Assembly: GCF_900129055.1 (NCBI RefSeq)
Contig: NZ_FQUZ01000005.1
Location: forward strand, 1 to 64,000
Length of the DNA: 64,000 nucleotides
Reading direction: 5' to 3'
DNA from: Lampropedia hyalina DSM 16112
GTDB lineage: Bacteria > Pseudomonadota > Gammaproteobacteria > Burkholderiales > Burkholderiaceae_C
The notes beneath the pieces are model-generated. The model was not told the origin of the DNA. It saw nothing but the letters and a program-made list of their open reading frames with translations, and made no database searches. Below, piece by piece: positions 1-64,000 of the stretch. Made by a program: the position numbers and the translations under genes. Positions within the stretch are counted from its first letter, which is position 1. Every line of letters begins with the position of its first letter.

Positions 1-1
1 G

Positions 2-415
2 ATTCACGCCAAGATAGCCAACCGCCGAAAAGACGAAATTCACAAGTTCACAACGAACCTTGTAAAAAACAACGCCGCCATTTTCGTGGGCGACGTGGCC
101 AGTGCAAAACTTGTCAAAACCAGCATAGCCAAAAGCACGCTGGACGCGGGCTGGTCGTCATTGAAAACCGCTTTGGAATACAAGTGCCATCAGGCCGGAG
201 TGGTTTTTGAGGAAGTGAACGAAGCGTATTCAACCCAGACCTGTTCGGCTTGTGGCGCGTTGCCACAGTCGAGGCCCAAAGGTATCGCAGGTCTTGGAAT
301 AAGAGAATGGACGTGCAGCGACTGCGGGGCGGTACACGAGCGCGACGTGAACGCAGCACGCAACATTCTCGCGGCAGGGCATTGCCGTCTCGCAGGAGGA
401 ATCTCATGCCTTTAG
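2..415 (+). CDS. tnpB: IS200/IS605-family TnpB, C-terminal part (cut by window edge)
   Basis: The reading frame is open from base 2, so the gene starts outside the window; 137 codons are visible. The fragment carries the TnpB C-terminal hallmark: a four-cysteine zinc finger (CSACG at fragment residues 81-85, CSDCG at 105-109) followed by ERDVNAARNI, whose Asp is the last RuvC catalytic residue. TnpB is an RNA-guided nuclease that cuts the emptied donor site and so favours retention of the element. The stop codon (413-415) lies inside a small hairpin that forms the end of the element, as in related elements. The visible part has no frameshift, so the nuclease could be intact. A partner tnpA cannot be assessed here. 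Confidence 0.9.
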   Translation: MHAKIANRRKDEIHKFTTNLVKNNAAIFVGDVASAKLVKTSIAKSTLDAGWSSLKTALEYKCHQAGVVFEEVNEAYSTQTCSACGALPQSRPKGIAGLGIREWTCSDCGAVHERDVNAARNILAAGHCRLAGGISCL

Positions 416-432
416 GCAGGGGAGGATGTCAA
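300..432 (+). ncRNA. Probable omega RNA (reRNA) scaffold overlapping the tnpB 3' end
   Basis: In this family the guide RNA is made from the tnpB 3' end plus the right end of the element. Here the stop codon sits in a hairpin TGCC(407-410)-TTTA-GGCA(415-418), followed by GGGGAGGATGTCAA (419-432), a sequence I recognise from the right ends of IS1341/IS605-type elements. The guide would be the next 16-20 nt, starting at about 433. The 5' limit is a guess; only the 3' end is supported by sequence. Confidence 0.5.
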
Positions 433-451
433 GTATCACCAGAGCGTGTCA

Positions 452-3166
452 TCATGAAGGCGGGTGCCAGAACCTGCGGTTCACCTCGCGTTCGCATTGC
501 ACCATTTGGGGTTGCCACGACCACCAGAATAATGCACCACAAATGGGCGTTGTCCACACGGGTATATTCTCGGCTCCAAAACGGTGCAAGACCTCTGGGG
601 CGGGATGGCCGAACGGATTGCGATGCCCAGCCTGCACCACCGCCACCGAAGGGCGCACCAAACGGATGAAACGGGCCGATGAGGAGCCACGGCTGCCGTG
701 GTGTGGCACCAGCAGAAAATCTGCCCGCAAGCCGCTGGGGTGGCGCAAACCCAGGTCAAGCTCCTGCACATGGCCGATGTCGCCGGTCAGCAAGGCCACG
801 GTTCCCGATGCCGCGCGTATCTGCAACACACAGCTTTGGGCATTGTCCGCAGTGGCCTGTTCGCTGGCATGCCGAGGCGGCTGGCCGGGTTGCCACGGCA
901 GGGAAAGCGCGGCGGCAAAAGAGGCAGGCGCAATCCAGTCCTGCCACCGTTGTCCTGGCGGCAGAGGGTGCAGCACCGTGAACTGCACGCCATCCCACTC
1001 CCACTGCACGCGGGTGTCGCAGCCGGATGGGGCCGGTGCCTCCGGTCGGGACATGGCAGCAAAGTCGGGGGATACAAAAGGAGCCATCAACTGGGTGCGG
1101 GCAAAAGCCGTCAGTACATCGGCTGCACCGCCTGCGTGATCGGTGTCGCTGTGGCTCAAGACCAGCATATCGGGGGATTCGCCCAGGGCACGCAACAGCG
1201 GAACCAGCACGCGATTGCCAGCGTTGCTGTCGCTGCCTGCACTGCCACCATAGCGCGGACCGCTGTCGTACAACAGGCTGTGCTGCCGGGTTTGCACCAG
1301 CACGGCACTGCCCTGCCCCACGTCGGCGGCCAGCAACTGGAATTCACCACGCGCGGGTCGGGCCGGTTGCCAGAACCACAGCATGGCCAGCACCGGTACG
1401 GCCTGCGCCCGCCAATACCAGGGAGCAGGCAACACCAGCGCAATGGCTGCCCCCAATGACACGGCGGCCAGCGGCCACGGTACCCTTGGCAGATGCTGCA
1501 TGGCTCCTGGCCAGTGCGCCATCCATTCCAGCACCACGCCCAGCCACTGCATGGCATGGGCGGCTCCCGTCCAGGCCAGCGGCAACACACTGCCCAACAT
1601 GGCCCATGGCGTAATCACAAAGGTCACGACCGGAATCGCCAGCACATTCGCCAGCAAACCCACGATGGAAACCTGACCGAACAGCCATACCGTCAGCGGT
1701 GCAAGCACCAGCGAAATGCGCCATTGCAAACGCACCAGATCGGCCAGCCACTGCCCCACCGCCTGGCCGCCGCGCCACCATGCGGGTGCCTGCGGTTCCT
1801 GTGCCACGGCCTGTACCTGTGCAGGCAATGGGCGTTCGGCCATGACCAGCAACACTGCCACCGCCACAAAACTGAGCCAGAACCCCGCCTGCAAGAGTGC
1901 CAGCGGCTGCCAGACCACCACGGCCACCGCAGCCAGCAACAAGGTGCCGTGCCAGGGCCAGCGCACCCCTGCCAGATGCAGACACGCCCAACACGCCAGC
2001 ATCAGGGTGGTGCGCTGGGCAGGCACGCCCCAGCCGCTGAAGATGGCATAGGTACTCGCCAGCAACACCCCGCCCAGCACGGCGGCCGTCGGCGCAGCCA
2101 GCCACTGCATCAGGCGGCGACTGCCACGCCACAGCCGCCCCACCAGTTGCATGGCCAGCCAGGCGAACATGGTGATGTGCAGGCCGGAAATGGCCATCAG
2201 GTGCGCCACGCCGGTGGTGCGAAACACCTCCCAGTCCTGTGCATCGATCAAACGCTGGTCGCCCGTCACCAGTGCCGCGACCACACCGCTGGCGCGTTGC
2301 CACTGTGCCGCATCCTGACCCGGCCCATTCTCGGCCAGATGCGCCAGAATCGCATCGCGCATGCGTTGCCGCGCACGCTCCACCTGCCAGTCCCATCGCC
2401 ACCACGGCGGTGACTGCTGCCACACCGGCGGCTGCACCGCCTCGCCCAGGCGCACATACGCCGTGGCGTGAATCCCCTGCTCCCACAGCCAGAGCGCGTG
2501 GTCAAACCCGTGGGGGTTGAAGCTGCCGTGGGGTTCCCGCAACCGCACGGTCATCTCCCAGCGGTCGCCCGCCAGCAAGGCCGGGGGCATGGCCAGTGCG
2601 TCGGTCGGTGGCTGCTGCATGAAGCGGCTGCTGGCATACCAGCCTACATCCACCCGACGCGGCACAGCCACTGCCGTGGCATTGTCCACCCGACGCGCTT
2701 CTTGCACCGCCAGCCGAAACCGCACCCCATCGGGCTGTACGCGCGGCAAGGCATCCACCACACCGACGATGCGCACATCCACGCCTTCGAGTGCCGGGTC
2801 CAGGCGTTCCTGAGACTCCCCATGCGCACGCCAGCCAGCCCAGGCAAACAACAGCAGAGCACCCACCAGAAATGCCAGCACCCCGCTCCACGCCACAGAC
2901 GGCTTGTGCTTGCGCCCCCACCATAACCATGCCACCCACACTACCAGCGCAACCCATGCCAGCACAGCATAGGTCGCCGCCGACCACAGTTGCGGCTGGC
3001 GCATCTGCCACAAGGCACCGGCCAGCACCCCCAGCCCCATGCCATAGCCTGCCACACCACGGGCTGCAAACCGTGCCTGCCAATCCTCCATGTGCCCCCA
3101 TTGCCTTTCCCGGATGGGCCTGCTTGGCCATCCGACCAAATCCACACCTCCGCACATACCAGCCAC
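452..3166 (-). CDS. comEC: ComEC/Rec2-type DNA uptake channel protein
   Basis: Inner-membrane channel of natural transformation that passes single-stranded DNA into the cytoplasm. Order of parts: an N-terminal hydrophobic segment and an OB-like soluble part, the Competence domain with many membrane helices (GVAHLMAISGLHITMFAW is its signature), then a C-terminal metallo-beta-lactamase-like domain with LAADVGQGSAVLV, LSHSDTDHAGG and LVPHHGSRGSS. The length of about 880-900 residues is usual for beta-proteobacterial ComEC. The longest frame starts at 3166, but Met26 (codon at 3089-3091, beginning MEDWQARF) is a likelier start because a purine-rich GGGGGC lies before it and the first 25 residues have no family character. 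The stop lies 20 bp from the end of the tnpB element. Confidence 0.93.
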   Translation of the reverse strand: MAGMCGGVDLVGWPSRPIRERQWGHMEDWQARFAARGVAGYGMGLGVLAGALWQMRQPQLWSAATYAVLAWVALVVWVAWLWWGRKHKPSVAWSGVLAFLVGALLLFAWAGWRAHGESQERLDPALEGVDVRIVGVVDALPRVQPDGVRFRLAVQEARRVDNATAVAVPRRVDVGWYASSRFMQQPPTDALAMPPALLAGDRWEMTVRLREPHGSFNPHGFDHALWLWEQGIHATAYVRLGEAVQPPVWQQSPPWWRWDWQVERARQRMRDAILAHLAENGPGQDAAQWQRASGVVAALVTGDQRLIDAQDWEVFRTTGVAHLMAISGLHITMFAWLAMQLVGRLWRGSRRLMQWLAAPTAAVLGGVLLASTYAIFSGWGVPAQRTTLMLACWACLHLAGVRWPWHGTLLLAAVAVVVWQPLALLQAGFWLSFVAVAVLLVMAERPLPAQVQAVAQEPQAPAWWRGGQAVGQWLADLVRLQWRISLVLAPLTVWLFGQVSIVGLLANVLAIPVVTFVITPWAMLGSVLPLAWTGAAHAMQWLGVVLEWMAHWPGAMQHLPRVPWPLAAVSLGAAIALVLPAPWYWRAQAVPVLAMLWFWQPARPARGEFQLLAADVGQGSAVLVQTRQHSLLYDSGPRYGGSAGSDSNAGNRVLVPLLRALGESPDMLVLSHSDTDHAGGAADVLTAFARTQLMAPFVSPDFAAMSRPEAPAPSGCDTRVQWEWDGVQFTVLHPLPPGQRWQDWIAPASFAAALSLPWQPGQPPRHASEQATADNAQSCVLQIRAASGTVALLTGDIGHVQELDLGLRHPSGLRADFLLVPHHGSRGSSSARFIRLVRPSVAVVQAGHRNPFGHPAPEVLHRFGAENIPVWTTPICGALFWWSWQPQMVQCEREVNRRFWHPPS

Positions 3167-3211
3167 GCATGATATAAAAGAAGCATTCGATCATTCTCAA
3201 GAAAGCCCGCC

Positions 3212-3685
3212 ATGAGCATTTACGACAAACTCAACGAACTGAATATCCAGCTCCCCCCCGTCGCCACCCCGGCCGCTGCCTATGTGCCTTTTGTGCAGAG
3301 CGGCAATCTGGTGTTTTTGAGTGGCCATATCTCCCGCAGGGACGGCAAGCCCTGGGTGGGCAAGCTGGGGCAGGAGTTGAGCACCGAAGAAGGCCAGCAG
3401 GCCGCCCGCGCCACCGCCATCGACCTGCTGGGCACGCTGCACGCTGCCACGGGCGGCAACCTCGACCGCGTGGAACGGATTGTCAAAGTGCTCAGCCTGG
3501 TCAATTCCGCACCAGACTACACCGAACACCATCTGGTCACCAATGGTGCGAGCGAGCTGATCGCCCAGGTCTTCGGCGAGAAAGGCTCACATGCCCGCAG
3601 TGCCTTCGGCGTGGCCCAACTGCCACTGGGCGTGGCCGTGGAAATCGAGCTGATCGCCCAGTTGTCGCCCGAAACCCCGGCCTGA
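3212..3685 (+). CDS. RidA family (YjgF/YER057c/UK114) protein
   Basis: A protein of 157 residues with the RidA fold. Recognisable parts are NLVFLSGHISRRDGKP near residue 31 and the C-terminal ARSAFGVAQLPLGVAVEIELIA, which contains the arginine that binds the carboxylate of enamine/imine substrates in true RidA. Family members hydrolyse reactive 2-aminoacrylate made by PLP enzymes such as threonine dehydratase (an ilvA gene is at 58.8 kb). It belongs to the longer, about 150-residue subgroup, so deaminase activity is plausible but not certain. It is divergent from comEC; a TATAAA about 35 bp before the start may be its -10 element. Confidence 0.85.
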   Translation: MSIYDKLNELNIQLPPVATPAAAYVPFVQSGNLVFLSGHISRRDGKPWVGKLGQELSTEEGQQAARATAIDLLGTLHAATGGNLDRVERIVKVLSLVNSAPDYTEHHLVTNGASELIAQVFGEKGSHARSAFGVAQLPLGVAVEIELIAQLSPETPA

Positions 3686-3790
3686 CCGCCCACGGCATCC
3701 CCGCGAAGCAATTTCACACACTCCCGGCGAGATGCTGTCAAAATAGACCCCGATATTGTTTCTGTTTCAAACGAGTAAAAGAGTAGAAAA

Positions 3791-4123
3791 ATGGCAAGTG
3801 AACTCATCAAACACGTCAGCGAAGACAGCTTCCAGAGCGACGTTCTGGACTCCAACGTTCCCGTCCTGCTGGACTTCTGGGCCGAATGGTGCGGCCCCTG
3901 CCGCCAGATCGCACCGGTTCTGGACGAACTGGCTGCCCTTTATGAAGGCAGGCTGCAAATCGCCAAGATCAACGTCGATGAAAACCGCGATATTCCCGCC
4001 CAGTACGGCATTCGCGGCATCCCTACACTGATCCTGTTCAAGAACGGCAAGCCCGCAGCCACCAAAGTGGGCGCGCAGAACAAGGCACAATTGACGGCAT
4101 TCATTGATGGCGCACTGGCCTGA
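3791..4123 (+). CDS. trxA: Thioredoxin 1
   Basis: A 110-residue cytoplasmic dithiol reductant. The active site WCGPC is at residues 33-37, followed by the RQIAPVLDELA helix, and the cis-proline loop GIRGIPTLILFKNGK is near residue 78. Length and motifs fit classical thioredoxin. It stands just upstream of rho, the trxA-rho order seen in many proteobacteria; its reductase gene trxB is at 52.0 kb. A hairpin downstream (4158-4192) could end its transcript. Confidence 0.97.
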   Translation: MASELIKHVSEDSFQSDVLDSNVPVLLDFWAEWCGPCRQIAPVLDELAALYEGRLQIAKINVDENRDIPAQYGIRGIPTLILFKNGKPAATKVGAQNKAQLTAFIDGALA

Positions 4124-4515
4124 GTCTCGCACTCGTCTCATTTAAACCACAAACCGACCATTGCCAGCGGCTTCCCAGCCTCGCGGCAATGGTCTTTGGG
4201 TACCTTCATGGGGTTCACAGCCGCCAAAAACCAACCAATGGCTGCTGAAACGCAGCAACAGGGGCTGAACACACCCCAGCAGCGCAAAAACATGGCGAAC
4301 GGAAAACATTTCCTGTCATAATTACCCCCCAGAATCAGCCAGACGCCACTCTCTCACCTCGCTGATCTCCCGGCAGTTCACGCATTCTCCCCACGCCAGC
4401 CGTTGCGGAACCTGCCAAAAACGCCTTCTTACCTGCATTCGCAGCGTCCGGGCATCCCCCCTTTTCAAGACTTTCTGTATTTTTCTTCTACATCCCCTCC
4501 AAGGGAGTCTTTTTC
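4124..4515 (+). other. Intergenic region trxA-rho, rho leader
   Basis: No gene is seen in these 392 bp. The first part holds an inverted repeat (4158-4192). The rest is an unusually pyrimidine- and C-rich stretch (4330-4500) that would give an unstructured C/U-rich leader RNA before rho, the kind of sequence Rho itself loads on; rho is autoregulated by leader termination in E. coli, so the same is inferred here. The rho ribosome-binding site AAGGGAG is at 4501-4507, 8 nt before the ATG. Confidence 0.5.
4158..4192 (+). terminator. Possible trxA terminator hairpin
   Basis: CCATTGCC (4158-4165) pairs with GGCAATGG (4185-4192), 35 bp after the trxA stop. The following TCTTTGGG is a poor U-tract, so it may be only an mRNA 3'-end stabiliser. 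Confidence 0.4.
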
Positions 4516-5778
4516 ATGCACTTGAACGAACTCAAGGCACTGCACGTGTCTGAAGTATTGAAGCAGGCCGAAGCACTCGGCATCGAAAACACCGGACGCA
4601 TGCGCAAACAGGAACTGATGTTTGCCATCATCAAGAAACGCGCCAAGGAAGGCGAACAGGTCTTTGCCGATGGCGTGCTGGAAATCCTGCCCGACGGTTT
4701 CGGTTTCCTGCGCAGCCCCGACACCAGCTTCACCGCCAGCACCGACGACATCTACATCTCCCCCAGCCAGGTGCGCCGCTTCAACCTGCACACCGGTGAC
4801 ATGATCGAAGGCGAAGTGCGCACCCCCAAGGACGGAGAACGCTACTTTGCCCTGACCAAGCTCGACAAGGTCAATGGCGGCCCGCCGGAGCAGAACAAGC
4901 ACAAGGTCATGTTCGAGAACCTCACGCCGCTGTTCCCCAAAGAGCAGATGCGGCTGGAGCGCGACATTCGCGCCGAGGAGAACATCACCGGCCGCGTCAT
5001 CGACATCATCGCGCCCATCGGCCGGGGCCAGCGCGCGCTGATCGTCGCGCCACCCAAGAGCGGCAAGACCATGCTGATGCAGCACATTGCCCACTCCATC
5101 ACCGCCAACTACCCGGACGTGCACCTGATGGTGCTGCTGGTGGACGAGCGGCCCGAAGAAGTGACGGAAATGCAGCGCACCGTCAAGGGCGAGATCATCG
5201 CCTCCACCTTCGATGAACCGGCCACCCGCCACGTCCATGTGGCAGAAATGGTCATCGAACGCGCCAAACGTCTGGTGGAACTGAAAAAGGACGTGGTGAT
5301 TCTGCTCGATTCCATCACCCGCCTGGCACGCGCCTACAACACCGTGGTGCCTTCATCGGGCAAGGTGCTCTCCGGCGGTGTGGATGCCAACGCCCTGCAT
5401 CGCCCCAAACGCTTCTTCGGTGCGGCCCGCAACGTGGAAGAAGGCGGCTCGCTGAGCATCATCGCCACCGCACTGGTCGATACCGGCAGCCGCATGGACG
5501 AGGTGATCTTTGAAGAATTCAAGGGCACGGGCAACAGCGAAATCCACCTCAGCCGCCGCCTCTACGAGAAGCGCGTGTTCCCCGCCATCGACCTCTCCAA
5601 GAGCGGCACACGCCGCGAGGAACTGCTGCTGGCACCGGAAGTGTTGCAAAAATCACGCATCCTGCGCCAGTTCCTGTTCAACATGGACGAGATCGAATCC
5701 ATGGAGCTGATGCTCAAGAACATGAAGCAAACCAAGAACAACTCCGAGTTCTTCGACATGATGCGCCGGGGCGGCTGA
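4516..5778 (+). CDS. rho: Transcription termination factor Rho
   Basis: A 420-residue hexameric RNA helicase that ends transcription. The N-terminal RNA-binding part includes [15 protein letters not shown] and the cold-shock-like fold with [13 protein letters not shown]. The P-loop APPKSGKT is at residues 178-185, with Lys at 181 and 184 as in E. coli, then [12 protein letters not shown], the Q-loop [13 protein letters not shown] and the R-loop [14 protein letters not shown]. Full length and strongly conserved. The start is fixed by AAGGGAG 8 nt upstream. Confidence 0.98.
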
Positions 5779-5868
5779 ATTTCAACCAGGATTCAAACCA
5801 TCCAGACACTACAATGCGCGGTGTTCTCATCCATCCACCCAGATTTCAAGTACAGGAGTTGAACCGAC

Positions 5869-6438
5869 ATGTCCGAAAACAAAGACAGTGAAACACGCAT
5901 CGCCCTTTTGGTGGTATCCGCCTTGATCGCCGCCGTGGTGATCGGCGTGGTCTGGTTCGGGGCTGCACAAAGCTCCAAAGGCCAGAACCCGGCAGCAGTG
6001 GCTCTGCCTGCCGACGCACCGCCGCCCGTGGTGGCAGTGGAGTCCGTTACCGTGGTCACCGTTACAGAAGAAGCTCCCGTGGCACAGGCCGAAGAGGCCC
6101 GCGCAGATGAAGCCTATGTGGTGGTGGAAGATGCCGTCGTCAAGTTCTACTTTGCCACCGGCAAGGCCGAAATTCCAGCCAACGCCGCAGAAGCCCTGCT
6201 GGATATTGTGGCTGCCGCCAACTCCGGCAAGAAGATCGTGATTTCCGGCTTCACCGATGCCACCGGCAATGTTGAATTGAATGAAGAACTGGCCAAGCAA
6301 CGTGCCTTCGCGGTGCGTGATGCCCTGACCGGACTGAATGTGCCCGAAGAAACCCTGGAACTGCGCAAGCCAGAAAACCTGACCGGCACCGGCAATCCAG
6401 CAGAAGCACGCCGCGTGGAAGTGCGCGTGACCGACTGA
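5869..6438 (+). CDS. OmpA-domain peptidoglycan-binding protein with one N-terminal membrane anchor
   Basis: A 189-residue protein. Residues about 11-33 (ALLVVSALIAAVVIGVVWFG) form one membrane helix, followed by a Pro/Ala/Val-rich spacer of about 50 residues. A C-terminal OmpA-like domain then carries VVVEDAVVKFYFATGKAEI and the motif SGFTDATGNVELNEELAKQR (the usual form is GHTD...N..LS..RA), the part that binds peptidoglycan. No beta-barrel is present, so it resembles inner-membrane anchored envelope proteins rather than OmpA itself. Possible role: linking inner membrane and wall. It is single, with a strong terminator 77 bp downstream. Confidence 0.85.
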   Translation: MSENKDSETRIALLVVSALIAAVVIGVVWFGAAQSSKGQNPAAVALPADAPPPVVAVESVTVVTVTEEAPVAQAEEARADEAYVVVEDAVVKFYFATGKAEIPANAAEALLDIVAAANSGKKIVISGFTDATGNVELNEELAKQRAFAVRDALTGLNVPEETLELRKPENLTGTGNPAEARRVEVRVTD

Positions 6439-6514
6439 AGCGGTATGCGCTGATACCGATGGCGGACAGAGAGTGAATCACTCTCTTGCGCCACGCAGCA
6501 AACCAAAGAGCAAA

Positions 6515-6555
6515 CCAAAGAAAAAGGCGGGTTCATCACCCGCCTTTTTCTTTGG
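6515..6555. terminator. Bidirectional intrinsic terminator with perfect 18-bp stem
   Basis: CCAAAGAAAAAGGCGGGT (6515-6532) is an exact reverse complement of 6538-6555, with a 5-nt loop. The A-run and T-run inside the stem give a U-tract in both directions, so it can serve the OmpA-domain gene (+) and fumC (-). The motif AGCAAACCAAAG is partly duplicated just before it. Confidence 0.85.
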
Positions 6556-6614
6556 CAACCTTTTGACAGATCATGCACATGGACTGCGGCCCGCGCAGTC
6601 CATGTGCAGTGCCA

Positions 6615-8009
6615 TCAGCGGCCCACCATGTTTTCAGGCACGACCCACTGATCGAACTGCTCTGCCGTCAGGTGGCCAGATGCCACGGCGGCTTCGCGCA
6701 GGCTGCTGCCTTCCTTGTGGGCTTTCTTCGCAATGAAGGCCGCCTTGTCGTAGCCAATGTGTGGGTTCAGTGCCGTCACCAGCATCAGGGAGCTTTTCAC
6801 CAACTGGTCGATGCGGGCAATGTTCGGCTCGATGCCCACCGCGCAGTTGTTGTTGAAGCTGATGATGCCATCGGCCAGCAGGCGCACACTTTGCAGGAAG
6901 TTGTGGGCCACCACCGGGCGGAACACGTTCAGCTCGAAATTGCCGGACGCGCCGCTGAAGTTGATGGCCACGTCGTTGCCGAACACCTGGGCGGACAGCA
7001 TGGTTACAGCTTCGCTCTGGGTCGGATTGACCTTGCCGGGCATGATCGAGGAGCCAGGCTCGTTCTCGGGGATGGTCAGCTCGCCGATGCCGCTGCGCGG
7101 GCCGCTGGCCAGCCAGCGCACATCGTTGGCAATCTTGGTCAGGCTGGCGGCCAGCGTCTTGAGCGCGCCGTGGGCATGTACCAGCGCATCCTGCGAGGCC
7201 AGCGACTCGAACTTGTTGGGCGAGGTGATGAATGGCAGGCCGGTGATCCTGGCCAGTTCATCGGCCACCCCCACGGCATAGCCCTTGGGGGCGTTCAGGC
7301 CGGTGCCGACGGCCGTGCCGCCCAGTGCCAGTTCGTAGAGGTGCGGCAGTGCATCCTGCACATGCTTCTTGCCGTGTTCCAGTTGCGCCACCCAGCCGGA
7401 AATCTCCTGCCCCAGCGTCAGCGGCGTGGCATCCTGCAAGTGGGTGCGGCCAATCTTGACGATGTGATCGAACTCCTTGGCTTTCTGTGCCAGCGTGTTC
7501 TTGAGCACGTCAATGGCAGGCAGCAGCTTGTTGGTCAGGGCATCCACGGCCGCAACGTGCGAAGCGGTGGGGAACACATCGTTGGAAGACTGGCTTTTGT
7601 TCACGTCGTCATTGGGGTGTACCAGACGGCTTTCGCCCCGCTCGCCGCCCAGCAGTTCGCTGGCGCGGTTGGCAATGACTTCGTTCAGGTTCATGTTCGA
7701 CTGGGTGCCGGAGCCGGTTTGCCAGACCACCAGCGGGAATTCATCGGGGTGCTGACCTTCGATGACTTCCTGTGCAGCGGCAATGATGGCATTGGTTTTC
7801 TTCTCGTCGAGCAGCCCCAGCGCGTGATTGACGGCAGCCGAAGCGCGCTTGACCTGTGCCAGTGCCTTGATGATTTCCTTGGGTTGCTTTTCGCCGGAGA
7901 TATCGAAGTTTTGCAGCGAACGCTGGGTCTGCGCACCCCAGAGTTTGTCGGCAGGGACTTCGATGGGGCCGAAGGTGTCTTTTTCGATGCGGACGGCTTG
8001 CGTACTCAT
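6615..8009 (-). CDS. fumC: Class II fumarate hydratase
   Basis: Iron-independent fumarase converting fumarate to L-malate in the TCA cycle; cytoplasmic tetramer. With the start at 8009 ([14 protein letters not shown]) it is 464 residues, the usual FumC length. The superfamily signature [11 protein letters not shown] and the upstream [18 protein letters not shown] are intact, as are the GSGTQSNMN and [14 protein letters not shown] regions. A longer frame begins at 8075, but those 22 residues do not resemble FumC. It is convergent with the OmpA-domain gene, with a shared terminator between them. Confidence 0.97.
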
Positions 8010-8868
8010 GGTTGGTTTGTCTCTTGGAAGTGGAACGAAATCAGGAGGAGGACGGCCTTTGCCCGCTCCTGCCATGCAGCAGGCGGCACAACAACGCGCC
8101 AGCCGGTGGCGGGCGCGTTGTGGTTCTGGGCGAGGTCATCCCGTGAGTCCGGTGGGGAGGAGCGACCTGATCCTTGCTGTGGGCTTCGGAGGATTCTCGC
8201 ACCGGGGGTTGCAGGCTACGCACCAGAGAATGGCTGGCACAGAGTCCCTGCAACAGGTGTATGGTAATAAAAAAAGTTTGTGTTTCCACGCTGCCACGGG
8301 CTGTTTTGCAGAAATGCTGGCTGCGGCCCTTTGCTTTTTCACGATATGACAAATTTTTGCCAATTTGGCAAAGGTCCTGGTCTTTTACCTCAGAAATTCT
8401 ATAATTAACGGCTTATTTCAATTTCGCTCGTGTTTGTGAGCCTGCCCGATGGGCGCAAGCACGAACCTTTCAACCGCCATGCACTGCGTTTTCTGCGCAG
8501 GCATGGACACCCCGATGGTCGTGTTTTCTCGACCCGATGCCCGGCGACTGCTGCGGTGCGTTGTGTTCAACGCCTTTCACAGCAATCGCTTGTGTGGCTT
8601 CAGATGCTTTCTGATGCCACCCGGCAGCCAGATTCCTTGCCGCTTCTGCGAAGAACGGCGGGTTTTTGACTGAAGGCTTTCGCTTGTTTTAGCGTCTTTT
8701 CTTCGCTGGCGTTTCCGTCGGCTCCCTGCTCCTGTTGGCTTGTTCATGCAGTCACAGGGTCTGCCACGGGGCGTGTGCTGCCAGAGGCATTGTGGCCTGC
8801 CTGCATTCGATGCGGCAGGCCCAGTGCGCGTATGCGTGCTGCATTTTCCACAGAAAGGAATGCTGAAC
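8010..8868. other. Long intergenic region fumC-proV
   Basis: About 860 bp without a clear gene. It contains a strong hairpin in the fumC leader (ACAACGCGCC 8091-8100 pairing with GGCGCGTTGT 8112-8121), an AT-rich part (8260-8420) with a TATAAT box at 8400-8405, and a doubtful 74-codon frame at 8449-8673 with several CxxC pairs. The TATAAT may drive proVWX, whose first codon is about 450 bp further on, or a short separate transcript. Confidence 0.4.
8400..8405 (+). promoter_or_regulatory. Possible -10 box ahead of proVWX
   Basis: A perfect TATAAT in an AT-rich stretch. No good -35 hexamer sits at 16-18 bp, so an activator or an osmotic-stress sigma factor may be needed if it is used. Confidence 0.35.
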
Positions 8869-10134
8869 GTGGCCAAAAGTATCCAGATCGAACATGTCTT
8901 CAAGGTCTTTGGCGAGCACCCGGAGCAGGCCTTAGCACTGGCGCGGCAAGGGCTGGACAAGAGCACCATCCTTGAAAAAACCGGCCATTCGATTGGTGTG
9001 TACGACGCACACTTCACCATTGAGGCCGGCGAGATTTTCGTCATCATGGGCCTGTCCGGTTCGGGCAAATCCACCCTGGTGCGCATGCTCAACCGCCTGA
9101 TCGAACCCAGCAGCGGAGCCATCCGCGTGGAGGGCGAAGACATCCATTCCCTCAACGAGCGCGAATTGCGCGCACTGCGGCGCAAGGACATCAGCATGGT
9201 GTTCCAGTCGTTCGCCCTGATGCCACACATGAGTGTGCTGGACAACACCGCGCTGGGACTGGAGCTGGCCGGTGTGGACAAGGCCACGCGGCAGGCTGCC
9301 GCACAGGACGCGCTGGAGCAGGTGGGACTGGGCGGCTGGGCGGCCAGCTACCCGGACGAACTCTCGGGCGGGATGCAGCAGCGTGTGGGGCTGGCCCGCG
9401 CGCTGGCGGCAGACCCGTCGATCTTGCTGATGGACGAGGCGTTTTCGGCCCTCGACCCCATCATCCGCACCGAAATGCAGTCCGAATTGCTGCGTTTGCA
9501 GGAAATCCGCCAGCGCACCATCGTGTTCATCTCGCACGATCTGGACGAGGCCATGCGCATCGGCAACCGCATTGCCATCATGAAGGACGGCCATGTGGTG
9601 CAGGTGGGCACGCCGGAGGAAATTCTGCGCCAGCCTGCCAACGAGTATGTGCGCCACTTCATCAAGGGCGTGGATGCCTCGGTGGTGTTCAAGGCGGGCG
9701 ACATTGTCAGCGGGGCGCACCCCGTCATGCAGGAGCAGGCCGGACACGGTGCGCGTGCCGCGCTGCGCATGTTGCAGGATCGGGATCGGGAATTTGCCTA
9801 TGTGGTCTCGGCAGGCCACCGCTTCCGGGGCATCGTCTCCACCGATTCGCTGCGCAGTGCGCTGGAAGGGCACGAAGGGCCGCTGGCCTTGCAGCACGCC
9901 TTCCTGCCCGATGTCGCGCCAGTGCAAAGCGACGAGCTGGTGGCCGATCTGCTGGGGCGCGCTGCCACCCATGCCTACCCGTTGCCGGTAGTGGCTGGCG
10001 ATGGCCGCTTTCAGGGGGCAATCAGCCGCACCCGATTGCTGCGTTTTCTGGATCGGGACACTCCACCCATTCCCCCCGGAGGTTTCGATGCCGCACACGC
10101 CGCCCCTGTTTCCGCTGAGAAAGGTTTCGCATGA
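8869..10134 (+). CDS. proV: Glycine betaine/proline betaine ABC transporter ATPase ProV
   Basis: ATPase of the osmoprotectant importer. Walker A GLSGSGKST is near residues 61-69, LSGGMQQRVG near 165 and Walker B ILLMDEAFSALDP near 186-198. C-terminal CBS-type sequence (from about residue 280) acts as the ionic-strength sensor in this family. Start choice: AAAGGA (8854-8859) directly abuts an ATG at 8860, which leaves no spacing, but lies 9 nt before GTG at 8869. Starting there, VAKSIQIEHVFKVFG aligns residue for residue with the E. coli ProV N-terminus as I remember it. It overlaps proW by 4 bp (ATGA). Confidence 0.95.
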   Translation: MAKSIQIEHVFKVFGEHPEQALALARQGLDKSTILEKTGHSIGVYDAHFTIEAGEIFVIMGLSGSGKSTLVRMLNRLIEPSSGAIRVEGEDIHSLNERELRALRRKDISMVFQSFALMPHMSVLDNTALGLELAGVDKATRQAAAQDALEQVGLGGWAASYPDELSGGMQQRVGLARALAADPSILLMDEAFSALDPIIRTEMQSELLRLQEIRQRTIVFISHDLDEAMRIGNRIAIMKDGHVVQVGTPEEILRQPANEYVRHFIKGVDASVVFKAGDIVSGAHPVMQEQAGHGARAALRMLQDRDREFAYVVSAGHRFRGIVSTDSLRSALEGHEGPLALQHAFLPDVAPVQSDELVADLLGRAATHAYPLPVVAGDGRFQGAISRTRLLRFLDRDTPPIPPGGFDAAHAAPVSAEKGFA

Positions 10135-11336
10135 GTTCTGCCATTTCCCCTGAATCCGCCCCCGCCGCGACGACCGACAATCCGTGGCTGTCGGCCAATA
10201 CACCGGCCCCGTTTGACGATGCGGCGGGCAGCAATCCCTGGGGCAGCATGGCCGATGCCTCGAACGAACAGGCAAACACCCCGGCCACCAGCAACCCCTG
10301 GGGCACGGCCAGCGACACGCCAGCCACGCCCTCTGCCGATGCAGGAGCAGACTGGCTGTCTGCCGCGCCCGATCACACGCCTGCCGCAACCGGCTTTCAG
10401 TGGAGCCAGCTCTGGGATGGCAGCCTGCCGGTGCAGGACTGGATCAACCAGGCACTGGAATGGTTTGTGGCGCAGTTCCGCCCCTTCTTCCAGGCTGTGC
10501 GCGCCCCCATCGATGCCACCCTGGGCGGCATTCAGGACGCGCTGCTGTTTGCCCCCGCACCGTGGATGATCGCCCTGCTCACGCTGATTGCCTGGCAACT
10601 GGCCGGGCGCGGCATTGCCATCGGCTCGCTGCTGTCGTTGCTGGTGATTGCCGCGCTGGGCATCTGGCCGCAAGCCATGATTACCCTGGCACTGGTGCTG
10701 ACCTCCCTGCTGTTCTGTCTGGCCCTGGGCCTGCCGCTGGGCATGGTGCTGGCACGCAGCGACCGGGCCGAGAAAATCGCCCGCCCCTTTCTGGATGCCA
10801 TGCAGACCACTCCCGCCTTCGTCTATCTGGTGCCGGTGGTGATGCTGTTCGGCATCGGCAACGTACCGGGCGTGATCGTCACCATCGTGTTCGCACTGCC
10901 CCCGCTGGTGCGCCTGACCAGCCTGGGCATCCGGCAGGTACGGCCCGATCTGATCGAGGCTGCCAAGGCTTACGGCGCATCACCCTGGCAAATGCTGGTG
11001 AAAGTGCAGTTGCCACTGGCCATGCCCTCCATCATGGCGGGCATCAACCAGTCGCTGATGCTGTCGCTATCGATGGTGGTAATCGCTTCGATGATCGCCG
11101 TAGGCGGCCTGGGCCAGATGGTGTTGCGCGGCATTGGTCGCCTCGACATGGGGCTGGCGACCGTGGGCGGCGTGGGCATCGTGCTGCTGGCCGTCATGCT
11201 CGACCGCATCACCCAGAGTATGGGCCAGGCCCGGCGTGGCAGTGCAGCGCAACGCTGGTACCACAGCGGCCCGGTCGGGCTGGTGCGCCGCCTCCTGCAA
11301 CGCGGCACTACCTCTACCAAGACCACCACACGTTGA
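10131..11336 (+). CDS. proW: Glycine betaine ABC transporter permease ProW
   Basis: A 401-residue inner-membrane permease. The long N-terminal tail (about 95 residues) is rich in NPW and NPWG motifs and ends with ADWLSAAP, as in E. coli ProW but longer. The membrane part is highly conserved: [20 protein letters not shown], the EAA loop around [15 protein letters not shown], and [17 protein letters not shown]. The start ATG overlaps the proV stop, so the two are translationally coupled. Confidence 0.96.
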
Positions 11337-11380
11337 ATCCTCCCTTTTTCTTTCCTCTCGACCTTGCAAGGAGCCATTCC

Positions 11381-12409
11381 ATGAAATTGCCATTTTCCCT
11401 TCGCCCGCTGCTTTCTTCCACCCTGCTGGCCGCCAGCCTCATCGGGCTGGGCGGTGCTGCCACAGCGCAGACCGCCACGGCTCTGCCCGGCAAGGGCATC
11501 ACCGTGCAGCCCATCCAGAGTTCAGTGGCAGAGGAGACTTTTCAGACCCTGCTGGTCGCTCGCGCACTGGAGCGGCTGGGCTATACGGTATCGGGCATTC
11601 AGGAGACCGAATACGTCACCGGTTTTCTGGCCATTGCCAATGGCGATGCCACGTTCATGGCCGTGAACTGGCGGCCCCTGCACGACGACTTCTACCGCAA
11701 TGCCGGTGGCGACGACAAGTTCTACCGCAAGGGCACCTACATCACCAATGCCCTGCAAGGCTATCTGATTGACCGCAAGACCGCCCAAGCGCACAAGATC
11801 AGCAACATCCAGCAACTCAAGGAGCCAGCGATTGCCAAACTGTTCGATGCCAACGGCGACGGCAAGGCCGACCTGACCGGCTGCAACCCCGGCTGGGGCT
11901 GCGAGGCCGTGGTGGAACACCATCTGGATGCCTACGGCCTGCGCGCCACCGTCAGCCACAACCAGGGCAGCTATTCCGCGCTGATTGCCGACACCATCAG
12001 CCGCTACCGCGCGGGCCAGCCAGTGCTGTACTACACTTGGGCACCGTACTGGGTCAGCGGTGTGCTCAAGCCCGGCTCCGACGTGGTCTGGCTGCAAGTG
12101 CCATTCTCCAGCCTGCCCGGCGAGCAAAAGGACATCCACACCGCCCTGCCGGATGGCTCCAACTACGGCTTCCCCATCAACACCCAGCACATCGTCGCCA
12201 ACAAGGACTTTGCCGCGAAAAACCCCGCTGCAGCGAAATTGTTTGAAGTCATGCAACTGCCCATTGGCGACGTGAACGCCCAGAACCTGCGCATGCAGCA
12301 GGGCGAAAACAGCAGCGCGGCCATTGCCCGCCATGTGGACGGCTGGATCAAGGCCAACCAGGCCACTTTCGATGGCTGGATTGCCCAGGCACAGCAGGCC
12401 GGGCAATAA
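11381..12409 (+). CDS. proX: Glycine betaine-binding periplasmic protein ProX
   Basis: A 342-residue solute-binding protein. The signal peptide is [20 protein letters not shown]..., with probable cleavage after AATAQ. The ligand-site tryptophans expected in ProX are present in [17 protein letters not shown] and [10 protein letters not shown], and the disulfide pair is kept in [10 protein letters not shown]. The start has AAGGAG at 11368-11373. It completes proVWX; the substrate is glycine betaine or proline betaine taken up under high osmolarity. Its stop is 1 bp from the stop of the convergent diflavin reductase gene. Confidence 0.95.
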
Positions 12410-12410
12410 C

Positions 12411-14069
12411 TCAGAACAGTTCGTGCTTCACGCGCTGTTCCAGCAACAGGTTCTGCACGAAGGTGTGGGCCTGTTCGTCGTCCAGTCCGCCGGACTGGCG
12501 GGCGATGTCGTGCAGGGCCTGCTCCACGGCCTGACCCAAATACGCCTTGTTGCCACAGACATAGACGCGTGCACCCTTGGACAGCAATGCCCAGAGGGAG
12601 TCGGCATGTTCCAGCATGGCGTGCTGGACATAGCGGCGCGGGGTGGCGGTGGCGGCACTGCTGGCCTGCCCCCCGGCATCCGTGGGGCTGTCGCCGCGTG
12701 AAAATGCCGTCACCACAGACTGGAGGATGCCCTGCCCTTGCCATTGCTCCAGTCGCTCCCGGTAGAGAAAATCGCTGTCGGCATGGCGGTCGCCAAAGAA
12801 CAGGCTGGTGTGCGGTATGGGCTGGCCCTGAACGTGTGTCTGCTCCAGTTGCGCCAGAAAGCCAATGAATGGGGCAATGCCTACGCCGGTTCCGACCAGA
12901 ATCAATGGTGCAGTATCGGTGGGCAGGTGAAAAGATGGATTGCTCTGGGTGAACACGCCCAGCGTGTCGCCCACCTGCACATGGCCGAGGTGGCCGGTGG
13001 CAATGCCCTGGTAGTCGCGCCCGCGTGCGTGGTAGGCGACATCGCGCACGCACAGGTCAATGTGGTCGGGGTCGCTGCTGGCAATCGAATAGGCGCGGGG
13101 CAGGCATTCGGGCAGCAGACGCACCAGATCGTTGAGGCGCACGGTGTCGGGCGAGCAGAAGTCTTGCAGCACGTCCAGTACATCGCGGCCATACAGGTAG
13201 GCATCGAGCTGTTTTTTCTGGCTGATTTTCAGCAGTTCCTTCAGCTCCTCGTTGCCGGACAGGCGAGCGAGTTCGCGCAGGCTGGCGCGGCCCAACTGGC
13301 GCAGCTCACGCCCGGCCAATGCCGTGCGATTGCGGTCATCGGGCAATGGCTGGGCTGAAGCATCCGGCTCCAGCCAAAAGAGGATGCGTTCGATGAGTTC
13401 GGGTGGGTTGTCCGGCACGACGTAGAGGGTGTCACCGGGACGGTAGAACATGCCACTGCCGCTGATGTCCAGCCGCAGGTGCGAAGCCAGTGGCGCGCGG
13501 CGATTCAGGGTTTCCCGCTGTACCACCACAGCCGGATAGCTGTTGTTCTCGCTGTAGGCCATGACCCGCAGATTCAATGCCTTGCCCGCCTTGGCATCGC
13601 CTTGCAGCACCTTGAACAGGGTTTCCCGCCAGAGCGGAAAAAAGACTTCATAGCTGGAGTCGGCATCGACGCGGTTCACGAAGGCGGTGGCGGCGCGGCT
13701 TTCCAGCGTTTCGTCCAGATCCTTGCTGAATCCGCAGAAGGTGGGATAGGCGGTATCGCCCAGCCCGAAGATGGCGTAATGCAGCTCGTGCAGGACATCG
13801 GCCATGCGCACGGCATCGAGAAAGTCGCTGGCATTGGCCGGCGGCTCGCCATCACCGAAGGAACTGGTGATGATGATGAGCCGGTCTTGCACCCCCAGAC
13901 CATGGGGATCCACCATGCCAAGCTCCTGTAGCTCGACGCGTTCGCCCAGTGCCTGCATGAATGGCTCCTGTGCCAGGCGTTGCGCCAGATGCTGGGAGTT
14001 GCCCGATTCAGAACCGTAGCCGATGACGATGCGCCCGGTTGCCGTGACTTGACCGATGGATGCTGACAT
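12411..14069 (-). CDS. CysJ-like diflavin reductase (flavodoxin + FAD + NAD(P)H domains)
   Basis: A 552-residue electron-transfer protein. An N-terminal flavodoxin domain (IVIGYGSESGNSQHLAQRLA at about 14-33, TSSFGDGEPPANA, FGLGDTAYPTFC) binds FMN. The FAD domain has PRAYSIASSDP near residue 330, and the NAD(P)H domain has LILVGTGVGIAPFIGFL near 395 and VYVCGNKAYLG near 507. This is the architecture of CysJ and P450 reductases, but no cysI hemoprotein gene is next to it and the chain ends ...RVKHELF rather than the usual aromatic C-terminus. Instead it follows a PAS gene (11 bp gap) and a divergent NsrR-type regulator, so a role in NO or redox stress is inferred: electron donor to an NO reductase, flavohemoprotein-like partner, or assimilatory protein. 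True sulfite reduction remains possible. Confidence 0.85.
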   Translation of the reverse strand: MSASIGQVTATGRIVIGYGSESGNSQHLAQRLAQEPFMQALGERVELQELGMVDPHGLGVQDRLIIITSSFGDGEPPANASDFLDAVRMADVLHELHYAIFGLGDTAYPTFCGFSKDLDETLESRAATAFVNRVDADSSYEVFFPLWRETLFKVLQGDAKAGKALNLRVMAYSENNSYPAVVVQRETLNRRAPLASHLRLDISGSGMFYRPGDTLYVVPDNPPELIERILFWLEPDASAQPLPDDRNRTALAGRELRQLGRASLRELARLSGNEELKELLKISQKKQLDAYLYGRDVLDVLQDFCSPDTVRLNDLVRLLPECLPRAYSIASSDPDHIDLCVRDVAYHARGRDYQGIATGHLGHVQVGDTLGVFTQSNPSFHLPTDTAPLILVGTGVGIAPFIGFLAQLEQTHVQGQPIPHTSLFFGDRHADSDFLYRERLEQWQGQGILQSVVTAFSRGDSPTDAGGQASSAATATPRRYVQHAMLEHADSLWALLSKGARVYVCGNKAYLGQAVEQALHDIARQSGGLDDEQAHTFVQNLLLEQRVKHELF

Positions 14070-14080
14070 GCTGAAGTCTC

Positions 14081-14506
14081 TTATGCCTTGTCGTAATAGT
14101 TGTCGAACTGTTCCTTGGCAAACTCGACGGATTCAAAATCGGACATCAGGTCGTTGATGACGCGACGAATGCTGATGTAGGAGGTGATTTCGCCCTGTTC
14201 GTTGCGAAGGGGCTGCACGGTAGTGTCCACCACATAGAGTGCACCGCCCTTGCCACGGTTGGGAATGATTCCCGTCCATGTATTGCCTGCCTTGATAGTA
14301 TCCCACATCTGCTTGTACACGGGCTTGGGCACGGAAGGATCGCGCACAATGCTGTGCGGCTGGCCCAGCAACTCTTCGCGGCTGTAGCCGGTGAGCTGAC
14401 AGAACAGATCGTTCACGTAGGTGATGTGGCCTTGCAGGTCGGTGGTGGAGATCACCATGACTTTGTCAAGGGAGGCGAGAAGGGTCTGGGAGTCGAGGTT
14501 GCTCAT
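14081..14506 (-). CDS. Aer-type single PAS domain protein
   Basis: A 141-residue soluble protein consisting of one PAS domain and a short C-terminal helix. It has the signature of the FAD-binding Aer/redox PAS group: ITYVNDLFCQLTGYSREELL, then GQPHSIVRDPSVPKPVY, MWDTIKAGNTWTGIIPNRG and VVDTTVQPL. No output domain (HAMP, kinase, methyl-accepting) is attached. It is the first gene of a two-gene unit with the diflavin reductase, which suggests that it senses redox state or passes a signal or electrons to that enzyme. The promoter side faces the NsrR-like operator at 14574-14596. Confidence 0.82.
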   Translation of the reverse strand: MSNLDSQTLLASLDKVMVISTTDLQGHITYVNDLFCQLTGYSREELLGQPHSIVRDPSVPKPVYKQMWDTIKAGNTWTGIIPNRGKGGALYVVDTTVQPLRNEQGEITSYISIRRVINDLMSDFESVEFAKEQFDNYYDKA

Positions 14507-14573
14507 GGCCGTAATCCTATGGAAAAAAACAGAAAAACCACATGCCCTACGCGATTCATGGGTCTATCGACAT

Positions 14574-14596
14574 AAGGTACATTTATTGTACATCTT
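14574..14596. promoter_or_regulatory. Candidate NsrR operator
   Basis: The 23-bp sequence starts AAGGTACAT and ends GTACATCTT. It fits the NsrR consensus of beta/gamma-proteobacteria as I recall it (AAGATGYAT, 5 bp, AAATRCATCTT-type ends), especially in the outer AAG/CTT and CATCTT parts. It lies midway between the divergent PAS gene (start 14506) and regulator gene (start 14646), so it could control both. Confidence 0.55.
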
Positions 14597-14645
14597 AAAA
14601 AAACACAGCCGAGACAAAAGATATAAATTCCGCACACCTTCAAGC

Positions 14646-15167
14646 ATGAAACTGACACTTCGCACCGATTACGCACTGCGTACCCTGATGTACCTGGGTA
14701 TGCAGCCTGAACGCATGGCCTCGATCCGGGAGATCGCAGCGGCCTATGGCATTTCAGAAAACCACATGGTGAAGGTGGTGCATGAGCTGGGGCGTGGCGG
14801 CTTTATCGAAACGGTGCGCGGCAAGGGCGGCGGCATCCGCCTGGGGCGAGCTGCCGAGAGTATCCACATTGGTGATGTGGTGCGCTGGATGGAGGAGGAC
14901 ATGGCCCTGGTGGCCTGTTTTGCGTCCAATGGCGCAGCGGACGCGGCCACAGGCAAGCACGCTGCCGTGCCCTGTGTGCTGGAGAATGCCTGTTCACTGC
15001 AATACCTGTTGCAGCGTGCGTTGGCCGCGTTTCTGGAAGTGCTCGATACGCACACGCTGGCCGATCTGCTGCACACCACGCACGGCGCAACCACCAGGAA
15101 ACGGCAGGCAACGGAAGTGCTGCTGCAACGCCTGCAAATCGCCCCGGTCAGGGTTGAGCAGAAGTGA
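14646..15167 (+). CDS. nsrR: NsrR-type Rrf2 family transcriptional regulator
   Basis: A 173-residue regulator. The N-terminus [17 protein letters not shown] and the winged helix with [18 protein letters not shown] and [11 protein letters not shown] match NsrR closely. The [4Fe-4S] ligand set of NsrR is present: Asp8 and three cysteines, Cys91, Cys110 and Cys116. In E. coli NsrR the cysteines are at 91, 96 and 102, so the last spacing (X5) is kept but the first loop is 14 residues longer here and Ala/Gly-rich. The protein is also longer at the C-terminus. NsrR represses NO-detoxification genes and is inactivated by NO at the cluster. The 3' end overlaps the convergent tsaD by 20 bp. Confidence 0.85.
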
Positions 15168-16290
15168 CGATCTGCTCCAGCGGCCAGCGCGGGCGCACAT
15201 CGAAAGCATAGTCGGTATCGGGCTGCTGCTGGCCTGCCTGTATGCGCATGGCTGCGGCCAGTGCGATCATGGCCCCGTTGTCGGTGCACAGGTGCAGCTC
15301 CGGGTAATGCACGCGCACCCCGGCACGCTGGCAACGCTGGTTCAACTGGCGGCGCAGTTCGCGGTTGGCTCCCACGCCACCGGCGACCACCAGACGCTTC
15401 AGCCCGGTGTGTTGCAGGGCCAGCATGGATTTTTTCACCAGCACTTCGACGATGGCCGCCTGGGTGCTGGCAGCCAGATCGGCCTTGTGTGGCTCCAGTG
15501 CCTCCGGGGTTTGGCCCAGTTTGCGGGTTTGGGTGAGCACGGCGGTTTTCAGGCCGGCGAAGGAGAAGTCCAGGTTCTTGCCCTTGAGCAGCGGGCGCGG
15601 CAAATCGAATGCCTGCGGGTTGCCCTGTTCGGCCAGGCGCGAGAGAATCGGCCCGCCCGGATACGGCAGGCCGAGCAGCTTGGCAGATTTGTCGAAAGCC
15701 TCGCCTGCGGCATCGTCAATGGTTTCGCCCAGCAGTTCATACTGCCCCACGCCCTCGACGCGCATCAGTTGCGTATGCCCCCCGGACACCAGCAGGGCAA
15801 CGAACGGGAACTGCGGTGGGTCGGCACTGAGGAAAGGCGAGAGCAGATGCCCTTCCAGATGATGCACGCCCAGCACGGGTTTGCGCAATGCCATGGCCAG
15901 CGAACAGGCCACGCCCGCACCGACCAGCAGCGCACCCGCCAATCCGGGGCCTTTGGTGAAGGCAATGACATCAATCTGCTCCAGCGACACGGCGGCATCG
16001 GCCAGTACCTGGCGGGTCAGCGGCAGCACGCGGCGAATGTGGTCGCGGCTGGCCAACTCCGGCACCACTCCGCCATACAGGCGGTGCATGTCGATCTGGC
16101 TGTAGAGGGCGTGCGCCAGCAACTGCGGCACGGCAGGCTGCGCGGTGGTAGGGCCTGCCGTGGCTTCGTATTGCACCAGGGCCACGCCGGTCTCGTCGCA
16201 GGAAGATTCGATGCCCAGCACCCGCACGAGTCTGCCGCCCGGCCCGGCATCGATGGTGCTGGCAGCGAGTGAGGCAGCGGCAAGCGTCAT
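15148..16290 (-). CDS. tsaD: tRNA N6-adenosine threonylcarbamoyltransferase TsaD
   Basis: Catalytic subunit that transfers the threonylcarbamoyl group to A37 of ANN-decoding tRNAs, in complex with TsaB and TsaE. The ASKHA-fold motifs are clear: [16 protein letters not shown] near the N-terminus, the metal-binding [36 protein letters not shown] and the C-terminal CTDNGAMIA. The start at 16290 ([13 protein letters not shown]) overlaps the lgt stop as ATGA, which supports it over a longer frame beginning at 16365 inside lgt. This gives 380 residues, slightly longer at the N-terminus than E. coli TsaD. Confidence 0.96.
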
Positions 16291-17105
16291 GGCTTCACAC
16301 CCTGGCGTTGCCCCGCCCAGAACCAGATGGCGGCACCGCCCACGATCATCGGCACGCACAGCCATTGTCCCATGCTCATGTTCAGCGGCAACAGGCCCAG
16401 GAAGCTGTCAGGCTCCCGGAAGAATTCGGCAATGAAGCGCAGTACCCCATAGCCCATCAGGAACACGGCGGCAACACGGCCCTGTGCCCGTTCCTTGCGG
16501 GAATACACCCACAGCAGAACGAACAACATCACACCTTCCAGCATGAACTGGTAGAGCTGCGAGGGATGGCGCGGCAACAGACTGCCGCTGTGTGGAAACA
16601 CCATGCCCCAGGGCAGATCGGGCGGGGCGAAACGTCCCCAGAGTTCGCCATTGATGAAGTTGCCGATGCGCCCCGAGGCAAAGCCCAGCGGCACGCAGGG
16701 TGCGACGAAATCCGCCACCTGCCAGAACGGGCGTTTGCGCGTCAGCGCGAAGAACAGAATGGCGAAAATCGAGCCAATCAATGCGCCGTGGAAGCTCATG
16801 CCACCTGTCCATATCTGCACGATTTCCAGCGGATTCGAGAGGTAATAGCCTGGCTTGTAGAAGAATACATAGCCCAGCCTGCCCCCAATCAGGATGCACA
16901 GCACGCCAATGAACAGCAGGTCTTCCACATCGCTGCGCGTCCACACGCCCTGCTGCACCAGCCGGTCATACGGCGGCCGCCCAAGGCGCAAACGCCCCAG
17001 CACGATGAACAGCACGAAGCCGACGATGTAGGTCAGGCCATACCAGTGGATGGCCAGCGGCCCCAGTTGCAGGGCAATGGGGTTGATGTCAGGGTAGGTC
17101 AGCAT
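16287..17105 (-). CDS. lgt: Prolipoprotein diacylglyceryl transferase
   Basis: A 272-residue inner-membrane enzyme with about seven hydrophobic helices. It attaches diacylglycerol from phosphatidylglycerol to the lipobox cysteine of prolipoproteins. The Lgt signature [14 protein letters not shown] is intact, as are [11 protein letters not shown] (essential His) and the N-terminal [12 protein letters not shown]. It is followed by tsaD with a 4-bp overlap. Confidence 0.97.
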
Positions 17106-17194
17106 GTTTCAATCCGTGCCCGTGCGGGCCGGGCGACAAGTGCGGGGGAGGAGGGGATTTCTGATAAAAGCACGACAATCGGCAAGCGCGTGAA

Positions 17195-17878
17195 TCAGCG
17201 TCCCGTAGCCCAGAGTTGTTCCAGCGTTTGCAGTTCCGCATCGTACATGCTGTCGATGCGCTGTTGTTCGGTCTGCTGGTTGGCGATGAGTTTTTCCTGT
17301 TCGGCAATGTCCTGGCGGTTCTCGTCGAGCCTGCGTCGCAGTGCCGCCGGAGCCTTGCTGGCATCCCCGGCATAGAACTCCAGCTCCTGCTGGAACTTCT
17401 GTTGCAGCTGGTGCAATTCCTCCAGCCTTGTTTCAGCTGTGGCCACCACCTGTCCCACCTGTTCCTTGGCAGCAGTGCGTGCGCGATCATGGCTGGTCTT
17501 GTCGGGGTAGCGCATCAGCAGAATGCGGTGCCGCTGGCGCAGATCCCGTTCCTCCCGCTGCCGCTCCAGCCGCTCTTGTTCTTCTCTGCGCAATTGCGCA
17601 CGCTCTTCTTCGGTATAACTGGGCGGCAACACGCCTTTTTCATGCCCCGTCTCGGCCCCCAGAATACGCTGTGGACGGTCAATGCAGGCGAGGATGGGCC
17701 GGTCGGAGGTCAAGGTACGTCCCTGTGCATCCACACAAGTGTAGATCACCCCAGTGGTAGCATGAACCAGCATTGGCAAGGACAGCACCAGCCCCACACC
17801 ACCCGCCCGCACCGCACGCCATGTCATCGACAAGACGGGCTGGTGAAGGCATGTAGGAGCCGTGCTGCTTGCCACCAT
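17195..17878 (-). CDS. DUF4124 domain protein with coiled-coil tail, secreted
   Basis: 227 residues from the start at 17878, chosen because CAGGAG lies 6 nt before that ATG and because the frame above it runs into pyrE. A hydrophobic stretch (GVGLVLSLPMLVHA) looks like a signal peptide, followed by GVIYTCVDAQGRTLTSDRPI, the DUF4124 core with its conserved Y-x-C / G-x-x-x-x-x-D-x-P pattern. The rest is highly charged and alpha-helical (Glu/Arg/Gln rich, TEEERAQLRREEQERLERQ), probably a coiled coil in the periplasm. Function unknown. It sits 20 bp downstream of pyrE on the same strand. Confidence 0.72.
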   Translation of the reverse strand: MVASSTAPTCLHQPVLSMTWRAVRAGGVGLVLSLPMLVHATTGVIYTCVDAQGRTLTSDRPILACIDRPQRILGAETGHEKGVLPPSYTEEERAQLRREEQERLERQREERDLRQRHRILLMRYPDKTSHDRARTAAKEQVGQVVATAETRLEELHQLQQKFQQELEFYAGDASKAPAALRRRLDENRQDIAEQEKLIANQQTEQQRIDSMYDAELQTLEQLWATGR

Positions 17879-17898
17879 CCGCACTCCTGTTCTTGCAG

Positions 17899-18624
17899 TC
17901 ACACGCCATCCACCCCGTAACGCTGGCGATACGCCTGCACCTGCTCGCGGTAAGGATGCAGCGGCGGCGCAGTGGCAGTGTCTGTCTGTACCGCCTGCAA
18001 ATACCCCAGCACATCGGTCAGTGTGGCAATCGCGCACACTTGCAGGCCCATTTGCCTGCGGGCGTACTGCACGGCACTGTAGGGCACGTCCTGGCCGTTT
18101 TCAGTGGCTTTTTCCTGGCGATCCAGCGCAATGGCCAGTGCGTGCGGCGTAGCCCCGGCCGCGCGGATCAGGGCCATCGATTCGCGCACGGCCGTGCCGG
18201 CGGAAATGACATCGTCCACGATCAGCACCCGACCTTGCAGGGGCGCACCCACCAGCAGGCCGCCCTCGCCGTGATCCTTGGCTTCCTTGCGGTTGTAAGC
18301 AAATGGCACACTGCGGCCCTGGCGGGCCAGTTCTGCGGTGACAATCGCGGCCAGCGGAATGCCTTTGTAGGCGGGGCCGAAAACCATGTCGAACTCGACT
18401 GCGCCTTGCAGGATGGCATTTGCATAGAATTGCCCCAGGCGCACCAGTTGATGGCCCTGGTTGAACAGCCCGGCATTGAAGAAATACGGGCTTTTGCGCC
18501 CCGCCTTGGTGATGAACTCACCAAAACGCAGCACGCCGCTTTCGATGGCAAACTGCACGAAGTCCTGTGCCTGCGGCAACGGTTGCGGGGTGTGGGAATC
18601 GGTCATATTGTTTGGGAGTTTCAT
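17899..18624 (-). CDS. pyrE: Orotate phosphoribosyltransferase
   Basis: Fifth step of UMP synthesis: orotate + PRPP to OMP. The PRPP-binding motif RVLIVDDVISAGTAVRES and the loop FAYNRKEAKDHGEGG, with catalytic Lys residues, are present, as is SPYFFNAGLF near the N-terminus. 241 residues from 18624, or 235 from the second Met at 18606; neither start has a good ribosome-binding site. The first start codon (18622-18624) overlaps the ATG of the divergent xthA (18623-18625), so promoters of each must lie inside the other gene. Confidence 0.95.
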   Translation of the reverse strand: MKLPNNMTDSHTPQPLPQAQDFVQFAIESGVLRFGEFITKAGRKSPYFFNAGLFNQGHQLVRLGQFYANAILQGAVEFDMVFGPAYKGIPLAAIVTAELARQGRSVPFAYNRKEAKDHGEGGLLVGAPLQGRVLIVDDVISAGTAVRESMALIRAAGATPHALAIALDRQEKATENGQDVPYSAVQYARRQMGLQVCAIATLTDVLGYLQAVQTDTATAPPLHPYREQVQAYRQRYGVDGV

Positions 18625-19444
18625 GAATCAATCGCTTTTCCGTCTCACCAGCCTGAACCTCAACGGCATTCGCTCCGCAGTCAGCAAGGGGTTGCCACAG
18701 TGGCTGGAACAGCATCGCCCCGATTGTATGTGCGTCCAGGAGGTCAAGGCGCAAGAGCCTGACCTGCGCAAAGCGCAACTGCTGCAACTGGGCGACATGC
18801 AGGGCTATTTTCAACTGGCGGACAAAAAAGGCTATTCGGGTGTGGGCATCTACACCCGCCATGCCCCCAGCGATGTGATCTATGGCTGGGACGGCAGCGA
18901 GTTCGATGCCGAAGGCCGCTGCATCGAACTGCGCTTCGATACCCCGCAGCGCAAGCTCTCCATCATCAGTGCCTACTTTCCCAGCGGCTCCTCTGGCGAA
19001 GAGCGGCAGCAGGCCAAGTTCCGGTTTCTGGACGGCTTTTTCCCCTATCTCGATGCACTGCAACGCCAGCGCGAGTTCATTCTGTGCGGTGACATCAACA
19101 TCGCCCACCAGGCCATCGACCTGAAGAACTGGCGCGGCAACCAGAAAAACAGCGGCTTTCTGCCCGAAGAACGCGACTGGATGAGCCGCCTGCTCGGCGA
19201 CAGCACCCACAGCCGCATCCCGCTGGTGGATGTCTATCGCCAGCTCCAGCCCGATGCCACCGATGCCTGCTACACCTGGTGGAGCAACCGGGGCCAAGCC
19301 TATGCCAACAACGTGGGATGGCGGCTCGATTATCATCTGGCCACCCCGGCACTGGCCACGCTGGCGCGCCACGAGCACATCTACAAAGAACAGAAATTCT
19401 CCGACCACGCCCCGATCACCATTGGCTATGACTTCCACCTGTGA
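18623..19444 (+). CDS. xthA: Exodeoxyribonuclease III (AP endonuclease)
   Basis: A 273-residue DNA repair enzyme of the EEP fold. Motifs in order: LTSLNLNGIRSAVSKGL, QEVKAQ (metal-binding Glu), ISAYFPSGSS (Tyr site), LCGDINIAHQAIDLKNW (Asp/Asn) and the C-terminal WRLDYHLATPAL and KFSDHAPITI (catalytic Asp-His). The ATG at 18623 has GGGAG a few bases upstream. It overlaps the following esterase gene at TGATG. Confidence 0.94.
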   Translation: MNQSLFRLTSLNLNGIRSAVSKGLPQWLEQHRPDCMCVQEVKAQEPDLRKAQLLQLGDMQGYFQLADKKGYSGVGIYTRHAPSDVIYGWDGSEFDAEGRCIELRFDTPQRKLSIISAYFPSGSSGEERQQAKFRFLDGFFPYLDALQRQREFILCGDINIAHQAIDLKNWRGNQKNSGFLPEERDWMSRLLGDSTHSRIPLVDVYRQLQPDATDACYTWWSNRGQAYANNVGWRLDYHLATPALATLARHEHIYKEQKFSDHAPITIGYDFHL

Positions 19445-20511
19445 TGCGCACTCCCCTCTCCCTTCAGACCGACCACGCGCCTGACCGCCGCCTGTTCCTG
19501 CACCACGCCCTGCGCACCACTGCCGCCGCTGGCGCGTTGCTGCTGGGCGGCTGCGCCCTGCGCCCCGATACCGCCATGACCGACTCCCGCACTTTCTCCC
19601 CGCTGCCAACATCCCCGCTGGCCGACCACCCCATGCACCCCACGCAACTGCCCCTGTCGGGCTGGCTGGACTGGGAAGACCCGCGCTCCGGCCACACCTG
19701 GCGCGTCTGGCTGCAAATGCCGGAATTCCCGGCCCCGCCCGAGGGTTATCCCGCACTGGTGGTGATGGATGGCAATGCCATCTTTCCGCTGGCAGCACAA
19801 TGGGCACGCTTGCAGCAGACCCGCCCGGTCTATGTACGCGGCGAACCCTGCGTCATCATCGGCATTGGCCATCCCGGTGACGCACTCTTTCACAGCGACA
19901 GCCGCAAGCGCGACTTCACCCCGCCCGCCCCGGATGTCAAGCCCCCCGAAGGCGGGGCCGATGTGCTGCTGGACTTTCTGCAAAACGTGTTGCTGGCCGA
20001 CTGGATGGCACGCATTCCACTGAACCCGCAACGCCTGGGCCTGTACGGCCACTCCCTCAGCGGATTGTTCGTGCTGCACGCCCTGTTCACCCGCCCCGCG
20101 CTGTTCACCGATTACTACGCGGTCAGCCCCTCCATCTGGTGGCACGATGCCTGGCTGCTGCAAGAGCAGGCCCACTTCATCGCCAGCCAGCCGAACCATT
20201 ATCGGCAAGGTGCAGACCAGCGTGCCAACGTCTTTCTCTACGCCGGATCGCTGGAAGAACCCAGCGGCGAACGCCCGGCCAATGCCCCGCCCACCGGCCA
20301 ACGCCACACCGTGCGCCTGCAAATCACCCGTACACGCGAGATGGCGCAACAGCTCCAGGCCCTGCAATGGCCACAGCTCCAGTCCAGCTTCCACCTCTGG
20401 CCCGACCTGACCCACGGCGACACCATGATGCCCTCGCTGATGCAGGCCGTTGGCAACATGAGCATGCCCAAGGCCTGGAAAGATGCCGACTACGGCCTGC
20501 GCCGCGAATAA
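19444..20511 (+). CDS. Alpha/beta-hydrolase, esterase-D/IroE-like, probable Tat lipoprotein
   Basis: 355 residues. The N-terminus has RRLFLHHALRTTAAAGALLL followed by GGC: a twin-arginine-like start plus lipobox, so the enzyme is probably exported and lipid-anchored. The hydrolase core has MDGNAIFPLAAQW and the nucleophile elbow LGLYGHSLSGLFVLHAL (GHSLSG, Ser nucleophile), SPSIWWHD and near the end LTHGDTM, whose His completes the triad. This is the esterase family of IroE/BesA (siderophore esterases), but no siderophore genes are near, so the substrate is open. The ATG overlaps the xthA stop (TGATG). Confidence 0.78.
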   Translation: MRTPLSLQTDHAPDRRLFLHHALRTTAAAGALLLGGCALRPDTAMTDSRTFSPLPTSPLADHPMHPTQLPLSGWLDWEDPRSGHTWRVWLQMPEFPAPPEGYPALVVMDGNAIFPLAAQWARLQQTRPVYVRGEPCVIIGIGHPGDALFHSDSRKRDFTPPAPDVKPPEGGADVLLDFLQNVLLADWMARIPLNPQRLGLYGHSLSGLFVLHALFTRPALFTDYYAVSPSIWWHDAWLLQEQAHFIASQPNHYRQGADQRANVFLYAGSLEEPSGERPANAPPTGQRHTVRLQITRTREMAQQLQALQWPQLQSSFHLWPDLTHGDTMMPSLMQAVGNMSMPKAWKDADYGLRRE

Positions 20512-20540
20512 CACCCTCACTACATCACACCCATCACCCC

Positions 20541-21179
20541 ATGCTGAAACACCACACCATCCCCGTCACTCCCTTCCAGCAGAACTGCACGCTCGTCTGG
20601 GACGATGCGACGCTGCAAGCCGCCGTCATCGACCCCGGTGGCGAACTGCCGCGCATCCTGGCCGCCGTGCAGAAACTGGGACTGAAGCTCGAACAGATCT
20701 GGCTCACCCACGCCCACATCGACCATGCGGGTGCGGCCGGTGAACTGGCGCAAAGCCTGCAACTGCCCATCATCGGCCCGCACCCGCAAGACCAGTTCCT
20801 CATCGACAGCCTGCCCCAGCAAAGCATCTCCTACGGATTCCCACTGGCACAGAGCTTCACCCCCACCCGCTGGCTGGACGAAGGCGACACCGTGCAGATC
20901 GGCAGCGAAGTGCTGCATGTGCGCCACACCCCTGGCCACACCCCCGGCCACGTCATCTTCCACGCCCCGCAAATCCGCCATGCCTTCGTCGGCGACGTAC
21001 TCTTTGCCGGCAGCATCGGCCGCACCGACTTCCCGCGTGGGGATCACGACCAGCTCATCGACAGCATCATCCACAAACTCTGGCCGCTGGGCGACGACAC
21101 CCGCTTCACCCCCGGCCACGGCCCCGACAGCGACTTTGCCCGCGAACGCGCCAGCAACCCCTTCGTGCGCGGCACCTGA
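20541..21179 (+). CDS. MBL-fold hydrolase, glyoxalase II-like
   Basis: 212 residues of one metallo-beta-lactamase domain. The metal ligands are in WLTHAHIDHAGAAGEL, then RHTPGHTPGHVIFH, FVGDVLFAGSIGRTDFP (Asp) and FTPGHGPDS (last His). It has no GloB C-terminal domain, so it matches the short YcbL-type group that hydrolyses S-lactoylglutathione or similar thioesters. It lies 29 bp after the esterase gene, probably in the same transcript. Confidence 0.85.
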   Translation: MLKHHTIPVTPFQQNCTLVWDDATLQAAVIDPGGELPRILAAVQKLGLKLEQIWLTHAHIDHAGAAGELAQSLQLPIIGPHPQDQFLIDSLPQQSISYGFPLAQSFTPTRWLDEGDTVQIGSEVLHVRHTPGHTPGHVIFHAPQIRHAFVGDVLFAGSIGRTDFPRGDHDQLIDSIIHKLWPLGDDTRFTPGHGPDSDFARERASNPFVRGT

Positions 21180-21191
21180 AGGCCCCAGGCA

Positions 21192-22457
21192 ATGAACCCA
21201 AGCCAGCGTGTTCAAGTCGCCACCAGCAGGCTGCTGTGGATGGCGGTGGTGATCCTCTCGATCCCGCTGATCGCCATTTCTGCGATTCGGTTTCAGGCCC
21301 CACACCTGCTCATGCAAAGCAAGGTGCTGACCGATTTCGATGCCTTCCACATTGCCGGAACCATGGCCAACCAGGGGCAGGCGCATGCGACCTATCAGGC
21401 AGCCGCCACATTCGCCGCACAGCAGGAAATCACAGGCACCCAGAACTTCATGCCCTGGACCTACCCGCCCCCGGCCCTGCTGCTCACCCAAGGGCTGGCA
21501 TCGTTGCCGATTGGTGTGGCCTATGCCCTGTTCATTTCGGCCAGTTTCTGCTGCTACCTGCTGGTATTGCGCCAGATGGCCAAGGAGTATCTGCCCGGTG
21601 TGCTGATCGCCACGATTCCCACGCTGGTGTTGACCCTGCGCACCGGCCAGAACTCCTTTCTGATTGCCGCGCTCGCGGGCAGTTTTCTGCTGGGTTTTCT
21701 CCGCCAACGCCCGGTCGCAGGCATTCCCCTGGGCCTGATGGTCATCAAGCCGCATCTTGCGGCGGGCTTTGCCCTGCTTTCGCTGCTGGGCCAACGCTGG
21801 AGCAGCATGCTGTGGGCTGCCTTGACCGTCATCCTGTCGCTGGCCATTGCCACCATCGCGCTGGGTACCGGCATCTGGCCCGCCTTTCTGGGAGGTGTTC
21901 GTGAAGCCGGTCAATTTCTGAGCGAAGGCTATTACCCTTTGTTCAGAATGATCTCCCTGTACGCTTTTTTCCGCTCCCTGGGAACTCCCGCTGATATCGC
22001 CTTTGCACTGCATGCCGTGGGAACCGTGCTGGCATTGGTCATGTTGGCCATCACATGGCGCAGTTCATTGCCGCCTCGCATGGTCGCGGCCACCGCATGC
22101 GTGGCTTCGCTGTTTGTCAGCCCCTATGGCTATGACTACGACCTGACGCTGCTGGGACTGGCCATGGCCCTGGTGATGCGCGACATCATCGAATACGCCA
22201 CCTCCCGGGAACTGATCGCCCTGCTCCTGCTGTCGTGGTGGGCCACCGGCTATGGCTTCTTTTTCGGTGCATTCCAAGAATTGTCATCATCAGGCATCAA
22301 CCACCTGGAACCATCCACCGAATGGTCATTGGCTGCGCCCGCGCTGCTTGCACTGGTCATCGGCAGTGCGCGCGTGCTGCGGCGAGCCACCCCCAGACCG
22401 ATACCGGACGATCATCAGGCACGGCTACCCACCAAGGAAAGTTTGCCAAATTCTTGA
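21192..22457 (+). CDS. GT87-type multi-pass membrane glycosyltransferase (DUF2029)
   Basis: 421 residues with about ten hydrophobic helices. Family features are the N-terminal TDFDAFHIAGTMANQGQAHATY segment (acidic motif after the first helix), MPWTYPPPALLL, TGQNSFLIA, PLGLMVIKPHLA and FVSPYGYDYDLTLL. GT87 proteins are polyprenyl-phosphate-mannose-dependent enzymes in actinobacteria; the donor and acceptor here are unknown. The last 7 codons and the stop are formed by a palindromic repeat (22436-22514), so the C-terminus has probably been rewritten by repeat insertion. Confidence 0.75.
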   Translation: MNPSQRVQVATSRLLWMAVVILSIPLIAISAIRFQAPHLLMQSKVLTDFDAFHIAGTMANQGQAHATYQAAATFAAQQEITGTQNFMPWTYPPPALLLTQGLASLPIGVAYALFISASFCCYLLVLRQMAKEYLPGVLIATIPTLVLTLRTGQNSFLIAALAGSFLLGFLRQRPVAGIPLGLMVIKPHLAAGFALLSLLGQRWSSMLWAALTVILSLAIATIALGTGIWPAFLGGVREAGQFLSEGYYPLFRMISLYAFFRSLGTPADIAFALHAVGTVLALVMLAITWRSSLPPRMVAATACVASLFVSPYGYDYDLTLLGLAMALVMRDIIEYATSRELIALLLLSWWATGYGFFFGAFQELSSSGINHLEPSTEWSLAAPALLALVIGSARVLRRATPRPIPDDHQARLPTKESLPNS

Positions 22458-22514
22458 GGCAAGCCCGCACCCGCCGGGGAAATGCAGCCCAGGTGGGATT
22501 TGGCAGACCTTCCC
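22436..22514. repeat. Palindromic repeat, copy A
   Basis: About 79 bp bounded by GGAAAGTTTGCCAAA and TTTGGCAGACCTTCCC, an imperfect terminal inverted repeat. The interior resembles the left half of copy B (36126-36288): both share TCTTG, AAGCCCGC and CCCGCC blocks in the same order. The left end encodes the C-terminus and stop codon of the GT87 gene. Confidence 0.75.
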
Positions 22515-22588
22515 TCACCAGTTCCCAGACTGTACCCACCCCTGCCAAGGCCATGGACTACCCCACGGTCGGACTGTCGGAACGTCCA

Positions 22589-22594
22589 TATAAT
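22589..22594 (+). promoter_or_regulatory. Possible -10 box of ispB
   Basis: A perfect TATAAT about 105 bp before the ispB start, in the repeat-free part of the gap. No convincing -35 hexamer at normal distance. Confidence 0.4.
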
Positions 22595-22699
22595 GCGCGA
22601 TTGGTTTTGACCAACATCGCACCTTGCGTGCCGGCTCCCTCCAGCAGTCCATCTCCGGGGTTATGCCAGCATTGCATCCAGAAAAATGACAGGTCTTTC

Positions 22700-23701
22700 G
22701 TGACACCAGCAGCCAACACCCAGCACAGCACCAGCACCCCGGAGACCGGGCTTCATCTGATTGCAGCAGACATGCAGGCGGTGGACGCGGTGATTGCCCA
22801 GCGGCTCACCACCAGCGTCCCCCTGATCGGGCAGGTGGCGCACTACATCATCTCTGCGGGCGGCAAACGCCTGCGCCCCGCCATGCTGCTGCTGGTGGCC
22901 AATGCCCTGGGTTATCAGGGTAGCCAGCACCACGCGATGGCCGCCGTCATCGAATTCATCCACACCGCCACCCTGCTGCACGACGACGTGGTCGATGAGT
23001 CCACCATGCGCCGCAGCAAACCCACCGCCAACTACACGTTCGGCAACCCCGCCAGCGTGCTGGTGGGCGACTTCCTGCACTCCCGTGCCTTCGAGATGAT
23101 GGTGGCCACGCGCGAATTGCGCGTCATGGAAGTGGTGGCCGCTGCCACCAACATCATTGCCGAAGGCGAAGTGCAGCAACTGCTGAACATGCACGATGCC
23201 GCGCTGGACGAGCAGGGCTATCTGCACGTCATCCGCTCGAAGACCGCCAAGCTGTTCGAGGCCAGCACCCAGGTCGCGGCCATCCTCACCCAGTCCCCTC
23301 CTGCCCTGGAAGCCGCCGCCGCCACCTATGGGCAGGCACTGGGCACGGCCTTCCAGATCATCGACGACGTGCTGGACTACGACGGCGCGCCCGCCGAAAT
23401 GGGCAAGAACGTGGGCGACGACCTGCGCGAAGGCAAGGCCACCCTGCCGCTGATTGCCGCCATGCAGCACGGCACAGCCGGGCAGGCCGCCATCGTCCGC
23501 CATGCCATCGAACAGGGCGAGACCGAACAGTTGCAGGCCATCATCCAAATCGTGCGCGAGACCGGAGCCATCGACCTGGCCCGCGAAGCCGCCCACCGCG
23601 AAGCCGAACGCGCCATTGCGGCCCTGGCTGCATTCCCGGACAATCCCTACAGTCAGACCCTGCGGGAATTGCCCGCACAGTTGCTGTTGCGGCGCAAGTG
23701 A
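22700..23701 (+). CDS. ispB: Octaprenyl (polyprenyl) diphosphate synthase
   Basis: Makes the isoprenoid side chain of ubiquinone from IPP and allylic diphosphate. Both aspartate-rich motifs are present: LLHDDVVDESTMRR (FARM) and FQIIDDVLDYDG (SARM), also GGKRLRPAMLLL and GKATLPLI. The start is taken as GTG at 22700, giving 333 residues; from there ETGLHLIAADMQAVDAVIAQRL aligns with the E. coli IspB N-terminus as I recall it. An ATG at 22772 would cut off this part. A much longer upstream open frame has no family content. Confidence 0.94.
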   Translation: MTPAANTQHSTSTPETGLHLIAADMQAVDAVIAQRLTTSVPLIGQVAHYIISAGGKRLRPAMLLLVANALGYQGSQHHAMAAVIEFIHTATLLHDDVVDESTMRRSKPTANYTFGNPASVLVGDFLHSRAFEMMVATRELRVMEVVAAATNIIAEGEVQQLLNMHDAALDEQGYLHVIRSKTAKLFEASTQVAAILTQSPPALEAAAATYGQALGTAFQIIDDVLDYDGAPAEMGKNVGDDLREGKATLPLIAAMQHGTAGQAAIVRHAIEQGETEQLQAIIQIVRETGAIDLAREAAHREAERAIAALAAFPDNPYSQTLRELPAQLLLRRK

Positions 23702-23797
23702 GCAGGCAGTCTGGCAGGAACCCCGGCACACCGTCCGAACTCCATAGTGCATTCATTTCCACCAGCCGATTGACCCCTGTACCGACGAGGTAACACC

Positions 23798-24097
23798 ATG
23801 TCCCTGCACTTTCCCTCTGCCAAAGCCTTCTGGAGCACCACTGCCGCTGTCGCGCTGGCCGCCTGCGCCAGCACCGCAGCATTTGCCGAAACCCTCAAGG
23901 GCCGGGTGGATGTGGTGAACCAGGGCAACAAAACGCTGGTCGTGGCCGGAATCACCTTCCAGACCACCGCAGAGACCCGCTACAACGAGGCACTGCAAAC
24001 CTTCACCAACCTCAAGCAAGGCCAGAAAGTCACCGTCGAATTCGACCGCTCCGGCAGCAACCTCTACACCGCCAAGGCCATCGCACTGGAGCCTTGA
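23798..24097 (+). CDS. Small secreted protein, DUF5666-like
   Basis: 99 residues. A signal peptide with hydrophobic core STTAAVALAACASTAAFAE, cleaved probably after AFA, is followed by a mature part of about 69 residues of beta pattern: LKGRVDVVNQGNKTLVVAGI, then FTNLKQGQKVTVEFDR. This matches small OB-like periplasmic domains of the DUF5666 type (G-x-V...G...V.G..), role unknown. The start is supported by GAGGTAA 10 nt upstream. Confidence 0.65.
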   Translation: MSLHFPSAKAFWSTTAAVALAACASTAAFAETLKGRVDVVNQGNKTLVVAGITFQTTAETRYNEALQTFTNLKQGQKVTVEFDRSGSNLYTAKAIALEP

Positions 24098-24128
24098 CGC
24101 AGGCTTTTGAGCCGCATATCGGCGGCGG

Positions 24129-25430
24129 TTGAAACGCATGGAATCCTCCGTGATCTTGACCGGTGCGGTAGTGGCCGCAACCATCGCCCTGTGGGCCACC
24201 GGCAGGTTGCCCGAATATCTGACCGCGCTGCTGTTCTTCGCCCTGGCCATGGTGCTGGGACTGGCTCCACCATCGGTGGTGTTTTCCGGTTTTGCATCGG
24301 CGGCGTTCTGGCTGGTGCTCAGCGGCTATGTCATCGGCCTGGCCATCAGCAAAACGGGGCTGGCTGCGCGCATGGCAGGGGTCTTCGCGGGAAGGCTGAC
24401 TGTGTCGTACCCGGTCATGGTGCTGGGGGTGGTCGGGCTGGCCTACGCACTGGCTTTCGTCATGCCCTCGAACATGGGGCGCATCGCCTTGCTGATGCCC
24501 ATCGTGCTGGCCCTGGCCGACCGCGTGGGGCTGACAGCGGGCCGTCCGGGCCGCACCGGAATGGCACTGGCGGTAGGCTTCGGCACCTTCCAGCTCTCTG
24601 CCTCCATCCTGCCCGCCAATGTGCCCAATCTGGTCATGGCAGGAGCCATTGAGGCCAACTATGGCCTGCACCTCTCCTACCTGCCCTACCTGATGCTGCA
24701 CGCGCCGGTGCTGGGTGTGCTCAAGGGCATCGCGCTGTGGCTGTCCATCGTCTGGCTGTTCCATGACCGTCTGTCGGCACCCTCCATTGATGCGCCTGCC
24801 AAGCCGTGGACATGGGCCGAGAAGCGTCTGGCCTGCTTGCTGGTGGTGACGCTGGGGCTTTGGCTGACCGAGAGCCTGCATGGCATTGCACCGGCGTGGG
24901 TCGGGCTGGCGGCGGCATGTCTGTGCCTGCTGCCCTCCATCGGCTTTGTCAGTGGCGAGGCGTTCGGCAAGGAAGTCAATCACCGCATGACCCTCTATGT
25001 CGCCGCCATCCTCGGTCTGGCGGCACTGGTCGGGCACAGCGGACTGGGAGAGGCCATCGGTCAGGCATTGTTGCGCATGGCCCCGCTCGACCCACAGGCT
25101 CCGTTCACCAGCTTTGCCGCGATCACCGGCATCACGGCCCTGCTGAACTTCGTCGTCACGGCCAATGGCGTGCCCGCCATATTCTCGCCGCTCGCCCAAT
25201 CCCTGGCCGATGCTGCGGGCCTGCCGCTGATGACCGTGCTGATGATTCAGGTGCTGGGCTTTGCCACCCCACTGCTGCCCTACCAGGCATCGCCCATCAT
25301 CGTGGCCATGGGGCTGGGCGGCATCCCGCTCGCTGCCGCATTGCGCCTGGGACTGGTGTTGGCAGCCATCACCTTCGTATTGCTGCTGCCTTTGCAATAC
25401 TGGTGGTTCCAAGCCTTGGGCTGGTTATAG
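24129..25430 (+). CDS. SLC13/DASS-family anion permease
   Basis: 433 residues, about 11 hydrophobic helices. The internal-repeat motifs of sodium/sulfate-dicarboxylate symporters can be seen: FASAAFWLVLSGYVIGLA, FVMPSNMGRIALLMPI (first S-N-[TM] motif), FQLSASILPANVPNLV, then in the second half NFVVTANGVPAIFSP and FATPLLPYQASPIIVAM. The likely substrate is a dicarboxylate or sulfate, but the motif match is loose. It is single, just after the DUF5666-like gene; a second ATG at 24138 is possible. Confidence 0.75.
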   Translation: MKRMESSVILTGAVVAATIALWATGRLPEYLTALLFFALAMVLGLAPPSVVFSGFASAAFWLVLSGYVIGLAISKTGLAARMAGVFAGRLTVSYPVMVLGVVGLAYALAFVMPSNMGRIALLMPIVLALADRVGLTAGRPGRTGMALAVGFGTFQLSASILPANVPNLVMAGAIEANYGLHLSYLPYLMLHAPVLGVLKGIALWLSIVWLFHDRLSAPSIDAPAKPWTWAEKRLACLLVVTLGLWLTESLHGIAPAWVGLAAACLCLLPSIGFVSGEAFGKEVNHRMTLYVAAILGLAALVGHSGLGEAIGQALLRMAPLDPQAPFTSFAAITGITALLNFVVTANGVPAIFSPLAQSLADAAGLPLMTVLMIQVLGFATPLLPYQASPIIVAMGLGGIPLAAALRLGLVLAAITFVLLLPLQYWWFQALGWL

Positions 25431-25441
25431 AGAAGACCAAG

Positions 25442-26122
25442 TCATGCGCCATGCCAGGCACTCGCCAGTTCGCGGGCGGCCTGCTGCGCATCGGTTGCGG
25501 CGCAAATCGCACCAATCACCGCCACGCCATCGGCCCCGCTCTGGCGCAGACGCGGCACATCGGCCACAGTGATGCCGCCAATGGCCACAGCGGGCAGGTG
25601 CGTCTGCTGGCGCAGGCGTGCCCAGGCTTCATGCCCCAGCGGGGCGTAGGCATCGGCCTTGGAAGCGGTGGCGTGCAGCGGGCCGATGCCCACATAGTCC
25701 AGCCATGCCGCATATTGGTTAGCAATCAGCAGTTCCGAATCGCTGTCTGCCGTCAGGCCGACGATGGCCTGTTCGCCCACCAGTTGCCGCACCACCGGCA
25801 CCGGAAATTCCGACTGCCCCACATGCACGCCATGCACCCGCGCGCCCTGCGCCCGTGCGGCCAGATACACGTCCACGCGGTCGTTCACCAGCAGCGTGAC
25901 ATGGGCAGGCAGCTGCTGGGCCAGAGCCAGCACCAGTTCCAGAAAATCCCGCGCAGTGGCAGTTTTTTCGCGCACCTGCACGGTGGTCACGCCCCCGGCC
26001 ACGGCCTGCTGCACGGTGTGCAGCACACTGCGCCCCGCACGCTGGCACTTGGCGGTATCGGTGACGAGGTAGAGGGACAAATCCAGTGGAGAACGGGCAG
26101 GCATGGTCATGGTGTGGAGCAT
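25442..26122 (-). CDS. thiE: Thiamine-phosphate synthase
   Basis: Joins HMP-PP and thiazole phosphate to thiamine phosphate. A TIM barrel of about 226 residues with LYLVTDTAKC at the N-terminus, GVTTVQVREKTA (pyrophosphate/Arg site), LLVNDRVDVYLAA, GIGPLHATASKADA (a diverged form of GP.F.T.TK) and VAIGGITVADV near the end. It lies 15 bp downstream of thiM and is controlled with it by the TPP riboswitch. Other Met starts at 26110 and 26104 are possible. Confidence 0.92.
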   Translation of the reverse strand: MLHTMTMPARSPLDLSLYLVTDTAKCQRAGRSVLHTVQQAVAGGVTTVQVREKTATARDFLELVLALAQQLPAHVTLLVNDRVDVYLAARAQGARVHGVHVGQSEFPVPVVRQLVGEQAIVGLTADSDSELLIANQYAAWLDYVGIGPLHATASKADAYAPLGHEAWARLRQQTHLPAVAIGGITVADVPRLRQSGADGVAVIGAICAATDAQQAARELASAWHGA

Positions 26123-26137
26123 GGGTGAGAAACGACT

Positions 26138-26947
26138 TCAGGCGACGCGGATGTCCGCCCACTGGCGCAGATGCGAGGCTTGCACGCTGGCAAGTGCATC
26201 GAGAAACTGCACGGCAAAGCTGCCGGGGCGGTCTGCCTGTGCGGCGGCCATCTGCGCGGCTACCGTGTAAACCAGCACCGCTGCCACGCTGCTGGCCAGC
26301 CGGTCTTCGTGCAGCGCGGCAAAGGCCGCCAGCACCGCGCCCAGCGCGCAGCCACCGCCGGTCACACGGGTCAGCAAGGGTGTGCCATTGGCCAGACGCA
26401 CCTGCCGCTGGCCATCGGTGAGAAAGTCCACGGCCCCGGATACCGCCACCACACTGCCGTACTGTTGCGCGAGTGCCATAGCAGCCTGCTCGGCCTGTGC
26501 CACCGAGTGGGTGGCATCCACACCCCGGCCACCCTGCCCCTGTCCGGCCAGTGCGAGAATTTCCGAGGGGTTGCCCCGGATGATGTCGGGGCGCAACTCC
26601 AGCAGTTGCCGCGCCAGTGCCGTGCGAATGGGCAGAACACCCACGGCCACCGGGTCCAGCACCCAGGGCGTACCGGCAGCACGGGCCGCCTGTGCCGCTT
26701 CCAGCGCAGCTTCGGCCTGCACCGGTGTGGGAGTGCCCAGATTGACCAGCAGGCACGATGCCATCTGCGCAAAAAGTCCAGCCTCGCCCGGAATGTCCGT
26801 CATGGCCGGGGTCGCTCCCAATGCCAGCAGCGCGTTGGCGGTGAAGTTGGTGACGACGTTGTTGGTGATGCAGTGCACCAGCGGAACCTGCTGGCGCAAT
26901 TGCGTGAGTGCCGCTGTGGCGTGGTCGAGATAGGTGTTTGTTGTCAT
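26138..26947 (-). CDS. thiM: Hydroxyethylthiazole kinase
   Basis: Salvage kinase for 4-methyl-5-(2-hydroxyethyl)thiazole; ribokinase-like fold, 269 residues. Motifs: [21 protein letters not shown] at the N-terminus, [20 protein letters not shown] and [15 protein letters not shown] with the catalytic Cys. The ribosome-binding site AAGGGA lies 7 nt before the ATG and is part of the riboswitch core. First gene of thiM-thiE; the window has no thiC or thiG, so the cluster is a salvage unit. Confidence 0.95.
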
Positions 26948-27042
26948 GTGACAATCCCTTCGCTAGTGCGAGATAGATCAGGTTCAACGGGTCTGCTCTC
27001 AGCTTTACCAGATGACGCATCCGGTAAGGCACCCCGTGTCAC
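26948..27042 (-). promoter_or_regulatory. TPP (thi-box) riboswitch controlling thiM-thiE
   Basis: On the minus strand the order is the P1 strand TGTCAC-type end, CGGGGTGCC, a variable hairpin, GCTGAGA, ACCCGTTGAACCTGATC, then CTAGCGAAGGGA, all signature parts of the thi box. P1 forms between GTGACA (27037-27042, minus) and TGTCAC (26948-26953). The conserved AAGGGA near the 3' end is also the thiM ribosome-binding site, so ligand binding can directly block translation. It begins 12 bp after the argH stop. Confidence 0.95.
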
Positions 27043-27054
27043 GGTCAATGGAAA

Positions 27055-28530
<1,476 letters not shown>

Positions 28531-28622
28531 GCGCGAAGGGATAATAAGAGAATCAAAAGGCTGGATTCTAGCCCCCTGCCCCACTCGCCTGCGGCAATCT
28601 GGCCGTCATCCCTCTGCCACCC

Positions 28623-29654
28623 ATGACACTTTCTCCCGCCCGCTCCCTGCTGTTCGATGCCTGCCAGATCGGCGTGGTGCTGCGTGCCATCGCCCTGGTG
28701 CAGGCCACCGTGGGGCTGGCTGGCCTGTTCGGCAGTACCGATCTGGACGACTGGCTGGGCCGCTTCGCCCTGCACACCGCAACCGCCCTGCCTGCCCTGC
28801 TGGCCTGGCTGCTGCTGGCCTGCGCCCTGAAGCGGCCCCTGCACCGGCTGCACCCGCCACTGCAATGGAGCGTAGGGCTGGCTCTGGGGCTGGCATGCGG
28901 GCTGATGGCCTGCGCCCTGTACCAGGCCATCATTGCCCAGCCGGTGCAACCCCTGAGCTGGCTGGCCAGCGCGCTGGCCGGCGTGGCACTGGCAGCCCTG
29001 CTGGTGAACATGCTGGCCCTGCGCCAGCGCGCGCAGTTGCCCGCCGAAACCACAGCCCGGCTGGCCGAACTGCAAGCGCGCATCCGCCCGCACTTTCTGT
29101 TCAACACCCTCAATACCGCCATTGCCCTGGTGGGCGAAGACCCGGCCCAGGCCGAGCGGGTGCTGGAAGACCTCAGCGACCTGTTCCGCCACGCCCTGCG
29201 CGATGGTGGCCGCAACCAATCCACGCTGGGCGAAGAAGTGCAAATTGCCCGCCAATATCTGGGCATCGAACAGATCCGCTTTGGCGAGCGGTTGCGCGTG
29301 GCCTGGAGCCTGGACGAAGATGCACTGACCGCCAGCGTACCGCCGCTGCTGCTGCAACCGCTGGTGGAAAACGCCATCCGGCATGGCATCGAACCCAGCC
29401 CCGATGGGGGAACCGTGCATGTGCTGGTGCGGCGCAAAGGCACACGCGTGCATGTGCGCATCAGCAACAGCCTGCCAGCCACACCTGCTGCGGCCCGCTC
29501 CGGTGGCCACGGCATGGCACTGCACAATGTACGCACCCGGCTGCGCCTGTTGCACGACCTGGAAACCGAATTGCAGACACGCAGCAGAAACGGCCTGTTT
29601 GAAGTTGCCTTCAGCCTGCCTGTTCGACCCACCCCCCGAAGCCCCAAGCCATGA
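28623..29654 (+). CDS. algZ: LytS/AlgZ-type sensor histidine kinase
   Basis: 343 residues. About four N-terminal hydrophobic helices (residues 10-140) are followed by the His_kinase domain of the LytS/YehU class: LQARIRPHFLFNTLNTAIAL with the phospho-accepting His at about residue 157, the RHALRDGGRNQSTLGEE segment, and the ATPase part PLVENAIRHGIEP (N-box) and GHGMALHNVRTRL. With the next gene it forms the AlgZ-AlgR (FimS-AlgR) pair, known in Pseudomonas to control type IV pili and surface behaviour. It overlaps the regulator gene by 4 bp (ATGA). Confidence 0.88.
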   Translation: MTLSPARSLLFDACQIGVVLRAIALVQATVGLAGLFGSTDLDDWLGRFALHTATALPALLAWLLLACALKRPLHRLHPPLQWSVGLALGLACGLMACALYQAIIAQPVQPLSWLASALAGVALAALLVNMLALRQRAQLPAETTARLAELQARIRPHFLFNTLNTAIALVGEDPAQAERVLEDLSDLFRHALRDGGRNQSTLGEEVQIARQYLGIEQIRFGERLRVAWSLDEDALTASVPPLLLQPLVENAIRHGIEPSPDGGTVHVLVRRKGTRVHVRISNSLPATPAAARSGGHGMALHNVRTRLRLLHDLETELQTRSRNGLFEVAFSLPVRPTPRSPKP

Positions 29655-30397
29655 ATATCCTGCTCGCTGACGACGAGGCCCTGGCACGCAAACGCCTGCG
29701 CCACCTGCTGGAACAATGCTCCGGCATCACCCGCCTGCATGAAGCCGTCTCGGCAGAGCAGGTGCTGGAGCGGCTGCGCCAATCGGCCAGCGATCCGGTG
29801 GACATCCTGCTGCTGGACATCCACATGCCCGGCATGAATGGCGTGGGGCTGGCACGGCAACTGCGCGACAGCGACCACGCGCCCGTGGTGGTATTCGTCA
29901 CCGCCGACCCCGATTTTGCCGTGCAGGCATTCGATCTGGCCGCCGCCGATTACCTGACCAAACCCGTGCGGCTGGAGCGGCTGCAACAGGCCCTGCAACG
30001 GGCCGCGCTGCTGCGCGGTGTGGCACAACGCCCTTCGGCCCGCGCCCCTACCGGACAGCACTTCATCCCCGTGCACCAGCATGGGGGCACCGAACGGGTC
30101 GCACTCGACAGCGTGCTGTTCTGCAAGGCAGAGCAAAAATACGTCAGCATTCACACGCCCCACAAAGCCTATCTGTACGATGGCTCGCTCAATGAGCTGG
30201 AAGCGGCCCACCCCCAGCTTTTCCTGCGCATCCACCGCAATGCACTGGCGACCCGGCAGGCCCTGCGCGCACTGCATCGCACTGTCGATGGCAACGACAC
30301 CTGGCTGCTGAGCCTGCACGGCACCGAAGAATGCCTGAGCGTTTCGCGACGGCAACTGCCTGCCGTGCGTGCGGCCATTCAGGAGCGCACGCCCTGA
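29651..30397 (+). CDS. algR: LytTR-family response regulator AlgR-like
   Basis: 248 residues. The receiver domain has acidic residues LLADDEALARKR at the start, phospho-acceptor Asp56 in DILLLDIHMPGMNGVGLA and YLTKPV lysine near 105. A C-terminal LytTR DNA-binding domain (about 145-245) contains LFCKAEQKYVSIHT, FLRIHRNALA and LSVSRRQLPAVR. Translationally coupled to the kinase gene. In many relatives hemC follows; here a small unknown gene follows instead. Confidence 0.9.
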   Translation: MNILLADDEALARKRLRHLLEQCSGITRLHEAVSAEQVLERLRQSASDPVDILLLDIHMPGMNGVGLARQLRDSDHAPVVVFVTADPDFAVQAFDLAAADYLTKPVRLERLQQALQRAALLRGVAQRPSARAPTGQHFIPVHQHGGTERVALDSVLFCKAEQKYVSIHTPHKAYLYDGSLNELEAAHPQLFLRIHRNALATRQALRALHRTVDGNDTWLLSLHGTEECLSVSRRQLPAVRAAIQERTP

Positions 30398-30431
30398 CAT
30401 CCGCCCCATTGGCAACAGGGATTGCGCACGA

Positions 30432-30440
30432 TGGTATAAA
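30432..30440 (+). promoter_or_regulatory. Possible extended -10 promoter
   Basis: TGGTATAAA matches an extended -10 (TGnTATAAT). A start point near 30447 would leave almost no leader before an ATG at 30451, which favours the ATG at 30496 for the next gene. Confidence 0.4.
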
Positions 30441-30495
30441 CCCTTAGGGCATGTCATCATTGAGATTCGCCCACTCCACCGATTTTTTCACGCCC

Positions 30496-30786
30496 ATGTT
30501 GATCTACCACTGCATCGAAAACTACCACGCCATTGCCCATCAGGTCTCCTGGCTGTCCACGCTGTGCCGGATCGACCTGAGCAACCCGGCCGTGCTGGAC
30601 GCGGTCATCGACGGCGATGCGGCATTGCGCCAGGGCAATCCCGAAGCTTTCGACAAGATGCGCGGCCTGCTGGTGCTGGCCTTCCAGTTGGTGGAACGCT
30701 CGTCCCAGCTCCACGGCAGCACCCGCACTGCGGAATTCGTCGTCGCCACCATCACGGAAATCGAGAAGCGGCGCGCAGGCCACTGA
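30496..30786 (+). CDS. Small protein of unknown function
   Basis: About 96 residues from ATG 30496 (MLIYHCIENYHAIAH); the frame also has an ATG at 30451. Not recognised. It is predicted mainly alpha-helical and soluble, acidic to neutral, with two Cys, no signal peptide and no known motif. Codon usage looks like that of neighbours and the frame is clean, so it is probably a real gene. It stands alone after algR, and a likely promoter precedes it. Confidence 0.55.
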   Translation: MLIYHCIENYHAIAHQVSWLSTLCRIDLSNPAVLDAVIDGDAALRQGNPEAFDKMRGLLVLAFQLVERSSQLHGSTRTAEFVVATITEIEKRRAGH

Positions 30787-30810
30787 CCGGATGGTGAGTG
30801 CCGACCTTCC

Positions 30811-32940
30811 CTATGCCACGCGGCTGCGGGACTTCAGGCGGCGGTACAGGGTCTGGCGGCTGATGCCCAATTGCCGCGCGGCCTCGCTCATATTGCCCTG
30901 AGTGCGTTGCAGGGCCTGCACGATGGCCTGTTGGGAAAGGCTCTGCAAGTCCTGCACCAGCGGACGTGAGGCAAAAGCAGTTGCCGCAGTGGCCGCAGTG
31001 GTCGTTGCGGCAGGGGCATCACAGGTGCAATGAATGGCGCAGTGGCCGCTGCCAACCGCTGCGGCGGTTGTGCCACTGATCGGCTCGCAGTCCCCCACAG
31101 GCGGCTGCAATGCGCGTGGCGGGCGGCGCAGTTCATACAGCACATCGTCGGCCAGATGCTGCCAGTCGATGCAGGTTTCGCCCGGCTCCAGCATGGCGCA
31201 GGCGGTTTGCAGCACGCTGTTGAGCTGGCGCAGATTGCCCGGCCAATGGTAGCCCTGCAAGGCTTGCAACAAGGCTGGCTGCACTGCCGGAGGCTGCCGG
31301 GGGCAGGCATGTTCGAGAATCTTGGCGCACAGCAGCCCGAAATCATCGCGCTCGCGCAGGGCGGGCAACTGCACGGTCAGGCCATTGAGCCGGTAGTACA
31401 GGTCGCCACGAAACTGGCCGCGTGCCACAGCATCCTTGAGCTGGCAATGGGTGGCGGAGATGAGCGCGAAGTCTACCTCGACGGGCCGCCCGCCGCCCAG
31501 CGGCGTGACCTGGCGTTCCTGCAACACCCGCAACAACCGCGCCTGCATGGCCAGTGGCATGTCGCCAATCTCGTCCAGAAACAGCGTGCCCCCATGCGCC
31601 TGCCGCAACAGGCCGGGGCTGCCCTCGCGGCGCGCACCACTGAAGGCCCCCGGCGCGTAGCCGAACAGTTCGGCTTCAATGAGGCTTTCGGGAATGGCCG
31701 CGCAGTTGATGGCGACGAACGCCTGGCCCTTGCGCGGGCCGCTTTCATGCGCAGCGCGGGCGAACAATTCCTTGCCGGAGCCGGACTCGCCCTGAATCAG
31801 CAGGGCAATCGGTTTGTCCAGCACGCGCCGCGTTTTCTGCGCTGCCAGATGCCAGCGGCTGTCGCCGGTGTCCAGCAGTTCAAGTGCATCCCCTGCTGGT
31901 CTGTGTGGCGGCAGGGGAGGGATGCTGTGCGTGGATGCTCCGGCACTGCCTGCTGCCCGCCGTGCACTCGAGGCCGTGGTGGAAGCCGCATGCCAGACCG
32001 CTGGCGGATTCGCCACCTTGCTGCCACGCAGGCGCGCATGAAAGAACTGACCGTTCTCGTGCCGCAGACGCAGTGTGTTGCCCTGCTGGTGCTGAAGCTG
32101 CTCCAGAAGGCGCGGCCACGGCAGCTCGAACAGATGGCTCAGGTGCAGGCAGTCCAGATCGCTTCGCTCCAGCCCCAGCATGCGCATGGCTTCCGGGTTG
32201 GCCCCCATGAGAATGCCTTCGACCGAAGCCACCACAATGCCTTCGGCCACGGTGTCCAGCCCCTGCGGCTGGGGGTGCAGGTGCAGACGGATGTGGTGGC
32301 GGAAGTCCGATGCGATCCAGCGGTTCTCGATCATGCGGGCCGCCATGCGCACCAGCCCCAGCGCGTGGGCGTGATCCTGCCCGGTGTCGCCGGAAATGTC
32401 CAGAATGCCGACCACCGCACCCCGCGCCGACAGAATGGGTGCGGCCACACAGTGCAGAAAGCCATTGCGCTCCAGAAAATGCTCCCCACCGTGAACGCGG
32501 ATGGGCTTCTGCTCGGCCAGGGCCAGCCCAACGGCGTTGGTGCCCCGGCTGTGCTCGTGCCAACTGGCCCCCGGACTGAGGGCCACGCGCTGGGCTTTTT
32601 CCAGAAAGGTGGGAGCACCCAGTGTATGCAGCAGGGTGCAGTCGCGGTCGGCCAGCACCATCATGCTGTGGCTCTGGCTGATCTGCTCGCCCAGGTAGTC
32701 CATCACGGGCTGGGCGTGTGCCAGCAGGTCATGGTTCTGGTCGCGCACCTGACGCAACTCGGCCAGGCTCAATGGCTCGGGGACACGGGCAGTATGGATG
32801 GGTTGCAGACCGGCACCCAGACTGCGCTGCCAAGACTGCGCCAACGGCTCCTGCAACATGCCGGGCAGGCATTCGCCAAATTCCAGCAGATGCCTGCGTG
32901 CGATTCGTATCACCTGCTCGGTTGCAACATGATGGCCCAT
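30811..32940 (-). CDS. acoR: AcoR-like sigma-54-dependent activator (GAF-AAA+-Fis)
   Basis: 709 residues. The N-terminal sensor (GAF, residues about 70-210, with LSPGASWHEHSRGTNAVG as in AcoR) is followed by a PAS-like segment. Then comes the sigma-54 AAA+ domain: Walker A IQGESGSGKELFARA, the GAFSGA loop (usual GAFTGA with Ser for Thr, common in AcoR), GGTLFLDEIGDMP and the arginine-finger region QFRGDLYYRLNGL. A C-terminal Fis helix-turn-helix follows (NMSEAARQLGISRQTLYRRL). Between AAA+ and Fis is an unusual Ala/Thr-rich linker with four cysteines (CEP...CAIHCTC). It is divergent from the aldehyde dehydrogenase gene, which has a -24/-12 promoter; acetaldehyde, ethanol or acetoin is a likely effector. 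Confidence 0.88.
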   Translation of the reverse strand: MGHHVATEQVIRIARRHLLEFGECLPGMLQEPLAQSWQRSLGAGLQPIHTARVPEPLSLAELRQVRDQNHDLLAHAQPVMDYLGEQISQSHSMMVLADRDCTLLHTLGAPTFLEKAQRVALSPGASWHEHSRGTNAVGLALAEQKPIRVHGGEHFLERNGFLHCVAAPILSARGAVVGILDISGDTGQDHAHALGLVRMAARMIENRWIASDFRHHIRLHLHPQPQGLDTVAEGIVVASVEGILMGANPEAMRMLGLERSDLDCLHLSHLFELPWPRLLEQLQHQQGNTLRLRHENGQFFHARLRGSKVANPPAVWHAASTTASSARRAAGSAGASTHSIPPLPPHRPAGDALELLDTGDSRWHLAAQKTRRVLDKPIALLIQGESGSGKELFARAAHESGPRKGQAFVAINCAAIPESLIEAELFGYAPGAFSGARREGSPGLLRQAHGGTLFLDEIGDMPLAMQARLLRVLQERQVTPLGGGRPVEVDFALISATHCQLKDAVARGQFRGDLYYRLNGLTVQLPALRERDDFGLLCAKILEHACPRQPPAVQPALLQALQGYHWPGNLRQLNSVLQTACAMLEPGETCIDWQHLADDVLYELRRPPRALQPPVGDCEPISGTTAAAVGSGHCAIHCTCDAPAATTTAATAATAFASRPLVQDLQSLSQQAIVQALQRTQGNMSEAARQLGISRQTLYRRLKSRSRVA

Positions 32941-33104
32941 TGGGTGTCTCCGTGCCGCTGTGGCTGCCTGCGGCTTATGGCTGATGGCTTGTGGTTTGAT
33001 GACAGTTCTGCGACTGATTCAGGCCGATTATAGGGAGCCTGCCCACGATGCCGCCACGGCACTAACCCCTTGTTCGCCCAAGCCTTGCCATCGAGGCCAG
33101 ACAC

Positions 33105-33143
33105 TGTCACAACCAGTACGCGCCACCGTCTCAGGCTGTGACA
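33105..33143. promoter_or_regulatory. Candidate upstream activator site
   Basis: TGTCACA and its exact reverse complement TGTGACA are separated by 25 bp and lie about 95-135 bp upstream of the -24/-12 promoter, the usual distance for a sigma-54 activator binding through a DNA loop. Confidence 0.45.
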
Positions 33144-33237
33144 CCACAGTGTTCCACTCTGCAACACCCCGCCCAACGGCAATCCTCATCTCCATTTTTA
33201 CTTATTCAAAATCAAATACTTGCATATCACCCCAAGT

Positions 33238-33252
33238 TGGCACGCAACTTGA
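33238..33252 (+). promoter_or_regulatory. Sigma-54 (-24/-12) promoter
   Basis: TGGCAC-GCAAC-TTGA matches the consensus TGGCAC-N5-TTGC with one mismatch. Together with the divergent sigma-54 activator gene it explains control of the alcohol/aldehyde oxidation genes. Confidence 0.8.
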
Positions 33253-33329
33253 TTGTCTTCAGGCAACCGGCGCAGCAGACTGCACCCTCTGGCCGGTTCT
33301 TATCCCCTACAACGATCAAGGAGACCAAC

Positions 33330-34853
33330 ATGGCAGTATATGCAGCACCCGGCACCGACGGTGCCAAAGTGGCCTACAAGGCCCGCTACGACAACTTCAT
33401 TGGCGGCAAATGGGTCGCCCCGGTCAAGGGACAGTATTTTGATGTGCTCACGCCCACCACCGGCGCGGTCTATACCCAGGCAGCCCGCTCCACCGCCGAA
33501 GACATCGAGCTGGCACTGGATGCCGCACACGCAGCCGCCGACAAGTGGGGACAGGCCTCGCCCACGGAACGCGCCAACGTGCTGCTGAAGATTGCCGACC
33601 GCATCGAGCAGCACCTGGAAACGATTGCATGGGCCGAGACCGTGGACAACGGCAAGCCCATCCGCGAAACGCTCAATGCCGACATTCCGCTGACCATCGA
33701 CCACTTCCGCTACTTTGCCGGGGCCATCCGCGCCCAGGAAGGCGGCATCAGCGAGATCGACGCACAAACCTACGCCTACCATTTCCACGAGCCGCTGGGC
33801 GTGGTCGGGCAGATCATCCCGTGGAACTTTCCGATCCTGATGGCCGCCTGGAAGTTGGCCCCGGCACTGGCCGCCGGCAACACCGTGGTGCTCAAGCCCG
33901 CCGAGCAAACCCCCATCAGCCTGCTGATTCTGGTGGAGTTGATTCAGGACCTGCTGCCACCGGGCGTGCTAAACATCGTCAATGGCTTTGGCCGTGAAGC
34001 CGGTGTGCCGCTGGCCACCAGCAAGCGCATTGCCAAGATCGCCTTCACCGGCTCCACCAGCACCGGGCGGGTGATTGCCCAGGCCGCCGCCAACAACCTG
34101 ATTCCGGCCACACTGGAGCTGGGCGGCAAGTCCCCCAACATCTTCTTTGAAAGCGTGCTGGATGCCGACGACGGCTACCTCGACAAGGCCATCGAAGGGC
34201 TGGTGCTGTTCGCGTTCAACCAGGGCGAAGTCTGCACCTGCCCATCGCGCGCACTGATTCAGGAATCCATCTACGACCGCTTCATCGAGCGCGTGCTGCC
34301 GCGCGTGGCAGCCATCAAGCAGGGCAATCCGCTGGATACCGAAACGCAGATCGGCGCGCAAGCCTCCAACGAACAGCTCACCAAGATTCTCTCCTACCTC
34401 GACCTGGGCCAGCAGGAAGGCGCAGAAGTGCTGATTGGCGGCGCACAGGCCCGGTTCGGCAACGAGCTGGATCAGGGCTTCTATGTGCAGCCCACGCTGT
34501 TCAAGGGCCACAACAAGATGCGCATCTTCCAGGAGGAAATCTTCGGCCCGGTGCTGGCCGTCACCACCTTCAAGGACGAAGCCGAAGCCCTGGCCATTGC
34601 CAACGACACCCTCTACGGCCTGGGCGCAGGCGTGTGGAGCCGCAACGGCAACCAGGCATTCCGCCTGGGCCGCGCCATCAAGGCCGGGCGCGTCTGGACG
34701 AACTGCTACCACCACTATCCGGCACACGCCGCCTTCGGTGGCTACAAGGAGTCGGGCATCGGGCGGGAGAACCACCTCATGATGCTCAACCACTACCAGC
34801 AAACCAAGAACCTGCTGGTGAGCTACAGCGAAAGCAAGCTGGGCTTCTTCTGA
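33330..34853 (+). CDS. NAD(P)-dependent aldehyde dehydrogenase (AldB/ExaC/AcoD type)
   Basis: 507 residues. Oxidises acetaldehyde and related aldehydes to acids. Motifs: [58 protein letters not shown] (general base Glu) and [15 protein letters not shown] with catalytic Cys302. The C-terminus [20 protein letters not shown] is typical of the AldB/ExaC/AcoD subgroup. AAGGAG 6 nt before the ATG. It is read from a sigma-54 promoter and followed 45 bp later by adhP; the two give ethanol to acetate conversion. Confidence 0.93.
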
Positions 34854-34898
34854 GGAACCCCCTCATCCCTTCACACAACCTGCCACAAGGAGACAAAG

Positions 34899-35933
34899 AT
34901 GACACAGACCATGAAAGCCGCCGTGGTGCGCGAATTCGGCAAGCCACTGACCATCGAGGAAGTGCCCATCCCCACCCCCAATGACGACCAGATTCTGGTC
35001 AAGATCATTGCCACCGGGGTGTGCCACACCGACCTGCACGCAGCCGAAGGCGACTGGCCGGTCAAGCCCAACCCGCCCTTCATTCCCGGCCACGAAGGCG
35101 TGGGCACCGTAGTGGCAGCGGGCAAGAACGTGCGCAACGTGAAGGTGGGCGATGTCGTGGGCATCCCATGGCTGCACACCGCCTGCGGCTACTGCGTGCA
35201 CTGTCTGGGAAGCTGGGAAACCCTGTGCGAATCGCAGCAGAACACCGGTTACTCGGTCAATGGCAGCTTTGCGGAATACGCGCTGGCCGACCCCAAGTAC
35301 GTCGGGCACATTCCTGCCGGGGTCGATCCCATCGAAATCGCCCCCATCCTGTGCGCCGGTGTCACCGTGTACAAGGGCCTGAAGGTGCTCAACGCCAAGG
35401 CAGGTGACTGGGTGGCCATTTCCGGCATCGGCGGGCTGGGACATGTGGCCGTGCAATACGCCAAGGCCATGGGCTTCAACGTGGCGGCCATCGACGTGGA
35501 CGATGCCAAGCTCGACCTTGCCAAGCGTCTGGGGGCCAGCGTGGTGGTCAATGCCCGCCAGCACAATCCGGCAGACTACCTGCAAAAGGAAGTGGGCGGA
35601 GTACACGGCATCCTGGTGACGGCCGTCTCGGAAAAAGCCTTTGAGCAGGCCATCGGCACCGTGCGCCGTGGTGGCACCATCTCGCTCAACGGCCTGCCTC
35701 CCGGCGACTTCCCGCTGCCCATCTTCAGCATGGTGCTCAAGGGCATCACGGTGCGCGGCTCCATCGTCGGCACGCGCCTGGACTTGCAGGAATCGCTGGA
35801 ATTCGCAGCGCAGGGCAAGGTCAAGGCCACCGTCAAGGCCGACAAGCTGGAGAACATCAACGACGTGTTCGAGCGCATGCACAAGGGCCAGATCGAAGGC
35901 CGCATCGTGCTGGACATCGCCCAGGCCGCCTGA
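34899..35933 (+). CDS. adhP: Zinc-dependent alcohol dehydrogenase AdhP
   Basis: 344 residues, cytoplasmic MDR-family enzyme for ethanol/acetaldehyde. The catalytic zinc site is in [15 protein letters not shown] and [10 protein letters not shown]; the structural zinc lobe has four Cys in [20 protein letters not shown]. The NAD-binding motif is [19 protein letters not shown]. Very close to E. coli-type AdhP. The ribosome-binding site AAGGAGA lies about 10 nt upstream. In one transcript with the aldehyde dehydrogenase. Confidence 0.94.
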
Positions 35934-36331
35934 TACGGCCTGCCCCGCCATCGCCCGCCCCTGCATGGGCAGGCAATGGCGGCCTCTTGAATGACGATCC
36001 GCAATCTCCTGGCACTTGGGAAAGTGCTTTTGACCGCGTACAGGCTCCGCCGCCAGACCGTGCTGCCCTGTTCTTAGAACGTGTTTACGTTCTTATGGGG
36101 GCAGACACTGTGGCAGAAACTCCTCGGGAAGGTCTGCCAAACTCTTGCGGTAAGCCCGCGCCCGCCAGTGGGATGCAGCGCAAGGCGGATTTTGCGGTCA
36201 ATAGCGGGGCTATTGACCGCAAAAGCCAACGCAGCGATGCGCCCAGTGGCGGGATGCGGGCGGCGCAACGGGTTTTGCAGACCTTCCCTCGGTGCCTGTA
36301 CGCTGTTTTTTTCCACCCACAGGAGGCCATC
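35934..36331. other. Intergenic region adhP-DUF779 gene with composite repeat
   Basis: 398 bp without a supported gene. Palindromic repeat copy B fills 36126-36288. Before it, 36076-36089 holds AGAACGTGTTTACG, which recurs in inverse orientation at the metQ stop (41238-41251). The ribosome-binding site AGGAGG of the next gene is at 36321-36326. Confidence 0.5.
36126..36288. repeat. Composite palindromic repeat, copy B
   Basis: 163 bp with outer ends GGGAAGGTCTGCC and GCAGACCTTCCC. The left half (36126-36189) is related to copy A. The right half (36225-36288) is almost identical to copy C at 39149-39227. Between them is a perfect hairpin: 36190-36205 (TTTTGCGGTCAATAGC) pairs with 36209-36224 round a GGG loop. 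The whole is a BIME-like head-to-head pair. Confidence 0.85.
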
Positions 36332-36712
36332 ATGGTTGAAAAAGTCATTGCCACCCCTGCCGCACTGGAGCTGATCGAACAGCTCAAGGCCCAGCACGGC
36401 CCCGGACTGATGTTCCACCAGTCGGGCGGTTGCTGCGACAACAGCGCGGCCAACTGCTACCTGCTGGGCGAACTGACCATCGGCCAGGGTGACGTGTACC
36501 TGGGCGACATCGGCGGCTGCCCGTTCTACATCAGCACCAGCCAGTACGACACCTGGAAGCACACCCAGCTCATCATTGATGCCATCGACGGCAGCGGTGG
36601 CACGTTCTCGCTGGAAGGCGGCACCGGCAAAGCCTTCCACACGCGCTCGCGCGTATTCAGCGAAGCCGAACGGGCCGAGCTGGCGCAGGAGCCTGCGCCC
36701 ACCCGGCCATAG
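36332..36712 (+). CDS. DUF779 family protein
   Basis: 126 residues. The family signature is clear: MFHQSGGCCDNSAANCYLLG, then GQGDVYLGDIGGCPFYIS, with several conserved cysteines. DUF779 genes are commonly found beside alcohol and aldehyde dehydrogenase genes, as here, but no biochemical role is established; a metal- or cofactor-related function is only a guess from the cysteines. AGGAGG 6 nt before the start at 36332. Copy B of the repeat separates it from adhP by 398 bp. Confidence 0.85.
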   Translation: MVEKVIATPAALELIEQLKAQHGPGLMFHQSGGCCDNSAANCYLLGELTIGQGDVYLGDIGGCPFYISTSQYDTWKHTQLIIDAIDGSGGTFSLEGGTGKAFHTRSRVFSEAERAELAQEPAPTRP

Positions 36713-36739
36713 AACCATCAGAACCCAGGCTCCAACCGC

Positions 36740-39115
36740 TCACGGCTTGCGCTGCTGCAACTTCGCAAAGGCCGACTGCATGGCCGATTGCGTCGGTGTG
36801 GTCGCCGCGCCCTTCGCGGCAGAGCGGGTATTGCGTCCCGCTGCCTCAAAACGGCCCGTGCGGCTGCTGGCATGGTCGGCAGCGCGGGTGTCAAGCTTCA
36901 TCGTGAGGCTGATGCGCTTGCGCGGCACATCGACTTCCAGCACCTTCACCTTCACCACCTGCCCGGTCTTGACCACTTCGCGCGCATCGTTCACGAAGCG
37001 GTGGCTCAACTGGCTGACGTGTACCAGCCCATCCTGGTGTACGCCCAGATCGACGAACGCGCCAAACTGCGCCACATTGCTCACCGTGCCTTCCAGCACC
37101 ATGTCGGGCTTCAGATCGGCAATGTCTTCCACACCTTCGTTGAAGCGTGCCACCACGAAGTCCGGGCGCGGGTCGCGGCCCGGTTTTTCCAGTTCGCCCA
37201 GAATATCTTTCACGGTAATGGCCCCGAAGCCATCACGGGCGAATTGTTCGGGCTGGAGGCTTTGCAGCAACGTGGTGTTGCCCATGAGCTGCGCCACGCT
37301 CTGGCCGGTGGTCTGCAAGATCGCCTGCACCACCGGATAGGTTTCGGGGTGCACGCCGGTCATGTCCAGCGGATTGTCGCCACCGCGAATGCGCAGAAAG
37401 CCCGCGCTCTGCTCGAATGCCTTGGGCCCCAGGCCCACCACCTTGAGCAGTTCCTTGCGGCTGCGGAATGCGCCGTGCTCCTCGCGCCAGCGCACCACCG
37501 ACTTGGCCACCGTGCCCGACAGCCCGGACACGCGCGAGAGCAATGGCGCACTGGCGGTGTTCAAGTCCACTCCCACGCCGTTCACGCAGTCTTCCACCAC
37601 GGCATCCAGCGTGCGTGCCAGCTCACTCTGGTTCACGTCGTGCTGGTACTGGCCGACACCGATGGACTTGGGATCGATCTTCACCAACTCTGCCAGCGGG
37701 TCTTGCAAGCGGCGCGCAATCGATGCGGCTCCGCGCAGACTGACATCGACATCAGGCATTTCCTCGCTGGCATAGGCACTGGCGGAATAGACGGACGCCC
37801 CCGCCTCGCTGACCACCACTTTCTGCATGGCATGTGCGGCCTTGTCGCCCAGCAGCTTGATGAGTTCGGCGGCCAGCCTGTCGGTCTCGCGGCTGGCCGT
37901 GCCATTGCCAATCGCCACCAGAGCCACCTTGTGGCGGGCGCACAGCGTGGCCAGCGTGTGCAATGCGCCCTGCCAGTCGCGGCGCGGCTCGTGCGGATAG
38001 ACCGTGGCCGTCTCCAGCAGTTTGCCGGTGGCATCCACCACGGCTACCTTCACACCGGTGCGGATGCCGGGATCCAGCCCCATGACGGTGTGCGCCCCGG
38101 CAGGCGCGGCCAGCAGCAGATCGCGCAGATTGTCGGCAAACACCTTGATGGCCACAGCTTCGGCGGCTTCACGCAGCCTGCCGAACAGATCGCGCTCCAG
38201 CGAGAGGCCGAGCTTGACGCGCCAGGTCCAGGCCACGGCGCGGCGAATCCAGTCATCGGCAGGACGCTGGCGGTGGCTCCAGCCCAGATGGTTGGCAATC
38301 CGGCCTTCGGCGAGGCTGGGTTTGCCAGGCTCCGGCTCCACTTCCTGCGCCAGCCGCACATTCAGCAAATCCTGCGCCCGCCCGCGAAACACCGCCAATG
38401 CGCGATGCGACGGCACCGTGTGCACCGGCTCGTCGTACTCGAAATAATCCTTGAACTTGGCCACTTCGGCATCGTCGGGGTTCTTGCCGTCGGTCAGGCG
38501 GCTGACCAGCACACCAGTGTCCCACAGCCACTGGCGCATGGACTGCACCAGCGTGCTGTCTTCGGCCCAGCGTTCGGCGAGGATGTCGCGTGCGCCATCC
38601 AGCACGGCAGGTACGGTGGTGAAGTCGCTGCCGTCTTCGCCCTTCTCCGGTTTGACGAAAGCCTGCGCCACCTGCTGCGGATCGCCTTCGGGCGCACCAA
38701 ACAGGGCATCGGCCAGCGGCTCCAGCCCGGCCTCACGCGCAATCTGGGCCTTGGTGCGGCGTTTGGGTTTGTAGGGCAGATACAGGTCTTCCAGTTCCTG
38801 CTTGGTGCTGGCCTGCAACAGGCCGGCCTGCAAAACGGGAGTGAGCTTGCCCTGCTCCTCGATGCTGCGGCAGATGGTGGCGCGGCGGTCTTCCAGCTCA
38901 CGCAGATAAGCCAGGCGTTCGTCCAGCGTGCGCAGTTGCGCATCGTCCAGCCCGCCGGTGGCCTCCTTGCGGTAGCGGGCAATGAAGGGCACGGTCGCCC
39001 CCTGCCCCAACAGGGCCACGGCAGCTTCCACCTGCCGGTCGGCCACGCCCAGTTCACGGGCAATGGTCTGGTTGATCTGGTGGGCGGTTGTTACGGCATC
39101 GAAGACAAGGGTCAT
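36740..39115 (-). CDS. tex: Tex family RNA-binding transcription accessory protein
   Basis: 791 residues from the start at 39115 ([19 protein letters not shown]). Domain order as in Tex: N-terminal helical part with [17 protein letters not shown], the YqgF/RuvC-like domain with [18 protein letters not shown], helix-hairpin-helix part ([37 protein letters not shown]) and the C-terminal S1 domain [19 protein letters not shown]. Acts in transcription or RNA turnover; required for toxin expression or virulence in some species. The frame runs on upstream through repeat copy C, and those 41 residues are not Tex sequence. Confidence 0.95.
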
Positions 39116-39148
39116 GGAGCGTCTGGGCAAAAATGGTAAAAGCAGCGA

Positions 39149-39227
39149 GGGAAGGTCTGCAAAATCCAACGCGGCGATGCGCCCAGTGGCGGGATGCGGG
39201 CGGCGCAACGGTTTTGCAGACCTTCCC
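39149..39227. repeat. Palindromic repeat, copy C
   Basis: 79 bp with a perfect 16-bp terminal inverted repeat, GGGAAGGTCTGCAAAA (39149-39164) and its reverse complement (39212-39227). The interior is nearly identical to the right half of copy B. It lies 33 bp upstream of the tex start codon. Confidence 0.85.
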
Positions 39228-39291
39228 GAGTGTGCCACATTCGTGCGGGGGCGTATCGGGCCTGCAAATCCATCGACACCATGGCAACGCG

Positions 39292-39328
39292 AAACCCCTG
39301 CCAGACGGATGGTGTCTGGCAGGGGTTT
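39292..39328. terminator. Intrinsic terminator of metQNI
   Basis: AAACCCCTGCCAGAC (39292-39306) pairs perfectly with GTCTGGCAGGGGTTT (39314-39328), 7-nt loop, 20 bp after the metI stop on the minus strand. The A/T bases at the stem foot supply a short U-run in either direction. Confidence 0.75.
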
Positions 39329-39348
39329 CAGTAAGGGAGCGGCAAGGC

Positions 39349-40011
39349 TCAGCGGCTTTTGAGCCAGCGGACGTAGCGATCACCGGCAAACTGCACCACG
39401 GTGACCAGTGCCACCAGTACGGCGATGACGATGACCATCACCTGGGTGTCGAATCGCTGGTAGCCGTAGCGGATGGCCAGATCGCCCAGTCCGCCTGCGC
39501 CCACGGCTCCGGCCATGGCCGAGGAGCTGATGAGGGCCACCAGCGTGATGGTGAAGCCGCCGACGATGCCGGGCAGGGCTTCGGGCAGGTACACATGGCG
39601 CACGATGTCCCATTTCTTGCACCCCATGGCCTGGGCGGCCTCAATCAGGCCGGCATCGACTTCGCGCAGGCTCACTTCGGCAATGCGGGCAAAGAATGGC
39701 GTGGCACTGATGGCCAGCGGCACGATGGCCGCCCACACACCGATGGTGGTTCCTGCAACCAGGCGGGTGAACGGGATCAGCGCGACCAGCAGCACGATGA
39801 AGGGCGTGGCACGAAAGCCATTGACGATGCCGCCGACGATGCGGTTGAAGGCAGGCGACTCCAGAAAGCCACCGGGCGCGGTGACGATGAGCGAAATGGC
39901 CAGCGGAATGCCCGCGATAAAGGCAATGCTGCCCGACACGCCCACCATCATCAGCGTATCGGCCAGTGCCTGCCAATAGCGTTCAAGCGGTATGGAGAGC
40001 GTCAGTGACAT
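39349..40011 (-). CDS. metI: Methionine ABC transporter permease MetI
   Basis: 220 residues with five hydrophobic helices. The EAA loop is in [19 protein letters not shown]; typical segments are [34 protein letters not shown] and [25 protein letters not shown]. Imports D/L-methionine with MetN and MetQ. Its first 29 bp overlap the end of metN. Confidence 0.95.
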
Positions 40012-41167
40012 AGCCGATTACCTCGATCTGGTGTGCAATGGCCTGGGGGCCTTGGGTGAGTGTGGAAAATTCCGGCAGGCTGGCCGTGCCGGGCACAGCC
40101 AGCAGCAAGCGGCCGTGGGCGTGTCCCTGGATGCGATCCACGCCGCCATGCACCAGCCGCGTGCGGGCGGGGAAGGCATGGGCGATGCGGACAAAGTCCG
40201 GCTCCAGCGAGGCTTCGCCGGTATAGGAGAGTTGCACGATCTGTTCGTGCGCCACTGCCGCGCTGGGCTGTGTGGTTTGCAGGCGTTGCTGCAAGTCATC
40301 GGGCAGGCCGTGCTGCAAGGGGGCCAGCAGGGCCTTGGTGGCTTCGTGCCGGGGCGCGCCAAAGACTTTCCAGACTTCGTCCAGTTCGGCAATGCTGCCC
40401 TTCTCCAGCACCAACACCCGATCGGCGATTTCGCGGATGACGCTCATCTCGTGTGTGATGAGGATGACGGTGATGCCCAGCCGCCGGTTGATGTCGCGCA
40501 GCAGTTGCAGAATGGATTGGGTGGTTTCCGGGTCGAGTGCCGAGGTGGCTTCGTCGCAGAGCAGGATTTCCGGCGCGGTGGCCAGTGCCCGCGCAATGCC
40601 CACGCGCTGCTTCTGCCCACCCGACAGGCGCGATGGATAGGTGTTGTGCTTGTCCTGCAAGCCCACCAGGGCCAGCAATTCCTTCACGCGCTGGTCGATC
40701 TGCGCCGCACTGGCTCCGGCCACTTTCAGCGGCAGGGCCACGTTGTCGTACACGGTCTTGGCCGACAGCAGGTTGAAGTGCTGAAAAATCATGCCGATGC
40801 GCCGACGCAGGGCCACCAGATCGCGTTCGTTGAGCTGGCCGATGTCGATGCCATCGACCACCACCCGACCGGAAGTGGGTTTTTCCAGCCGGTTGATGGT
40901 GCGCAGCAGGCTGGACTTGCCCGCGCCACTGCGGCCGATGATGCCAAAGATGCTGCCCGCCGGAATCTCCAGGCTGATGTCGTGCAAGGCATAGACCGGC
41001 CCGGCGGAAGATTGATAGACCTTGGCAACCTTCTCGAAACGCACCGACCCGACCGCATTCTGGGCTGCCGTGCCACCTGCCGGTGATGCCACGGCGGCAG
41101 ATGATGCTTGCGTTGTTGCAGTCGGGGCGGAAGGAGCTGTCGTGCGCAATGCAGACGAATGGCTCAT
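39983..41167 (-). CDS. metN: Methionine ABC transporter ATPase MetN
   Basis: 394 residues. Walker [27 protein letters not shown], Walker [16 protein letters not shown], then a C-terminal NIL (ACT-like) domain that binds methionine and mediates trans-inhibition. A 40-residue Ala/Thr/Ser-rich N-terminal extension precedes the conserved [11 protein letters not shown], so a later start is possible, but no better Met was found. Overlaps metI by 29 bp. Confidence 0.95.
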
Positions 41168-41250
41168 GCAGAAAATTCCTTTTTCGCGGTAATCACGGAA
41201 GTCTGGGTTGTGCGGTGTTCAGGAACGCCGCTGAGATCGTAAACACGTTC

Positions 41251-42060
41251 TTACTGCTTCCAGGGCAGGGTGTAGAGTTTGGCGTCGCTGGCATAGGACT
41301 TGTGGATCTGTGCCTTGACTGCGTCCGAGTTCTGGTAGAGCTGCACGAACTTCTGCACCACCGGGTCTTCGGCACGGCTTTCGTGTGCCACGAAACGCAG
41401 TGCAAACTGGATGTCATCGATGCCGGTGTACAGCAGCGCGGAACCGGCATCGAACGCCTTGGAGGCGACGATGAAATGCGGGTAGCCCTGCGCCAGATCC
41501 ACATCGTTGGTGATGCGCGCCAGTTGCGGGCCTTCCACTTCCACAAAGCTCAGCTTGCGTGGGTTTTCCACCACGTCATCCACGGTTCCATTGGAGCCTA
41601 CACCGTCGCGCAGCTTGATGAGGCCCGCTGTTTGCAGCAGAGCCAGGCCACGCCCCTGGTTGATGGGGTCGTTCGCAATGGCGACCTTGCCGCCCTTGGG
41701 AATGTCGTCGAAGCTTTTGTGGCGCAGCGAATACAGGCCGATGTTGGGCAGCACGCCCAGCCCCACGTCCTTGAGCTTGTAGCCACGGTCCTTGACGGCG
41801 TTATCGAGGAAGGCGCGGTGCTGGAAGTAGTTCAGGTCGATGTCGCGGGCATCGAGTGCCACATTGGGCGTAGTCCAGTCGGTGAATTCCACCACCTGCA
41901 CGTCAATGCCCTGCTGCTTGGCATCGGCCACGGCAGCGGCAATCGAGTCCGCAAAGGCTCCGGGGGTCACGCCGATGCGCAATTTGTCGGCGGCATGGGC
42001 GGGAAGCAGCACCAGCGCGGTGGCAGCCGCAGCAATCCAGTGCTTGAATGTCTTGGACAT
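41251..42060 (-). CDS. metQ: Methionine-binding protein MetQ (NlpA family)
   Basis: 269 residues, first gene of metQ-metN-metI. Signal peptide MSKTFKHWIAAAATALVLLP with an AHA-A cleavage site and no lipobox cysteine, so it is probably soluble in the periplasm and not a lipoprotein as in E. coli. Conserved parts: LRIGVTPGAFADSIAAAVAD, VEFTDWTTPNVALDARDIDLN, NYFQHRAFL, and KVAIANDPINQGRGLALLQ. No SAM riboswitch was recognised in the leader. Confidence 0.93.
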   Translation of the reverse strand: MSKTFKHWIAAAATALVLLPAHAADKLRIGVTPGAFADSIAAAVADAKQQGIDVQVVEFTDWTTPNVALDARDIDLNYFQHRAFLDNAVKDRGYKLKDVGLGVLPNIGLYSLRHKSFDDIPKGGKVAIANDPINQGRGLALLQTAGLIKLRDGVGSNGTVDDVVENPRKLSFVEVEGPQLARITNDVDLAQGYPHFIVASKAFDAGSALLYTGIDDIQFALRFVAHESRAEDPVVQKFVQLYQNSDAVKAQIHKSYASDAKLYTLPWKQ

Positions 42061-42417
42061 GGTGTATGGCTCCTGAAAATTTTCAAAAAAGAGAGCGAAT
42101 CACATCGGCGATTCGGGCAAAGCGATAAGAACCTGTTTCACGTCATTCCGGGCTTGACCCGGAATCCAGTGAGAAAGCAAACCAAGAGAAACGAATGTGT
42201 TTTTTCTCCATGTCGTCACTGGATTGCGGCCTTCGCCGGAATGACGGCGTTAAGTAAGCGGCATTCGTTCTAAGGGGGCTTATTACAGTGCTGCACTGCA
42301 AAAAACTCAACAACTTTTATCGCATTTGTTTATGCAATAAAGTTATTTGAAATAGCTTTACATGGCAATAAATACCATAAAAAGCCTTCCCCCTTCCCGC
42401 AACCCTGCCATAGACCG
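42061..42417. other. Intergenic region between metQ and the BLUF-like gene
   Basis: 357 bp without a gene. It contains a palindromic element (42141-42246) and a distinctly AT-rich segment (42300-42370) with an imperfect hairpin (about 42313-42343) that may end the folE-BLUF transcript. The metQ promoter should lie in 42061-42140 or within the repeat. Confidence 0.5.
42141..42246. repeat. Palindromic intergenic element with CGTCATTCCGG ends
   Basis: Starts CGTCATTCCGG (42141) and ends CCGGAATGACG (42246); also GAATCCAGTG on the left and CACTGGATT on the right pair, giving roughly 30-bp inverted ends around an AT-rich core of about 45 bp. The left end is itself a hairpin (TTCCGGG-cttga-CCCGGAA). 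Similar GTCATTCC..GGAATCCA palindromes are a widespread proteobacterial repeat type. A single copy is in this window. Confidence 0.7.
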
Positions 42418-42837
42418 TTACCGGGCCACCACACTGGCACTGGCGACCATGTCCTTGAGAAACGCCAATGCGGAAACCGCCGTCCAGTGTTCCGGCTGGG
42501 GCGGCCACTGCGGAATGTACTTGAGAATGGCCGAGGGGTTGAGGCTTTCCAGGTTCACGCGCCCCAGGGGCCAGTGGGCGAATGTGCGCTCGCTGATCTC
42601 GGAAAAATACAGCAGTTGCGCATGGGCATGTCGTTCGTCGCGCAACACTTCGGCGTAGATGCGGTTGATCTGGCTGCGCTCGCCCTCCATCGCTCCCAGG
42701 TAAATGCCATAGCCATAGCAGAGCGCGCCGGTGATGGCACTGTCGGCATTGTGTTTGCGGGCCTGTTGCAGAATCGCTTCCTGGGTCTGGGAACAGGGTT
42801 GCGTTGCCACACTGGCAAAAACCAATTGCACCAGCAT
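42418..42837 (-). CDS. BLUF-fold protein lacking photoactive residues
   Basis: 139 residues from ATG 42837, chosen because AAAGGA lies about 9 nt upstream, overlapping the folE stop; a Met 12 codons earlier lies inside folE. The BLUF pattern is easy to follow: LVQLVFASVA, ARKHNADSAITGALCYGYG, AMEGERSQINRIYAEVLRDERH, ISERTFAHWPLG. But the flavin photocycle residues are changed: the usual Tyr is Phe7, the Gln is Gly48 and the following Trp is Ala49; the Asn (Asn30) is kept. It may still bind flavin or another ligand but should not perform the normal light reaction. It is coupled to folE. Confidence 0.82.
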   Translation of the reverse strand: MLVQLVFASVATQPCSQTQEAILQQARKHNADSAITGALCYGYGIYLGAMEGERSQINRIYAEVLRDERHAHAQLLYFSEISERTFAHWPLGRVNLESLNPSAILKYIPQWPPQPEHWTAVSALAFLKDMVASASVVAR

Positions 42838-42841
42838 CGGG

Positions 42842-43573
42842 TCAGTCCTTTGGAATGAGGGCGAGGAATTCACGGCGCAGGCTGGGATCCTTGAGGAACA
42901 CGCCGCGCATGACCGAATTGAGCATTTTGCTGTTCATCTCCTTGACCCCGCGCCAGGACATGCAGAAATGGCTGGCCTGCATGACGATGGCCAGTCCGTC
43001 GGGGCGGGTTTTTTCCATGATGAGGTCTGCCAGTTGCACCACGGCCTCTTCCTGAATCTGCGGCCTTCCCATGACCCAATCGACCAGCCGGGCGTATTTG
43101 GACAGGCCGATAACGTTGGTGTTCTGGTTGGGCAGCACACCAATCCATATTTTGCCCATGACCGGGCAGAGGTGGTGGCTGCAAGCACTGCGCACCGTGA
43201 TGGGGCCAACGATCATCAGTTCATTCAGATGCTCGGCATTGGGAAACTCGGTAATGGCAGGGGGGGCGGTGTAACGACCCCGGAACACTTCCTGAAGGTA
43301 CATTTTTGCCACGCGCCGCGCGGTGCTGCGGGTGTTGTGGTCGGCCTCGGTATCGATCACCATGCTCTCCAGCACCGCCTGCATTTTCTCCTCGACCTCG
43401 TCCAGCAAAGCGTCCAGCTCACCGGGGCGGATGACATCGGCTATATTGTCGTTGGCAAAAAAGCGGCGTTGCTGCGCCGTCAGGCGTTCACGAATCTTGG
43501 CCGAAACAGGCACGCCTTCATCGTCGGCAGCCACGTCGGTCGTGGAATGGGGGGACAGGTTGGTTTGCGTCAT
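42842..43573 (-). CDS. folE: GTP cyclohydrolase I (FolE)
   Basis: 243 residues from ATG 43573. Converts GTP to dihydroneopterin triphosphate, first step of folate/pterin synthesis. Zinc ligands and active site are in RSACSHHLCPVMGKIWIG (Cys-His; most FolE have CEHH) and SHFCMSWRGVK (second Cys), with NVIGLSKYARLVDWVMGRPQ. The sequence is a diverged FolE subgroup: CSHHLCP and RPQIQEEAVVQLAD replace the usual CEHHL and RxQvQErLT. Followed by the BLUF-like gene 4 bp later, so the pair is probably one operon. Confidence 0.92.
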   Translation of the reverse strand: MTQTNLSPHSTTDVAADDEGVPVSAKIRERLTAQQRRFFANDNIADVIRPGELDALLDEVEEKMQAVLESMVIDTEADHNTRSTARRVAKMYLQEVFRGRYTAPPAITEFPNAEHLNELMIVGPITVRSACSHHLCPVMGKIWIGVLPNQNTNVIGLSKYARLVDWVMGRPQIQEEAVVQLADLIMEKTRPDGLAIVMQASHFCMSWRGVKEMNSKMLNSVMRGVFLKDPSLRREFLALIPKD

Positions 43574-43704
43574 GGATGAATGGTAGCAGCGAACGCAGAC
43601 CCTGACAGGGCTGGGGAAGATCTTCGCAAGCCCTGCCCTGAACCACAGAGCCTTGCGCCCTGGTGCAAACTCCATGCGACCGCACCCCATCCACCATCCA
43701 CGCC

Positions 43705-45147
43705 ATGAAGCTGAAGCAGGAAGACATTCAAAGAATTTTGCTGGCCAAGGCCATCGAAACCCAGCCCCCCGAAACCGCCTTGCTGGACGCGCAGGCAGGC
43801 GAGGCCGCCACGCGCAACGCGCTGTACCAGATTCGCACCGGCACACACGGCAAGAGCGACCCGGCACACCGGCAGGCCCTGCTGGAACGCCGCGCCGGGC
43901 TGCTGCTGGAGCAGGCATGGCGCAAGGCCCCCGACCTGAAACGCCTGCTGCACCGCCAGTCCAACACCAGCCTGTGGCTCTGGGTGTTTCCGCTGGCTGC
44001 ACTGCTGCTGGGTTTTGCGGGCGACCGCATTGCCGATCCGTATCGCATCAACCTGCTGTCTGCGCCGTTTCTGTTGATTGTGCTGTGGAACGTGCTGGCC
44101 TACCTGTGGCTGCTGTCTGGGCCGCTGCGGCGCAAGAGTGCCCAAAACACGGCCCACGCGGATGCAACGTCCCTCCTCCCAACGGGCCTGTCGGGCTGGC
44201 TGTTACGCCCCTCCTGGAATTCACATGCAGACAAGGCCGCCGAGAAAGCCATTGCCCACCGCTTCTGGGCAGACTGGCAGCCGCATGTGCGCCCACTGCA
44301 AGGGCTGCGCCTGCAAGCGAGCCTGCACCTGGGTGCTGCCGCGCTGTCGCTGGGTGTGCTGGCCTCGCTCTGGTTCACCGGCCTGTTCACCGCCTACCGC
44401 GTGGGTTGGGAAAGCACGTTTCTACATGCCGCTCAAGTCCATGCCCTGCTCAATGGGCTAAGCCTGCCTGCGCAATGGCTGCTGGGGCTGGCTCCGTGGA
44501 CGCTGGAACAGGTGCAGCAACTCCAGACCTGGCCACAGAGCGACGAACATGCCGGATTGCGCTGGGTGCAAATCTACAGCGTGCTGCTGGCCACACTGGT
44601 AATCGTGCCGCGCACCGTGCTGGCCGCCGTCTGCCTGGCACGCCTGCGCTGGGGACGCGACCACATGGAACTGCCGCTGAACACCCCCTACTTCCAGCAA
44701 CTGCTGCGCGATCTGGGCAGCGAAGCCACCACCGTCGTGGTACACCCCTATCACCTGCCCATGGACGAGGCCCGGCGTGAAGCCGTATCAGCGCATGTGC
44801 GGCGCGTCTATGGAGCGGCCGCGCAATATGAACTGACCGCGCCCATCACCTACGGCAAGGAAGAAGCGTTCAGCCCTACGCCTGCCCCGGACGGGCAGGC
44901 CCCCACGCTGCGCACCCTGCTGTTCAATCTGGCCGCCACGCCCGAACCGGAAAACCACGGCAAGGCCATGCGGCGGTTGAACGAATCCAGCGGCACCGGG
45001 GCCAAGGCCGTCTGGCTGCTGGGGCATGACTACGCCCAGCGCATCGGCAGCACCGCCGATGGCCAGTTGCGGCTGGCCGAACGCCTGCGCCTGTGGCAAC
45101 AATTCGCGCACGAATACGGGCTGGAAGCCCAGCGCGTGGACGGTTGA
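43705..45147 (+). CDS. DUF2868 membrane protein
   Basis: 480 residues from ATG 43705. Hydrophobic segments lie near residues 90-105, 120-140, 215-235 and 290-320, separated by soluble parts; both ends are predicted cytoplasmic. DUF2868 proteins are found beside DUF3482 GTPases, exactly as here (38 bp gap), so the two presumably act together at the inner membrane. Function unknown. The C-terminal soluble domain (TTVVVHPYHLPMDEARR ... LLGHDYAQRIGS) may bind the GTPase. Confidence 0.75.
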   Translation: MKLKQEDIQRILLAKAIETQPPETALLDAQAGEAATRNALYQIRTGTHGKSDPAHRQALLERRAGLLLEQAWRKAPDLKRLLHRQSNTSLWLWVFPLAALLLGFAGDRIADPYRINLLSAPFLLIVLWNVLAYLWLLSGPLRRKSAQNTAHADATSLLPTGLSGWLLRPSWNSHADKAAEKAIAHRFWADWQPHVRPLQGLRLQASLHLGAAALSLGVLASLWFTGLFTAYRVGWESTFLHAAQVHALLNGLSLPAQWLLGLAPWTLEQVQQLQTWPQSDEHAGLRWVQIYSVLLATLVIVPRTVLAAVCLARLRWGRDHMELPLNTPYFQQLLRDLGSEATTVVVHPYHLPMDEARREAVSAHVRRVYGAAAQYELTAPITYGKEEAFSPTPAPDGQAPTLRTLLFNLAATPEPENHGKAMRRLNESSGTGAKAVWLLGHDYAQRIGSTADGQLRLAERLRLWQQFAHEYGLEAQRVDG

Positions 45148-45185
45148 TCCATTTTTTTCCTGCACCCCTGACCCGACCGACCGCC

Positions 45186-46787
45186 ATGCCCGACTCCACA
45201 TCCACGCCCCCAAGCCCTGCCGTCACCGTGCAGTGGTGCCTGATCTCGCATACCAACATCGGCAAGACCAGTCTGGCGCGCACTCTGCTGGGGCAGGACG
45301 TGGGCGACATCCGCGATGCAGCCCACGTCACCGACTCCGCCGATTCGTACCTGCTGCTGGAGACCGACGCAGGCCACCGCCTGCAACTGTGGGACACGCC
45401 CGGCTTTGGCGATTCGGTGCGGCTGCAACAGCGGCTGGCCCAGCAGGGCAACCCGCTGGGCTGGTTTCTCAGCCACATCTGGGATCGCTGGCGTGACAAG
45501 CCCTTCTGGATGAGCCAGCGTGCCATGCGCGCCGCACGCGACCATGCCGACATCGTGCTCTACCTCGTCAATGCCGCCGAAAACCCCGAAGATGCCGGTT
45601 ATCTGGAGGCGGAAATGGGCATCGTCCACTGGCTGGCCAAACCCGTCATCGTGCTGCTCAATCAGGTAGGGGCGCACCAGACCCCACAACAGGCCCGGCA
45701 AGACCTGCTGCGCTGGCAGCAGGCCATGCAAACCCATGCGGCGGTACGGCAGGTGCTGGTGCTCGATGCCTTCACCCGAAGCTGGGTGCATGAGCAGGTG
45801 CTGTTCCGCGCGGTGGGCGAAGTCATCGACAAAAGCAAACAGGCCGCCTGGCAAGCCATCATGCAGGCCTGGGAACAGCGCAACCTGGAGCGGCTGCACG
45901 CCAGCCTGGAGATTCTGGCCGAACAGCTCTGGCTGGCTGCCACTCAGCAGATGCAACTGACCACCCCGACAGCCAGCGGCTGGCAGCAACTCAAACGGCT
46001 GGCAGGACTGCCGGATGGAGCACGCCAACAGGCCGAAGAACAGGCCATGCAGCAGATCATGCAAACCCTGCACCGCCACGGCCAGTCCAGCACCGCACGG
46101 CTGCTGCACCTGCACGGGCTGGATGGCCAATCCGGCGCGCAAATCCAGCAGCAATTGCGCGAACACTTCCAGATCACCCAGCCCCTGGACGTGGCCAAGG
46201 CCAGCCTGTGGGGGGCGATTGCCAGTGGCGCGGCCACCGGCGCAGGAGCCGATCTGGCCACCGGTGGCCTCAGCCTGGGGGCCGGCGCGGTGCTGGGTGC
46301 GGTAGCGGGGGCACTCGGCTTTGCGGGCCTCTCCTGGGGGCTGAATCAGGCCCGCACCCCGCAAGGCCATCAGGTGCAACTCTCGCCGGAATTTCTCGAT
46401 CAGGTGCTCAAGTCCTGCCTGTTGCAGTATCTGGCCATCGCCCACTTTGGCCGGGGCAGAGGCAGCTTTAGCAACTCGGAAGCCCCACAGCACTGGCAGG
46501 CCGCCATCGATTCCAGCCTAGCAGCCCAACAGGCGCAGTGGCACAGCCTCTGGACAGACATTCAGCAGCAGCACACACTGCCTGCCGAAATCGCCGATGT
46601 TCACGGCACAGAGCTTGCTTCTTCTGCGGCAGAATCAGGGAAATCCCTGATTCCATCCCTGCCGCAACGGCTGGCCCTTCAGCTTCAGGACACCATGCAG
46701 CAAGTGCTGCACACCCTCTACCCCGATGCCCAAGTGCCATCACTTGCAGCTTCCTCCAGCCCCGAACCCCAGGAGCCACAGCCATGA
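45186..46787 (+). CDS. DUF3482 domain GTPase
   Basis: 533 residues. N-terminal small GTPase domain: G1 SHTNIGKTSLARTLLG (residues about 21-36), G3 LWDTPGFGDS and G4-like LLNQVGAH (NQVG instead of NKxD). The middle is alpha-helical and Gln-rich. Around residue 340-385 is a Gly/Ala-rich stretch (GAIASGAATGAGADLATGG, then LSLGAGAVLGAVAGALGFAG) that looks like a glycine-zipper membrane segment. Together with the DUF2868 protein it suggests a membrane-associated GTPase system of unknown purpose, perhaps in envelope stress. It overlaps the PsiE-family gene by 4 bp. Confidence 0.8.
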   Translation: MPDSTSTPPSPAVTVQWCLISHTNIGKTSLARTLLGQDVGDIRDAAHVTDSADSYLLLETDAGHRLQLWDTPGFGDSVRLQQRLAQQGNPLGWFLSHIWDRWRDKPFWMSQRAMRAARDHADIVLYLVNAAENPEDAGYLEAEMGIVHWLAKPVIVLLNQVGAHQTPQQARQDLLRWQQAMQTHAAVRQVLVLDAFTRSWVHEQVLFRAVGEVIDKSKQAAWQAIMQAWEQRNLERLHASLEILAEQLWLAATQQMQLTTPTASGWQQLKRLAGLPDGARQQAEEQAMQQIMQTLHRHGQSSTARLLHLHGLDGQSGAQIQQQLREHFQITQPLDVAKASLWGAIASGAATGAGADLATGGLSLGAGAVLGAVAGALGFAGLSWGLNQARTPQGHQVQLSPEFLDQVLKSCLLQYLAIAHFGRGRGSFSNSEAPQHWQAAIDSSLAAQQAQWHSLWTDIQQQHTLPAEIADVHGTELASSAAESGKSLIPSLPQRLALQLQDTMQQVLHTLYPDAQVPSLAASSSPEPQEPQP

Positions 46788-47263
46788 ACACCCAGACACT
46801 GGAAAAACTGCGGGAAAAACTCCACGACAACGCCAATATTCTCGGCAACCTGCTGGTGGAAACCTTCCACTACATCGGCCTGTTCGCCATCGGAGCCGTC
46901 ACCGCCTGGGCGGGCGCACTCACCTGCTGGGAGATGCTGCACCAAGGCACCATCACGGTCGATGACATTCTGCTGCTGTTCATCTACCTGGAGCTGGGGG
47001 CGATGGTGGGCATCTACTTCAAGACCAACCACATGCCCGTGCGCTTCCTGATCTATGTGGGCATCACGGCACTGACACGCTACCTGATCTCGGATGTCTC
47101 GCACCACCACCGCCCGGACATGGGAGCCGTGTACATCTCGGCAGCCATCCTGCTGCTGGCCTTGGCGGTACTGGTGGTGCGCTACGCTTCATCGCGTTTC
47201 CCATCGAGCAATACCCCACAGGGAGCCAACGCCACGGATGACCCGGAGCGGGCCGAGCCATAG
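46784..47263 (+). CDS. PsiE-family (phosphate-starvation-inducible type) membrane protein
   Basis: 159 residues, four hydrophobic helices. The family core is DILLLFIYLELGAMVGIYFK and MPVRFLIYVGITALTRYLI. E. coli PsiE is 136 residues; here the C-terminus adds a short hydrophilic tail. The ATG overlaps the GTPase stop (ATGA), so it belongs to the same operon, an association that suggests a shared membrane function rather than a phosphate-only role. No Pho box was recognised. Confidence 0.82.
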   Translation: MNTQTLEKLREKLHDNANILGNLLVETFHYIGLFAIGAVTAWAGALTCWEMLHQGTITVDDILLLFIYLELGAMVGIYFKTNHMPVRFLIYVGITALTRYLISDVSHHHRPDMGAVYISAAILLLALAVLVVRYASSRFPSSNTPQGANATDDPERAEP

Positions 47264-47273
47264 AACCGAGTCA

Positions 47274-47396
47274 TCAATCAAGCAGTTTGGCGCGACCGAC
47301 GCTGAGGCGTATCAGTTCGGGTTTGCCTGCGGCATGGATGCCATGCACGGCAAAGATGTTTTTGGCCAGGTCGATTCTTACAGTGATAATTGCCAT
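47274..47396 (-). pseudogene. IS110-family transposase, N-terminal fragment
   Basis: 40 codons: begins MAIITVRIDLAKNIFAVHGI and continues HAAGKPELIRLSVGRAKLLD, then a stop. This is the start of an IS110/IS1111 DEDD transposase (usual form: I.IDLAKNVFQVHGVD..GK...R..LSR..LL); the first catalytic Asp is present. The remaining about 300 residues are missing, so it is a truncated remnant. The upstream side (47397 to about 47520) may include the element's non-coding end, where IS110 elements encode a bridge RNA. Confidence 0.85.
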
Positions 47397-47520
47397 TTTC
47401 TTTCCCCTTCCTGCTGCAAAGTGAATCGGGTGAGTGCGTGTGCTCCCCGGCTGGACACCATGATGGCGGTTTTGCGATTCTGTTGCTTGTATCGCTTGGG
47501 ATGGGGAGGGCCCTTTTATT

Positions 47521-47552
47521 CGTTAGACGTCATGAACGTTAGGCGTCATGAA
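47521..47552. repeat. Tandem 16-bp repeat with integron core-site motifs
   Basis: CGTTAGACGTCATGAA (47521-47536) is followed directly by CGTTAGGCGTCATGAA (47537-47552), one mismatch. Each copy contains GTTAGAC or GTTAGGC, which fit the attC core site GTTRRRY. GTTAGGC at 47538-47544 is placed where a gene cassette would begin. Confidence 0.6.
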
Positions 47553-47571
47553 CTCCACCCGCTCTTAGCAC

Positions 47572-48081
47572 ATGCTCACCAATAGCCACCTGCTCAGTCT
47601 TTCGCCTTCGAAACAATTTGAGGCCCTTGCCCTCGCCTACTTGGAATCGGCGCAGAGCCTGTGCGATGATCTGGCTGAAGACCCTTACGGTGCCACGTTC
47701 GAGAAGGGTGCTGTAGTTCTATATCTATCAGCGCACGCAGTTGAACTTTTTCTCAAAGGCAGAATTCTCCGTAAGGCACCGAACGAGTCCTTCACCCATG
47801 ACATTCAACACATTTATAGCCGCTATAAGACCCTCTTCCCTGCCAAGCGATTTGCATTCACGGACATGCCGTTTACTACGGAGTATCCGGGTATGACCAA
47901 GAAAGAAATTGCCGAGGTGAAACGTGAACAGCCAGATCCGAGCGAACTCTATCGCTACGCCATGAACAAGGCCGGAGACCCATGGCAAGCCGCTCTTGGG
48001 TTCGAGGCCAGTAGCTTTTCAAGGTCACTGGCAACACTGCACACAGACTTTCGCCGCATCAGTGCCGAACATGACACCTAA
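47572..48081 (+). CDS. HEPN-like protein in an integron-cassette setting
   Basis: 169 residues, soluble and largely helical. AVVLYLSAHAVELFLKGRIL followed by FTHDIQHIYSRY resembles HEPN-superfamily proteins (paired helices with an H..E-L-x-L-K motif and a later HD), a fold frequent in toxin-antitoxin, abortive-infection and cassette-borne proteins; the match is by eye only. Base composition is less G+C-rich than in the neighbours. It starts 28 bp after a GTTAGGC core site, and its TAA stop lies inside ACCTAAC, the opposite attC core motif. Both features are typical of a mobile gene cassette. No partner gene is present. Confidence 0.6.
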   Translation: MLTNSHLLSLSPSKQFEALALAYLESAQSLCDDLAEDPYGATFEKGAVVLYLSAHAVELFLKGRILRKAPNESFTHDIQHIYSRYKTLFPAKRFAFTDMPFTTEYPGMTKKEIAEVKREQPDPSELYRYAMNKAGDPWQAALGFEASSFSRSLATLHTDFRRISAEHDT

Positions 48082-48115
48082 CCACTCGTTCGAGCCGACC
48101 CGCTACGGCAGCCAC
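48076..48115 (+). repeat. Truncated attC-like site
   Basis: ACCTAAC (48076-48082) fits RYYYAAC and is followed by CACTCGTTCGAGCCGACCCG, the left arm typical of long attC sites. The matching right arm ending in GTTRRRY was not found in the next 150 bp, so the site appears broken at about 48115. Confidence 0.55.
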
Positions 48116-48627
48116 CGTCTGGCCGCTCCGGGGTGCAGTGGTCATCATCCCTCCGCAGCCAGCCGGCACCTGCCTCCGCAGACGTCTCAACTCGAACTAC
48201 AAGGACTTCCCCACCGTAGCAAGCAATAACTCCCCCCTGAATGATTGCCATGCAATGGCTCAGGCCCGTTTACTTGCCTGTTTTTCACTTCCACCCATAC
48301 GCTGTTTGGGGCCTGGGTCGATGATGTCTCGGTAAAGGGCTGTGGACGGCGTGACTACAAACGGTCATGGACACAGCATTCTTTTCCTGGCTGCAAACCC
48401 TGATGAAAGACGCGCAGCCACGAGCCATTGAGCTACTACCCAAGACCGCCACGGTTGTGCTCATGCCCAGCGTTGGGCAACTTTGATTGATGACACGCCC
48501 CAGTCGCCAGCCGTGTGCACTCCATCGGCATCAGGATAAAAACACGAATCGAATTCAGGACTATTGTGTTTCTATAAGTAAGCAACGTATACTGATGCGG
48601 TTTTTAGCAACTTGACGGAGACAAGCC
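48082..48627. other. Accessory scar after the cassette gene
   Basis: About 546 bp. After the truncated attC the sequence has lower G+C and no convincing gene. One short frame (48367-48486, 39 codons, MDTAFFSWLQTLMKDAQ...) cannot be assigned. TTGATTGATGAC at 48483-48494 matches, in inverse orientation, the end of the IS110 fragment (47271-47282 region). The last 80 bp contain the promoter of the cNMP-binding gene. Confidence 0.45.
48564..48593 (+). promoter_or_regulatory. Probable promoter of the cNMP-binding gene
   Basis: TTGTGT (48564-48569), 18 bp, TATACT (48588-48593); start of transcription near 48600, about 28 nt before the ATG, with GGAG shortly upstream of it. Confidence 0.5.
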
Positions 48628-49101
48628 ATGAATGCCAGCAGTCTTTTGGCAGGATTGATCGAGGCTTTCCAACACCCCATCGACCCGGAGGCCGCCAAAA
48701 TCGCCTTCACACCGGAACAATGGCGGCTGCTGGAGGGCTTCCTCACCCCCTTCCCCTTGCGTGAAAGCCAGCTCATCTACTCGCGTGGCAACGAGGACAA
48801 AAGCCTGTTCCTGCTGGAGAGCGGCCGCGTCACCATCCACTACGAAAATTCCGAAGGCAAGGTGCGCCTGTGCCTGATCTCGCCCGGCAACCTGTTTGGC
48901 GAGGCCAGCTTTCTGGGACGTCTGCCACGCAAGTCCAGTGCCCAGGTTGCCAGTGCGGGCAAGGCCTGGATGCTGGGCCGCATCAAATTCAGCGAAATGA
49001 TGCAACGCAACCCGGAACTGGCCGTGGCCGTCACCCAAACCGCCGCCGAAGTGCTGGCCAACCGGGTTTTCAACGGCAAACGGCGCGTGGCAATTTCCTG
49101 A
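48628..49101 (+). CDS. Stand-alone cyclic-nucleotide-binding domain protein (Crp/Fnr-like, no HTH)
   Basis: 157 residues. The cupin-type cNMP domain spans about 30-135: LYSRG-like IYSRGNEDKSLFLLESGRVTI, ISPGNLFGEASFLGRLPRKS (phosphate-binding cassette position, with GEAS...R). After the C-helix the protein ends; there is no helix-turn-helix. It may be a truncated regulator or a ligand-binding subunit acting on another protein. Own promoter; convergent with ftsK, 8 bp between the genes. Lies next to the accessory scar, so recent truncation is possible. Confidence 0.75.
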   Translation: MNASSLLAGLIEAFQHPIDPEAAKIAFTPEQWRLLEGFLTPFPLRESQLIYSRGNEDKSLFLLESGRVTIHYENSEGKVRLCLISPGNLFGEASFLGRLPRKSSAQVASAGKAWMLGRIKFSEMMQRNPELAVAVTQTAAEVLANRVFNGKRRVAIS

Positions 49102-49109
49102 CACCGCAC

Positions 49110-51773
49110 TCAATCACCCCTTGATGGCACCAGAATGTCGCGCTGGCCGCTGCTGGTGAGGGGGCTGACGAGTCCGGCCTTTTCCATGTCTTCCAGCAGG
49201 CGGGCCGCACGGTTGTAGCCGATGCGCAGCTTGCGCTGCACATAGGAAATGCTGGCCTTGCGATCTTTGAGCACCACTTCCACGGCCTGGTCGTACATCG
49301 GGTCTTTCTCGCCCCCTTCGCCACCGGCGGCTCCATCGAAGTCCACGGCCCAGTCGCTTTCGGATTCGGCACTGACACCTTCGAGCACACCATCGACATA
49401 ATCGGGTTCGCCCTGGGACTTGAGGTACTCGACCACACGGTGGACTTCGTTGTCGCTGACAAACGCGCCGTGTACGCGCACCGGCTGGCCGGTGCCACCC
49501 TTCATGTAGAGCATATCGCCCATGCCCAGCAGGGTTTCCGCACCCATCTGGTCGAGAATGGTGCGGCTGTCGATCTTGCTGGAAACCTGGAAGGCAATCC
49601 GGGTCGGCACGTTGGCCTTGATGAGGCCGGTAATCACATCCACACTGGGGCGTTGCGTGGCGAGAATGAGGTGAATGCCTGCGGCACGCGCTTTCTGGGC
49701 CAGCCGGGCAATCAGTTCCTCGATTTTCTTGCCCACCACCATCATCAGGTCGGCCAGTTCGTCGATGACGATGACGATATGCGGCAGTTCGCCCAGCGGT
49801 TCGGGGTCTTCCGGCGTGAGGCTGAAGGGGTTGCCGACGGTTTTCCCGGCATTCTGGGCGGCCTTGATCTTGGCGTTGTAGCCTGCCAGATTGCGCACGC
49901 CCAGCTTGCTCATGAGCTTGTAGCGGCGTTCCATTTCGGCCACGCACCAGTTCAGCCCCTGTGCGGCCTGCTTCATGTCGGTGACGACCGGGCACAACAG
50001 GTGCGGAATGCCTTCGTAGATGGCCATTTCCAGCATCTTGGGGTCGATCATCAGCAGGCGCACATCCTTTGGCTCGGCCTTGTAGAGGATGGACAGGATC
50101 ATGGCATTGATGCCCACCGATTTGCCCGAGCCGGTCGTGCCCGCCACCAGACAGTGCGGCATCTTGGCCAGATCGGCCACCACCGGCTGGCCCACAATGT
50201 CCTTGCCCAGTCCCACGGTGAGCAGGGAGCCGGAGTTGAGGTACACGGGTGAAGACAGGATTTCCTTGAGCTGGATGGTCTGCCGCCGCGCATTGGGCAG
50301 CTCCAGTGCCATGCAGTTCTTGCCGGGAATGGTCTCGACCACGCGAATGGACATCAGCGACAGCGAACGCGCCAGGTCCTTGGAGAGATTGACGATCTGC
50401 GCACCCTTCACCCCCACCGCAGGCTCGATCTCGTAGCGCGTGACCACGGGGCCGGGCAGGGCTTCGACCACATGCACTTCCACGCCGAAATCCATGAGTT
50501 TTTTCTCGATCAGGCGGCTGGTCATCTCCAGGGTTTCGGGCGTGACCGTCTCCTGCCGAACGGCCAATGAGTCCAGCAACTCGGTCGCAGGCAGCAGGCC
50601 CCTGCCACCGGCCGTCACCACGGAGTCGCTCCCATGTGCCGCAGCGGCAGGCTTGCTTTTGGAAGCTCCCGCCTTGGCAGGTGGGGATACCAGCGAAGGT
50701 TTGAAGCCCGTGCCTGTGCTCGTATCTTTCCAGGGCGCGCCCAGTTCCGGCTCGTTGGCATGGGTTCTGGCCACTGGGGCCGCCACTGCCTCTGCGGGCA
50801 CGGCAGCACCCGTGCGCCCTTTGCCCGATGCACTGTCTGAATCCCGCGTTTCGGGCCTGGCTGTATCGGTGCGCCCGGCTCGTGTGCCCTCCCCTTCCGG
50901 CAAACGGCGTTCGATGCGAATGGTGAAGCTGCTCTTCTTCTTGACAGGTTTGGGTTCCGATGCTGGCGCATCGGTCTCTGCCATCAGTTCAGGCTCTGAA
51001 GGAATGGAGAAACCGCTTTTCTTCTGGGTTCTGGCCGGTGCTTCCGGGGTATTCCACGGCCCGTTGGCCACCTTGCCAGCCCACCATGCCCGCGCATTCA
51101 GGCTCCAGGGTTGCGAAGGGTCGGCGACGCGCGCCACCCAGATGCCGATGCGCTCGGCCACACGTCCCCAGGAAAAACCCAGAATCCACGACACCAGTGC
51201 CAGGGCCACCGCGAGGGCCGCGACGGTTGAGCCGGTATCGCCCAGCCAGCGCATCATCAGCGGCCCCATCCAGTAGCCCACGGCCCCACCGGAATGATTG
51301 GGCAGCAGATGCTCCAGGCTGTAGAGGCGGCTCCACTCCAGCACCGTGCTGGCCACCAGCAGGCCAGCCAGCCCCAGCATCCAGAGCAGCCTGCGCGTCC
51401 ACAGGCGCAGCATCAGCAAACTGGCATCGGGCGCAGGCAGGCCGCCTCCACGCATCCAGTTGCGAAAGGAACGCCACCAGAACACCGCCAGCACTGCCAC
51501 CAGCACCCAGACGGAAAAGCCCAGCAGGAAGTAGCTGACATCGGCCAGATACGCCCCGGCCTGCCCCAGCCAGTTGGCAGGCCGCGCCGCCGTGGCCGCA
51601 GTGCCCGACGACGACCAGGCGTGATCGGCGCGCGAGTAGCTCAGCAGCGCGCAGACCCAGCCCACCCAGGCCACCAGAGCAGCGAACAGAAGGGCATCCT
51701 GCCCGAAGCGACTGAAGATGCCGCGCTGCGGCAGGTACGTGGTTGAATTGAAGGTGTTATTGGAAAATCGCAT
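49110..51773 (-). CDS. ftsK: DNA translocase FtsK
   Basis: 887 residues from ATG 51773. Septal DNA pump for chromosome segregation. Four N-terminal membrane helices (residues 15-190), a variable Ser/Ala/Pro-rich linker (about 240-400), then the motor: [20 protein letters not shown] (Walker A), [27 protein letters not shown] (Walker B) and [20 protein letters not shown]. The C-terminal gamma winged helix ([20 protein letters not shown]) recognises KOPS sites. The linker is short compared with E. coli. The frame extends 18 codons above 51773 without family features. Confidence 0.96.
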
Positions 51774-53004
<1,231 letters not shown>

Positions 53005-53030
53005 TCGCCCTGAAAATCAGCCCAAATTGC

Positions 53031-53059
53031 TTGCCGGAGCAGCCAGATCAAAATATAAT
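53031..53059 (+). promoter_or_regulatory. Promoter of rpmB-rpmG
   Basis: TTGCCG (53031-53036), 17 bp, TATAAT (53054-53059). A leader of about 120 nt follows before rpmB. Confidence 0.75.
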
Positions 53060-53184
53060 CAGCGGTTTTTCCGAAAACGCACAGGGTTTTTCTGTGCAAG
53101 GGACACCGCCACCCTGAATCTGGCGAGGTGAGGCAGACGGGTCTTCACAGCGCGTCTGCTGCCTATAAACAACCGGAAGCTATC

Positions 53185-53418
53185 ATGGCACGAGTATGTG
53201 ATGTCACGGGCAAACGCCCGCAAGTGGGGAACAACGTTTCCCACGCCAACAACAAAACCAAACGCCGTTTCCTGCCCAACCTGCAATACAAGCGTTTCTG
53301 GGTAGAAAGTGAAAACCGCTGGGTTCGCCTGCGTGTTTCCAGCGCAGCACTGCGTCTGATCGACAAAAATGGCATCGAAGCCGTGCTCGCCGACCTGCGC
53401 GCACGCGGCCAAGCATAA
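53185..53418 (+). CDS. rpmB: 50S ribosomal protein L28
   Basis: 77 residues: [20 protein letters not shown] at the N-terminus, [20 protein letters not shown], and a C-terminus [20 protein letters not shown]. Full length and typical of Burkholderiales. Start chosen as the ATG giving the canonical MARVC; 12 bp before rpmG. Confidence 0.97.
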
Positions 53419-53430
53419 GGAGTAAGCACC

Positions 53431-53601
53431 ATGGCAAGCAAAGGCGGACGCGAAAAGATCAAGCTGGAATCCACAGCCGGCACCGGTCACTTCTACACCA
53501 CGACCAAGAACAAGAAAACCACCCCGGAAAAGCTGTCCTTCAGCAAGTTCGACCCCAAGGCTCGCAAGCACGTCGAGTACAAGGAAGTCAAGCTGAAATA
53601 A
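53431..53601 (+). CDS. rpmG: 50S ribosomal protein L33
   Basis: 56 residues, short gene: [20 protein letters not shown], then [20 protein letters not shown] and a C-terminus [10 protein letters not shown]. No zinc-binding cysteines, so it is the C-minus form of L33. AAGGAG just before (AAGGAGTAAGCACC) supports the ATG at 53431. Co-transcribed with rpmB; terminator 32 bp downstream. Confidence 0.97.
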
Positions 53602-53632
53602 GCTGAAAGAAAGTCCTGAACTTTCTGATCCC

Positions 53633-53666
53633 AAAGGCCATCTGGTATAACCCGATGGCCTTTTTT
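53633..53666 (+). terminator. Intrinsic terminator of rpmB-rpmG
   Basis: AAAGGCCATC (53633-53642) pairs with GATGGCCTTT (53654-53663), 11-nt loop, run of six T (53661-53666). Confidence 0.9.
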
Positions 53667-53698
53667 ACGCCCCTCACGTCCCTCTGTCAGTCACTCAC

Positions 53699-54049
53699 AT
53701 GATCGAACACATTCACCCCTCCCAGTTTGCCGCATGGGTTCAGCAGCACCAACAACACCCCGAGCAGCCGCTGCTGATCGACGTGCGCGAACCCTGGGAA
53801 TGGCAGGTCTCCAGCCTGCCCGCCGACGTACTGGACGGGTGCGAATTCCGGCAACTGTCCATGGGACAGATTCCTTCCGAACTCGACCGGCTCGACCCCG
53901 ACCGCCCCACCGCCATCCTCTGCCACCACGGCGTGCGCAGCCACAGCGTGGCACTGTACCTGCAAGAAAACGGCTTCGAGCAACTGGCCAACATCGCTGG
54001 CGGCATCGATGCCTGGGCACAGGTGCAGCCCGGCATTCCCGGCTACTGA
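53699..54049 (+). CDS. Rhodanese-like sulfurtransferase
   Basis: 116 residues, one rhodanese domain. N-terminal LLIDVREPWEW (DxRE pattern) and active-site loop CHHGVRSHSVA with persulfide-forming Cys near residue 82, then GGIDAWAQ. Probably a cytoplasmic sulfur carrier or thiosulfate sulfurtransferase (GlpE/PspE-like). 21 bp upstream of the permease gene, possibly co-transcribed. Confidence 0.88.
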   Translation: MIEHIHPSQFAAWVQQHQQHPEQPLLIDVREPWEWQVSSLPADVLDGCEFRQLSMGQIPSELDRLDPDRPTAILCHHGVRSHSVALYLQENGFEQLANIAGGIDAWAQVQPGIPGY

Positions 54050-54070
54050 CCCCCTCTGAACGGACACGGC

Positions 54071-56620
54071 ATGGCATCTCCTCCCATTCTTTCCCTTGGC
54101 TGGCGCAACCTGCGGCGCGATCTGCGTGCAGGCGAACTGACCGTGCTGCTGCTGGCCGTGACCCTGGCAGTGGCCGCCCTCACCGCCGTCGGATTCTTTG
54201 CCGACCGGCTGCAAGGCGGCCTCAGCCGCGATGCCCGCCAGTTGCTGGCCGGGGATGCCGTGCTGGCCAGCGACCACGGCATCCCGCCCGCCTACCGCCA
54301 GCAGGCCGACCGTCTGGGGCTGCAAACTGCCGTCACCGTCGTGTTCCCCACCATGGCGCGCGCCGACGATGCACAGGGGGGAGCCAGTCGGCTCGTCTCA
54401 CTCAAGGCCGTCGAACCGGCCTACCCGTTGCGCGGAGCCGTGCGTACCAGCGACCACTGGAATCCAGACATGGACACCAGCACCCTCACCGCCAGCGGAC
54501 GGGACACACCCGGTGGCCCGGCGCAGGGTGAAGTATGGGCCGATGCCGCCTTGCTGGCGGGTCTGGAAATCGCACTGGGCGATACCCTGCACCTGGGCGA
54601 TGCCGCACTGCGCCTGACGCGCATCATCACATTGGAAGCCGACCGGGGCACGGGCTTCATGAGCTTCTCGCCACGCGTCATGCTGCACATGGACGATCTG
54701 CCTGCCACCGGTCTGGTGCAACCGGCCAGCCGACTGAACTGGCGTTTGCTGGTGGCCGGAGACGATGCCAGCGTGCAGCAATTCACCGACGCGCTCCAGC
54801 GGCAATGGGATGGCCAGCCCGAACGCGGCATGCGGCTGATGACGCTGGAGAGCGGCAGCCCGCAAATGCAGCGCACCATCGACCGCGCCGAAGGCTTTCT
54901 GCGCCTGGTGGCCCTGCTCACCGCCCTGCTCTGCGCCGTGGGCGTGGCACTGGCCGCGCGTTCATTTGCACAACGCCACCTCGACGGCGCGGCCCTGCTG
55001 CGCGTGCTGGGGCTGAGCCAGCGCGCCATCATCGGCAGCTACGCGCTGGAATTCGCGCTGGCCGGACTGGGTGCCAGTCTGGCGGGGGTGGCCATCGGCT
55101 TCGCGCTGCACCATGTCTTCATCGCCCTGCTGGCCAACCTGTTGCAGGTCGCCCTGCCAGCGGCCAGCTTCTGGCCCGTGCTGCTTGGGCTGGGCATGGG
55201 GCTGACACTGCTGCTGGCATTCGGTCTCGCCCCCGTACTGCAACTGGCACAGGTGCCACCACTGCGCGTACTGCGCCGCGACCTGGGCGAACTCAAGCCC
55301 GCCTCGCGCGGCGTGATTGCCGCCGGCGTGGGTGGCTTTGCCGTGCTGCTGCTGGTCATCAGCGCGGACTGGCGGCTCGGCGGCATTGCCGTCGGTGGCT
55401 TCGCGGTTGCCGTGCTGGTGTTTGCTGCCCTGGCCGCGCTGGGCATCCGGCTGCTGCGCACACTGGTGAATGAAGCCACCGCGCCGCGCCCGCTGGTGCT
55501 GGCCACCCGGCAGATGGCCGCACGCCCGGTATTCGCCATCGTGCAGGTCAGCAGCCTGGCAGTCGGACTGCTGGCCCTGGTGCTGCTGATTCTGCTGCGC
55601 ACCGACCTGGTTTCCAGTTGGCAACAGGCCACCCCTGCCGATGCCAACAACCGTTTTGTCATCAACATCCAGCCCGATCAGGCAACAGACTTTCAGACCG
55701 CCCTGCAACAGGCAGGGGTGCATGACTACCAGTGGTATCCGATGATTCGGGGCCGCCTCAGCCACATCAACGGCAAGCCCGTCAGCGGCAGCGACTACGA
55801 AGACTCGGATGCGCGTCGGCAGGTGGAACGCGAATTCAACCTCAGCCACGCAGCCCAATTGCCACGCGACAACGAAATCACCGCCGGACGCTGGACGGCC
55901 GAAGAAGCGCAGGGCCTGAGCATGGAAGCCGAAATTGCCGAACGCCTGCGCGTAGGCCTGGGTGACGAGCTGACATTCCAGATCGGCGGACTGGAACACC
56001 GCGCCACCGTCACCTCGCTGCGCAAGGTCGATTGGGGCAGCATGAACGCCAACTTCTTCGTCATCTACCCGGTCGGCCAGATGCCCGAGCTGCCCGTGAC
56101 CTATCTGGCCGCCTACCGCGCCCCGGACCACGCCAGTTTCGACAACGCACTGGTGCGCCAATTCCCCAACATCACCAACGTCGATATGACCGCCACACTG
56201 GCGCAAATCCAGCGCGTGCTGGCACAGGTGGTTCGCGCCGTCGAATTCCTGTTCGCCTTCGCCCTGGCCGCCGGGCTGGTGGTGCTGTTTGCCGCCGTCA
56301 CCGCCACACGCGAAGAACGGGCACGGGAATACGCCATCATGCGGGCACTGGGCGCGAGCCGTCGCCTGCTGGCACGGGTGCAACGCACCGAACTGGCCGG
56401 CATCGGCGCACTGGCCGGACTGCTGGCCAGCAGCGTGGCCATGCTGATCGGCTGGGCACTGGCCCACTATGTCTTCGACTTCCCCTGGACTGCCGCCTGG
56501 TGGACACCCATGGCCGGAGCCAGCGCAGGCGCGCTGCTGGCCCTGGCCGCAGGCTGGTGGGGACTGCGCGAAGTGCTGCACCGCCCGGTGAACGAAACAC
56601 TGCGCCGCGCGGCGGCGTAA
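54071..56620 (+). CDS. FtsX/YbbP-type ABC transporter permease
   Basis: 849 residues. Architecture of YbbP: N-terminal helix LTVLLLAVTLAVAALTAVGF, large periplasmic part, three-helix FtsX core (about 275-400), a second set with two helices (VLLLVISADWRL and further), another periplasmic domain and a C-terminal FtsX core FAFALAAGLVVLFAAVTATR with AREYAIMRALGASRRLLARV. Family members are MacB-like mechanotransmitters for lipids or lipoproteins. The usual ATPase partner (YbbA-like) is not adjacent, so it may be encoded elsewhere. Confidence 0.86.
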   Translation: MASPPILSLGWRNLRRDLRAGELTVLLLAVTLAVAALTAVGFFADRLQGGLSRDARQLLAGDAVLASDHGIPPAYRQQADRLGLQTAVTVVFPTMARADDAQGGASRLVSLKAVEPAYPLRGAVRTSDHWNPDMDTSTLTASGRDTPGGPAQGEVWADAALLAGLEIALGDTLHLGDAALRLTRIITLEADRGTGFMSFSPRVMLHMDDLPATGLVQPASRLNWRLLVAGDDASVQQFTDALQRQWDGQPERGMRLMTLESGSPQMQRTIDRAEGFLRLVALLTALLCAVGVALAARSFAQRHLDGAALLRVLGLSQRAIIGSYALEFALAGLGASLAGVAIGFALHHVFIALLANLLQVALPAASFWPVLLGLGMGLTLLLAFGLAPVLQLAQVPPLRVLRRDLGELKPASRGVIAAGVGGFAVLLLVISADWRLGGIAVGGFAVAVLVFAALAALGIRLLRTLVNEATAPRPLVLATRQMAARPVFAIVQVSSLAVGLLALVLLILLRTDLVSSWQQATPADANNRFVINIQPDQATDFQTALQQAGVHDYQWYPMIRGRLSHINGKPVSGSDYEDSDARRQVEREFNLSHAAQLPRDNEITAGRWTAEEAQGLSMEAEIAERLRVGLGDELTFQIGGLEHRATVTSLRKVDWGSMNANFFVIYPVGQMPELPVTYLAAYRAPDHASFDNALVRQFPNITNVDMTATLAQIQRVLAQVVRAVEFLFAFALAAGLVVLFAAVTATREERAREYAIMRALGASRRLLARVQRTELAGIGALAGLLASSVAMLIGWALAHYVFDFPWTAAWWTPMAGASAGALLALAAGWWGLREVLHRPVNETLRRAAA

Positions 56621-56664
56621 AGCATGTCCTCGCTTGGGTTTTTCGCCTGGATTTGCCCTGCGAC

Positions 56665-57966
56665 CTATTTTTTCCGCGCCTCGGCATTGCGCACCTGCAA
56701 CTGGGCGAGTTTTTCACCTATGCGTATTTCCAGACCGCGCGGCACGGGCTGGTAGAAGCCGGGGGGCGACATGCCATCGGGCAGGTAATTCTCGCCTGCC
56801 GCAAAGGCATCCGGCTCATCGTGGGCATAGCGGTAATCGCGCCCGTAATCCAGCGATTTCATCAAAGCCGTAGGGGCGTTGCGCAGATGCAGTGGCACCG
56901 GACGGCTGCGGTCTTTCTTCACCCAGGCACGGGCCGCCTTGTAGGCCTGATACACCGCATTCGATTTGGGTGCGACGGCCAGATACAGCACGCACTCTGC
57001 CAGAGCCAGTTCGCCTTCGGGCGACCCCAGCCGCTCATAAACCTCCACGGCATCCAGGGCCAGTCGCAGGGCGCGCGGGTCGGCCAGGCCAATGTCTTCG
57101 TTGGCCATGCGCACCAGTCTGCGCCCCAGATACAACGGGTCAGCCCCGCCATCGAGCATGCGCACCAGCCAGTACAGCGCGGCATCGGGGTCAGAGCCAC
57201 GCACCGATTTGTGCAGGGCACTGATGGTGTCGTAGAACTGTTCGCCGCCCTTGTCGTAACGGCGCAACTGTTCGCCCAGCACCCGCAACAGCCACGCGGC
57301 ATCCACCTCGGTGCGCTGCTCCTGGGTGGCAGCCATGGACAGGGTTTCGAGGGTATTGAGCAACCGGCGGGCATCGCCATCGGCATAGGCCAGCAATTGC
57401 TGCGCGGCATCGCCTGCCAGTGCCGGCACCGCCCCCAATGCCTGCGCCCGGGCCAGCAACTGCGCCAGATCGGCATCGGCCAGCGGGTGCAGCACATACA
57501 CGGTGGCACGCGAGAGCAACGCCGCATTCACCTCGAAGGAAGGGTTCTCGGTGGTCGCGCCCACGAAGGTGAACAGCCCACTTTCAACGTGCGGCAGGAA
57601 CGCATCCTGCTGGCTTTTGTTGAAGCGGTGCACTTCATCAACAAACACGATGGTCGCACGCGGCAGCAAGCCACTGCGTGCCTGCTCGGCACGCTCCACC
57701 GCCTCGCGGATCTCCTTCACGCCGCCCAGCACGGCACTGATGCTGAGAAACTGCGCATCGAAGGCTCCGGCCATCAGTCGCGCAATCGTGGTTTTGCCCA
57801 CACCCGGCGGCCCCCAGAAGATGCAGCTGTGGGGCCGTCCCGATTCAAAGGCCAGCCGCAGAGGCATGCCCTCGCCCAGCAGGTGTTGCTGCCCCACCAC
57901 ATCGGCAAGGCTGTGCGGGCGCAGACGCTCGGCCAGCGGCTGGTGCAGGGATGCGGCAGCGGCCAC
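56665..57966 (-). CDS. rarA: Replication-associated recombination protein RarA (MgsA)
   Basis: 433 residues, AAA+ ATPase at stalled forks. N-terminal PLAERLRPHSLADVVGQQHL, Walker A FWGPPGVGKTTIARLMAG, Walker B ATIVFVDEVHRFNKSQQDAF, sensor 1 FVGATTENPSFEVNAALLSR and the C-terminal GSDPDAALYWLVRMLDGG tetramerisation part. Start is GTG at 57966, with only 2 bp between it and the OsmC gene stop, so the two are coupled. Confidence 0.95.
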   Translation of the reverse strand: MAAAASLHQPLAERLRPHSLADVVGQQHLLGEGMPLRLAFESGRPHSCIFWGPPGVGKTTIARLMAGAFDAQFLSISAVLGGVKEIREAVERAEQARSGLLPRATIVFVDEVHRFNKSQQDAFLPHVESGLFTFVGATTENPSFEVNAALLSRATVYVLHPLADADLAQLLARAQALGAVPALAGDAAQQLLAYADGDARRLLNTLETLSMAATQEQRTEVDAAWLLRVLGEQLRRYDKGGEQFYDTISALHKSVRGSDPDAALYWLVRMLDGGADPLYLGRRLVRMANEDIGLADPRALRLALDAVEVYERLGSPEGELALAECVLYLAVAPKSNAVYQAYKAARAWVKKDRSRPVPLHLRNAPTALMKSLDYGRDYRYAHDEPDAFAAGENYLPDGMSPPGFYQPVPRGLEIRIGEKLAQLQVRNAEARKK

Positions 57967-57968
57967 CT

Positions 57969-58418
57969 TTACACCTCGTTCAGTTCAAAGCTGGTGGTGA
58001 TTTCGGCAGTTTTGCCCAGCATGATGCTGGCAGAGCAGTATTTGTTGTGGCTCAAGGCCACGGCACGCTCCACGGCACTGGCGGGCACGCCTTTGCCCTG
58101 CACGACGAAGTGCATGTGGATGCGGGTGAAGACCTTCGGGTCCTGTTCAGCGCGCTCGGAGCTGATCTTGACACTGCATCCGCGCACATCGTGGCGGCCA
58201 CGCTTGAGAATCAGCACCACGTCATAGGCGGTGCATCCGCCGGTGCCTGCCAGCAGCAGCTCCATCGGGCGCGGGGCCAGGTTCTGGCCCCCATTCTCTG
58301 GCTTGGCTGCATCGGGTGCGCCATCCATCACCACCACATGCCCGCTGCCAGTTTCTGCCACAAACCCCATGGCAGAACGTCCGCCACTGGCTCCCGTCCA
58401 ACTGACCGTACATTCCAT
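57969..58418 (-). CDS. OsmC/Ohr-family protein (YhfA-like)
   Basis: 149 residues from ATG 58418, preceded by AGGAGG. OsmC fold with the two redox cysteines in LLLAGTGGCTAYDVVLIL and LSHNKYCSASIMLG. The GTGGCTAYD / HNKYCS pattern is closer to YhfA-type OsmC than to Ohr. Likely thiol-dependent (hydro)peroxide reduction or electrophile defence. First gene of a pair with rarA. Confidence 0.88.
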   Translation of the reverse strand: MECTVSWTGASGGRSAMGFVAETGSGHVVVMDGAPDAAKPENGGQNLAPRPMELLLAGTGGCTAYDVVLILKRGRHDVRGCSVKISSERAEQDPKVFTRIHMHFVVQGKGVPASAVERAVALSHNKYCSASIMLGKTAEITTSFELNEV

Positions 58419-58449
58419 ACAACCTCCTGAATACCCAAAAAACTTTTTT

Positions 58450-58464
58450 TGTTGCAATGCAACA
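58450..58464. promoter_or_regulatory. Perfect palindrome, possible operator
   Basis: TGTTGCA-A-TGCAACA, 7-bp arms. It lies between the divergent OsmC gene start and the TACAAT box, a usual place for a repressor or activator. Confidence 0.4.
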
Positions 58465-58597
58465 CAAAAAACCAAAAATTCAGTACAATGACCTCACACC
58501 AGTTCAATGCAACTGTGACCAGTTTGTGAAAAGTTGAAAATATCTTGCAATGGATTGATCCCGTTTGTCTCCTCCACCTTCTCTGACTGGTGGATTC

Positions 58598-58630
58598 GCC
58601 CCGAAGCAGTCACTGCTTCGGGGCTTTTTT
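58598..58630 (+). terminator. Strong intrinsic terminator upstream of ilvA
   Basis: GCCCCGAAGCAG (58598-58609), TCA loop, CTGCTTCGGGGC (58613-58624), then six T. It ends a transcript begun in the 58490 region, so it implies a small RNA or a regulated ilvA leader. Confidence 0.85.
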
Positions 58631-58757
58631 CTGGTCACTCGCGATAGCGGGTCTGCGCATTATGCGACCAGAACCCGGAATTTGCTGCCAGTGGCGGGTG
58701 TGCAGGCATATCATGGTGGGTTTTCCAGGGTGCGCTGCTTTGCGCCATCGACAGACC

Positions 58758-60353
58758 ATGAACGACCCCAAGCCCCATTTCCTCAGCCCTTCCGATTATC
58801 TGAAGAAAATCCTGACCGCGCGCGTGTACGACGTGGCCATCGAATCCGCGCTGGAGCCTGCCAAGCTGCTGGGCAAACGCCTGAACAACACGGTGCTGCT
58901 CAAGCGCGAAGACCAGCAACCGGTGTTCAGCTTCAAGCTGCGCGGCGCGTACAACAAGATGGCACAGCTCAGCCCGGCAGAACTGCACCGGGGCGTGATC
59001 TGTGCCTCGGCAGGCAACCACGCACAGGGCGTGGCCCTCAGTGCAGGCAAGCTGGGCGTGCGGGCCGTGATTGTCATGCCCACGTCCACGCCCCAGCTCA
59101 AGGTCGATGCCGTGCGCAACCTGGGCGGCGAGGTGGTGCTGTCGGGCGACAGCTTCAGCGACTCTTATCAGTACGCACTGCAACTGCAACGCGAACGCGG
59201 GCTGACCTTCGTGCATCCGTTCGATGATCCGGATGTGATTGCAGGTCAGGGCACGATTGCGATGGAAATACTCTGGCAGTTGCAGCGGCTGGGCAGCAGT
59301 CGGCTGGATGCGGTGTTCGTGGCCATTGGCGGCGGTGGTCTGATTGCGGGCGTGGCCAACTACATCAAGGCCGTGCGCCCCGAGATCAAGGTGATTGGCG
59401 TGGTGATGAACGACTCGGATGCCATGCTGCAATCGGTAGAGGCCGGACACCGCGTGGAACTGGCCGACGTGGGGCTGTTCTCGGATGGCACAGCCGTGAA
59501 GCTGGTGGGCGAGGAAACCTTCCGCATCAGCCAAGAGCTGGTGGATGGCTTTGTCACGGTATCGACCGATGAGGTCTGCGCCGCCATCAAGGATATTTTT
59601 GTCGATACCCGCAGCGTGGTGGAACCGGCCGGTGCGCTGGCGGTGGCCGCCATCAAACAGTATGTGGCCCAGCACCAGACGCAGGGCGAGACCTACGCGG
59701 CCATTCTGTGCGGGGCGAACATGAATTTCGACCGCCTGCGCTTCGTGGCCGAACGTGCGCTGGTGGGCGAGCAGCGCGAAGCCCTGTTTGCCGTGACCAT
59801 GCGCGAGGAGCGTGGCAGCTTCCGCCAGTTCTGCGAGATGATCGAGCAATTGCCGGGCACTGTGCGCAGTGTCACGGAGTTCAACTACCGCATCAGCAGC
59901 ACCACGCAGGCACATGTGTTCGTGGGGCTATCCACCAACGGGCCGGGGGAATCGGCGCAGATCGCGGCGCATTTCAACGCCCACGGCTTCACCACGCTGG
60001 ACCTGACCCACGACGAACTCGGCAAGGAACACCTGCGCCATCTGGTCGGCGGTGCATCGGCACTGGCAGGCAACGAACGGCTGCTGCGCTTTGTCTTCCC
60101 GGAAAAACCCGGTGCCTTGCTGAAGTTCCTCAGCCTGATGCAGCCGAGCTGGAACATCAGCCTGTTCCACTACCGCAACCAGGGCGCGGACTATGGCCGC
60201 ATTCTGGTGGGCATTCAGGTGCCCGATTGCGACAGTGCGGCGTTTGGCGAATTCCTGCAAACGCTGGGCTACCCGTTCGTGGACGAAACCGATAATCCGG
60301 CCTACCAGTTGTTCCTGAAAGACCACAGCGCGTCGGCCACCGCTGGCTCCTGA
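58758..60353 (+). CDS. ilvA: Threonine ammonia-lyase, biosynthetic
   Basis: 531 residues, PLP enzyme that converts threonine to 2-oxobutanoate, first step of isoleucine synthesis. The PLP lysine is in VFSFKLRGAYNKM, the phosphate-binding glycine loop in AIGGGGLIAGVANYIK, and SAGNHAQGVALSA. Two C-terminal ACT-like regulatory domains (about 335-520) contain ALFAVTMREERGSFRQFCEM and LRFVFPEKPGALLKFLSLM, for isoleucine and valine control. Start ATG 58758 gives MNDPKPHFLSPSDYL; upstream frame is non-family. The terminator at 58598-58630 lies in its leader region. Confidence 0.96.
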   Translation: MNDPKPHFLSPSDYLKKILTARVYDVAIESALEPAKLLGKRLNNTVLLKREDQQPVFSFKLRGAYNKMAQLSPAELHRGVICASAGNHAQGVALSAGKLGVRAVIVMPTSTPQLKVDAVRNLGGEVVLSGDSFSDSYQYALQLQRERGLTFVHPFDDPDVIAGQGTIAMEILWQLQRLGSSRLDAVFVAIGGGGLIAGVANYIKAVRPEIKVIGVVMNDSDAMLQSVEAGHRVELADVGLFSDGTAVKLVGEETFRISQELVDGFVTVSTDEVCAAIKDIFVDTRSVVEPAGALAVAAIKQYVAQHQTQGETYAAILCGANMNFDRLRFVAERALVGEQREALFAVTMREERGSFRQFCEMIEQLPGTVRSVTEFNYRISSTTQAHVFVGLSTNGPGESAQIAAHFNAHGFTTLDLTHDELGKEHLRHLVGGASALAGNERLLRFVFPEKPGALLKFLSLMQPSWNISLFHYRNQGADYGRILVGIQVPDCDSAAFGEFLQTLGYPFVDETDNPAYQLFLKDHSASATAGS

Positions 60354-60409
60354 AGGCGAGATATTTCAGCAGTGCGCACCTTGCGCCTGCCGAAATATCC
60401 GCTGACGGC

Positions 60410-60886
60410 TCATTCGTAGCGAACTTCGATGATCTCGTAACTCTTCACGCCACCGGGGGTCTGCACATTGACCACGTCGCCTTCCGTCTTGCCAATGAGG
60501 GCACGGGCAATCGGGGTGGAGACGTTCAGCAGCCCCTGCTTGATATCGGCCTCGTCCTCGCCCACGATCTGGTAGGTCACCTGGTTGCCGGTGTCTTCGT
60601 CTTCCAGCACGACCGTGGAGCCGAACACCACCTTGCCGTCAAGGTGCAGGGTGCTGGGGTCGATGATCTGCGCTGCCGAGAGCTTGCCCTCGATGTCCTT
60701 GATTCGCCCTTCGATGAAGCCCTGGCGATCCTTGGCGGCATCGTATTCGGCGTTTTCGCTCAGGTCGCCCTGGGCGCGCGCTTCGGCAATGGCGTTGATG
60801 ACGGCCGGACGATCGACGGTTTTGAGGCGGTGCAGTTCTTCTTTGAGTTTCTCTGCGCCGCGTTTGGTGATGGGAAGTACCGACAT
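60410..60886 (-). CDS. greA: Transcription elongation factor GreA
   Basis: 158 residues from ATG 60886 ([20 protein letters not shown]), supported by GGAGAC 8 nt upstream. N-terminal coiled coil with the catalytic acidic tip [15 protein letters not shown]-terminal FKBP-like domain ending [20 protein letters not shown]. Rescues backtracked RNA polymerase. A terminator-like hairpin lies in the leader (60900-60935), which suggests premature termination control. Confidence 0.96.
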
Positions 60887-61245
60887 TTTTCGTGTCTCCA
60901 AAAAAACGGAACCGCCGGATGTTGCCATCCAGCGGCAGGGTGTTTCTGATAATGATTGCGCACCCGTGTTGGGGTGCGCTGCTGGTTGCCATTCTAGCCA
61001 GTTTCAGAGGGAATGGATGCAAGAGCCGCACTGCGTGGCTGCGCCTTTGCAGAAAACAGACCTGGGTTTTCCCCGGCACGATTGTGGAAAAACGCAGGCG
61101 ATCTTGGTTTTGTGCCCAGAGTCTGCGTTGTATATTCCCATATGCGCCCATGCACGCCATGGATTGCGGCTGCGGCCTAGTGCGCCGCCTGTGATCGGCA
61201 CTGCATTCTGCGTTTTTTGTCATTTTTTCATCAAGGAGTCATTCC
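60887..61245. other. Divergent intergenic region greA / thiolase
   Basis: 359 bp without a gene. The greA side has two hairpins on the minus strand (60900-60935, with U-tract, and GCGCACCC/GGGTGCGC around 60957-60979) and a possible -10 TAGAAT (minus, 60991-60996). The thiolase side is T-rich with TATATT near 61133 and AAGGAG before the ATG. Confidence 0.5.
60900..60935 (-). terminator. Leader terminator (attenuator-like) of greA
   Basis: Minus strand: CCGCTGGATG (60935-60926) pairs with CATCCGGCGG (60921-60912; one G-U pair), loop of 4, then TTCCG and seven T (60906-60900). It stands 14 nt before the greA ATG, so it can end leader transcripts, like GraL of E. coli greA. Confidence 0.7.
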
Positions 61246-62430
61246 ATGAGTCGTGAAGTCGTTGTCGTCAGTGCCGTCCGTACCGCCATTGGCACTTTCG
61301 GAGGCAGCCTGAAGGACGTGCCCCCCACCGAACTGGGCGCATTGGTCGTGCGTGAGTCGCTGGCGCGTGCCAATGTCGAAGGCAAGGATGTCGGCCATGT
61401 GGTATTCGGCCATGTGGTGAACACCGAACCGCGCGACATGTACCTCTCGCGCGTGGCCACCATCGATGGCGGCCTTCCCATTGAAACACCTGCCTACAAC
61501 GTGAACCGCCTGTGCGGCTCTGGCTTGCAGGCCATTGTGTCGGCCAGCCAGGCCGTGCTGCTGGGTGATGCCGACATCGCCATCGGCGGTGGCGCAGAAA
61601 ACATGAGCCGCGCTCCCTATGCCAGCCTGAACACCCGCTGGGGTGCACGCATGGGCGACACCAAGATGGTCGATATGGTGGTCGGTGCCCTGCACGATCC
61701 CTTCAAGACCGTGCACATGGGCGTAACGGCCGAGAACATTGCCGCCAAATGGGGCATCAGCCGCGAAGACCAGGACGCACTGGCCCTAGAAAGCCACCGC
61801 CGTGCCGAAAAAGCCACCCAGGAAGGCTACTTCAAGGATCAGATCGTGCCGGTGGTCATCAAGTCGCGCAAGGGCGACATCACCTTCGACACCGATGAGC
61901 ATTTCCGCAAGGCCGCCAAGATCGAGGACTTCAGCAAACTGAAGCCCGTTTTCGTGAAGGAAAACGGCACCGTCACAGCCGGCAACGCATCGGGCATCAA
62001 CGATGCCGCCGCCGCCGTGGTGCTGGCCGAGCGCAAGGCCGCCGAGGCCCGTGGCCTCAAGCCCCTGGCACGCCTGGTGGCCTACGCCCACGCCGGCGTG
62101 GATCCACAGTACATGGGCATCGGCCCTGTGCCCGCTTCCAAGCTGGCCCTGCAAAAAGCCGGTCTGAGCATCAACGACATCGACGTGATCGAAGCCAACG
62201 AAGCCTTTGCCGCCCAGGCCTGCGCCGTCAGCCGCGATCTGGGCCTCGACCCGGCCAAGCTGAATCCGAACGGTTCCGGCATTTCGCTGGGCCACCCCAT
62301 TGGTGCCACCGGCGCACTGATTACCGTCAAGGCCATTCACGAGCTGCACCGCATCCAGGGTCGTTACGCACTGGTGACCATGTGTATCGGCGGCGGCCAG
62401 GGCATTGCCGCCATCTTTGAACGCCTGTAA
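61246..62430 (+). CDS. bktB: Beta-ketothiolase (acetyl-CoA C-acyltransferase), BktB type
   Basis: 394 residues. Condenses acyl-CoA with acetyl-CoA or cleaves 3-ketoacyl-CoA. Catalytic residues: Cys in VNRLCGSGLQAIVSA (about residue 90), His in GSGISLGHPIGATGA, Cys in TMCIGGGQGIAAIFERL. The N-terminus REVVVVSAVRTAIGTFGGSL and many internal blocks read like BktB of Cupriavidus necator, which makes C4-C6 units for polyhydroxyalkanoate. No phaB or phaC is near, so a general fatty-acid role is also possible. AAGGAG before the ATG; strong terminator after. Confidence 0.92.
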   Translation: MSREVVVVSAVRTAIGTFGGSLKDVPPTELGALVVRESLARANVEGKDVGHVVFGHVVNTEPRDMYLSRVATIDGGLPIETPAYNVNRLCGSGLQAIVSASQAVLLGDADIAIGGGAENMSRAPYASLNTRWGARMGDTKMVDMVVGALHDPFKTVHMGVTAENIAAKWGISREDQDALALESHRRAEKATQEGYFKDQIVPVVIKSRKGDITFDTDEHFRKAAKIEDFSKLKPVFVKENGTVTAGNASGINDAAAAVVLAERKAAEARGLKPLARLVAYAHAGVDPQYMGIGPVPASKLALQKAGLSINDIDVIEANEAFAAQACAVSRDLGLDPAKLNPNGSGISLGHPIGATGALITVKAIHELHRIQGRYALVTMCIGGGQGIAAIFERL

Positions 62431-62471
62431 GCCTGTAATGGCTTGAACGCCTGAGAAGGTGCAAAGGCCAA

Positions 62472-62505
62472 GGGCTGCATTCCCGACAGGGAATGCAGCC
62501 CTTTT
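62472..62505 (+). terminator. Intrinsic terminator of bktB
   Basis: GGGCTGCATTCCC (62472-62484), GACA loop, GGGAATGCAGCCC (62489-62501), then TTTT. Perfect 13-bp stem, 41 bp after the stop; it may also serve the convergent cardiolipin synthase gene. Confidence 0.88.
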
Positions 62506-62519
62506 CAATTCCACACCAC

Positions 62520-63974
62520 TCACAGCATGGGCGATGCCAGTCGGGCAGCGGCTTCCAGCAACCGTTGCCCGAATGGGAGCAGACGCTGCTGGGGCACGGG
62601 GCGGCACAATTGCTTCTCGCGTTCAAACTGCTGCGCCAGCACCTCGGCAAAGCCGGTGTCATACACCCCCACGGCCACTTCATAATTCAGACGGAAACTG
62701 CGAATGTCGAAATTGGCCGTACCGATGTAGCCAAAACGCTCATCCACCACCATCGTTTTGGCATGCAGCATCCGCGCCTCGAACTCCCAGATCTGCACGC
62801 CGGCTCCGCGCAGTTCATCGAAATAGGAGCGCGCCGCCAGCGTGACCAGCCGGGAGTCGGACTGCCGGGGCACCATGATCTGCACATCCACGCCACGCAG
62901 GGCGGCATTCGTCAGAGCCATCATGGCAGCTTCGGTGGGCACGAAATACGGCGTGGTGAGCAGCACCCGCTTGCGGGCGGCGTGAATGGCCTCGACCAGA
63001 ATGCGGTGAATCGGCTCATCCGGGTTGTTGGGGCCGGAAGCGAACAGTTGCACATCGTAGCGACCCACATCCGCCACCTTCAGGTATTGCCGCCACTCGG
63101 GCAGGCAGTCGCCGATCTTCATGTCGCGGGCATAGCACCAGTCTTCCAGAAACACGAACTGCAACCAGAACACCAGGTTGCCCTGCACGCGCAGATGCAG
63201 GTCGTGATAGGCATCGGAGCGCACGCGCCGATCCTGCTTGTCGGAAATATTCACCCCACCGGTGAAGGCCGTGGTGCCGTCACAGACCACGATTTTGCGG
63301 TGGGTGCGGTAGTTGATGACGGGCCGCCAGCGGCGGCCCAGCCGGGAGTCGTGGAACAGGGCCACCTCCCCCCCCGCATCCAGCAACGGTTGCAGGAACT
63401 TGCGGCGAACCTTCTTCGACCCCAGCGCGTCCAGCAGCAGGCGCACCTGTACGCCTTCGCGGGCCTTCTGCACCAACAGATCGCGCAGGCGGGTGCCGGT
63501 GCGGTCGGGATGGTAGATGTAATACTCCAGATGGACATGGTGCTGTGCAGCGGCAATCGCCGCCATGATGGCATCGAAGGTTTCGGCACCCCCTACCAGC
63601 AGATCCACATGGTGCGCCGTGCTGGGGAAAATGCCGGTGGTGCCCAGCCCGAGACGGGCAATCTGCAACAGGTCGGCCGGGGCATGGCTGGTACGGTTTT
63701 TCAGGGTCTGAAGCTCGTCGCTGACATAGGGCATCACGCCGTTGCGCAAACGCCGGAACACCTGCTTGCGCAGACGCTGCGGCCCCAGGAAATAAAAGAT
63801 CAGAAATCCCACATAGGGCAGCAGCCCCAGCACCAGAATCCAGCTGATGGTCGCCACCGGTGCGCGTTTTTGCAGAATCACCCAGCCGATCAGGGCAACC
63901 ACATACATGAACCAGGCCGTCAGCAAAATGCCCCACAGCAGTGGCGAAGGTTGCAGGTTCGCGAAGATTTCCAT
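62520..63974 (-). CDS. cls: Cardiolipin synthase
   Basis: 484 residues, inner-membrane enzyme joining two phosphatidylglycerols. Two N-terminal membrane helices (LLWGILLTAWFMYVVALIGW; ATISWILVLGLLPYVGFLIF), then a phospholipase-D fold with two HKD motifs: THRKIVVCDGTTAFTGGVN near residue 222 and MLHAKTMVVDERFGYIGTAN near 400. ClsA-type layout. Complete within the window; its promoter lies at or beyond the right edge (63975-64000 shows no gene). Confidence 0.95.
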   Translation of the reverse strand: MEIFANLQPSPLLWGILLTAWFMYVVALIGWVILQKRAPVATISWILVLGLLPYVGFLIFYFLGPQRLRKQVFRRLRNGVMPYVSDELQTLKNRTSHAPADLLQIARLGLGTTGIFPSTAHHVDLLVGGAETFDAIMAAIAAAQHHVHLEYYIYHPDRTGTRLRDLLVQKAREGVQVRLLLDALGSKKVRRKFLQPLLDAGGEVALFHDSRLGRRWRPVINYRTHRKIVVCDGTTAFTGGVNISDKQDRRVRSDAYHDLHLRVQGNLVFWLQFVFLEDWCYARDMKIGDCLPEWRQYLKVADVGRYDVQLFASGPNNPDEPIHRILVEAIHAARKRVLLTTPYFVPTEAAMMALTNAALRGVDVQIMVPRQSDSRLVTLAARSYFDELRGAGVQIWEFEARMLHAKTMVVDERFGYIGTANFDIRSFRLNYEVAVGVYDTGFAEVLAQQFEREKQLCRPVPQQRLLPFGQRLLEAAARLASPML

Positions 63975-64000
63975 GCGGATTTTTGTGTCAGGAGTGAACG

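Follow-up and report, generated by a model that had tools for sequence, protein, structure and literature searches.

A stand-alone PAS protein and a diflavin reductase form a conserved pair, mostly behind predicted switches of the nitric oxide type

What does a stand-alone PAS protein do beside a CysJ-like diflavin reductase, in a unit that faces a gene for an NsrR-type repressor? This arrangement is found in the window, the whole stretch of 64,000 nucleotides from Lampropedia hyalina DSM 16112 analysed here. As the initial annotation had stated, all three genes are present, the regulator gene is divergent from the genes for the PAS protein (PAS) and the reductase (RED), and an NsrR-like palindrome lies between them (Table 1).

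Table 1. Coordinates of the genes and candidate operators at the locus.
Feature	Position	Strand or place	Size or basis
RED, CysJ-like diflavin reductase	12411-14069	-	552 aa
PAS, stand-alone FAD-type PAS protein of Aer/NifL/MmoS type	14081-14506	-	141 aa
NsrR-type Rrf2 repressor	14646-15167	+	173 aa; PF02082
NsrR-like operator AAGATGTACAATAAATGTACCTT (- strand reading)	14574-14596	between the divergent genes	11/14 consensus positions
Possible second, weaker operator (tentative)	14618-14640	ends 5 bp before nsrR ATG	pattern match

The divergent promoter and its regulator

PAS and RED are separated by 11 bp. Upstream of PAS, positions 14576-14594 agree with the published NsrR consensus at 11 of 14 positions. 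The palindrome score of 14574-14596 is equalled by 3.4% of 500 shuffles and by 5 of 628 other 200-bp windows of the 64-kb sequence. Alone, this predicted NsrR-like palindrome is modest, yet it is kept across relatives, where its counterparts sit upstream of PAS. The candidate second operator has two mismatches to the pattern AAGRTGYAYN5RTRYAYCTT, which was built with knowledge of the window site. Allowing up to two mismatches, the pattern occurs at 5 distinct places in the 3.18 Mb genome, 14618-14640 among them, and allowing up to three it gives 53 matches versus 39 for a reversed control. A scan of 14400-14720 for sigma-70 elements and terminators returned nothing.

The longest open reading frame of the regulator starts at 14421 (GTG) and overlaps PAS, whereas S. 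coelicolor NsrR and the congeners show homology only from ATG 14646 on. The start is therefore corrected from this GTG to the ATG. The protein matches PF02082 with 121 bits. Its best NCBIfam model is NsrR (NF008240, 128.9 bits against a cut-off of 182), followed by RirA (124.5 bits against a cut-off of 193); because it stays below the curated NsrR cut-off, we call it 'NsrR-type'. Its best PDB matches are 5n07 and 7b0c, both NsrR. The iron-sulfur cluster of NsrR is held by three cysteines and Asp8. The window protein has Asp8 together with Cys91, Cys110 and Cys116, and Asp8 and the three cysteines are kept in nine of nine aligned regulators, among which the window protein has a longer loop between the first and second cysteine.

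Conservation of the pair

In 27 of 27 loci PAS is immediately followed by a RED homologue (broken in one of them), and the two genes co-occur in the identical 9 of 60 genomes, the window genome included, which rules out a chance neighbourhood. Counts over these 27 loci are not independent, as some of the loci come from near relatives (four from Serratia, two from Pseudomonas and three from g89). RED starts in this set were chosen by script, and the choice is unusable for L037 and L038. At one locus (L046) a 718-aa open frame suggested a PAS-RED fusion, which was rejected since the two genes occupy different frames there.

One genome collection yielded 78 PAS loci, a lower bound because the collection was seeded by exact peptide patterns. 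RED stands behind all 14 of those with at least 66% PAS identity, and the other 64 gave no RED match at E 1e-8 within the sequence stretches examined, some of them short. Of 72,556 plasmids, one alone has a highly similar copy of PAS, and the same holds for RED, with the same plasmid in both cases. A single scan of viral contigs turned up no relative. Of 5,426 E. coli genomes, 76 match the Serratia pair, none covering 80% of it; the five matches listed cover 8% of the pair and fall in aer.

The regulator gene is a less constant neighbour. Each of the 8 carriers that belong to the window's genus has it adjoining PAS, and in one Rhizobium plasmid an NsrR-type gene lies within the locus, not adjoining PAS, giving 9 of 27 loci in total. 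Judged from gene order, the widespread unit is the pair and not the three-gene set. In a RED tree, which omits six of the 27 loci (L118, L151, L037, L038, L042 and L044), the window protein falls outside the group holding its six congeners. This result suggests that the pair joined an NsrR-type gene more than once.

Regulator sites upstream of PAS

Within the 200 bp before PAS, at least 11 of the 14 NsrR-consensus positions are matched in 20 of 27 loci, compared to 65 of 4,411 control windows, which overlap one another. At a threshold of at least 12 of 14, the numbers are 18 of 27 loci and 10 of 4,411 windows. Beyond the window locus, 19 further loci score 11-13/14. Both Pseudomonas loci have instead three NorR-type GT-N7-AC sites and a sigma-54-like element, and the three g89 loci have an FNR/DNR-type site instead of the NsrR type. 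Two loci carry neither an NsrR-, a NorR- nor an FNR/DNR-type site before PAS. L046 reaches only 10/14 on the NsrR consensus, and L120 has a gene for a group III truncated haemoglobin (trHbIII) and no recognised regulator site. PAS and RED are tightly linked in several distant bacterial groups, mostly behind what these sites predict to be switches of the nitric oxide (NO) type.

The regulator may also be read as another Rrf2 protein, RirA- or IscR-like and responding to iron or Fe-S status, which would make the module an iron or Fe-S stress unit. In the window the scores of the RirA and NsrR models indeed differ by less than 5 bits, and in one relative (G002) RirA scores higher. Nonetheless, we consider this reading very unlikely, given the matches to the NsrR consensus in 20 of the 27 loci, the sites for other NO-linked regulator types in the Pseudomonas and g89 copies, and the trHbIII and NnrS neighbours in some loci.

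The reductase

RED contains Flavodoxin_1 (PF00258), FAD_binding_1 (PF00667) and NAD_binding_1 (PF00175) domains. It is an NADPH diflavin reductase, with an FMN flavodoxin and FAD and NADPH domains, and likely an enzyme that supplies electrons.

RED could simply be the sulfite reductase flavoprotein CysJ, its link to NO being incidental. CysJ is its best NCBIfam model, the CysJ structure 6efv its top PDB match, and 9c91 is also high; RED shares with CysJ the diflavin domain order and a C-terminal aromatic residue, which is Tyr in CysJ. Its score, however, is about half the CysJ cut-off (330.7 versus 668.15 bits), and its shorter N-terminus leaves the first 56-60 model positions without a counterpart. 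Also unlike CysJ, it has no need of CysI nearby and is found in genomes without a match to PF01077 (sulfite/nitrite reductase). This family has zero matches in carriers G005, G007, G009 and G153, each at least 99% complete, so RED is not simply CysJ; PF01077 is also without a match in carrier G008 (77% complete). The initial annotation, which would have fallen with a reductase that always accompanies cysI in relatives, is not refuted in this way, given these four near-complete genomes. On the same grounds we reject the CysJ role, which we hold to be extremely improbable, although a PF01077 protein occurs somewhere in 16 of 21 carriers. In the window genome (G000) it is encoded on a different contig from RED.

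The PAS protein

Pfam assigns only PAS families to the 141 aa of PAS, and no output domain. The closest solved domains are those of MmoS, Aer and NifL, and the top Foldseek entries are 8dik, 2gj3, 9qq6 (NifL-NifA) and 3ewk. Contacts to the flavin in FAD-binding PAS domains include a conserved Trp, His and Asn, according to passages of PMC10468136 and PMC9668731. The Aer contacts given in the latter, mapped by hand on an alignment, fall on H51, R55, M67, W68, N83 and R114 of PAS, and five of the six (W68, H51, N83, R55 and R114) are invariant in 27 PAS sequences. With these FAD-pocket residues retained, PAS is probably flavin-binding. An invariant cysteine, Cys36, is also found, and MmoS has Cys at the equivalent position too. 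Conservation is higher in PAS than in RED, with means of 72.0% and 50.2% over 17 representatives.

PAS thus resembles Aer, NifL and MmoS in PAS type, fold and FAD-contact residues. It differs from them in being a stand-alone protein without an output domain, in its pairing with an NADPH reductase, and in a PNxxKxG loop and a YVVDTT strand.

By this likeness PAS might be a redox sensor or an allosteric subunit, its flavin redox state being set by RED, and would signal to another protein or regulate RED under NO stress. Its close solved relatives Aer, NifL and MmoS are all FAD redox sensors, as stated in part of PMC10468136, and the C-terminal helix outside the PAS core is well conserved (14 sequences). 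We nevertheless find a sensor unlikely: an output domain is missing, its constant partner is an NADPH reductase, and no kinase, receptor or regulator is a recurrent neighbour from lineage to lineage among the 30 ORFs scanned (some spurious). Single LysR, DeoR and MarR neighbours are seen among the scanned ORFs.

Haemoglobin, NnrS and other neighbours

Eight of the 27 loci have, next to RED, a trHbIII gene, which PDB 2ig3 (E 2e-13) assigns to group III; the other 19 have no trHbIII match. An NnrS gene is next in G001 and G002. RED and PAS themselves have no globin domain in Pfam. Genome-wide, the window species has no match to the group III query, to PF00042 globin (Hmp) or to NnrS. For hmp, one of the known NsrR targets that the initial annotation described as absent here, the PF00042 result agrees with that statement. 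Since the group III query has no match in the window genome, trHbIII cannot be a required acceptor, and we reject it as a required partner. Of 23 genomes searched for PF00042 globin, 7 have it (six carriers and one congener). The pair therefore does not simply replace Hmp, and we likewise reject that role. FdxA adjoins the Rhizobium plasmid copy of the pair.

Rather than removing NO, the pair might reduce or repair NO-damaged targets such as nitrosylated haem, iron-sulfur or thiol sites. NO-type sites in carriers without PF00042 or linked truncated globin would fit, as would the FdxA neighbour and the invariant Cys36. However, that position is Cys in MmoS as well, no repair protein is consistently linked among the neighbours scanned, and truncated haemoglobin and NnrS, where linked, indicate NO handling. 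We judge repair somewhat less probable still than a sensor.

A proposed route for electrons

An NO/redox module, a non-standard target of NsrR with PAS as sensor or partner, had been suggested by the initial annotation. This suggestion gains support from the conservation of PAS with RED, from two or three kinds of site of the NO-regulator type, from the truncated haemoglobin and NnrS genes linked in some relatives and from the retained FAD pocket of PAS. We moderately favour PAS and RED as an NO-induced two-protein flavin electron-transfer system, where the induction by NO, the flow of electrons and the acceptor are what we infer.

In such a system the NsrR-type repressor would control the divergent region, and NO would damage its iron-sulfur cluster, leading to expression of the PAS-RED operon. 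Electrons would pass from NADPH to the FAD and then the FMN of RED, and on to the FAD of PAS as its dedicated partner. PAS would hand them to a final acceptor, in some relatives most simply the trHbIII encoded next door; RED, PAS and trHbIII would then be a split functional counterpart of flavohaemoglobin. A bolder version, tentative and on balance doubtful, makes the stand-alone FAD-PAS an active redox enzyme or a carrier of electrons and not a sensor, forming with RED a new class of NO-defence enzyme in which the linked globin is dispensable, as in the window species.

Searched by title and abstract, the open-access literature gave no paper on a PAS-diflavin pair under NO control, and the pair points to a possibly undescribed way of coping with NO. 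RED, with its fixed PAS flavoprotein partner, is a concrete candidate donor where it stands beside trHbIII. If PAS is an electron carrier or catalyst, PAS domains would extend from sensing to catalysis. The proposal, if true, would also give carriers in which PF00042 globin was not found an NO-response module, and genes currently annotated as a sulfite reductase subunit a better label.

Among known systems, flavohaemoglobin Hmp is NO-regulated, under NsrR or NorR (described in part of PMC1274295), and its flavin reductase function feeds the globin (in part of PMC3820574). The pair resembles Hmp in its predicted NO-type control and its flavin reductase; unlike Hmp, it is made of two separate proteins, a diflavin enzyme and a PAS protein of the FAD type, and the globin, where linked, is separate and of the group III truncated type. 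The Legionella glbN-lpg2536 operon, under NsrR, encodes a truncated globin and a reductase with a proposed role in NO oxidation, according to passages of PMC1274295 and PMC3820574. It is similar as an NsrR target joining a truncated globin to a reductase gene, but, as described there, its enzyme is of the ferredoxin-reductase type and the operon has no PAS protein.

PAS and RED form a conserved unit

The initial annotation placed an NsrR-type regulator divergent from a solitary Aer-type PAS protein (PAS) and a CysJ-like diflavin reductase (RED), with an NsrR-like operator between. All three are real genes as described (see table), with a PAS/RED gap of 11 bp in the window. NsrR is the top NCBIfam model for the regulator (128.9 bits, cut-off 182) and RirA scores 124.5 bits; because the NsrR score is under its cut-off and RirA is close, we label this Rrf2 protein NsrR-type. 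Its C91, C110, C116 and Asp8 are kept in 9/9 aligned homologues. In this alignment (n = 9), the loop between the first two cysteines is enlarged in the window protein and some congeners. By eye, the flanks resemble a glycine-betaine type ABC permease and binding protein (10131-12409, convergent with RED) and, on the other side, tsaD-like and lgt-like genes (15148-17105).

Genes of the window locus
Gene	Position	Strand	Length	Status
RED	12411-14069	-	552 aa	real gene
PAS	14081-14506	-	141 aa	real gene
Rrf2 regulator, NsrR-type	14646-15167	+	173 aa	real gene

Among 60 genomes sampled from the window's own to its order (own included), a PAS orthologue (73-100% identity) is found in 9, and RED at at least 49% identity in exactly the same 9. 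PAS is present in 8 of the 10 genomes of the genus, both genes being missing from congeners G003 and G004 (80% complete). A pattern-seeded search of 84,980 species found 78 PAS-like loci. Fourteen, at 66-85% identity, have RED directly downstream in every case: four Serratia, Erwinia, Pantoea, Pseudomonas cichorii, Pseudomonas capsici, two Osedax symbionts, Moritella, a Rhizobiales bacterium, Rhizobium and Sinorhizobium. The other 64 (≤56%, partial matches included) gave no RED match at E 1e-8 within the sequence available around them, some stretches being short.

With the loci of genus g89 the total reaches 27, and RED adjoins PAS in 27/27. The two genes overlap by 4 bp at the closest and stand about 33 bp apart at the widest, on script-picked gene starts (picking was unsuccessful for L037 and L038). 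PAS is more conserved than RED (mean identity 72.0% vs 50.2%, 17 representatives), and their distances correlate (r 0.82, 20 loci). PAS and RED are a conserved unit.

The unit is rare overall. Even sampling of the phylum shows it in 3/397 additional genomes, every one of g89; in the class it is in 1/368 others, itself among those three. Of 72,556 plasmids just one, from a Rhizobium, carries PAS above 60% identity, and RED at E ≤ 1e-80 is found solely in that record. Searches of an open-access library listed no paper on the pair, and as evidence of novelty this is limited. RED of the fragmentary genome G008 (L118, about 6400-7506) looks broken: it gives two matches rather than one, perhaps because of a frameshift or a fault in the assembly. 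PAS of the Rhizobium plasmid (L123, 12001-12417; NZ_CP104990.1) diverges in its C-terminal tail and does not appear in the distributed gene table, itself incomplete.

A further candidate was that RED is simply a sulfite reductase component. PF01077 (sulfite/nitrite reductase) is found in 16/21 carriers, on a different contig in the window genome. Four pair carriers at least 99% complete (G005, G007, G009, G153) have no match, which speaks strongly against so simple a role; the initial refuting condition, a reductase that always accompanies cysI, did not refute the module. G008 (77% complete) has no match either. Two more diflavin-like proteins occur in the window genome (contig C51, 13254-14867, 32% identity; contig C26, 2066-3295, 31-35% in two pieces).

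Regulatory sites upstream of PAS

We scored the NsrR consensus gATGyAT-N5-ATrCATc, taken from a passage of PMC1274295, at 14 positions over 200 bp before PAS, with 4,411 overlapping windows of the same loci as controls. At least 11 positions match in 20/27 loci vs 65/4,411 control windows, and at least 12 in 18/27 vs 10/4,411. Judged by sequence, most loci have upstream sites of the NO-regulator type. The window's own NsrR-like box is among the weaker (11/14, equalled by 3.4% of 500 shuffles), and the best score of L046 is 10/14. A stricter pattern, designed with the window site known, has five distinct places in the window genome at ≤2 mismatches, two of them in the PAS/regulator intergenic region; ≤3 mismatches give 53 matches vs 39 for a reversed control.

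Both Pseudomonas loci score below 11/14 for NsrR. They carry three GT-N7-AC sites (-155, -137, -111) and, at -59, a sigma-54-like TGGCATGGAAGTTGA whose -12 part is imperfect by eye. Another such triplet lies inside their PAS genes. Passages of PMC1274295 describe three tandem GT-N7-AC sites followed by a sigma-54 promoter as the NorR arrangement, and Pseudomonadales as being without NsrR. All three g89 loci have an FNR/DNR-type TTGAN6TCAA 91-94 bp before PAS, which could be a target of other CRP/FNR regulators. L120 has no recognisable regulator site in these 200 bp.

History of the pair beside nsrR

A tree of RED proteins places that of the window outside a group (100/99) of six congeners, enterics, g89 and genome G044. 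Its nearest relative by path is P. cichorii, its exact placement not being settled by the tree. Window PAS likewise shares more with Serratia (82-85%) than with congeners (74-79%). Together, tree position and PAS identity suggest that in this genus the pair came to lie next to an NsrR-type gene on more than one occasion. The pattern may instead reflect duplication with loss, or rapid change in RED of the window. The Rhizobium plasmid has an Rrf2 gene on the far side of its haemoglobin and FdxA genes.

Linked haemoglobin genes

A group III truncated haemoglobin gene (trHbIII) adjoins RED in 8/27 loci (six congeners, G044 and the Rhizobium plasmid), followed by NnrS in G001 and G002. The G002 protein has 2ig3 as top PDB match (E 2e-13), the plasmid copy is annotated as group III truncated haemoglobin, and Pfam Bac_globin is above cut-off in 3/5 trHbIII proteins tested. 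Searches limited to group III among the truncated haemoglobins, to NnrS and to PF00042 globin gave no match in the window genome (99% complete). The PF00042 globin is found in 7/23 genomes searched (both Serratia tested, Pantoea, Moritella, Rhizobium, Sinorhizobium, congener G002). The nine other genomes of the genus gave no match, nor did Erwinia, the two Pseudomonas, one of the Osedax symbionts, G044, G153 or the Rhizobiales bacterium.

A putative electron-transfer pathway

A passage of PMC9668731 gives H53, R57, M69, W70, N85 and R115 as FAD contacts in Aer. In PAS they fall on H51, R55, M67, W68, N83 and R114 (alignment positions counted by hand); M67 varies and the other five are invariant in 27/27 sequences. 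From these residues, we class PAS as an FAD-type protein. The closest solved structures to its model (pLDDT 81.7; RED model, 82.5) are Aer, NifL and MmoS, and in alignments it differs from Aer and MmoS in a loop PNxxKxG and a strand YVVDTT.

The initial reading of a possible NO/redox module is supported, and widened, by the constant pairing, the NO-regulator-type sites, linked trHbIII and NnrS, and the FAD contacts. On these comparative grounds, NO would probably inactivate NsrR, allowing PAS and RED to be made; electrons would pass from NADPH through RED to the PAS flavin and from PAS onward, with truncated haemoglobin as the recipient in carriers that have it. Hmp is reportedly an in vitro electron donor to NifL, a relative of PAS, which makes the RED-to-PAS step plausible. 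The main rival explanations are that PAS is a sensor or that the pair has a repair role.

A second stand-alone Aer-type PAS family occurs in L023, L024, L027 and L029 (around 1363-2019); its open frames are 167-196 aa long and include a strand resembling KDGSHYWVYATAVP. Near it in the last three of these loci lies a small gene that by eye resembles a Roadblock/LC7 protein.
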